This document shows positions 1 to 30,132 of a stretch of DNA of 30,132 bases, in pieces. Both the position numbers and the translations under genes were made by a program. Source of the stretch: a virus. The DNA is taken from IMG/VR virus record IMGVR_UViG_3300032516_007627, positions 1-30,132 of that record. One strand, given 5' to 3'. Under the pieces are notes generated by a model, which saw only the letters and a program-made list of their open reading frames with translations, was not told the DNA's origin and searched no databases. The number at the start of each line of letters is the position of its first letter. The first letter of the stretch is position 1.

Positions 1-231
1 CGGATCCTTGACGTGGACCAGCAGGTCGGTAAAGGCAAGCCCGTCCACGTTGGACTTGAGGTAGTCCATGAGCCCGGTCAGCGTGCCGACCTGGAGCGCC
101 TGGGTGGTGGATTGCTTCGGAGTCGCATCTGTCCATCCCTGCGGCAGGGCAAGCCGTTCCCTGCCCTCGATCGTCATCACTGCCGGCTTTGAAAATCGGC
201 TGTTCATTTCAGCTACGAACGTCCCGTCCAT
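1..231 (-). CDS. Partial phage protein, N-terminal 77 residues
   Basis: The frame opens with ATG at 231 behind a good AAGGAG site five bases upstream and stays open to the window edge, so only the N-terminus is present. The visible part reads as a soluble protein with a stretch like GTLTGLMDYLKSN and then DLLVHVKDP. This vaguely recalls DUF2303-like phage proteins of unknown function, but I cannot confirm that family. It follows the 126-aa gene by about 11 bases and is the last visible gene of the leftward early operon. No function is assigned. Confidence 0.6.
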   Translation of the reverse strand, partial: MDGTFVAEMNSRFSKPAVMTIEGRERLALPQGWTDATPKQSTTQALQVGTLTGLMDYLKSNVDGLAFTDLLVHVKDP

Positions 232-242
232 AAGGTCTCCTT

Positions 243-623
243 TCATAGGCTAGAGCCAACTCCAGTCCCCTGACTGATGCCGGCCTCTCTAAGTAGGCTC
301 TTCGGAGTAGGAAACAGATCATCTTGGCGGGGCGCCTCGACGGCGACCGGCATGCCGTCCTGATGCCCGAAATAGACGCCGACCTTCAGGCCCTTTACGC
401 CCGCCTCGACCACCTTGCAGGCGACCGTGATATCGCCCATGCGCCGCTCCTCATCCGCCGTAATGGTGAATTCGAGGATGATTTTTCGCTTGACGCGGTG
501 ATCGGTGTTGAGGTCCTGGACGTTGGCGTTGATCTTGGCGAGGGCGTCGATGAACAGCTCGTCCGCTGCCCCGCCCGCCAACGTCGCTAGCGTGACCTGC
601 CTCACGTTCTTGTCCACTTGCAT
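243..623 (-). CDS. Hypothetical phage protein, 126 aa
   Basis: I do not recognise this protein. It has a mixed alpha/beta look, with a central segment rich in charged residues (HRVKRKIILEFTITADEERR) followed by a VACKVVEAG-like stretch. No membrane segment or signal peptide is seen. A GGAGG site lies two bases from the ATG at 623 and eight bases from a GTG at 617, so the real start may be the GTG, giving MDKNVRQ. It lies immediately downstream of the four TTGGAA boxes, which therefore occupy its leader or promoter zone. Confidence 0.7.
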   Translation of the reverse strand: MQVDKNVRQVTLATLAGGAADELFIDALAKINANVQDLNTDHRVKRKIILEFTITADEERRMGDITVACKVVEAGVKGLKVGVYFGHQDGMPVAVEAPRQDDLFPTPKSLLREAGISQGTGVGSSL

Positions 624-631
624 CACCTCCC

Positions 632-668
632 TTGGAACCGATTTGGAATCTATTGGAACCGATTGGAA
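632..668. repeat. Four phased TTGGAA boxes between genes
   Basis: TTGGAA occurs at 632, 643, 653 and 663, with start-to-start steps of 11, 10 and 10 bases, roughly one helical turn. Three of the boxes continue into ACC, ACC or ACT. The array fills most of the 62-base gap between the 378-aa gene (stop at 689) and the 126-aa gene. Such same-face direct repeats are typical of protein-binding arrays such as operators or replication iterons. Which applies here is inference. Confidence 0.6.
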
Positions 669-688
669 CTCCCGGAGGTCTGGGCCCC

Positions 689-1825
689 TTACCCCCAGGG
701 CAACGCGGCCTGCTGCTCCACCTCGGGCATGGCCTTGAGATGCTCGAAAAAGCCGTGCCGTTGCTGACGACTGAACTCCGTTAGGGGTTTTGTTAAGCGA
801 CTGAATTCGTACCCCTTGCGCTTCGCAAGAACCTCCAGCGCCTCGACCTGCGCCTTGATGGCCTCAGCCTTGACCTCTGGGCTTCCGGCCTTGGCCTCGA
901 TCGCGTAGTTCTCGGTGAACAGGAGGACGCTATCGGGGGGTGGGGGAGTATCCCCGGCGGCCCGATCCTCGGATGCTCGCCCGCCGTTCCCACTGCTCGA
1001 AGCCCCGCCCGCAGGGCCTGGAGGCGGCGTGTCGTCAGGCTCGTCTGGAGCAGGGGGGAGAGCCGGGGGCAACTCGGCCGCCAACACCTTCGCTGGCCCG
1101 GCTCCATACAGCTCCTTGACCGTGTCGGTGTAAACCGCCAACATGTGCTGCTTCACGACGGGATCATCATAGTCCGGAGTGAAGACGATCTTCGGGACCA
1201 CCAGCCGGTTCTTCGCCTTGGCCAGTTCGGCCTTCGTGTATCCGCTCTTGATACCGAGTGCGCGTTTGATCGCGTTGTTCATCGCACCGCTCATACACCG
1301 TGCGTGGCGGTGTTTCCGGTATTGCCCGAGGTCCTTCTCAATCGTCTCCTCAATGGCCCTCGCACGCTTCGCCGGGTCAGCGATATCGGTGATCCACTTC
1401 CGCCGTGGGACCGACTCCCGAAGCTCCTTCTCATACTCGGAGGTCACCAGTTCCTTGTCCCCCGGGATGCTGCGCCACTCACCCGAGAGGGTCTTGATCT
1501 TCCCCACCGCCTGGCAGACGATTCGATCAGGATCACTCCCGTCGTCGGTGCGCCGGCAGAATTGCGGGATCCAGGTGATGTCCGCTGCCATGCTGACCCG
1601 ATCCAATGCCGTCTTCGTGAGGGCCACCTTCTGACCACCGGGGAGCGGGTAGATGTCGCCCCCGTCCTCGCTCGGATCAATCTCCACCACGGAGAGGACC
1701 GGCGTGTGATATTGCGGGATCGGACCGAGTTGCCGTGGTGCCAAGACGATATAGTTCTCGCGCTCGTACTTCTGAACCTCCTCGGTCCACTTCTCAGGGA
1801 CTGCTACGGCTGTGCTCTCAGTCAT
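689..1825 (-). CDS. Unknown early protein, 378 aa
   Basis: This is the largest gene of the left-hand operon. The N-terminal two thirds (about residues 1-235) look globular and include a basic block near 155-205 (KHRHARCMSGAMNNAIKRAL, then GIKSGYTKAELAKAK). A Pro/Gly/Ser-rich linker follows (about 245-300), then a helical C-terminal domain ending in ALPWG. The basic alanine-rich block is reminiscent of phage recombination or annealing proteins, but that is only an impression. The ATG at 1825 follows a GGGGGAAATC stretch. About 100 bases separate it from the upstream 77-aa gene. Confidence 0.75.
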   Translation of the reverse strand: MTESTAVAVPEKWTEEVQKYERENYIVLAPRQLGPIPQYHTPVLSVVEIDPSEDGGDIYPLPGGQKVALTKTALDRVSMAADITWIPQFCRRTDDGSDPDRIVCQAVGKIKTLSGEWRSIPGDKELVTSEYEKELRESVPRRKWITDIADPAKRARAIEETIEKDLGQYRKHRHARCMSGAMNNAIKRALGIKSGYTKAELAKAKNRLVVPKIVFTPDYDDPVVKQHMLAVYTDTVKELYGAGPAKVLAAELPPALPPAPDEPDDTPPPGPAGGASSSGNGGRASEDRAAGDTPPPPDSVLLFTENYAIEAKAGSPEVKAEAIKAQVEALEVLAKRKGYEFSRLTKPLTEFSRQQRHGFFEHLKAMPEVEQQAALPWG

Positions 1826-1928
1826 GATTTCCCCCTTCTATGTGCCAGCTTTTCCTCGGAACAAGACCGGACTCCGCTTCAAGAGTTCGATCAGCAGGCG
1901 ATGCAACGTCCCCTGTGGAAGCGAACTG

Positions 1929-2162
1929 TTAGGACGTTCCCTGACCCTGCGGCGGTGCTGGCCTCGGGCTCGTGGGGGGCGAATTCTGCCCGCCCTTCTT
2001 GACCACGCCCTCCTTCAGGGCCCGTCGGGTCTTCGGTGCCTTGGGCGGCTCCTCCGTCTGCCACTCCAGCATGATCTGGGAGAGCTTGGCCCTGTCCCCC
2101 TTCGGCCAGGTAAACACCTCCGCCACCACTTTGCCGAACTGCACCATCGTCACTTTCGCCAT
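1929..2162 (-). CDS. Small hypothetical protein, 77 aa
   Basis: A short protein whose first half is compact (MVQFGKVVAEVFTW, then a helix) and whose second half is basic and Pro-rich (residues 38-77), probably disordered. An AGGAGGGATGAA ribosome site sits directly before the ATG at 2162. It starts one base past the stop of the 50-aa gene, so translational coupling is likely. No family is recognised. Confidence 0.65.
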   Translation of the reverse strand: MAKVTMVQFGKVVAEVFTWPKGDRAKLSQIMLEWQTEEPPKAPKTRRALKEGVVKKGGQNSPPTSPRPAPPQGQGTS

Positions 2163-2163
2163 T

Positions 2164-2316
2164 TCATCCCTCCTTTTCTTTATCCCCGTCCCGCTCCACC
2201 TTGATGATGACCTTTGTCGTCCCTGGCGGCAGTTCGACCGTCAGCCCACCGTTCGGGGCAGCCAGGCGGACGTCCCGCTCCGTGAGATGGACAATGACTT
2301 GCGCTTCATATCTCAT
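2164..2316 (-). CDS. Very small hypothetical protein, 50 aa
   Basis: The start is set by an AAGGAGG site six bases upstream of the ATG at 2316, inside the end of the preceding gene, with 11 bases of overlap in another frame. A longer reading of the same frame exists but has no such site and is low complexity. The protein begins MRYEAQVIVHL and looks like a small beta-rich domain (VELPPGTTKVIIKVERD) with a charged tail. Function is unknown. Confidence 0.6.
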   Translation of the reverse strand: MRYEAQVIVHLTERDVRLAAPNGGLTVELPPGTTKVIIKVERDGDKEKEG

Positions 2317-2680
2317 TTTTTTCCTCCTTGATGATCTCCTCCACCTTCGGCAATGATGGCGAAGGGTGGACCTCATCCCATTCGTCGAGCAACCTCCATT
2401 TCGCCCGCTCGCGGTCGTGATCGTGCTGCTTCCGTGCGGTTCGGTATTCCGCAAGGGACTTCCTCACCTTTTCCACCAGGTCCCACCGCTGGCCCTCGAT
2501 CAGCAGATAGTTGGCCTTCTCGTACTGCCAGGATGAGCCGGCCTCGATCTGCCCATCAACCCGGTGGAGGGATTCCCCATGGTAGTATCGCCGCCCGTCG
2601 GAGGTCAGCCGGATCACGCTGGCCGTGCCGAGGGCGCGCTTGCTGATGAGCGTCACGTCGCGGGGGAGATTTTTGGTCAT
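2306..2680 (-). CDS. Hypothetical protein, 124 aa
   Basis: The ATG at 2680 overlaps the upstream stop as TAATG, so coupled translation is likely. A TTG two codons upstream is less convincing. The protein has a beta-rich N-terminal part (SVIRLTSDGRRYYHGES) and a long, highly charged helical C-terminal half (about residues 65-124) with a Lys/Glu-rich end. There are no membrane segments and no recognised family. Confidence 0.65.
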   Translation of the reverse strand: MTKNLPRDVTLISKRALGTASVIRLTSDGRRYYHGESLHRVDGQIEAGSSWQYEKANYLLIEGQRWDLVEKVRKSLAEYRTARKQHDHDRERAKWRLLDEWDEVHPSPSLPKVEEIIKEEKNEI

Positions 2681-3015
2681 TAGCAAGCGGCCTCGGCCGT
2701 GAGTGTTTTTGCCATCTTTTTTCCCGATTCAAAGCATTGTCGGGCAGTTGGCCGAACCGCTCCAAAAATGGGATGCACGGTGCGAAACAGGCGGTTCACC
2801 CGTTCTTGGGTTTCCCGGTCGTAATAGCCAGCGTAATAACCGAGGTTGATTCGCTCAATCCTCTCGGCCTCGACGCGATCCGCGCCGAAGTTCATCGTGT
2901 GTTGGACGCATCGCTCGAAGTAGGCATCGGCTTCGGTTTGGTCCACAATCTCCATCGCTGGGCGGTACTTGTCGCCGATAGTTATCTCTCGGTGAAAATC
3001 ATTCATGGTCGCCAT
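2680..3015 (-). CDS. Hypothetical protein, 111 aa
   Basis: A GGAGG site eight bases upstream supports the ATG at 3015; a second ATG three codons in (3006) is also possible. The sequence reads as a mostly helical soluble protein, with an aromatic-rich middle (GYYAGYYDRETQERVNRLF) followed by HPIFGAVRPTARQCFESGKK. It overlaps the end of the upstream winged-helix-like gene by 17 bases. I do not recognise a family. Confidence 0.65.
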   Translation of the reverse strand: MATMNDFHREITIGDKYRPAMEIVDQTEADAYFERCVQHTMNFGADRVEAERIERINLGYYAGYYDRETQERVNRLFRTVHPIFGAVRPTARQCFESGKKMAKTLTAEAAC

Positions 3016-3409
3016 GTTGATTTCCTCCCCGTATGTTCAAGATTTTCCGCACTGTTTCCCCATTCGTCGGCCGCGTTCCATCGTGGCCGGGCCTTTCATC
3101 AAGCCGTTGAATCTCCAGCCAATAAACGTATAGACCGCCAGCCTCGGCACCCTTGACCCGTTCTCCGGCTGGGATGGGGAGCTTGTACATGTCCCGCAAT
3201 TGCCGGAGCCTCGAATCTCCCGCGCTTCCGCCGACATTCCGGATCTCTGCCATGGTGTGGCGTTGACCATCGAGGAGCAAGTAGAGCACGCGCTGGAGAC
3301 TTCCCTTCAATCGGGCCTTGTCGTATTGCGGGCGATAGGTCCAGCCCCAGGCGAAGAAGGGGTCTGCGTCGAGAAGATCCAATTGCGCTGAATGCATCGC
3401 GGCCGTCAC
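2999..3409 (-). CDS. Putative winged-helix DNA-binding protein, 136 aa
   Basis: The GTG start at 3409 overlaps the upstream stop in a GTGA junction. Residues about 37-100 have the pattern of a winged helix: a helix (LQRVLYLLLDGQ), then MAEIRNVGGSAGDSRLRQLR as helix-turn-helix, then a hairpin with PIPAGERVKG and GLYVYWLE. Small phage proteins of this pattern are common near replication and regulatory modules. DNA binding is inferred from the pattern only. The C-terminal 35 residues are charged and probably flexible. Confidence 0.65.
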   Translation of the reverse strand: MTAAMHSAQLDLLDADPFFAWGWTYRPQYDKARLKGSLQRVLYLLLDGQRHTMAEIRNVGGSAGDSRLRQLRDMYKLPIPAGERVKGAEAGGLYVYWLEIQRLDERPGHDGTRPTNGETVRKILNIRGGNQHGDHE

Positions 3410-3675
3410 GACATGCTCTCCCGGAGATAGAATCGGTATCCCATCTTCTTGGGCATCGGCACCTTCGCGCCCCCGAGACGCGGATCAGACAATTGCAACG
3501 CCGTGGTGAGGACGACAAAGCGGACATAGTTTTGCCGCGGGGAACTGTCGGCAATCAATTCCACGGCGCGGATCTCCAGCGCCGTGCGGTCATCGAGTCC
3601 GTTCCTGGCTTCGCCGCAATAAGCCAAGCTGCTCATGGCCCCACCGATGCAGAAAACCCAGAGCGCGACGGACAT
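3406..3675 (-). CDS. Putative exported small protein, 89 aa
   Basis: An AAGGAG site five bases upstream picks the ATG at 3675. A longer frame from 3711 has no such site. The first 22 residues (MSVALWVFCIGGAMSSLAYC) form a hydrophobic segment that could be a signal peptide or membrane anchor. The rest is soluble and ends in a basic stretch (PMPKKMGYRFYLRESMS). The gene begins inside the end of the preceding gene, overlapping it by 43 bases. Function is unknown. Confidence 0.6.
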   Translation of the reverse strand: MSVALWVFCIGGAMSSLAYCGEARNGLDDRTALEIRAVELIADSSPRQNYVRFVVLTTALQLSDPRLGGAKVPMPKKMGYRFYLRESMS

Positions 3676-3938
3676 AACATCTCCTTCGGGGTCGGTCCTC
3701 GCTTCGCCCAAGAGATGACCTCCGCCTGCATTGCCAGTGTCAACCGCTCGAGCTGCAATGGCAGCGTCAGCCGATAGTCCCGCGCCAAGACGACCTGCGC
3801 CTCGTAACTGGCCCGGAGGTTCGGACCCCTGGCGGCCAGCAGAAAGGGCAGGCGGCCTCGTCGCTCTTCGATCTCATCCACCCCCATCGGGGCGGCTGTC
3901 CAGCAGCCGTTTGAGGGAACGTGACCATAAGCGGGCAT
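3633..3938 (-). CDS. Hypothetical protein, 101 aa
   Basis: The start at 3938 is supported by AGGAGG five bases upstream. The protein is soluble, with a helical middle (ARDYRLTLPLQLERLTLAMQ) and a Pro/Ser-rich C-terminus. It is separated by about 80 bases from the upstream 111-aa gene. In that gap I see no clear promoter. No family is recognised. Confidence 0.6.
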   Translation of the reverse strand: MPAYGHVPSNGCWTAAPMGVDEIEERRGRLPFLLAARGPNLRASYEAQVVLARDYRLTLPLQLERLTLAMQAEVISWAKRGPTPKEMLCPSRSGFSASVGP

Positions 3939-4019
3939 GATGGCCTCCTAGCGGGAGCGGTCGGGTTTGTTGATCTTGTTCCACCGGGATCCAGCCGGCG
4001 GGGAAGAGGGTTAGAAATG

Positions 4020-4355
4020 TTATGTCTCCACTCCTTCCCCTTCGCGGGGCACTGCGACCCTGAGCGGGAAATGGTTCACGAGCGAGAGAGGGATTTCATA
4101 GACCCGACATCCGAACTCTTCGATCGGGTCATCCCTTCGTCGGTGTTTTTCGATATTCAGAAAGTTCCAGGTCTCGCTTGGAATCTCGACTATCACGCCC
4201 GTGAAAAGTCCCCGACTCAGCAAGGGCCGGTCGGAGAACCAGAGAAAGCCGTCGTGGACATTTTCATCGACAAATCCACGCGCAACTATGCGTTCCGCAT
4301 CGTCATCAGTATATCGAGATTTATTTTGGTTCAGGTTATGCCACAACCGTTTCAT
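4020..4355 (-). CDS. Hypothetical protein, 111 aa
   Basis: AGGAGG six bases upstream favours the ATG at 4355; an ATG at 4361 directly abuts the site and is less likely. The protein has an N-terminal helical part (residues 1-30) and a beta-rich middle (SRGLFTGVIVEIPSETWNFL). Its initiation region is identical over 18 bases to that of the next gene upstream, although the proteins do not look alike. No function can be given. Confidence 0.65.
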   Translation of the reverse strand: MKRLWHNLNQNKSRYTDDDAERIVARGFVDENVHDGFLWFSDRPLLSRGLFTGVIVEIPSETWNFLNIEKHRRRDDPIEEFGCRVYEIPLSLVNHFPLRVAVPREGEGVET

Positions 4356-4367
4356 CTCCATCCTCCT
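4350..4367 (-). repeat. 18-base translation-initiation repeat, copy 1
   Basis: The 18 bases tttcatctccatcctcct (plus strand) occur here and again at 4632-4649. On the coding strand each copy carries AGGAGG and the ATG of its gene, so the two genes have identical start regions. Confidence 0.8.
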
Positions 4368-4411
4368 GCCCTTGTGGGCTTACCCGGGCTTGCCACCGGG
4401 CCTGCGGTTTA

Positions 4412-4432
4412 CCGGGGATCCTCAGTCCCCGG
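4412..4432 (-). other. Intercistronic GC hairpin
   Basis: CCGGGGA and TCCCCGG form a perfect 7-bp stem with a 7-base loop, just past the stop of the 65-aa gene at 4440 and ahead of the 111-aa gene. There is no U-run after it on the minus strand, so it is more likely an mRNA stability or processing element than an intrinsic terminator. Confidence 0.5.
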
Positions 4433-4439
4433 GGCTCGT

Positions 4440-4637
4440 CTACTGGCCTACCGCGTCGATTTGCTCGTCCGTGACGTGTAGCAACGACAGCTCGTACTCG
4501 ATTGCGCTATTCCTGGCCTCCAGAATTCGGACGGCGAACGGCACCAAGTCCGGTCGTTCGCGCCCCATCAGTTCCCACGTGGCCGGCGAGTCGTCGCCGG
4601 CGGCGATGGTCTCAAAAAACTTGCCTGGGAATTTCAT
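4440..4637 (-). CDS. Hypothetical protein, 65 aa (86 aa if earlier start)
   Basis: Two starts compete. The ATG at 4637 has AGGAGG six bases upstream, within the 18-base repeat shared with its neighbour. An ATG at 4700 would overlap the HTH gene stop as ATGA and add 21 residues. I prefer 4637 for its ribosome site. The protein is mostly helical (WELMGRERPDLVPFAVRILE) and acidic, with no membrane segment. Its place right after the HTH gene suggests an early role. Function is unknown. Confidence 0.6.
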   Translation of the reverse strand: MKFPGKFFETIAAGDDSPATWELMGRERPDLVPFAVRILEARNSAIEYELSLLHVTDEQIDAVGQ

Positions 4638-4649
4638 CTCCATCCTCCT
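4632..4649 (-). repeat. 18-base translation-initiation repeat, copy 2
   Basis: Identical to 4350-4367. It contains the AGGAGG site and the ATG at 4637 of the 65-aa gene. The identity stops at the edges of the initiation region and does not extend into the coding sequence. Confidence 0.8.
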
Positions 4650-4696
4650 TGTTGTTTTGCCCAATCGGATAGCTTCATCGAAGAAGAGCTTGACGG

Positions 4697-4897
4697 TCAT
4701 TTGTGCCCATCCAGGAAATCCCGAAACGCAATATGGTAGCGGCGTGCGATTTCCTTCGCCATCCTCTTCGTGAGATAGCCTCGATTGAATGCATTGCGAT
4801 ACGTCGGGTGGGAATACCCGAGCCGGAAAGAGAACTCTTCGAAATCAATCCCCAGTGCGGCGCGGATTTTCTCGGCGGGAACCATTGAGTATTTCAT
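4697..4897 (-). CDS. Small XRE/Cro-like HTH protein, 66 aa
   Basis: Residues about 8-52 fit a helix-turn-helix of the Cro/CI type: AEKIRAALGIDFEEFSFRLG, then YSHPTYRNAFNRG as turn and recognition helix, then a third helix pair. At 66 residues it is about the size of lambda Cro. No ribosome site precedes the ATG at 4897. Instead a TTGACA-17-TATTCT promoter places the likely transcript start at or one base before the ATG, implying a leaderless mRNA as known for lambda cI. It is the first gene of the leftward early operon and may regulate its own promoter. That role is inferred. Confidence 0.7.
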   Translation of the reverse strand: MKYSMVPAEKIRAALGIDFEEFSFRLGYSHPTYRNAFNRGYLTKRMAKEIARRYHIAFRDFLDGHK

Positions 4898-4904
4898 GCA
4901 GCGG

Positions 4905-4933
4905 AGAATATATTACGGGAATGCGCTTGTCAA
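4905..4933 (-). promoter_or_regulatory. Sigma70-type promoter for the early operon
   Basis: On the minus strand TTGACA (4928-4933) is followed by a 17-base spacer and TATTCT (4905-4910). An A/T-rich upstream stretch resembles an UP element. The expected start of transcription falls near 4897-4898, at the ATG of the HTH gene. Confidence 0.65.
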
Positions 4934-4956
4934 GTATTTTTTCAAACTATTTTCAA
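4927..4956. repeat. Three phased TTNTCAA boxes (operator-like)
   Basis: TTGTCAA at 4927, TTTTCAA at 4939 and TTTTCAA at 4950 (plus strand) are spaced 12 and 11 bases apart. They overlap the -35 box of the minus-strand promoter and of a weaker plus-strand promoter (TTTTCA 4939-4944, 17-base spacer, TATAAC 4962-4967). The arrangement resembles operators in a divergent control region. Binding by the adjacent HTH protein is inference. Confidence 0.45.
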
Positions 4957-5116
4957 GGGGGTATAACTACGCGAAAAGGTAGGGATTTCACAAAGGTACA
5001 AGCTGCCCCACCTTGCCTCCACATCGCCCGCAGACATGATGTATCGTCTTGGGGGGCAATCGCCCAAGGGCGGGCCGGCGCGCCCTGGAGGGGCCGGGAG
5101 CGGAGAGAACGCGGTC

Positions 5117-5470
5117 CTACTTGCTGGCTTGGCAGATCCCGTCTGGGGTGGCCTTCTCTCCGTTGGCGATCTGCAACGTCTCCCGCCCCTCGCAATACGC
5201 CCGGATCAGGACGGTGATCCAATCCTGCTGGAGCGTCCACGCCCCGACGGTGTACCCCACGTCGGCGCGTACCTCGGTCTCGCTGGCGAGAGAGAATCGT
5301 AGGCGGCGCTCCGGCGAGAAGGCGGCGGTGCATTTGCCGTCCACCCCGAGCCAGCAACGGTCGAGGTGTAGCGGTTCAATCGCTGGTGGGACGGGATGCT
5401 GGACTTGACTTGTCCGTATCGCGCACGACGATGCCGCTACCAAGAGGGCGAGAACGAATATCCGCCACAC
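5117..5470 (-). CDS. Outer-membrane spanin-like lipoprotein (Rz1-like), 117 aa
   Basis: The GTG at 5470 has AAAGGAG seven bases upstream. From it the protein begins with a short signal peptide (WRIFVLALLVAASSC) whose cysteine at residue 16 is a lipobox-type acylation site, though with Ala rather than Leu at -3. A short Pro-containing segment (VQHPVPPAIEP) follows, as in Rz1 proteins. It overlaps the Rz-like gene by 95 bases in a different frame, the classic two-component spanin layout, which disrupts the outer membrane at the end of lysis. It is longer than typical Rz1 (about 60 aa), with an extra C-terminal domain that has several cysteines. Confidence 0.7.
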   Translation of the reverse strand: MWRIFVLALLVAASSCAIRTSQVQHPVPPAIEPLHLDRCWLGVDGKCTAAFSPERRLRFSLASETEVRADVGYTVGAWTLQQDWITVLIRAYCEGRETLQIANGEKATPDGICQASK

Positions 5471-5636
5471 GCTGATGCTCCTTTGCGATTCTCTCCGCCT
5501 CAAGGCGGGCTCGCGTCTCGCGCTCCAGCGCGGCCTCGGTGTTCGCAGATTTGCGAATCCGATAGTATAGCCAGAGAGAGAACCCAACGAGTAGGCCGAT
5601 TGCTGCTACCCATCCGTAGACCGCCGGGATTCCCAT
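5376..5636 (-). CDS. Inner-membrane spanin-like protein (Rz-like), 86 aa
   Basis: One transmembrane helix lies near the N-terminus (residues about 7-26, VYGWVAAIGLLVGFSLWLYY), then a basic stop-transfer (RIRK) and a charged coiled coil (about 30-62), the layout of an i-spanin. The tail is Ser/Pro-rich. It overlaps the preceding gene by 31 bases and hosts the Rz1-like start inside its coding region. Together the pair would link the inner and outer membranes in the last step of Gram-negative host lysis. Confidence 0.7.
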   Translation of the reverse strand: MGIPAVYGWVAAIGLLVGFSLWLYYRIRKSANTEAALERETRARLEAERIAKEHQRVADIRSRPLGSGIVVRDTDKSSPASRPTSD

Positions 5637-5833
5637 AGTCTCTTCTCCGCCCAGTCGATTCTGATGCAGATCCCGCGCATCTCATCACGCAACCGTTCAA
5701 CTTCTTGGGGTAGCGTGCGTCTCCCCATCTCCCAAGCGTCCATGGCGACGGCTTTCACCCAGTCGGGGGCGTTGCGTTTGATGTCACCATCGGCCCACCA
5801 CTTCTCAAATTCGGGCGTCCCCTGGATTGGCAT
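5606..5833 (-). CDS. Small hypothetical protein in lysis block, 75 aa
   Basis: A soluble, Trp-rich protein (EFEKWWADGD, PDWVKAVAMDAWEMG) with a helical C-terminal half (PQEVERLRDEMRG...). A GGGGTGA stretch lies before the ATG at 5833. It sits between the holin-like and Rz-like genes and overlaps the latter, so it is co-translated with the lysis genes. A direct lysis role is not shown. Confidence 0.65.
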   Translation of the reverse strand: MPIQGTPEFEKWWADGDIKRNAPDWVKAVAMDAWEMGRRTLPQEVERLRDEMRGICIRIDWAEKRLWESRRSTDG

Positions 5834-5854
5834 GGTTCACCCCAATGCAACGCA

Positions 5855-6046
5855 TTACGGGGCCTTGCTACCGACAGCGGAATCCTTCTGAATCGCGCCC
5901 CACACCGCCTGGAGCAATCCGACGACGAATGCCCCCCACTCCGCTTTCGTCGAAGGGAACTTCACCCCCGACAGCAGGACGTAGGTTGCCGCGCCGGTAA
6001 CGATGCCCAGGACTGTCGTTCGCCAGTTGCCGAAGAGTGCGTTCAT
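5855..6046 (-). CDS. Holin-like small membrane protein, 63 aa
   Basis: Two hydrophobic stretches (about residues 9-27, TTVLGIVTGAATYVLLSGV, and 36-52, WGAFVVGLLQAVWGAIQ) flank a short charged segment, followed by a KDSAV tail. The opening LFGNWRTTVLGI and the KDS ending match a common group of small phage proteins annotated as holins. A strong AAAGGAG lies before the ATG at 6046. It follows the peptidase gene directly, supporting a role in timing release of the lysin. Holin function is inferred from size, membrane pattern and place. Confidence 0.65.
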   Translation of the reverse strand: MNALFGNWRTTVLGIVTGAATYVLLSGVKFPSTKAEWGAFVVGLLQAVWGAIQKDSAVGSKAP

Positions 6047-6058
6047 GACGATCTCCTT

Positions 6059-6442
6059 TCAGTACGTCCACAGCGCAGGACGCGGCAGACTATCCGCCAC
6101 GTCCAGATGCACGAAGCCCTTCTGGGTGTTCGGGCCGATGCCCACGAATCCGAGATCCAGCGCCTCGCCGACGAGGTAGTATGCCTGGCGGGGTGTCCCC
6201 ACCTGAATGTCCGCCGCCTTGCACACCCGGCCTGCCCCCGCAAGGTGGGGACTGTGCTCTTTCCCGCCTTCCTCGCGGTTGTGGTTCTCGCAGCGGCACC
6301 CACTGCGGACGGGGAGGGCGTGCCCCATCCGCTCCCGCAGGGCGTCGAGCTTTTGCAGCAATACCTCGCTCACGTCGCAGACGCCGCAGCCACATTTACA
6401 GGCCATCTCGGCGCGGGGGAAGTACCTGCTCTCGTAGCTCAT
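6059..6442 (-). CDS. Endolysin, M15-type zinc peptidase, 127 aa
   Basis: The start at 6442 follows GGAGG by seven bases. The protein fits the peptidase M15A family: SGCRCENHN (residues 47-55), EGGKEHSPHLAG with His66, AADI with Asp78, and FVHLDV with His112. These are the three expected zinc ligands, and the short length is typical of single-domain phage lysins. M15 enzymes cleave peptide cross-links of peptidoglycan. A Cys-rich stretch near the N-terminus (CKCGCGVC, residues 15-22) is usual in this family. It has no signal peptide, so export would depend on the neighbouring holin. Confidence 0.88.
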   Translation of the reverse strand: MSYESRYFPRAEMACKCGCGVCDVSEVLLQKLDALRERMGHALPVRSGCRCENHNREEGGKEHSPHLAGAGRVCKAADIQVGTPRQAYYLVGEALDLGFVGIGPNTQKGFVHLDVADSLPRPALWTY

Positions 6443-6443
6443 C

Positions 6444-6722
6444 CTACTTCCTCCGATTGTGCGCATCGAGGGCAATGGCTAGCTGGTCGAGCTTACCTTC
6501 CATCCTGGAGAACTGTGTTTTCAGGAATGTCATTTCCAGCTCGTTCTTCGTGACCCGCAGGTCGAGATTAGCGATCAGCACATGGTTCGCTGTGGCGGTT
6601 GTGCGGAGCGCGATGTCTTGCCCCATCATAAACCCGCCCCAGCCGATCACCCCGGCGGCGATCATGGCAATGGCAAAGGGACCAGCATAGCGCCAAGAGA
6701 TGTGATTCGTTTCCGTGGTCAT
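6444..6722 (-). CDS. Membrane-anchored coiled-coil protein of the lysis block, 92 aa
   Basis: One hydrophobic helix (about residues 13-35, GPFAIAMIAAGVIGWGGFMMG) is followed by a long amphipathic helix or coiled coil (about 50-88, including TKNELEMTFLKTQFSRMEGK). Its stop is one base before the lysin start, with the lysin ribosome site inside its last codons, so the two are coupled. It may be a holin or a lysis accessory protein. The topology, with a membrane helix first, differs from XhlA, which has it last. Confidence 0.65.
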   Translation of the reverse strand: MTTETNHISWRYAGPFAIAMIAAGVIGWGGFMMGQDIALRTTATANHVLIANLDLRVTKNELEMTFLKTQFSRMEGKLDQLAIALDAHNRRK

Positions 6723-6747
6723 GGCGGTGTCCTTTGGTGTGGTGTGG

Positions 6748-7140
6748 TCAGAGCACCTTCTGCAACCGCTCCATAATCCCCGGCAGGTCCTCCGGCTTGA
6801 CGGCCTTCGGATCGAGGGCCAGCAGTTCGGCCCGGGCCTGTTGCCTTCGCGATTGCGGGGGATCCGGAACAGTTGGGTCCACGATCACCTTGGCCCTCCC
6901 GTCGGCGATGGTGAGTCGCCAAGCATGACGTGTGGAGCGGTCGTGGGGTACATCCGCTGATTTCACGATCTGCACGGGTAATCCGGCCAAGCCTGGTATC
7001 TTCTTCTCGACGTGTTCATGGCCCAGGCGAAGTACCGCCGCTTCCGTCGTTTCACCATCGCGACGTTCTCGCCCCAAGAAAACATCCACAAATTGATATT
7101 GAAGAATCGAACCGTCAGGATACTGCCAAACGATAGGCAT
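6748..7140 (-). CDS. Tail-associated hypothetical protein, 130 aa
   Basis: The ATG at 7140 overlaps the stop of the fibre-like gene (TAATG), with TAGGAG eight bases upstream. The N-terminus is beta-rich and aromatic (MPIVWQYPDGSILQYQF), the middle reads as a small alpha/beta domain, and the last 45 residues are helical and charged. Its coupling to the fibre gene suggests a fibre partner or assembly factor. I do not recognise a family, and this role is inference. Confidence 0.65.
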   Translation of the reverse strand: MPIVWQYPDGSILQYQFVDVFLGRERRDGETTEAAVLRLGHEHVEKKIPGLAGLPVQIVKSADVPHDRSTRHAWRLTIADGRAKVIVDPTVPDPPQSRRQQARAELLALDPKAVKPEDLPGIMERLQKVL

Positions 7141-7706
7141 TATTGATCTCCTATAGCGATAACGGTGTGGTTTTTGTCAGACGGAGTTCCATCATTCAAC
7201 TGTACCTCATATGCAAAAGTTCCAACGGCGAGAGCAGTCCCGCAGAGGTAGGCATTTCCGGTCTCGACTGGTATTCCCCCCACAGCGTAGGTCGCATTTG
7301 CAAAATCCCTATCCCAGGTCAATGTGTACACTCCAACGCCACCGTCCGCGATGCCCGTGACGTTATATGAATCCGTAACTGAGGGTGTGCCAGTTGCCAG
7401 TGTCACATGGGCCCATGCCTTCACCACATTTTCTTGATAGAGTCCGTGTTGGGCCGGCGTCCCGGAGACTCCCTGCGGCGTGATGCCCCGATTTGCGAGA
7501 GCGGCAACAGTGGCGAGATCCGTGAAATCGAAAGTCGCACCATCCATAATGGTGTTGATCAGCTTTTTCAGGTTGGCGAGGATGCCCTTTTCGACGCGGT
7601 TGATTACATCGGTACGTCCCGAGGGATCACTGTCGCCGACCTGCTTTTCCGCCGAAGCATGTGGCTTCGCTTTTACCCAGACTGGAGGCGTGAATGTGTT
7701 TGCCAT
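7140..7706 (-). CDS. Tail fibre/receptor-binding-like protein, 188 aa
   Basis: GGAG seven bases before the ATG at 7706. A helical N-terminal part (residues about 35-60) leads to a Gly/Thr-rich beta region. From about residue 110 it shows a motif common at the C-ends of phage fibre proteins: VKAWAHVTLA, DSYNVTGIADGGVGVYTLTW, then DFANATYAVGG. That pattern is known from distal fibre domains. The gene lies between the tail-tip genes and the lysis block, the usual place for a host-recognition protein. Confidence 0.7.
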   Translation of the reverse strand: MANTFTPPVWVKAKPHASAEKQVGDSDPSGRTDVINRVEKGILANLKKLINTIMDGATFDFTDLATVAALANRGITPQGVSGTPAQHGLYQENVVKAWAHVTLATGTPSVTDSYNVTGIADGGVGVYTLTWDRDFANATYAVGGIPVETGNAYLCGTALAVGTFAYEVQLNDGTPSDKNHTVIAIGDQ

Positions 7707-7717
7707 TCGCTTTCTCC

Positions 7718-8935
7718 TTACGGTTTGATGCTCAGATCGTCCGCGCCGCCAAACCAGTAGTCGGCGTTGAAGTAGCCGCTGTCAGGGCCGCCGTCGGCGT
7801 CATAGTAGGCGTCGGCATTCATCCGCACTCCCGTATCAAGCGCCTCAACATGGATCGGCCCTACGGGGAGCGACATTTCCAAATTGAGAATCTTCAGTAG
7901 GTGATTGCGGTAGTAGTCCCCCGCCCGCGCTGGTCCGCGATCCCACGAGAAGCCGATGATATCCCCGCGCGTGAGGTGGCAGTATTTCATGCCATGCGTC
8001 CGGAATGTCACGAGGGACGCCTTTGGCGGTTCGCGCCCATCGAAGAGGGCAAGCAACACGGTGGCCAGTGCGGTCAGATGTGTCGTGCTCCGCACGGTCG
8101 GATAGTTGGCAGTGCGAATGCGGTTGCCGAAGATCTTCTCGCTCGCGGCGCTCTCGTTCGAGATCGTCGAAGAGTAGTCCATCCGGCGATAATGGTAGAG
8201 GTGATACTGCCGCAGGAAGTTCACCAAGTTTTCGATGTCCGCCACCATCTCTACGCCGTCCTCCCCATCCACAACGTCCCGAGTCGCGACCACATGCGCT
8301 ACGATGTCTCGCTCATAATTCCAAGACCCCGTTTCGACCTTGACGACGAGACGGTCAAGGCGGTCGAGCCAGTGGTCGGCGAAGATGTCCGCGCACCAGT
8401 CGTTCAGCCAGGCCTTGATGAGCCGCTCCTCGCCGATCCACTTTGCGAAGGTATAGCCCTGTGCGGTACAGGTCGCCCGCGCCGCCTCTAGCTTGGTGGA
8501 GTCGAAGTCCGCCGCGACCCAACCTGCCCGCGTCTCCAGGAAATCCTCCCATGCACTGATCGGATTCGTGATGAGCGTCGCACCGTCCAGCTTTCCCTTC
8601 CCGCGCCAGTAGATCGGCGGATGGACGTTCCAGGTCACCGTGACATAAGCAATCGTCCCCTGGGCCTCATAGTTGCCGGATATGGTCGCGACATAATCAG
8701 CCCCGGCCCCTAGGAGATTTCCGTCTCGATCATGCACGTAGTCAATCGACTCTACGGCGTGGTTCGCGCAGAGGTGGACAAAATTCACGGTGTCGATGTA
8801 GACGCACGGCATCAAGCCACCCTCGCCACCGTAGCGCAGGTCGCCATAAGCATCCGGGAGCAACGCGCCCACTTGCTCCGGGTTGGCATACCGCGTGCTG
8901 GTTGCGAGCGTGATCGTGTTGTCCAGTCGGCTCAT
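7718..8935 (-). CDS. Tail tip/baseplate protein, 405 aa
   Basis: The ATG at 8935 lies one base after the upstream TGA (TGACATG), so translation is probably by reinitiation. The N-terminus (RLDNTITLA, then NPEQVGALLPDAYGDL) resembles phage tail-tip proteins of the type SQLDRxLG...PDAVGKxIPxxYG. A mixed alpha/beta body follows, and the C-terminus is Asp/Tyr/Gly-rich. The gene follows the tape measure by three genes, matching a tip or hub component. The exact role is not established. Confidence 0.65.
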   Translation of the reverse strand: MSRLDNTITLATSTRYANPEQVGALLPDAYGDLRYGGEGGLMPCVYIDTVNFVHLCANHAVESIDYVHDRDGNLLGAGADYVATISGNYEAQGTIAYVTVTWNVHPPIYWRGKGKLDGATLITNPISAWEDFLETRAGWVAADFDSTKLEAARATCTAQGYTFAKWIGEERLIKAWLNDWCADIFADHWLDRLDRLVVKVETGSWNYERDIVAHVVATRDVVDGEDGVEMVADIENLVNFLRQYHLYHYRRMDYSSTISNESAASEKIFGNRIRTANYPTVRSTTHLTALATVLLALFDGREPPKASLVTFRTHGMKYCHLTRGDIIGFSWDRGPARAGDYYRNHLLKILNLEMSLPVGPIHVEALDTGVRMNADAYYDADGGPDSGYFNADYWFGGADDLSIKP

Positions 8936-8936
8936 G

Positions 8937-9449
8937 TCAGAATTCCAGGTGGTCGAAAGCCACTTGTCGGAGGCCTGTGATCGTCCACCGCTGGACCTGC
9001 CCGCGGTACTTCTCAACATAGTCGGTCAAGTCGAGGCCGAGGAAACCTACAAGGACACGCCCCGTCTGGCCCAAGACGAACTCTTCAGCAAGAAACTGCG
9101 AAATCTTTCCATCCTCGTTTGCCAGCGACACGCGGAAGGAGGCGCGCTCCCCCTCGCCGATGCCCGCGATGATCTCTGAGCCGAAGAGCGCCGTATATTT
9201 CGCAATCGAACCGAATTCGAGGACGCGGGGAAGTAGTTCCATTAGGTTCGGGCCGCCGTCAAAGTACACGTCCGCATCATATTCGACCTCGGCGTCGTAA
9301 TAGACCCCGGTTACTCCCAAGACGATGGAGGGGATGACGCCCCGCGTCCACAGGCGGGTCCCCATCGGGGTCTCGAGCACATAGGCCACGACCGGGACGG
9401 CGCTTGGATTCAATCGCGCCTGATCAAAAGCAAGGGTCGTCTGCTCCAT
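8937..9449 (-). CDS. Tail tip-associated protein, 170 aa
   Basis: It begins two bases after the stop of the repeat protein. The sequence is beta-rich (YVLETPMGTRLWTRG, then VYYDAEVEYDADVYFDGG) and has a segment (EGERASFRVSLANEDGK) typical of phage tail-tip proteins that precede a hub protein. In related phages this and the next gene can look like the two halves of one protein. Here they are separated by a stop and a +1 change of frame. I treat them as two coupled genes. Confidence 0.65.
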   Translation of the reverse strand: MEQTTLAFDQARLNPSAVPVVAYVLETPMGTRLWTRGVIPSIVLGVTGVYYDAEVEYDADVYFDGGPNLMELLPRVLEFGSIAKYTALFGSEIIAGIGEGERASFRVSLANEDGKISQFLAEEFVLGQTGRVLVGFLGLDLTDYVEKYRGQVQRWTITGLRQVAFDHLEF

Positions 9450-9450
9450 C

Positions 9451-11427
9451 TCACATCATCGCCCGGACAAGTTCCCGGAACTGTAAAGGGAGATCCCAGT
9501 ACGCAGTTGGGCTCTGGGCATAGAGAGCAAGTGCATCGCCCTCCCAGTAACCCATAATGGCATCGTTCGCCACGGACGGATCTGGGTGGATCCAGCAAGG
9601 CCGCACCCGCTTCATGCTCACGCTGTAAAGGGCCGGGAAGATCGTGTCCACGAGCGTGTCGCGGTCCGCATCGGGAAGCAACGGGAAATTACACATGAGC
9701 ACTTCCGGCACGCCCAGCACCACAGCATCAGGATGTAGCCCCGTGAGGCTGCCGACCATGTATGGTGCCCGCCCCCGCGTCCAGTTATAGGCGAAATTGC
9801 GCGTCGTGGCGGTGTAGGGGCCAAGAAACAATTCGCTCATGCGCAAATAATCATCTGTTTGTGCCGCGTCCGTGATAGATAACCGCCAGTACTGATACGT
9901 CTGTGTTGCCGATAGATAGTAATCAATCTTGCCCGCGGCCCAGGTGATCGCCACGGGACCAAAGGCCGGAGCGCCCCAAGCATCGCTCGTATGTGCCATG
10001 AGGCTCATGATTGCCGTGCTCGTGAAATTATGATCCTGGATGATTAGCGCTTGAATAGATTGAGGGGAGAGAAAACCACAGACAATAGAAGCGCAACCCA
10101 TGTAGATCTGCCCTGTCGCAGCAGTCCCCGCCAGGACGATGCCGCTGCCGAGAGAGACGAGAGAGAACACATACGTCTGCGTACCGAGTTGTTGGATCAA
10201 CGCCCAGGTTGCGCCGCTGTCGGTGCTCCTCCAGATCTGCCCTGTCGGATACGTCCCCGCCAGGACGATGCCGCCTCCGAGAGAGGCGAGAGAGTACACC
10301 TCCGTCTGCGTGCCGAGTTGTTGGATCAACGCCCAGGTCGCGCCGCTGTCGGTGCTCTTCCAGATCTGCCCTGTCCCAGCAGTCCCCGCCAGGACGATGC
10401 CGCTGCCGAGAGAGACGAGAGAGAACACATACGTCTGCGTACCGAGCTGTTGGATCAACGCCCAGGTCGCGCCGCTGTCGGTGCTCTTCCAGATCTGCCC
10501 TGTCGGATACGTCCCCGCCAGGACGATGCCGCCTCCGAGGGAGGCGAGAGAGTACACATACGTCTGCGTACCGAGCTGTTGGATCAACGCCCAGGTCGCG
10601 CCGCTGTCGGTGCTCTTCCAGATCTGGCCTGTCGGATACGTCCCCGCCAGGACGATGCCGCTGCCGAGAGAGACGAGAGAGAACACATGCGTCTGCGTAC
10701 CGAGCTGTTGGATCAAGGTCCAGGTCGCCCCGCTGTCGGTGCTCTTCCAGACCTGCCCTGTCGCAGCAGTCCCCGCCAGGACGATGCCGCCTCCGAGAGA
10801 GGCGAGAGAGTACACCTCCGTCTGCGTACCGAGCCGTTGGATCAACGCCCAGGTTGCCCCGCTGTCGGTACTCTTCCAGATCTGCCCTGTCGTACCAGTC
10901 CCCGCCAGGACGATGCCGCTGCCGAGGGAGGCGAGAGAGAGCACATACGTCTGCGTACCGAGCCGTTGGATGAGCGAGAAAGATTCGCTTAAAAATCCAT
11001 CGCTAGACCGCCATTCTGTGTTGCGATTGCGGTCTATCAGTTTCGCCGTGCCGTATCCGAAAATGACCTTGAAATCCCAGCGGTCCCCGAGAATGAAATC
11101 CGTCCCGGTGGCCGCAGTGAAATAGACAGTGATCCCGTTGTCCAGGGTGAGTGGGTGCGCCTGCGTTGCGACCAGGGTCCCGCTGAAGGTCGAGCCTCCG
11201 TCCGAGGACCACTTAAATGTGGCCGTCCCCACATCCCCGGCAAGATCAATGATGATCAGATACGTGCGCTCGGTCGTGCCCGTATAGACGCCGCCAGGGA
11301 CACAACTCCCCGAGCCGGTCCCGTTCTTCTGCGCTTGGCTGACTTGGGCCGTGACCGTGCTGCTGGCCGTGATGACCGCCCCGGTCGTGTCGAGCTTATT
11401 GTCAAAAAGAAAGCGAATGTTGCTCAT
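9451..11427 (-). CDS. Tail-tip protein with seven Asp-box repeats, 658 aa
   Basis: The ATG at 11427 overlaps the tape measure stop (ATGA). Residues 1-151 are beta-rich and end in DRNRNTEWRSSDG. Residues 152-about 441 hold seven 43-residue repeats; six carry an Asp box (STDSGATW) and the seventh stops before it. The C-terminal 217 residues include LIIQDHNF and YQYWRLSITDA, recalling a discoidin-like sugar-binding fold. Known Asp-box proteins are beta-propellers such as sialidases and glycan-binding lectins, so seven units suggest a seven-bladed propeller. Its position after the tape measure implies a distal tail protein. No catalytic sialidase motif was seen; binding is more likely than cleavage. 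Confidence 0.75.
   Translation of the reverse strand: MSNIRFLFDNKLDTTGAVITASSTVTAQVSQAQKNGTGSGSCVPGGVYTGTTERTYLIIIDLAGDVGTATFKWSSDGGSTFSGTLVATQAHPLTLDNGITVYFTAATGTDFILGDRWDFKVIFGYGTAKLIDRNRNTEWRSSDGFLSESFSLIQRLGTQTYVLSLASLGSGIVLAGTGTTGQIWKSTDSGATWALIQRLGTQTEVYSLASLGGGIVLAGTAATGQVWKSTDSGATWTLIQQLGTQTHVFSLVSLGSGIVLAGTYPTGQIWKSTDSGATWALIQQLGTQTYVYSLASLGGGIVLAGTYPTGQIWKSTDSGATWALIQQLGTQTYVFSLVSLGSGIVLAGTAGTGQIWKSTDSGATWALIQQLGTQTEVYSLASLGGGIVLAGTYPTGQIWRSTDSGATWALIQQLGTQTYVFSLVSLGSGIVLAGTAATGQIYMGCASIVCGFLSPQSIQALIIQDHNFTSTAIMSLMAHTSDAWGAPAFGPVAITWAAGKIDYYLSATQTYQYWRLSITDAAQTDDYLRMSELFLGPYTATTRNFAYNWTRGRAPYMVGSLTGLHPDAVVLGVPEVLMCNFPLLPDADRDTLVDTIFPALYSVSMKRVRPCWIHPDPSVANDAIMGYWEGDALALYAQSPTAYWDLPLQFRELVRAMM
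10105..10974 (-). repeat. Seven tandem 129-bp coding repeats
   Basis: Units start at 10974, 10845, 10716, 10587, 10458, 10329 and 10200, each 129 bp except the shortened last. They are nearly identical at DNA level and keep the reading frame. From unit 2 on, two subtypes alternate: SLASLGGG in units 2, 4 and 6, and SLVSLGSG in units 3, 5 and 7. This points to growth by duplication of 258-bp pairs. Confidence 0.9.
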
Positions 11428-14400
11428 CCGGTCACCGGGAACATGTTGACGCCGGGCAACCGCCTGTTGAGTTGCCGGATCCCGCTCATGATGTACCGGA
11501 TCAATTCGTCCTTGGAGCCGACCCCAACGAGAGATCCGGCGACGTTGACAATCACATTCAAGGCGCCGCCTCCGCCCATCGCCTCGCGGATTTGACGATT
11601 CGGCACTACCGTCCCCGCGTCGCGCGGAATGATCAACTCCGGCCCGGCCTCGCCGACGAGATAGGGTCGCCCCGCCCGGACCGGCCCGCCGTGCTGGCGG
11701 CCGCTGCCGCCTTCTCCTCCACCCCCGCCGCCCCCCGAGGCCGTCATGGCCTGCAGCCTGCTCCAGTACAGCGTTTCCATTTCGCGCTCAGAGAGCATGC
11801 CCGCATCTGCGAGGGCCTGGATCTGCACCCCCTGCCCGACCTGGCCGGCCGTGGATTCCCAGCGCCCCGTCGAGACATTGTAGCTGAGACCTGCTGCGGC
11901 CCCGCCCGTCTCGGCATTGATGAGGAGATCCGCCGCCTGCTGCGCCGATCCCGGCGTCGCGGCATAGACCTGCTTTGCCTGTTCGACACGCGCGTTCCAC
12001 CGCGCCTCCTCGGCCCCCTTCCCGAGTTGATCCATGATGACCATAGCAATCGCCGACACCCCCAGGAGCGCGGGAGCCACCATGCCCAAGGCAGGGACTG
12101 CACTACCGGCAGCACCAGCCACCCCCTCCATGGCAACCGCTGCGCCTTCCGTTGCTGCGGTGGCTGTGGTTGTGGCCGCCGTGACTCCTTGTAACCCCTC
12201 CATGGCGGCGAACTCCGCTGCAGTCATGGTAGACAGGGCAGAGCCCGCCCCGGCGGACCACGTGGACGCGTTGACAACGGAGAGCACCTCCGCCATCATC
12301 TCCGGCCCCATCCAGGCCATGTCGGCGATCGCCGCTCCCTCGGCCACTGGAATCGCCGCTGTCCCTGCGAGGGTCCCCGCCTTGAGACCGAGGATCGCTT
12401 CGACCACCGCAACGGGACTCTTCGAGGCCGCCTCTGCCAGAGCGACGATTTTGCCGGGAAGAGATAGCGCGGCAGCGACAGGCGACAAGAGCCCGCCCCC
12501 GGTGAGCGGGCCGATGCCTCCCCCACCTCCGCCGCCCGCTGTAGTCACAAGTTGCGCCGTGCTTAGGGCCGTGTTTCCAGCTCCGCCCCCGCCCCCGGAA
12601 GTCGCATTGCTGGCAATGCGAACAGCGTCATTGTACGGGACGCCTTGGTCCATGAGTTGCTGTGAGAGCTGGTAATAAGATAGCCCATTGGCCGTAGCAT
12701 TGCCCCCGCCCCCGCCCATCGTCGGCCCGAGCACTCCACCCACTCCGAACAGGCTGCTCAGCGTGATCCGACCCAACTCGTCGGCCACGATCCGCGCCAT
12801 GGACTTCCAGGCCGCCCTCCAGAAATCCTCGAAGTCCATGATCTGCCCGGTCAAGCCCGCAAAGTAGACATCGCTCACCGTGTTCAAGGCGAACGTGGAC
12901 ATCTCCTTCGTGATGTCCAGGATCTTCTGATCCGCGGTCCGCCAGTCGGTGACGTGGTATGCGAGGCCCAGCCGCACCGCGTCGAAATAATCGTCCGTCG
13001 CGGCGAGTTCCCCCAGGAGCACTTGCTTTTGCAGGTCGAGGTTCTTCTTCTGGAGCTTCTCGATCTCGAGGTAGTACGTCTGATAGCTGATCAGCCTATC
13101 GTCCAGGGCCCGCTTGAGACCGTCGGCCTGGTCCCCCATCGCGCGATATTGATGGCTCAGATCCATCTCGCGCATTTTCTGCCGAGCGTCGAAGGCTTCC
13201 TGCTCTACTTTAGCGACCTGCTCGACCGTGGCCTCGGCGTAGAGGAGGAACGCATCTCCCTCTTTCAGCGCCTCTTCCCGCATGTAGCCCTGGCGAGTTT
13301 TTTCTCTCTCCACGCGGTTCTTCTCGACCTGCTCGTCGGCCTTTTTCATGCCTTCGGCATAGATCGCCTCGTAGTCGTAGACACCGACCCGCGCGTATTC
13401 CTCCCGGAGTTTCTTTATTGCATCTTCTGCCTGTTTCTCCACCGCCACCCTCTGGGCAGCGAACATCTGCGCGGTACTCATGCGCAGGCGGGCGGTCTCG
13501 GCCTGCTCGTCCGTCGTCTTCTTCGTCAGGTCCCGGAGATCCAACTCCCCCGTCACTTGGATCTGCTTCACCTTGAGGGCGGCTTCCATCGCCTTCTTCT
13601 CTGCCTCGATCCGCGCAAGGCTCATCGGTATCGCAGCGGCGAGGGCGGCGAGGCGCTGCGCGTCGAGTTGGGCGAGCTGGACGTTGAGCTTGACTTGTTT
13701 TTCGAGTTCGGCGGCCTGGATGCCGGCAGGAATTCCGGCCGCAGTCCGGGAAGCCCCACCAAGGCCCCCCGCTCCCACATCGGACCAACCGGGCACGCCC
13801 GCAGTCTTCCCTGGTGTGGGCGCCCCTACTCCCCAGAATGCCTCGGCGCCGGGAGATGCGAACGCGGAGGCGGCCAGATCCTCCGGCGTCATTTCCTTCC
13901 CGGTCGTAGTCACCCATTTAAGCAAATAGGTGATCGGCGCGATGATCCCGCCACCCACCTGGATCTTGAACCCCTCCCACGCATCACCCAGATCGCGGAG
14001 GCTCTTCTGGAATTCGTACGCCTTCTCTATTCCCCCCTCGTCTATCGCCTTGCCGAGCGCGAAAGCCTCCTCGCCCAGCTCCCGGATGACGCCCGACCCC
14101 CGCTGAAGTACGGGGAGCATTTGCGTCCAGCCGCGGCCAAAGATTTCGCGGGCGAGGGAGTTACGCTCCACGGCGTTCGTCATGCGACCGAGGGCATCTA
14201 CCGTCTCATAGAAGAGCGTCAGGCCAGACTTGAGGTTGCCGGAAGTGTCGCGGATGGAGATCCCAAGTTTCGAGAGCGATTCCCCGCCCGAGGTGATCTC
14301 GGCCGACATCCGGTTGAGGCCGACCTCGACCGTCTCCGCATTGACGCCGAGGTTGTCCAGGCCATTGACGAGGACACTGACGTCACGCGCGGAGCCACCG

Positions 14401-14798
14401 GAGAGAAAGGAGAGGTCTCTTACTTGGGTGGCAAAGCCCGTGAATGCTTCGATGGACTTGACGGCGCCAAGCGTTACCAGGCCGATCGCGGCGCCGATAC
14501 CCGTGAAGCCGGCGAGAAGTGGGGCGAACGCCCCTAGCATGGAGGTCCCTTGACTGGCGACGCCCATAAATGCCTGCTGGAGACCCTTCAGCGGCCCGCT
14601 AGAGAGCTTCTGTGTTTCGTCGCCCAGCTTCTTGGCCTGGTCTGTGACACCCTGGAAGGAGGAGGCAATCGGGCGTCCGGACTGGTCCACCAGGCCGCTG
14701 AAGGTCTGCATCTGGCGGGCGGCCTGGTCGAGGCCGGCCTTGAAGGCGCTGACATCGACGCTGAGCCTGGCAACAAGATCCGCTACGTTTACAGCCAC
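11424..14798 (-). CDS. Tape measure protein, 1124 aa
   Basis: The GTG start at 14798 overlaps the TAG of the chaperone frame (TAGTG). The N-terminus (VNVADLVARLSVDVSAFKAG, then LDQAARQMQ) is typical of tape measures. A hydrophobic stretch follows (about residues 70-120), then a long Lys/Glu-rich coiled coil (about 365-620), Gly-rich and hydrophobic Ala-rich segments (about 690-960), and the common C-terminal motif HGGPVRAGRPYLVGEAGPEL near residue 1045. This is the longest gene, as expected. It sets tail length; at about 1.5 Angstrom per residue this suggests a tail of about 170 nm (inference). Confidence 0.93.
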   Translation of the reverse strand: MAVNVADLVARLSVDVSAFKAGLDQAARQMQTFSGLVDQSGRPIASSFQGVTDQAKKLGDETQKLSSGPLKGLQQAFMGVASQGTSMLGAFAPLLAGFTGIGAAIGLVTLGAVKSIEAFTGFATQVRDLSFLSGGSARDVSVLVNGLDNLGVNAETVEVGLNRMSAEITSGGESLSKLGISIRDTSGNLKSGLTLFYETVDALGRMTNAVERNSLAREIFGRGWTQMLPVLQRGSGVIRELGEEAFALGKAIDEGGIEKAYEFQKSLRDLGDAWEGFKIQVGGGIIAPITYLLKWVTTTGKEMTPEDLAASAFASPGAEAFWGVGAPTPGKTAGVPGWSDVGAGGLGGASRTAAGIPAGIQAAELEKQVKLNVQLAQLDAQRLAALAAAIPMSLARIEAEKKAMEAALKVKQIQVTGELDLRDLTKKTTDEQAETARLRMSTAQMFAAQRVAVEKQAEDAIKKLREEYARVGVYDYEAIYAEGMKKADEQVEKNRVEREKTRQGYMREEALKEGDAFLLYAEATVEQVAKVEQEAFDARQKMREMDLSHQYRAMGDQADGLKRALDDRLISYQTYYLEIEKLQKKNLDLQKQVLLGELAATDDYFDAVRLGLAYHVTDWRTADQKILDITKEMSTFALNTVSDVYFAGLTGQIMDFEDFWRAAWKSMARIVADELGRITLSSLFGVGGVLGPTMGGGGGNATANGLSYYQLSQQLMDQGVPYNDAVRIASNATSGGGGGAGNTALSTAQLVTTAGGGGGGGIGPLTGGGLLSPVAAALSLPGKIVALAEAASKSPVAVVEAILGLKAGTLAGTAAIPVAEGAAIADMAWMGPEMMAEVLSVVNASTWSAGAGSALSTMTAAEFAAMEGLQGVTAATTTATAATEGAAVAMEGVAGAAGSAVPALGMVAPALLGVSAIAMVIMDQLGKGAEEARWNARVEQAKQVYAATPGSAQQAADLLINAETGGAAAGLSYNVSTGRWESTAGQVGQGVQIQALADAGMLSEREMETLYWSRLQAMTASGGGGGGGEGGSGRQHGGPVRAGRPYLVGEAGPELIIPRDAGTVVPNRQIREAMGGGGALNVIVNVAGSLVGVGSKDELIRYIMSGIRQLNRRLPGVNMFPVTG

Positions 14799-15118
14799 TA
14801 TTCTTCCCCGTCAAACATGCGTGCGATTCGCCTCTTTCTCACGGCTTCGATCTCTTCCTCTGGATCTCCGCCCGCGATCGAACGCATGGCCTCTCCGACC
14901 GTCATGCCCGGCTTGAAATTGGGTGAGAGGATATGGGCGACAGCATACGCAAGTTTCCGCATTTCTCGGGCCTCGCGCCATTCTGCTGCCTCCAGGACGT
15001 CCAGATATTCGAGAGGCGTCAGGGCGAAGAATTGCTTAGGTCGCAGGCCGCACAATCCGTAGGCGCGGAGCTTTTCCCGCTCTATCCACCGCCGGATGTC
15101 GGCCCGGCGGCTTCCGCT
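14798..15118 (-). CDS. Tail assembly chaperone, frameshift extension (T-like)
   Basis: This frame has no good start of its own; only a TTG at 15055 without a clear site is available. It is open back through the slippery site, with a sensible reading upstream (ADIRRWIEREKLRAYGLCGL, then RPKQFFALTPLEYLD). It would be made by -1 frameshifting at 15118-15124 from the G-like gene, giving a fusion of about 217 residues (111 from the first frame plus 106). Lambda gpG/gpGT is the known parallel, a chaperone for the tape measure. The tape measure gene follows at once, as in that family. Confidence 0.75.
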   Translation of the reverse strand, partial: SGSRRADIRRWIEREKLRAYGLCGLRPKQFFALTPLEYLDVLEAAEWREAREMRKLAYAVAHILSPNFKPGMTVGEAMRSIAGGDPEEEIEAVRKRRIARMFDGEE

Positions 15119-15450
15119 TTTCCCTTTGCCTCCTCCCCGGTCTCAGCCACGAGGCCCGATGCCCGCTGCAACTCCCCGGAGATATGGCGGAGGACGGTAA
15201 ACAGATTGCCGCCGCGGTCAACGTACTGGTCTATCAGCGTCTGCACCTGGTCCCTGGATAGCTTTTTGTCCTCATGCCGAAGCGACAACCACAGCGCCGT
15301 CACGATGACGCTGTAGTCGAACCGCATGAGGCGGGCGGCGATCTCCAGGCCGGGCACGTTCCCCAGGCGACTCTGCAGTTCCTCCAGGGCGCCCCAGTTG
15401 AGCCGCAATTCGCGGGGGCGGTCCAGTTCAACGATAAACTTGTCGGACAT
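15082..15450 (-). CDS. Tail assembly chaperone (G-like), 122 aa
   Basis: AGGAGG eight bases upstream selects the ATG at 15450. An upstream extension of the frame overlaps the tail tube gene and is low complexity. The protein (FIVELDRPRELRLNWGALEE) resembles tail assembly chaperones found between tube and tape measure genes. Helices fill residues about 45-85. The Lys/Ala/Gly-rich end is encoded over the slippery site and its stem-loop. Most ribosomes would make this short form. Confidence 0.75.
   Translation of the reverse strand: MSDKFIVELDRPRELRLNWGALEELQSRLGNVPGLEIAARLMRFDYSVIVTALWLSLRHEDKKLSRDQVQTLIDQYVDRGGNLFTVLRHISGELQRASGLVAETGEEAKGKAEAAGPTSGGG
15089..15124 (-). promoter_or_regulatory. 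Programmed -1 ribosomal frameshift signal
   Basis: GGGAAAA (15118-15124, minus strand) sits in phase as G GGA AAA within the G-like frame. A 7-base spacer follows, then a perfect 7-bp GC stem, CCGCCGG (15104-15110) with CCGGCGG (15089-15095) and an 8-base loop. The slippery site follows X XXY YYZ and is close to the lambda G/T site GGGAAAG. The -1 frame is open into the T-like reading. Confidence 0.85.
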
Positions 15451-15470
15451 GTCGCGGGCCTCCTGTCCCG

Positions 15471-15881
15471 TTACGAACTGCTGGCGCGGCTCAGCGAGCC
15501 GGCCGGCGAGAAGCGGGCTGTCACCCGCATGAGTTCTCCGACGCCGCCAGCGACCGGGGAATATTCCTGCAAGATGCAGATGCCGCTGTAGGTCGGGTTG
15601 ATCGCCGTCGAACAGGTATTGTCCGGCCTCAATTCGAAGCACGCCGTGGTACCCTGAATCGCGAACAGGAGAGCGTCCACGTTGGCGGCGGCATAGTCCT
15701 GGTGGAGGACGGCCTCCAGAGACCAGTTGAACAGGCCGGCCTTACTGATCCGGTTCGAGTCCCCCATCGCCGTCTCGTCCAGCATTTCGCTTTGTCGGTT
15801 CAGCGTCACCGAGACGAGGTGATCCGAGAGATCGGTCGCATTGAGTTGGAACTTTCCATTGGTCAAAACCTTGGTGCTCAT
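15471..15881 (-). CDS. Tail tube-like protein 2, 136 aa
   Basis: GGAGG eight bases before the ATG at 15881. The sequence is beta-rich and lines up with the other tube-like protein at both ends: MST-VLTN at the start, MLD-T...NRI-KAGL in the middle (about residues 33-50), and SPVAGGVGEL near residue 110. It lies just before the chaperone genes, the standard site for the major tail tube protein, so of the two copies this is the better candidate for the main tube subunit. That choice is inference. Confidence 0.7.
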   Translation of the reverse strand: MSTKVLTNGKFQLNATDLSDHLVSVTLNRQSEMLDETAMGDSNRISKAGLFNWSLEAVLHQDYAAANVDALLFAIQGTTACFELRPDNTCSTAINPTYSGICILQEYSPVAGGVGELMRVTARFSPAGSLSRASSS

Positions 15882-15908
15882 CTACGTTTCCTCCTGCGGT
15901 CGCCCGCG

Positions 15909-16274
15909 TTACTGGATGCCCATCCCCATGAGACCTTTCCAGGACCCTCCCGTGGATGCGGCAGTGGACATCGTCCATGTAGCTCTGAACCATTGGCGGT
16001 CCGTACTCATCGCCACCGGTGCGGGCCAGGTCGAACCGATCTCAGACGAAAGACCGAATGTGAATGCTGTTGATAGGGTCGTGAATCCACTCGACGAGGA
16101 GTCCTGGATGGTTGCGACCAGGGTACGGCCCGTGGAACTACAGGTCAGGTGGAAAAACCCCACGAGTCTCTGCGCGGCGGTCAGCGGTCCGAGATTGTAC
16201 CCCGTGCTCACATACGATGTGGACAGGGCGTTCGTCCGAAAGTCCTTGAGCGCCGCCACTCTCACGATTGCCAT
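15909..16274 (-). CDS. Small structural protein between tube paralogues, 121 aa
   Basis: The ATG at 16274 overlaps the upstream stop (TAATG), with GGTGG just before. The protein is rich in Ser, Thr and Gly and reads as beta strands (LVGFFHLTCSSTGRTLVATI), with a Gly-rich end (GGSWKGLMGMGIQ). It is soluble and has no cysteine pattern. Its place inside the tail tube locus suggests a tail decoration or virion protein. I do not recognise a named family. Confidence 0.65.
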   Translation of the reverse strand: MAIVRVAALKDFRTNALSTSYVSTGYNLGPLTAAQRLVGFFHLTCSSTGRTLVATIQDSSSSGFTTLSTAFTFGLSSEIGSTWPAPVAMSTDRQWFRATWTMSTAASTGGSWKGLMGMGIQ

Positions 16275-16672
16275 TACACCACCCCCCGGCTTTCCGCCTC
16301 GACGGTGAATTTGAGCAACTCGCCCACGCCCCCGGCGAGCGGCGTATAGCGAGCCGCCACGGCCTTGAAGGCATATCCGCCGCCCGTGAAGACCCCCTCC
16401 GTGATTGTGTCGGGCCAGACGCTCACGACCTCATCCTCGATCCCGACATCGTTGTAGAGGACCGTCCCGACCAGACCCGAGCCGTCCTGCACGAATCCGC
16501 CGCCCGTCATGCGGATACGCGAGAGGCCGGCCTTGTAGATGCGGTTCGTCTGCCCGAAGCACGTCGCGTCCAGCATGTCAAAGGTCTCGGTCAGTGCAAT
16601 CTGGTTGAAGTCTGAGGAGAGGTTATAGCCTCCCATCACGATCTGCGCGTTGGTGAGAACTTGTGTTGACAT
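16274..16672 (-). CDS. Tail tube-like protein 1, 132 aa
   Basis: A GGGGGG stretch precedes the ATG at 16672. It is a paralogue of the 136-aa protein two genes downstream: both start MST-VLTN, share MLD-T and NRI-KAGL at about residues 33-49, and share AGGVGEL at about 113-119. The middle parts differ, so the duplication is old. One copy may form the tube and the other a terminal or decorating ring (inference). The -35 box of the HNH promoter on the other strand overlaps its first codons. Confidence 0.7.
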   Translation of the reverse strand: MSTQVLTNAQIVMGGYNLSSDFNQIALTETFDMLDATCFGQTNRIYKAGLSRIRMTGGGFVQDGSGLVGTVLYNDVGIEDEVVSVWPDTITEGVFTGGGYAFKAVAARYTPLAGGVGELLKFTVEAESRGVV

Positions 16673-16694
16673 TTTTAATGCCCCCCTGTATTAT
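16666..16694 (+). promoter_or_regulatory. Sigma70 consensus promoter for the HNH gene
   Basis: TTGACA (16666-16671), a 17-base spacer and TATTAT (16689-16694) on the plus strand, with the HNH ATG six bases past the -10 box. The transcript would start at or near the ATG, so the mRNA is probably leaderless. No ribosome site is seen. Confidence 0.7.
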
Positions 16695-16700
16695 TTGCGC

Positions 16701-17270
16701 ATGGGCAAGCCGAAAATAAATCCGCCAACTGGGTTTACCAGATCGGAGTTCTGCGAATGCGGTTGCGGGCGAAGAACTCCGATTTGCTACCATACTCGCA
16801 TTAGATTTGAGGAATATTTTGGCTATCCTCTTCGCTTCATTCACGGCCATCACGCCAGAAATATGGTTGGGGAGAAATGCCCAAGCTGGAAAGGTGGACG
16901 GAAGAAAACGGAATATGGATATTGGCTTCTCAGAATGCCGGGACACCATCTGGCGAACAACTCTGGCTATGCTTTCGAGCATCGCGTGGTTTGGGAACAA
17001 ACGCATGGAAGGCGACTTGAGCCAGGAGAATTTGTTCATCACATAAATGGCGATAGGGGAGACAATCGACCGGAGAACTTGATAGCCATAGCCAGAAAGG
17101 CCCATCATCAAGCGCACCGAGAGTTGGAAAGTACGATTCGCAAGTACGGGTCTCGCGTGGCCTCTGAATCTATGAGACGGAAATTGTCCGATGCATCCAA
17201 GAAGGCCTGGTCCGATCCGGTCAAGCGCCAGAAGATCCTCGCCGGTATTGCCAATCATCTTAAGAAGTGA
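16701..17270 (+). CDS. HNH endonuclease, 189 aa
   Basis: This is the only supported plus-strand gene. An N-terminal Cys cluster (CECGCGRRTP, from residue 18) and a GYPLRFIHGHHARNM segment are typical of phage HNH enzymes. The HNH_3-type core is VHHINGDRGDNRPENL (residues 112-127), followed by a helix with HHQAHRE; the C-terminal 45 residues are basic. It is probably a homing endonuclease that nicks or cuts intron-free phage DNA at a related site. It is visibly richer in A and T than its neighbours, which suggests later arrival. It ends 11 bases inside the converging zinc-ribbon gene. Confidence 0.88.
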   Translation: MGKPKINPPTGFTRSEFCECGCGRRTPICYHTRIRFEEYFGYPLRFIHGHHARNMVGEKCPSWKGGRKKTEYGYWLLRMPGHHLANNSGYAFEHRVVWEQTHGRRLEPGEFVHHINGDRGDNRPENLIAIARKAHHQAHRELESTIRKYGSRVASESMRRKLSDASKKAWSDPVKRQKILAGIANHLKK

Positions 17271-17487
17271 TGCCACCGTTCACCTCCTGCCCGCACTTGC
17301 GGCAGTGATACGCATTCGGCGCCCCCATGCGGGCAGTGGATACCCTGGACTCTTCCGGATGCTCGCATTCCGTAGACGGCGGAGGCTCGGGCGGCGCCTG
17401 CATGCCCGCGAGCAATTCCTCCAGCATCGCCACCTGCGCACGCGACATCTCGCGCAAGGCAATCAACCGCTGCTCAATGGCGCTCAC
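17260..17487 (-). CDS. Small zinc-ribbon-like protein, 75 aa
   Basis: GTG start at 17487 in a GTGA overlap with the upstream stop. A helical N-terminus (residues 1-30) and a Pro-rich linker lead to a likely zinc site: Cys41-x-His43 and Cys62-x2-Cys65 (HCRKCGQEV). Similar small Cys/His proteins occur beside phage tail genes. DNA or protein binding is not shown. Its last codons overlap the end of the HNH gene on the other strand. Confidence 0.65.
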   Translation of the reverse strand: MSAIEQRLIALREMSRAQVAMLEELLAGMQAPPEPPPSTECEHPEESRVSTARMGAPNAYHCRKCGQEVNGGITS

Positions 17488-17894
17488 GCCGTGCTCCTCG
17501 CCTTCTGAATCTCGAAATTCTGCGCCAGCACTGGGCGACCGTTCGCGTCGTATTCCAGCAGGAATGGCGGCTGCACCGCCGAAGCAAAGTGATATTGTGT
17601 CCCGTTGATCGTCCGCGGTCGTAGGCCGTCCAGCAACCCCTCCGCAACCTTGATCCTGGTCTTTGCTCCTGCGTAAGTCACAGAACGGGAAACGATCTGC
17701 ACGCGCGGCATTTCAAGGACCGCATTCCCTGGGCCCGCCGACATCGCATGCACGGGTGCCATTCCCCCGGTCTCCGCGATCGCCAGTTGATCGGCTGGCG
17801 TGTCGGAGAGCCTGCCGAGAAAGACCAAGCCGGACAGGCCAGTGCTGCCGCTTGAAAGCAAGTCGCTCAGATCATCTAGGAGACTCATCGCCAT
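17484..17894 (-). CDS. Tail terminator-like minor capsid protein, 136 aa
   Basis: GGAG five bases before the ATG at 17894; a second ATG at 17888 overlaps the upstream stop as ATGA. The order of motifs fits the minor capsid/tail completion family (PF12691-like): LVFLGRLSDTPADQ, ETGGMAPVHAM, then PRVQIVSRSVTYAGA and a late NGTQYHFASAVQPPFLL. Such proteins end the tail tube and join it to the head. The gene lies after the gp10-like gene, which agrees. Confidence 0.75.
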   Translation of the reverse strand: MAMSLLDDLSDLLSSGSTGLSGLVFLGRLSDTPADQLAIAETGGMAPVHAMSAGPGNAVLEMPRVQIVSRSVTYAGAKTRIKVAEGLLDGLRPRTINGTQYHFASAVQPPFLLEYDANGRPVLAQNFEIQKARSTA

Positions 17895-18457
17895 TCCAAC
17901 TCCGCCCGCAGATCCGTCCCAATCTTGGCCTCTAATTTCGAGGCCCAGGCGAGCATCGGGCGTTCGAGATATTTCCAGTTTCCGACCTTATGCCTAGCAT
18001 TCACCTCGTGGACGGCCATGGCATATCCAATTTCCTTCAGGGCAGCACCATAACCGCCCCGCTTCCCGGGCGCAGCAGGTTTCCCAGTCGCCGTATATTT
18101 CCCGCCCGCCTCCTTCTTCCCGCGATACGGTCCAGAAATAAATTTGCCGCTACCCTTTCCAGCCGGTCCCCCGAACCCGAGCGTCACGAGCACCCAATTG
18201 CCGATCCATTCCGGCGGCAGCACGTGTCCCGATGCCCGGAGGTTCCCCGTATCCACCGGAACTTGCCCCTTCGCCTCGGTCATGATCTGTTCGGCAATCC
18301 GGTACAGGATCTTCGGGACGCTCGCCTCCCCGCGTGCCCGCAATCCATCCAGGGACGCCAGGAGATTCTCGGTCCCGTCGAGCGTGATCCCGGTCAGGAC
18401 CTTGGCTTGTCCGCCCGTCTGTTTGCTGTAATAGGTCTGAAAGCTCGTGGTGGCCAT
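17885..18457 (-). CDS. HK97 gp10-like neck/tail completion protein, 190 aa
   Basis: The motif VPVDTGNLRASG at about residue 71 is the hallmark of the HK97 gp10 family, and the C-terminal YLERPMLAWASK is also typical. A Gly/Lys-rich loop (about residues 95-135) is longer than usual. The start at 18457 follows the stopper gene by three bases. In this family the protein helps join head and tail. It overlaps the next gene by 10 bases. Confidence 0.85.
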   Translation of the reverse strand: MATTSFQTYYSKQTGGQAKVLTGITLDGTENLLASLDGLRARGEASVPKILYRIAEQIMTEAKGQVPVDTGNLRASGHVLPPEWIGNWVLVTLGFGGPAGKGSGKFISGPYRGKKEAGGKYTATGKPAAPGKRGGYGAALKEIGYAMAVHEVNARHKVGNWKYLERPMLAWASKLEAKIGTDLRAELEWR

Positions 18458-18460
18458 TGT

Positions 18461-18787
18461 TTACCCGACGTACGCGACGACGTGATGGATACCTTTCTCA
18501 TCGTTCACGGGGAAAGCATCCAAGATCGGCGGCTGTGTCGGCACGAAAGAGGCCGGCAATGTGATCCGGTCTTTCGCAGTCGGCACCGTCGTCGTCCCAA
18601 GAAATACCCGGCCGCGGGCCGCGATCTCCACCCCGCCGGAGCCCGCGATCCGTCGAGACTTCATCTCGACCCGGGCCGGATAGGAATGACAACTCGTGTA
18701 GGTCGGCTCGCCATACGCATTCTGGCTGCTCCAGGTTTCCAGGATGACGGTGTGCGGCATGAAATCTCGGAAGAGGCTGACGCCCAT
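18461..18787 (-). CDS. Head-tail stopper (head closure) protein, 108 aa
   Basis: Size, position and the pattern HTVILETWSSQNAYGEPTYT with a beta-barrel body (KDRITLPASFVPTQPPILDA) fit phage head closure proteins of the SPP1 gp16 / HK97 gp7 type. A GGGG stretch precedes the ATG at 18787. It lies between the unusual repeat protein and the gp10-like gene. It would seal the connector after packaging. Confidence 0.75.
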   Translation of the reverse strand: MGVSLFRDFMPHTVILETWSSQNAYGEPTYTSCHSYPARVEMKSRRIAGSGGVEIAARGRVFLGTTTVPTAKDRITLPASFVPTQPPILDAFPVNDEKGIHHVVAYVG

Positions 18788-18789
18788 CG

Positions 18790-19383
18790 TTACCCCGTCG
18801 TCACATAGTCGATCTGAAACGCACTCTGCCCAGGATTAGAGCAGGTCGTGGATACAAGCTTGATTTTCAGATCGGTGCATGCCGCAAGGCCTGCGACATC
18901 CAGCGTGCTTGCAGCCGTGCGCGTTCCCGCGACGATGCCTGTGCTCACTGGTGCGAAATCCACTGAAGCCATACTGCTTCCCACGCTACTGGCCCCGCCG
19001 AAGATCGTGAAGATATCCCCCGTTGCGTTTTCGTAGGCGGTCAGAGCGATGTGCTGAATACGCAGGATAGTAACGGGGACGAGCGGACGCCAGAGTTGAT
19101 AGGAGGAGGTCACACCACCATCAGAGGATGCCGATTCCGCAACCAGGGCGATGAGGCTCCTGGTGAGCAGATTCGTGGATGCCTTCTCACTCGTGACGTT
19201 CAAGTCGGCTATCTTTGACGTGTCCACCGACGTGTCGGCCAGCTTCGTGCTTTCCACGGATCCATCGGCGAGCTTGGCCGTGGTAACGGAACAACTCGCC
19301 AAGTCTTCGGAATCAATTTCCCGGATGCTCTTTAGGATGGGTCGTTCTTTCTGTGCCCACCAATCCCCGCGAAAGACTGGCAT
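18790..19383 (-). CDS. Neck-located fibre-like protein with KLAD repeats, 197 aa
   Basis: GGAGG four bases before the ATG at 19383. Residues about 32-68 carry roughly 10-residue repeats (VTTAKLADGS, VESTKLADTS, VDTSKIADLN), a pattern common in trimeric phage fibres. The C-terminal 120 residues are beta-rich. The place is odd for a fibre: between the connector and the stopper. It may be a neck whisker, a head fibre or a virion decoration (inference). Confidence 0.7.
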   Translation of the reverse strand: MPVFRGDWWAQKERPILKSIREIDSEDLASCSVTTAKLADGSVESTKLADTSVDTSKIADLNVTSEKASTNLLTRSLIALVAESASSDGGVTSSYQLWRPLVPVTILRIQHIALTAYENATGDIFTIFGGASSVGSSMASVDFAPVSTGIVAGTRTAASTLDVAGLAACTDLKIKLVSTTCSNPGQSAFQIDYVTTG

Positions 19384-19401
19384 GCTTCCTCCACTGCGGG
19401 C

Positions 19402-20064
19402 TTAGATGATCCTCCGATACGGGACCAGCAATGATTCCGCTGCATCCGGTCCCTCCGAGCGGTACGTGACAGCAAGATCCCCGACTCGCTTGCTGGTGAT
19501 GCCGGACTGCCCGCCGTACAGGGAGCGCACCTTCTCGATCACGCCTTGCTCGATGTCTTCGGGGAGCGTGCGCCCCGTTGTCGTGCATCCCCCTGCCGTG
19601 CTGGTGGTACCTGCCAGGGAATACCCGGCCTCATAGATCACGTACCAAGGCCGCGTCTCGCTGTTCGGCAAGGCGCTGTCGGAAATCGAGTCAGCCTGCA
19701 ACGCGGTCCAGGCGAACCCCTCATCGCGCGACAGGAATCCCGCCTCGGCATCCTCGATGCGGATCTGCGTGCTGTAGTTCGTCGCGCCGGTCGAGGTGCT
19801 ATCGTAGATCCCGGTCACGCCGCGAAGAGGCACGCGGGACAGCATCAGGCAGCGGCCCCCGAATGCCGGGACGGTCTCGCCATAGATTTGCACGGAAAGC
19901 GGTTGGCCGATGTAACTGTCGGCCCAGCGGGAGGCCCTAGTAATAAGGCTGTCGATGCGCCCGAATTCGGACGTGCTGACGCAGGTGGAAGCGAACAACT
20001 CCAGGGCCACGGCCCCCGTCGTGGTGTATTGACTATCAGTGGACGCCGAACAGACCCAGAGCAT
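19402..20064 (-). CDS. Head-tail connector (gp6-like), 220 aa
   Basis: The motif LITRASRWADSYIGQPL (about residues 39-55) and the later PEDIEQGVIEKVRSLYGG (about 165-182) are typical of the phage connector family that forms a ring below the portal (HK97 gp6 / SPP1 gp15). An inserted beta-rich part with Ser/Thr-rich loops makes it larger than HK97 gp6 (about 110 aa). The ATG at 20064 lies three bases past the upstream stop. Confidence 0.8.
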   Translation of the reverse strand: MLWVCSASTDSQYTTTGAVALELFASTCVSTSEFGRIDSLITRASRWADSYIGQPLSVQIYGETVPAFGGRCLMLSRVPLRGVTGIYDSTSTGATNYSTQIRIEDAEAGFLSRDEGFAWTALQADSISDSALPNSETRPWYVIYEAGYSLAGTTSTAGGCTTTGRTLPEDIEQGVIEKVRSLYGGQSGITSKRVGDLAVTYRSEGPDAAESLLVPYRRII

Positions 20065-20067
20065 GAA

Positions 20068-20346
20068 TCACCCGCCCAATGCCAAGACCCGCAGGAGCCC
20101 GCTGGTTGTAGTGGTGCCGAGAGAAAACCCTTGCAACGGGTAGCCTTGATCGAGCGTGAATGGGCTGTCACCGCTGGTCATTGCGAACCCCACCGTCGTG
20201 CCCGCCCCTGTCGTGTCAAACCGCAAATAGGTTGGCCCTGGGTTGTCCTGGTAGATTCGCAGATAAGTCGCATCAAACCCGAAGGCCACCCCGAATCCGG
20301 AGCTGGTCGCAATTTGTGGGGATAGATATTGCCGACGGAAAGACAT
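20068..20346 (-). CDS. Small virion-like protein, 92 aa
   Basis: GGAG eight bases before the ATG at 20346. The sequence is beta-rich with many Gly, Thr and Ser (TTGAGTTVGFAMTSGDSPF) and ends hydrophobic (LLRVLALGG). It looks like a small beta-sandwich virion component. It precedes the connector gene. No family is recognised. Confidence 0.65.
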   Translation of the reverse strand: MSFRRQYLSPQIATSSGFGVAFGFDATYLRIYQDNPGPTYLRFDTTGAGTTVGFAMTSGDSPFTLDQGYPLQGFSLGTTTTSGLLRVLALGG

Positions 20347-20370
20347 CGTGGTTACTCCTCAGCGGGCTTC

Positions 20371-21186
20371 TTATGCCGCTTCCCCGATCGCGCCCCCGCG
20401 TGAGCGCAACGTGTAGAGTTCCTTCCAGTAGCCCAGATCTTGGAGCGCGCCATCGAGCGTGTGTGCTTCCCGGGTCACCGCTTCCAGGCGCGTCCGGATT
20501 TCTTTCTCCCGCGCCTCGAACATGGACATCTTGAGCGGCCCCAGGTCCGGCTCGGTCTGATACCCGTACCGGAAGCCGTGCTTCAGGAGCGCTGTCTGCG
20601 CGGGAAGGTGGATCTCAATACCCTGCCCGTTGGCGATTCCCAGCCACATCTCGGCGCAGGCTTTCTGGTAGAACCATTCCTGCCCGACGATGAGATCCAC
20701 GCCCCAGACGCCAATGGTTTTGAAGCCGTCTCTTATGGCCAGGGCGATCATGTAGGAGATCGTCGAGGTGAAATAATCCACGCCCCAAGGGTAGGCGGGA
20801 TTCTGCCCGGACACGTCCTCGATGGGGTAGCGGACGGAGTTCGGGATGTCCGGCTGTCGTTCGTGCTGGAAGATGGGAATCGGCGCGCTCTTCATCCATT
20901 CGATTTCATCCGTCCCATCCACCATGCTCTTCGGGTCGCGGAAATAGTGGTGGATGTCGATCCAGGCATCGAAGCGTGGGCAGTGGCGATAGAGCTGATT
21001 CAGCCCCATCAGAATCCATTCTGGGTCATCCCAGGGAGCCAGGTCTCGACTCGAGGAGGCGAACCCCACCAGGCCGAACTTCGTGCGCCCCTTCCAGTCG
21101 ATGATTCCTTTGTCCGCGTCGATGATTGTCGCGTGCGCGGCGGCGGGATGGTCCCACTTGACGGCGTTCTGAATGACGTCGGTCAT
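20371..21186 (-). CDS. Rossmann-fold, glycosyltransferase-like protein, 271 aa
   Basis: The ATG at 21186 overlaps the upstream stop (ATGA) behind a G-run. Motifs: KFGLVGFASSSRDLAPWDDP and WILMGLNQLY near residues 35-65; SYMIALAIRDGFKTIGVWGV with DLI near residues 145-168; WLGIANGQGIEIHLP later; and a helical C-terminus. This arrangement resembles MptE/DUF115 and CST-I-type sialyltransferase-like Rossmann proteins seen in many phages with no known role. It sits within the head genes, hinting at modification of virion or host sugars. Activity is inferred. Confidence 0.65.
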   Translation of the reverse strand: MTDVIQNAVKWDHPAAAHATIIDADKGIIDWKGRTKFGLVGFASSSRDLAPWDDPEWILMGLNQLYRHCPRFDAWIDIHHYFRDPKSMVDGTDEIEWMKSAPIPIFQHERQPDIPNSVRYPIEDVSGQNPAYPWGVDYFTSTISYMIALAIRDGFKTIGVWGVDLIVGQEWFYQKACAEMWLGIANGQGIEIHLPAQTALLKHGFRYGYQTEPDLGPLKMSMFEAREKEIRTRLEAVTREAHTLDGALQDLGYWKELYTLRSRGGAIGEAA

Positions 21187-21440
21187 GGTCGGCCCCCCTT
21201 GTTGGGAGACCACTTGATCTGCTTATGCGCGGGCGGCTGATAGATTGCTTTTTCATTCGCGGGCTTCTTGGCCATCTCGGACTCCTCCTCTTCGGGTGAT
21301 GGAACGATTTCGGCGATTCCGGCAGATAGGAACTCCTCCGCGATTTCCGGAGCGAATGCCGCAACCTCTCCTGCGTTGTAGAGGGCACCCCCCCGGACCC
21401 TCGCGGGTCCGAGGAGGCGCAACCGAATCAGTTCCTTCAT
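21183..21440 (-). CDS. DUF7210-like small protein, 85 aa
   Basis: GGAGG seven bases before the ATG at 21440. A longer start at 21461 overlaps the upstream gene and lacks a site. The N-terminal 45 residues (LIRLRLLGPARVRGGALYNA with GEVAAFAPEIAEEFLSAG) match a small domain common in phages next to capsid genes. A Glu-rich turn and a basic tail (residues 55-85) follow. Function is unknown; it is often found in head-gene clusters. Confidence 0.7.
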   Translation of the reverse strand: MKELIRLRLLGPARVRGGALYNAGEVAAFAPEIAEEFLSAGIAEIVPSPEEEESEMAKKPANEKAIYQPPAHKQIKWSPNKGGRP

Positions 21441-21464
21441 GGGCGGGCCTCCATGATCCAAGGG

Positions 21465-22115
21465 TTACGTGCTGGTGCTGGTGCTGGTGCTCCAGGCCCC
21501 GGTCGTGTTCGCCTTGAAGGGCAGGTAGTCGCCCTCACGGAAGGCAATCATGGCCCCGAGCTTGGCGATCTCCAGCCCGCACGATGCCGTGGTGACGTTG
21601 TTCTTCATGGCCAGTATGGTCACGCGGAGGAACCGCTTTGCTGGCCGGATATCCACCGACCACGGATTGCTCGGGATGTAGTCGATGTTGTCGGTTGTCC
21701 AGGAATACTGAGCGGTACTGCCACCGCTCGACAGGACATATCGCAACCCCGGCCAGTTCTCTGTGCTCAGGTCTGTGAACGTTCCCCCGCTCGCACTCGC
21801 CTGCTGGAGGATGGCCCCGAAGGCGAGTTTCTTCGTGCTCGGGGTCGTCTCCGATCCCTCGCAGGTATGGAGATAGGCATACACGTCAGCGCGGGTAAAG
21901 TTCGCGCCGAGCTCCGGCCCCAGGCGGTCGATGACGTGGCCGGTGATGCCGCAGGTCGCGGTTGCCCCGAGCGTCGCCGACAGGGTGAACGTGGACTGAT
22001 AGACCCTGCCGTATACTGTGCTGCCGACTCCGCACAGCGTGCTCATGCCGCAGGTGAAGAAGTAGTGTTCCGGAACCGCAAGGATCACCTTCGCAATATC
22101 CCTCGTGACGCTCAT
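21465..22115 (-). CDS. Virion-associated protein downstream of capsid, 216 aa
   Basis: GGGAGG seven bases before the ATG at 22115. The protein is rich in Thr, Ser, Gly and Cys (VTRDIAKVILAVPEHYFF, then repeated Cys-Gly pairs) and has a later NWPGLRYVLSSGG and EGDYLPFK. It ends in a (Ser-Thr)n tail coded by a hexamer repeat. Its position right after the major capsid gene suggests a decoration or head-fibre protein. No family is recognised, so this is inference. Confidence 0.65.
   Translation of the reverse strand: MSVTRDIAKVILAVPEHYFFTCGMSTLCGVGSTVYGRVYQSTFTLSATLGATATCGITGHVIDRLGPELGANFTRADVYAYLHTCEGSETTPSTKKLAFGAILQQASASGGTFTDLSTENWPGLRYVLSSGGSTAQYSWTTDNIDYIPSNPWSVDIRPAKRFLRVTILAMKNNVTTASCGLEIAKLGAMIAFREGDYLPFKANTTGAWSTSTSTST
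21469..21491 (-). repeat. Hexamer repeat coding a Ser-Thr tail
   Basis: About 3.8 copies of gtgctg (plus strand) encode alternating Ser and Thr at the C-terminus of the 216-aa protein, just before its TAA stop. Slippage would add or remove dipeptides without shifting the frame. Confidence 0.75.
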
Positions 22116-22133
22116 TGGATTTCCTCCCATCGT

Positions 22134-22157
22134 GCCGGGGCCCCGGTGGGCCCCGGC
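22134..22157 (-). terminator. GC hairpin after the major capsid gene
   Basis: GCCGGGGCC (22134-22142) and GGCCCCGGC (22149-22157) form a perfect 9-bp stem with a 6-base loop, 39 bases past the capsid stop. No U-run follows, so it may be a partial terminator or an mRNA 3' end stabiliser. A weaker stem pairs GTCCCT (22165-22170) with AGGGAC (22191-22196), reaching the stop codon. Confidence 0.5.
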
Positions 22158-22195
22158 TCAGGTTGTCCCTTAGTCTCAGATTGCTACGCTAGGGA

Positions 22196-23461
22196 CTAGA
22201 CGCCCCAGCGGACCTTGTTCAGCAACGCCACCGATTCCGCGCGCCGGACGGCCAGATCGTGCTCAGTGATGACGCGCACGACGGTCTGATCCAGCGAGAA
22301 ACTGGCCTGGACTTGCGACCCGTCGTAATAGGCCGCCTCGCTGCTGGCGTCCACCATGACGTTCAGACTCTCACCGATGATCACGTCGGCGAAGTCGGCA
22401 AGGTACACCTCGGTCTCGTCCACATTGCCACCGTCCGTCAGATTGACCGGAATCCCGGTATTCACGGCGTAGGGCCAGCCCCAGAGGGTCCCGCGCGTCA
22501 ACTCCTCCCGGAACGCGAATGCTCCGGTCGTCGTCTGGACCGTGCTCAGGTAAATGTATGAGCGCGGAGCCATCAACCACCCGGGCCGCGTGAAGGGAAT
22601 GTTGGCCTCCATGAGCTTCTGGATGAGCTTGCCAAGATCCGTCGAAGCATTCGCGAGGCTAGTCGAGGCTGCCCCGATCACGTTCCCGACCGCCGCCTGA
22701 TATCGAAGACCCTTTGGCTCACCGGCCATCCCCTGGCTGCGGAGGAAGGCCGCATTTTCTGCCTGCGCCGTTCCTCGAACCGCATCGTCTCGCACGATGG
22801 CATCGGCCCCCGGCGAGGAGTAGCGGAGCAGGTCGTTGCTGATGGGCGTCAGCCCCGCCAGCTTCTTCCAGACAAGGGAGATTTGCCCGGTGGCCAACTG
22901 ACTCTTGGTAATGTTGGCATTCTCCCCGACGTAGTAGGCGGTCATCCCGCTTGTGATCTTCGGGATCTTGATACTCCCGACTGGCATGGGAAGCGACGTC
23001 GCTCCCATCCTCCGCACAACGGAGAGCGGCCGCAGAAGTTCCACGAAGTCCTGCGAGAACTGTTGTGGGATGAGCGTTCCGCCGGCCAGCGGGTCGCCGG
23101 CCGCGAGCGCCTTTTCCCTCGCCTCGATGATGGTCTTGGCGATGTCCGGGAACCCCCAACCCTTGGCGATATCCTCGGCAGGGACGGGGCGCCCGCTCTT
23201 GGCGCTCATCGCGGAGGCGGCGGCGCAGCGGATGACGAATCCGGCCAGCTCGCCCTTCTCCCGCTTGCGGGGAATCTCGGTCTCCTGCTTGCCAAGGATT
23301 TTGCTCATCCAGTCGTGCTGCTCTTTGGCAAAAGGCTCCAGGGCCTTCGCCATGGATTCCTTGACGAATTCGGCAACGCTCTTGCCCACCTCTGTCCGGA
23401 GAACGGGAAGAACCTCCGCCTCAATGTGCTTCTTCAGGTCTTCCATCGTCATGACTGCCAT
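22196..23461 (-). CDS. Major capsid protein, HK97 fold, 421 aa
   Basis: GGAGG seven bases before the ATG at 23461, eleven bases after the protease stop. Residues 1 to about 110 are helical and charged, like the delta (scaffold) domain removed by the prohead protease. From about residue 125 it shows the HK97 gp5 order: LAGGTLIPQQFSQDFVELLR, then RMGATSLPMPVGSIKIPK, then ENANITKSQLATGQISL, PISNDLLRYSSP, and a late VQASFSLDQTVVRVI. It forms the icosahedral shell. Crosslinking residues cannot be judged by eye. Confidence 0.95.
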   Translation of the reverse strand: MAVMTMEDLKKHIEAEVLPVLRTEVGKSVAEFVKESMAKALEPFAKEQHDWMSKILGKQETEIPRKREKGELAGFVIRCAAASAMSAKSGRPVPAEDIAKGWGFPDIAKTIIEAREKALAAGDPLAGGTLIPQQFSQDFVELLRPLSVVRRMGATSLPMPVGSIKIPKITSGMTAYYVGENANITKSQLATGQISLVWKKLAGLTPISNDLLRYSSPGADAIVRDDAVRGTAQAENAAFLRSQGMAGEPKGLRYQAAVGNVIGAASTSLANASTDLGKLIQKLMEANIPFTRPGWLMAPRSYIYLSTVQTTTGAFAFREELTRGTLWGWPYAVNTGIPVNLTDGGNVDETEVYLADFADVIIGESLNVMVDASSEAAYYDGSQVQASFSLDQTVVRVITEHDLAVRRAESVALLNKVRWGV

Positions 23462-23472
23462 TGCGTGTCCTC

Positions 23473-24591
23473 CTAATCGGCCCGCCCACGTGCGCGGTTG
23501 ATGGCGGCCCGGGTCTGCTCCTGGACCTCACGGGCGATGCCCGTCATAAATCCAGCAAGCGATTCCCGCACCGCCAAGGTGATTGTCTCAGGGGTGATGT
23601 CGATCGTCTTGTGTCCGTTGTTGGATGCCTCGATGCGCAATTCCTCCTCTGCGGGCTCTGCAATTTCCAGGACCAGATCCGCCGAGCGTTGCTCGGTGAT
23701 TTCCAGCCCCTCGGTCTCCGGCGCGGTTTCGAGTTGCGCCAGTACGTCGTCAATATGGCTCTTGGCCTGCCTCAACTTTCCCTCGTTCGTGGAGGAGAGG
23801 ACCCGGCCACGCTTGCCGATAGGCTCGCTGTCCTCGGGAGTCTTCCGCTGCTCCCCGTTCGCCAGCTCCTGCAATTCCTCCGTGTGCTCTTCCTTCGCCG
23901 GGACGCTGACCGTCTTCGCGCTCAGAATGCGGAACACCGCCTCCACCTGGCCCTTTGGCACATACAGGCCGTCTTCCTTCTTCCAGGTGTCGAGTTTCTC
24001 TTCGGCCCAAGCGAGGAGCGGGGTCAAGTCGATGCCGGCGGAACGGGCTTCTACAAGTGCCTCAGCATTGGCCGGCACGGGAACGATGGACCATTCGAGC
24101 AATTCCTGCTCGCTGTAATCGACGCCCTTGCGGTCCTCGTTGTAGACCCAAGCCATGGGGCGGAATCCGACCGAGGCGGCATTCAGGAAACCGCCTCTGA
24201 CCATCTGGTGAACCGTCTCGGCGAAGGGGTACACGTCCGCTGGGGCGAATTCGGCCACGCTGGAAAGACCATCGGCGCGCGATTCGATCTGCGTCGCCTT
24301 GGCCACGGGAAGCGAAGAGTAATCGTGCCCGAAGAGGACAACGGGATTCTTCCGGTAGTTGTCGAGCTGCCAGCCGGCGGGGGCGATGGTGTCTCGGTCG
24401 CGGTCGGGATTCCCCGAGGTGATACGGAAGCGGAGAGACCGGGGTTGGTCCTCGAGGGCTTTCACTTCCTCGGCGATGAATTCCTTGCGGAGGGCACAAC
24501 CTCGAACGGCGGCGGGCGATCGACTTTCCTTGGCGAGTTGCTGAAATTCTGCGGGTGTGATCCACTCGGTAGTGCCCCGCTTGCCCATCAT
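23473..24591 (-). CDS. Prohead protease (U35/HK97 gp4 family), 372 aa
   Basis: AAGGAGG lies just ahead of two adjacent ATGs (24591 and 24588); the second has better spacing. The family motifs are clear: VVLFGHDYSSLPVAKA with His89, and LNAASVGFRP with Ser140, the nucleophile region, then EWSIVPVPANAEAL near residue 165. The protease domain ends near residue 190. A long charged C-terminal extension (about 200-372, EELQELANGEQ and more) may act as a scaffold before it is cleaved. It processes the capsid delta domain. Confidence 0.92.
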   Translation of the reverse strand: MMGKRGTTEWITPAEFQQLAKESRSPAAVRGCALRKEFIAEEVKALEDQPRSLRFRITSGNPDRDRDTIAPAGWQLDNYRKNPVVLFGHDYSSLPVAKATQIESRADGLSSVAEFAPADVYPFAETVHQMVRGGFLNAASVGFRPMAWVYNEDRKGVDYSEQELLEWSIVPVPANAEALVEARSAGIDLTPLLAWAEEKLDTWKKEDGLYVPKGQVEAVFRILSAKTVSVPAKEEHTEELQELANGEQRKTPEDSEPIGKRGRVLSSTNEGKLRQAKSHIDDVLAQLETAPETEGLEITEQRSADLVLEIAEPAEEELRIEASNNGHKTIDITPETITLAVRESLAGFMTGIAREVQEQTRAAINRARGRAD

Positions 24592-24608
24592 GCCTCCTTA
24601 AACGCCAA

Positions 24609-24646
24609 AATCCCGGCCCCCTCACTTTCGTGAGAGAACCGGGATT
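24609..24646 (-). promoter_or_regulatory. Stable GNRA-capped leader hairpin ahead of the protease
   Basis: On the minus strand AATCCCGG (24646-24639) pairs with CCGGGATT (24616-24609). Inside it, CTCAC and GTGAG close a GAAA tetraloop, and UUCU can pair with GGGG by G-U pairs, giving about 17 continuous pairs. It ends nine bases before the AAGGAGG site. It fits a 5' leader stabiliser or translation control element. As a terminator it would be weak, with only a UUUU run before GG. Confidence 0.6.
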
Positions 24647-24749
24647 CGCTCTGGGACCCGTGCCCGCTATGAACTTGTTAGGCGATCAAGCCGCTCAGTG
24701 CTACTTCATTCCGCCGTTCCTGTTTAAAGCCATCCGATCTACGGTCCAG

Positions 24750-24778
24750 CTTATATCACCCCCCGCACCTGTTGTCAA
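24750..24778 (-). promoter_or_regulatory. Sigma70 consensus promoter for the capsid operon
   Basis: TTGACA (24773-24778), a 17-base spacer and TATAAG (24750-24755) on the minus strand, with an extended -10 (TGA before TATAAG). The -35 box overlaps the last codons of the 69-aa gene. The leader to the protease gene is about 150 bases. This is the best promoter match in the structural region. Confidence 0.75.
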
Positions 24779-24965
24779 GTCCCTCGATTTTGACCGGGAT
24801 CATGGCGTGCTCGAACTTCGTCTTCACCCCGCCGAACCCCTGCGGGGTGGAGGGGAACTGGATGACAAAAAGCATCTCCTTGAGCGTGCTGTCGGAGTCT
24901 ATCACGGCACGACGCCGATTGATTTCGAGCTGTAGTGCTGCCAGGATCCACTCGGAACGAGTCAT
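24756..24965 (-). CDS. Small hypothetical protein after portal, 69 aa
   Basis: The ATG at 24965 overlaps the portal stop (ATGA), so it is probably coupled. The N-terminus is helical (SEWILAALQLEINRRRAVID), and the rest looks beta-rich with a basic and Gly-rich end. The last codons double as promoter sequence for the protease. No family is recognised, and the small size leaves some doubt that it is made. Confidence 0.55.
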   Translation of the reverse strand: MTRSEWILAALQLEINRRRAVIDSDSTLKEMLFVIQFPSTPQGFGGVKTKFEHAMIPVKIEGLDNRCGG

Positions 24966-27340
24966 CGGGAAAACTCTAACCCTTCAGCGCACCTGCAAGA
25001 TGGGTGTAACGTCGGCCCCTTGCTTTTCGGATAGCGCCCCGTGCCGCCCCGCTTCTGCGTGTATTCCCCGTCGAGCGTTGCTGTGGTCCCGTCGTAAGCC
25101 TCGCAGTCCTCGCACAATCGTTCATCGTCCGCAATGATCCAACGTCTTCGCGTCCGATCCGGTTCCAGGAGTCCCTGATTCTTCGCCTCTGACCATAATG
25201 CCCGCTGCCCGTCGCTGCTGGCGTTCATGGTCTCGGTCCGAGCAATGTTGTTCGCCCGCAATCGGAGTTGCGCCTTCGCATACCGGGCAACCCGCCCGTC
25301 GATCTGTGCGTCGGTGAGTTCGCCGACGTCCTCCAGGCGGAGGCGGAAATTCTCTACCGCATCCAGTTGCCGCGAGTGCAGCCCGATGAGGTTGTCGGTG
25401 ATCAGCCGCCGGGCGGTATCGCGCGCTGGGATACCTTCGGTGAATGCCTGCTCGACATAGGAGCGAATCGCCATCCTGGTCTCCTCCCCGATCTCCGTTA
25501 CCCGGGCCGCCCCGACCCGCTCCACCCACGAGACCGCATGCGGGTTGATCAGGTCGAACGACATCTGCATCCCGGCGTCGGTGAGGACGGTATGTCCAAC
25601 CTGGGCGCCGATGAGGAAGGCGAGCTTGAGGTCGGGCAGGAGGCCGTCGAGACGGTTGCTCAGTAGATCCAGTTTCGCGGCAGCCTCTACTTGGCTCATG
25701 TTGCCGCTGGCGAGCGCCGAGGCCAACTCCTCGAGGCTCACCTCCCCATTCGCCGCGGCAATGGCTTCGAGGAAACGGCGCCGCAAGGCCGGCTCCAGGC
25801 GAGAGGCAACCCGGGAGAGCGCGGGCAACTCTTCCGGGTTGGTGGCCATGTCGCGAAGAATAACCGTCTCCGATGCCAGGTCTCCCGCATGCCGAAAGAT
25901 TGCGGCGTCTTCGTATGTTAGATGTCGCCACTTCGCGTCGGCAATCTTGCTTTGTCTTTGTCCACCATTCCCACTTCTTCCTTCCGTTATTGGAACATCT
26001 GGGGACATCCAGGCAGGACGTGTTTCGATTAGTTGTTCAACGGGTTGTAGTTGAAATGGTACCATGAAGACTTTACCGCCACCGTTCTCAATGGGCGGTT
26101 TCCCTTGCATCTCACGCCACTCATCCACAAGCAGCGTCCACGGTGCCTGTCCTGCCGTCTTAAGGGCAAACTCCCGGTCCTCGGGGACGGGGGAGACGTA
26201 ATCCAGGATGAGGCGATCATCCCATTCGGGAATGAGGAACTCCTGGAGGTTGGCGCGGAAGAATTCCAGACGGGGGACCAAGACCAGCATGGCGAAAAGG
26301 TAGAAAGCTGAATCGATCGTGCTTCGATTGGAACTTTCGAGAATGCCAAAGATTTCCGGCGGGATGCCCCAGATGTTGATGATCCGGTCTCGCTCGTCCT
26401 TGCGAAGCTCCGTCATCTGCATTTCGCGTAGGGGGGTTTTCTTGAACTCATAGACGCCAAGCTCCTGCCCGAGGAAGTGCGCCTTGAACTGTCGCCAAAA
26501 GCCCTGGTTCCGGTTGTTCCAGTCCTGCTCCAGCCGTTCGGTGTTTCCTGGGGTCAGTGTCCCTGGTGACTTTGGGAATATGAGGGCATCCGGAAGGTTC
26601 ATATTCAGGAAGCTCTGCTTGATCGCCTTGGCCGCGTATTCGTCGGTGTCCAGTTCATCCCCAAGCGCCATCGCCAGGCCGGACCCGCGCCCGTAGGGAT
26701 TCGCCGGGTCGGGGTCCTTCAGCCAGAGGATTTCGGTGTCGGGAATCTCGCCTTGCCAGGCGCGAAATCCGACACGATAGAAGCGATGCTCGGGCGTCGG
26801 CGTCGCCGTGATCCAGTTCGGCGGGATGGGGTAGAGGGCAGACGGGGCCTGGACTCCATTCCGCTCTTTGATCCAAAACCCTTCGCCAACCCCGTCAATG
26901 TGGATCATAGTCAACTTGCGGAACATTTGGCCGGTCATGAACGGATTGGGTCGGCGCATTAGATCAAGAAAGATGTGGTCCGTCACTTCACGCAACTCCC
27001 CGGCGGCCTGCGTCTGCTTCAGGAGCGCCTTGCGCTGCGGAAGTCCGGCCCGTTGGATCTGGACGTCCCGCGCCGTGCGAGGATTCGGGCTCGGTGCTCC
27101 CGTGCGGTAGAGTTCCCAATCGACCGAGGCGAATCCATCTCCCACCCGAGAGGCCACGCCCCGCAACCACGGCATCTTTGAATAGGCCTCCAGCGTCTGC
27201 CGCACGCCCCGCGTAGGCGCGAATCCCACGGCACCGGGAGAAATCCCAGGGAACAGGCGGAAGGCCGCCTCGGAGGAGCGGTCGTTGAACAACCCCACAA
27301 CTGCCTTGGCCGCGAGGGCCAGCCGATCTGCGAATCTCAT
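24962..27340 (-). CDS. Portal protein fused to MuF/gp7-like head morphogenesis domain, 792 aa
   Basis: AGGGAG six bases before the ATG at 27340, which overlaps the terminase stop (TGATG). A TTG seven codons upstream is less likely. Residues 1 to about 430 match HK97-type portals: FRLFPGISPGAVGFAPTRGV; LMRRPNPFMTGQMFRKL; then DERDRIINIWGIPPEIFGIL and LEFFRANLQEFLIPEWD. The C-terminal part (about 560-792) is a Mu gpF/SPP1 gp7-like domain, with RANNIARTETMNASSDGQRA, Cys-x2-Cys (CEDCEAYDG) and HPSCRCAEG. The portal is the DNA channel; gp7-like proteins are few-copy internal head proteins. The reading frame runs through both. Confidence 0.9.
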   Translation of the reverse strand: MRFADRLALAAKAVVGLFNDRSSEAAFRLFPGISPGAVGFAPTRGVRQTLEAYSKMPWLRGVASRVGDGFASVDWELYRTGAPSPNPRTARDVQIQRAGLPQRKALLKQTQAAGELREVTDHIFLDLMRRPNPFMTGQMFRKLTMIHIDGVGEGFWIKERNGVQAPSALYPIPPNWITATPTPEHRFYRVGFRAWQGEIPDTEILWLKDPDPANPYGRGSGLAMALGDELDTDEYAAKAIKQSFLNMNLPDALIFPKSPGTLTPGNTERLEQDWNNRNQGFWRQFKAHFLGQELGVYEFKKTPLREMQMTELRKDERDRIINIWGIPPEIFGILESSNRSTIDSAFYLFAMLVLVPRLEFFRANLQEFLIPEWDDRLILDYVSPVPEDREFALKTAGQAPWTLLVDEWREMQGKPPIENGGGKVFMVPFQLQPVEQLIETRPAWMSPDVPITEGRSGNGGQRQSKIADAKWRHLTYEDAAIFRHAGDLASETVILRDMATNPEELPALSRVASRLEPALRRRFLEAIAAANGEVSLEELASALASGNMSQVEAAAKLDLLSNRLDGLLPDLKLAFLIGAQVGHTVLTDAGMQMSFDLINPHAVSWVERVGAARVTEIGEETRMAIRSYVEQAFTEGIPARDTARRLITDNLIGLHSRQLDAVENFRLRLEDVGELTDAQIDGRVARYAKAQLRLRANNIARTETMNASSDGQRALWSEAKNQGLLEPDRTRRRWIIADDERLCEDCEAYDGTTATLDGEYTQKRGGTGRYPKSKGPTLHPSCRCAEGLEFSR

Positions 27341-28836
27341 CACGATCTCCCTGCGGGCCAATAAACGCCTTGGGTCCTTATCTGCGACAATACCGCCTCT
27401 TGGGCCAGTTTCTTTCTCGCCTCATCCGGTTCGGGGTTCTCGTTTCCATCCCCGTTGCCGTTTCCGTTCCCGGCCGCCTTCGATACCGTCCCCCCCCACA
27501 TCTCCAGGGGCCCGGGTCGCAGAGCAAGTCGGTTGAACGCGCTCGCCGCCGCGTCCACCTGGTCGTCCACGGCCCCCTCGTTTCCCGTGAAACCGTGCAA
27601 CTCGTCGATGAGGCATTTGTTCCAAGGGCCGCGAATTAGCTTGATATTCCCTGCCTCTGCCTGGGCAGACATCGGCAGAGCCCGGGTGTACTTGCTCCCC
27701 GTGGCGGGGTGAGCCCGGACGTTGTAGCCGGCAAGTTCTTGAATGCTGATCTCCGCACTCTCCTTCCCCCCGCTCCCCGGTTCCTGCTCCAGCGCGATCT
27801 CCACCTCCGGCCCGTCCATCGCCGCCGCCTGCCGGATGACCGCGTTCCGCTGGGCACTCCCCCACTGACCGCGGATCACGTCTTCCACGAAATACAGGCC
27901 GCCCGCCCGTGCCATCCGGACGCCCGCCGTCCAGTCCCCGGCCCCCTCCGTCCCCGCCTTGTCCCACGCACGCACGCTCATCGCCTCAGCCGGGATAGCA
28001 TCCACGATCTCGAACCATGCTCGATTGAACACCTTGCCCGCCTCGGGCCGGACATTCCAATTTCCCCCGAGAAGTCGCTCGCGCTCGATCATGGGCAAGG
28101 CCATGAGGTTGGCGAGATATTCCGGGTTCCCCCGCATGAGCGTCGGGTTGTCTTCGAGCTTCGACGGGATGAAAGTCAGGGACTTGGGCTGAAGCGTTGG
28201 ATGGGCTGCCACAAGGTTGATGGGATCCTCGGACCAGCGGAGTTCATCATTGTCCCGGACAAACCACCGCAGTCTCCCCTTTCGCCCCTCGACCACCTCC
28301 CCCGTCTCAGGATCAATCCACCACTGGAGAAGTTGATGGAGCCACCCGCCGACCTTATCGTTCTCCGGCACCGGGTTGCAGCTTGCGCGGATGTAGGGCC
28401 GCACGCCGCAGAGGGAGCGGTTGATGGTGAGCATGTACCAGAATTGCCCCTCGGTGAAACTCTCAACCTGATCAAAGCAGATCAACGGCACCTGCGACCC
28501 ATCCCACGCAAACTTGTCTTGCTCATACTCCATGTGCGAAAACTTGATCTTCATGCCGGACGGAAAGACCCATTCAAGGCTACCGATTCTCGGGCGTGCT
28601 CCGATGCGCGGATAGATTTCCTGGCTCGCGTCCCACAGTCCGCCGGGGTTGGTGATCTGGGGGGACTCCCGGCGGAAGATGACCGCGCTGAAATTCGGGT
28701 TCTTCATGTGGCGCAGCGGTTCCATCAGCAGCGCCCGCGTCTTCCCGCCGCCCTTCGCGCCGCCCATAATGACGATATCGGCGGAGGAGGCGAGGGCTGC
28801 TTCTTGTGGGCCGGGATGCGGACGGATTTCGCTCAT
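27340..28836 (-). CDS. Terminase large subunit, 498 aa
   Basis: The ATG at 28836 overlaps the small subunit stop (ATGA). The ATPase has Walker A GGAKGGGKT (residues 25-33) and a Walker B-like LICFDQVESF (118-127) with Asp122. The nuclease has the expected acids: WDKAGTEGAGDWTA with Asp292, ALEQEPGSGG with Glu350/Glu352, and DDQVDAA with Asp424, Asp425 and Asp428. It pumps DNA into the head through the portal and cuts it. The C-terminal tail has a Gly/Asn repeat (residues about 450-465). Confidence 0.95.
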   Translation of the reverse strand: MSEIRPHPGPQEAALASSADIVIMGGAKGGGKTRALLMEPLRHMKNPNFSAVIFRRESPQITNPGGLWDASQEIYPRIGARPRIGSLEWVFPSGMKIKFSHMEYEQDKFAWDGSQVPLICFDQVESFTEGQFWYMLTINRSLCGVRPYIRASCNPVPENDKVGGWLHQLLQWWIDPETGEVVEGRKGRLRWFVRDNDELRWSEDPINLVAAHPTLQPKSLTFIPSKLEDNPTLMRGNPEYLANLMALPMIERERLLGGNWNVRPEAGKVFNRAWFEIVDAIPAEAMSVRAWDKAGTEGAGDWTAGVRMARAGGLYFVEDVIRGQWGSAQRNAVIRQAAAMDGPEVEIALEQEPGSGGKESAEISIQELAGYNVRAHPATGSKYTRALPMSAQAEAGNIKLIRGPWNKCLIDELHGFTGNEGAVDDQVDAAASAFNRLALRPGPLEMWGGTVSKAAGNGNGNGDGNENPEPDEARKKLAQEAVLSQIRTQGVYWPAGRS

Positions 28837-29432
28837 GGCTTCGTGCCCGTGGATGGAGGGGGCTCCGGCGTCTCACGGAAATTGTCTGGCACATAAACGT
28901 GCAGCGGGTCATAGGGCTTATCACCTTCCGGGCTTGTCGGTGCAATCTTGATTGGCATGTCGAGGCCCCTAAGCCTTGAGCGCCGTTCGGAAATCGAAAT
29001 CAATTTGCTAATCGCCTCCAGGACTGGCCCATTATTCATCAACCGCTCTTTCGTCTTCGGATCGAGAACAACTTTGCCTTTATACAGCACCACATGAGCG
29101 CCGGTTAGCACCTCCATTCCCTTGCGCCACAGTTCGTCCATGCGGGCCTCTTCCATGGCCCGCAGTTCCACCGAAGGCTCCTCTTTGATTCTCCGCATTT
29201 CCCGCATACAGACGTTATAGGCGACGGACTTATTTTTCCAACCCATGATCTTTCGGATCGTCTCGTAGGTTTTGCCAGCGATTCGCAATTGGAGGGCTTG
29301 AGCGTGGGCCTCGGCGGAGAACAGTTCTCGGGTCTTGTTCGTCATCCGCATGGGGCCTTCGGGTTTGGGGGAAGTCTTGTCACTAGCGGGCGGAGGCGGG
29401 CTCGTCTTGCTGGGCGCGGCGCGCTTGCTCAT
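28833..29432 (-). CDS. Terminase small subunit-like protein, 199 aa
   Basis: The ATG at 29432 lies eleven bases past AAGGGAG. An upstream in-frame extension to 29549 overlaps the deacetylase gene and is poor sequence. The basic, Pro-rich N-terminus (residues 1-30) is followed by an HTH-like unit (AQALQLRIAGKTYETIRKIM, then GWKNKSVAYNVCMREMRR). A helical body and a Pro-rich C-terminus complete it. Such HTH domains bind the packaging site. Its direct coupling to the large subunit supports the call. Confidence 0.8.
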   Translation of the reverse strand: MSKRAAPSKTSPPPPASDKTSPKPEGPMRMTNKTRELFSAEAHAQALQLRIAGKTYETIRKIMGWKNKSVAYNVCMREMRRIKEEPSVELRAMEEARMDELWRKGMEVLTGAHVVLYKGKVVLDPKTKERLMNNGPVLEAISKLISISERRSRLRGLDMPIKIAPTSPEGDKPYDPLHVYVPDNFRETPEPPPSTGTKP

Positions 29433-29447
29433 GGGCTCATGGTCTCC

Positions 29448-29476
29448 CTTGTAGCAGATGTCGGGGGATTCGTCAA
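29448..29476 (-). promoter_or_regulatory. Possible promoter ahead of the terminase genes
   Basis: TTGACG (29471-29476), a 17-base spacer and TACAAG (29448-29453) on the minus strand, overlapping the end of the deacetylase gene. The -10 box overlaps the AAGGGAG ribosome site, so a transcript from here would lack it. That argues against a simple promoter call. Confidence 0.3.
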
Positions 29477-30132
29477 CGGTCAACCCTCCGGATGAGTTCA
29501 AACGCCTCCGCATACTCGCACCCGCACACCGACCCCCAGCGGCGGGCAATCGCGCGGAGAACTTCGGGCGACCGCGGGTGTGGGGCAGGGCGCGTCTCCC
29601 CGGCGTAGCACTGCAAGGCCCGGACCTTGGCCTCGATGGTGTCTGTCACGTCCACGAACACGTTAGGGCGAAAGCCGTTGCCCAGGCCGAATGCCCACTC
29701 CGTGCTACTGGGAACCTCGAAAGCGTAGAGTTCCCGCACGCGGCAACCGGGCATCGGGCGGGTGGCCGTCAAGACAGCCTCGAACAGGCGGCGGTGATCG
29801 ATATTGAGACACGCGGGATGGTGCGTGTAGATCACCTCCGGGCTGAAATGCCGGATCTCCATTTCGACAACCTGGACGATTGACAGGAGGGGCACCGTGT
29901 CAAAGCGATTGTCCGGCAGATTATGGAAACTGACCTTGGCCCCCAGGATCCTCGCCACCTCCTCGGCCTGCTCCCGCAACTCCTCGACGTACTGGGCCTC
30001 GTCTGGCCGGCTGGTGCCCCCCTGCCCGAAAATCACGATCTGGACGGAATGGTCCCTCGCCAATTTGGCAATCGTGGCTCCGCATCCGAGGCACTCATCA
30101 TCCGGGTGGGCGGCGCAGACGAGGATGTTCAC
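29473..30132 (-). CDS. PIG-L/LmbE-family deacetylase, 219 aa (start at window edge)
   Basis: The frame begins with GTG at the last base of the window, giving MNILVCAAHPDDE; a more distant start cannot be excluded but the N-terminus looks complete. The zinc site is AHPDDE (residues 8-13) plus THHPACLNIDH (103-113) with His104/105, Asp112 and His113. Known members remove acetyl groups from GlcNAc-type sugars (GlcNAc-PI, mycothiol and bacillithiol precursors). The substrate here is unknown. It lies 40 bases upstream of the terminase genes on the same strand. Confidence 0.88.
   Translation of the reverse strand: MNILVCAAHPDDECLGCGATIAKLARDHSVQIVIFGQGGTSRPDEAQYVEELREQAEEVARILGAKVSFHNLPDNRFDTVPLLSIVQVVEMEIRHFSPEVIYTHHPACLNIDHRRLFEAVLTATRPMPGCRVRELYAFEVPSSTEWAFGLGNGFRPNVFVDVTDTIEAKVRALQCYAGETRPAPHPRSPEVLRAIARRWGSVCGCEYAEAFELIRRVDR

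Follow-up and report, generated by a model that had tools for sequence, protein, structure and literature searches.

The arrangement closest to the one reported here is the "evolved Dit" of lactococcal skunaviruses, in which a binding module (a CBM) is inserted internally, the flanks align with shorter insert-free homologues, and the inserts have been shown to drive adsorption (PMC10688798). Asp-box (BNR) propellers, among them sortilin/Vps10, GH74 enzymes, sialidases, and Ycf48, are built from four-stranded blades with an SxDxGxTW box between strands C and D, and seven is one of their known blade numbers (PMC2716378). Propellers with near-identical blades, such as WRAP, have been described as recently amplified in a set that includes viruses, and amplification of a two-blade unit was reported only once (Pereira and Lupas, PMC9218822); the designed 7big is comparable. 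Finally, phage receptor-binding propellers include phi11 Gp45 (five blades), PRD1 P2, and PhiKZ gp131C (seven blades) (PMC4901313).

The locus described here lies in a 30,132-base IMG/VR virus record, analyzed over its full length and hereafter called the window. As in the evolved Dit, a candidate binding module sits inside a protein whose flanks align with shorter insert-free homologues, and the gene directly follows the tape-measure gene, an order also found in the insert-free relative L002. The core, however, is a discoidin-like tail protein (phrog_8610) that is likened to Dit here for its arrangement, and the insert is a predicted seven-bladed propeller of near-identical blades rather than a CBM. 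No Dit homology was found by sequence, and a profile of the core protein (A2) retrieved no solved relative from the PDB, an absence that does not exclude homology. The box and its predicted place between strands C and D of four-stranded blades are those of Asp-box propellers, but unlike sortilin/Vps10, GH74 enzymes, sialidases, and Ycf48, the window protein has blades that are 79–96% identical at the protein level, has no enzyme motif that we could see, and carries its propeller within a different domain of a phage tail protein. Near-identical blades and recent amplification are shared with the Pereira and Lupas propellers; the window differs from those cases in its partial two-unit signal with recombination, its setting in a phage tail protein, and its ring of seven. 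A place at the host-facing end of the virion (presumed here) would be common to the phage receptor-binding propellers, as would closure by an N-terminal strand, which is described for the phi11 ring; near-identical Asp-box repeats and insertion into a discoidin-like domain are not described for phi11 Gp45, PRD1 P2, or PhiKZ gp131C in the available part of that report. A further parallel is VmeM32_00157 of Vibrio phage vB_VmeM-32 (annotated as similar to outer capsid protein), which has tandem Asp-box units in two sets of seven, the last unit of each set without a proper box, and the same variable positions as the window units, but its carrier is unrelated and belongs to a T4-like myovirus, and its units are more diverged (pS 0.59).

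The array was detected with TRF at window positions 10104–10971 (129-bp period, 6.7 copies, 90% matches, zero indels, score 1386), and the second and last TRF array in the window scores just 53. It is in frame with a 658-aa ORF on the minus strand (P0001, 9451–11427), which bears out the in-frame 129-bp repeat array of the first-pass annotation. Unit comparison placed the starts of the 43-residue units at residues 156, 199, 242, 285, 328, 371, and 414, and inter-unit identity is 87–99% at the DNA level. All units lie on the minus strand: unit 1 (residues 156–198) at 10834–10962, unit 2 at 10705–10833, unit 3 at 10576–10704, unit 4 at 10447–10575, unit 5 at 10318–10446, and unit 6, the final Asp-box-bearing unit, at 10189–10317. 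The truncated unit 7 (residues 414–444, 10096–10188) holds strands A, B, and C of the predicted closing blade and no Asp-box. Seven STDSGATW boxes had been claimed; we counted six, at residues 186, 229, 272, 315, 358, and 401 (spacing 43 residues), because unit 7 breaks off at GQIYMG, ahead of its box. Just upstream of the array, the sequence SFSLIQ (residues 150–155, 10963–10980, minus strand) is predicted to form the closing (Velcro) strand, and the final 12 nt of its coding sequence are similar to the repeat unit. Long ORFs (up to 328 aa) on the plus strand also overlap the array at 10051–11125, a mechanical effect of a period divisible by 3.

The minus strand of the window encodes terminase, portal, protease, capsid, connector, tail-tube, and tape-measure genes. 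The 658-aa ORF begins at the end of the gene for the 1124-aa tape-measure protein directly upstream (P0002, 11424–14798; PHROGs tape-measure match, E 2.1e-12), as the first gene past it, which upholds the earlier assignment as a tail protein; a location at the tail tip is presumed. The two genes that follow on the same strand encode proteins of 170 aa (P0004, 8937–9449), for which L002 has the same gene order and which would be hub-like by position, and 433 aa (P0003, 7718–9019), by position the counterpart of a 398-aa gene in L002. Outside the propeller, residues 434–553 of the 658-aa protein match phrog_8610, a family of unknown function, with E 1.1e-6, and insert-free L002 matches it with E 2.3e-24.

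Alignments with relatives divide the remainder of the protein into an N-terminal beta domain (residues about 1–125, 11053–11427) common to insert-free relatives and modelled with pLDDT 82–90 over residues 30–120; a first piece of the discoidin-like domain (about residues 126–142, ...AKLIDRNRNTEWRSS, 11002–11052), from the alignment with L002 and L004–L034; a second piece (residues 447–536, 9820–10089), from comparison with L002 and with pLDDT about 80–90 over most of its length; and a C-terminal tail-protein domain (residues 537–658, 9454–9819), also common to insert-free relatives. All lie on the minus strand, and the C-terminal part is 34% identical to that of L002. In 11 distinct insert-free relatives (L002, L004, L005, L006, L007, L011, L017, L018, L021, L028, and L034) the aligned sequence is continuous at the propeller site (YRS-AALESPN-TITVDLG), and this alignment shows the propeller splitting a putative discoidin-like domain. 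The Pfam F5/8 type C family matches L002 and L007 across the insertion point with E 0.001–0.002, under the Pfam cut-off, and the label "discoidin-like" is therefore a lead and not a family assignment; the window protein itself has no F5/8 type C Pfam match. A mixed alignment (A6) was dropped, as its propeller rows spread across the whole protein.

Other members of the family carry other inserts. In L014 and L015 the gene is split at the insertion point of the propeller into an N-terminal ORF, a 175-aa ORF, and a C-terminal ORF, the family profile matching the two flanking pieces separately (positions 1–148 and 139–360); the 175-aa ORF (MADKKISALTASSA...) reads by eye as tail-fibre-like and has no family match in Pfam or PHROGs. 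A laminin-G domain (E 1.7e-15) sits in L062 between profile positions 176 and 198, a loop that is not the one holding the propeller; L062 comes from a genome of the same phylum as an Acidobacteriaceae genome, and its gene follows an apparent tape-measure end. Near that laminin-G loop, L084 has an insert of about 165 residues with an unassigned domain. A third insertion place is seen in L032 (3995–5257), with about 60–70 extra residues in the N-terminal domain. In L050 an Asp-box propeller protein stands directly after the tape measure and its C-terminal part resembles, by eye, that of the window family; the L050 record gave no match to the family profile. The first-pass annotation had overlooked that the propeller is an insert splitting another domain, in a family with repeated uptake of inserts. 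Since distant relatives carry other modules in it, the tail protein resembles a socket into which different host-binding parts can be fitted. Among INPHARED cultured phages there is no close match to the window protein, the nearest insert-free relative being a Synechococcus phage MinM1 protein annotated as hypothetical; insert-bearing members all come from uncultured phages or bacterial genomes. A wider search of Bacteroidota genomes returned weak matches only, all of insert-free length.

The repeat region was modelled with AlphaFold2 from an alignment (A9) in which the window repeats were matched, one blade to another, with six distant phage propeller segments. The model (pLDDT 88.9, pTM 0.88) has 28 strands in the order of one D strand (residues 150–155, strand 11–16 of the modelled region), six A-B-C-D sets, and the A-B-C strands of unit 7, with the Asp-boxes in predicted C–D turns. 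The array is predicted to encode a closed seven-bladed Asp-box propeller, and the structure prediction for which the first-pass annotation had called thus agrees with the fold that it proposed. The 28 strands are exactly what the ring requires: the strand just upstream of the array becomes the outer D strand of blade 7 and completes that blade, which leaves no need for a box in unit 7. The model is not independent of seven-bladed relatives, because those sat in its alignment, and a full-length model with no propeller relatives in the alignment gave the repeats pLDDT 30–50; a PDB search with that full-length model was discarded as meaningless. Foldseek placed Ycf48 as the top match of the propeller model, and the designed seven-bladed 7big was among near-tied solved structural matches (Z 33.0, rmsd 2.1 over 278 residues). 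Searched against the PDB, the A9 profile matched GH74 xyloglucanases (E 5e-33), sortilin (5e-19), Ycf48, and, more weakly, sialidases, and the Pfam Sortilin-Vps10 family matches the window protein on its own (E 8.4e-9).

Six boxes and a boxless closing seventh unit were also counted by eye in translations of six other phage propellers, namely three in L042, one in L050, and the two sets of vB_VmeM-32, whose protein (L038:1885–3969) has 14 Asp-box units and, by count, two rings of seven; L043 is similar, its seventh unit being less clear. Because this pattern recurs in unrelated phage propellers, seven blades look fixed, and in the model the array makes up exactly one ring. The freely changing blade number that had been envisaged for this array is not supported by these results. 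No close relatives bearing the repeats were found in viral contigs or cultured phages. In L042 (395–7211), two adjacent ORFs hold the three propellers, with long Ser-rich stretches between them.

Identity is 93% between units separated by an even number of steps and 89% between those separated by an odd number, and of the 35 possible 3-versus-4 splits the even/odd grouping ranks first (P = 0.029). The alternation of two subtypes is real, and both it and duplication by pairs, as first proposed, are supported. The four-gamete test fails for 15 of the 28 pairs formed by informative sites, and the units have therefore probably recombined (or repeated mutation acted), in line with the exchange among units suggested at the outset. 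A synonymous versus nonsynonymous comparison, also suggested then, gave an overall pN/pS among units of 0.60, with nonsynonymous changes concentrated at unit positions 5, 7, 22, and 23 (pN 0.45, pS 0; remaining positions, pN 0.028, pS 0.136). These four codons, which were chosen after the data were seen, hold 11 of 17 nonsynonymous changes (17 being a minimum from a hand count; P about 0.001 under a uniform null). By the secondary structure of the model, they map to the D–A and B–C loops, on the face opposite the Asp-boxes, and they are also among the most variable positions in the unrelated 14-unit vB_VmeM-32 protein. The whole D–A and B–C loops vary at an estimated rate that is about neutral (synonymous), and because of this and of the post hoc choice of positions, relaxed constraint explains the variable positions equally well; positive selection on these codons was dropped as a claim on the same grounds. 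The variation fits a diversifying binding face and permissive loops alike.

We put at roughly 65% the probability that a whole seven-bladed propeller, inserted in a discoidin-like loop and amplified and shuffled by recombination between units, serves as a host-adhesion module similar to the evolved Dit. The propeller would have entered, whole and as a closed ring, a loop of the discoidin-like domain in the tail protein encoded directly after the tape-measure gene, and would act as an accessory tail-tip adhesin whose target is a receptor on the host surface, such as a glycan. Its blades may have grown in number through in-frame tandem duplication, partly in pairs, and may have exchanged sequence after amplification. 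The blade framework would stay constant while residues facing away from the Asp-boxes vary between blades, and recombination between blades would reshuffle the binding face with the blade count staying at seven. We infer host adhesion at the tail tip from the gene position, the adhesin-type inserts of relatives, and the analogy with Dit inserts and phage propellers; receptor binding by the propeller and selection on its variable face are likewise presumptive, as are the glycan-binding face and the effect on host range that were first proposed.

A rather unlikely alternative, though the strongest of those considered, is that the propeller has a structural or decorative role in the tail (as a spacer, a stabilizer, or a dock for other proteins) and binds no host, the blade differences being neutral drift in loops. 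Loops are a natural site of neutral change, and the near-synonymous rate estimated for them here agrees with this; proteins annotated as outer capsid proteins also contain Asp-box propellers, and propellers often dock proteins, Ycf48 being among the matches. The inserts in relatives, however, are of adhesin types (a laminin-G lectin-type domain and a tail-fibre-like ORF), and the known phage propellers include likely receptor-binding members (PMC4901313).

It is very improbable that the propeller is instead a depolymerase, similar to sialidases or GH74 enzymes, that cuts host surface glycans. GH74 xyloglucanases are the nearest of its solved sequence relatives, with sialidases more distant, but GH74 enzymes are two-propeller proteins and a single propeller is found here. 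The blades are near-identical, with acidic residues limited to the Asp of the Asp-box and a Glu at position 5 of units 2 and 6. As for GH33 sialidase features, a reading of the sequence found no Arg-Ile-Pro (RIP) motif in the window protein, and Arg occurs in the units only in IQR (units 1–2) and WRS (unit 6). Least credible of all is that the copy number is an artefact of units collapsed or expanded in metagenome assembly: the source is an IMG/VR virus record and such arrays assemble badly (PMC9218822), but the longest exact repeat within the 658-aa gene is 73 nt, the array therefore being resolvable by reads or k-mers longer than 73 nt, the reading frame is intact, the array and upstream strand make exactly one closed ring in the model, unit 7 stops at the same place as the last, boxless unit in other propellers, and the assembled copy number is plausible.

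Host adhesion by the inserted propeller, our preferred reading, would extend the evolved Dit idea to a further family of tail proteins, one in which the inserts are of several kinds. A bolder version, which we regard as possible but doubtful, is that members of the discoidin-like family serve in general as sockets for exchangeable host-binding modules, the socket being occupied here by a self-diversifying ring that strand closure locks at seven blades; recombination among the near-identical blades would then reassort, on one face, the four variable residues of each blade and so change receptor binding. Ring closure predicts a fixed blade number with changing blade surfaces, making this propeller a test system for the evolution of near-identical propellers.

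A search for tRNA genes across the window found none. Two tail-tube-like genes from separate PHROG families lie at 15471–15881 and 16274–16672, and an ORF at 15909–16274 matches the second part of the PHROG family of the latter, as if a tail protein were split over two genes. Tail-fibre-like sequence (SVESTKLADTSVDTSKIADL...) occurs at 18790–19383 amid head-tail connector genes, and a PIG-L type de-N-acetylase (E 5.7e-23) is encoded at 29473–30132, at the end of the record.
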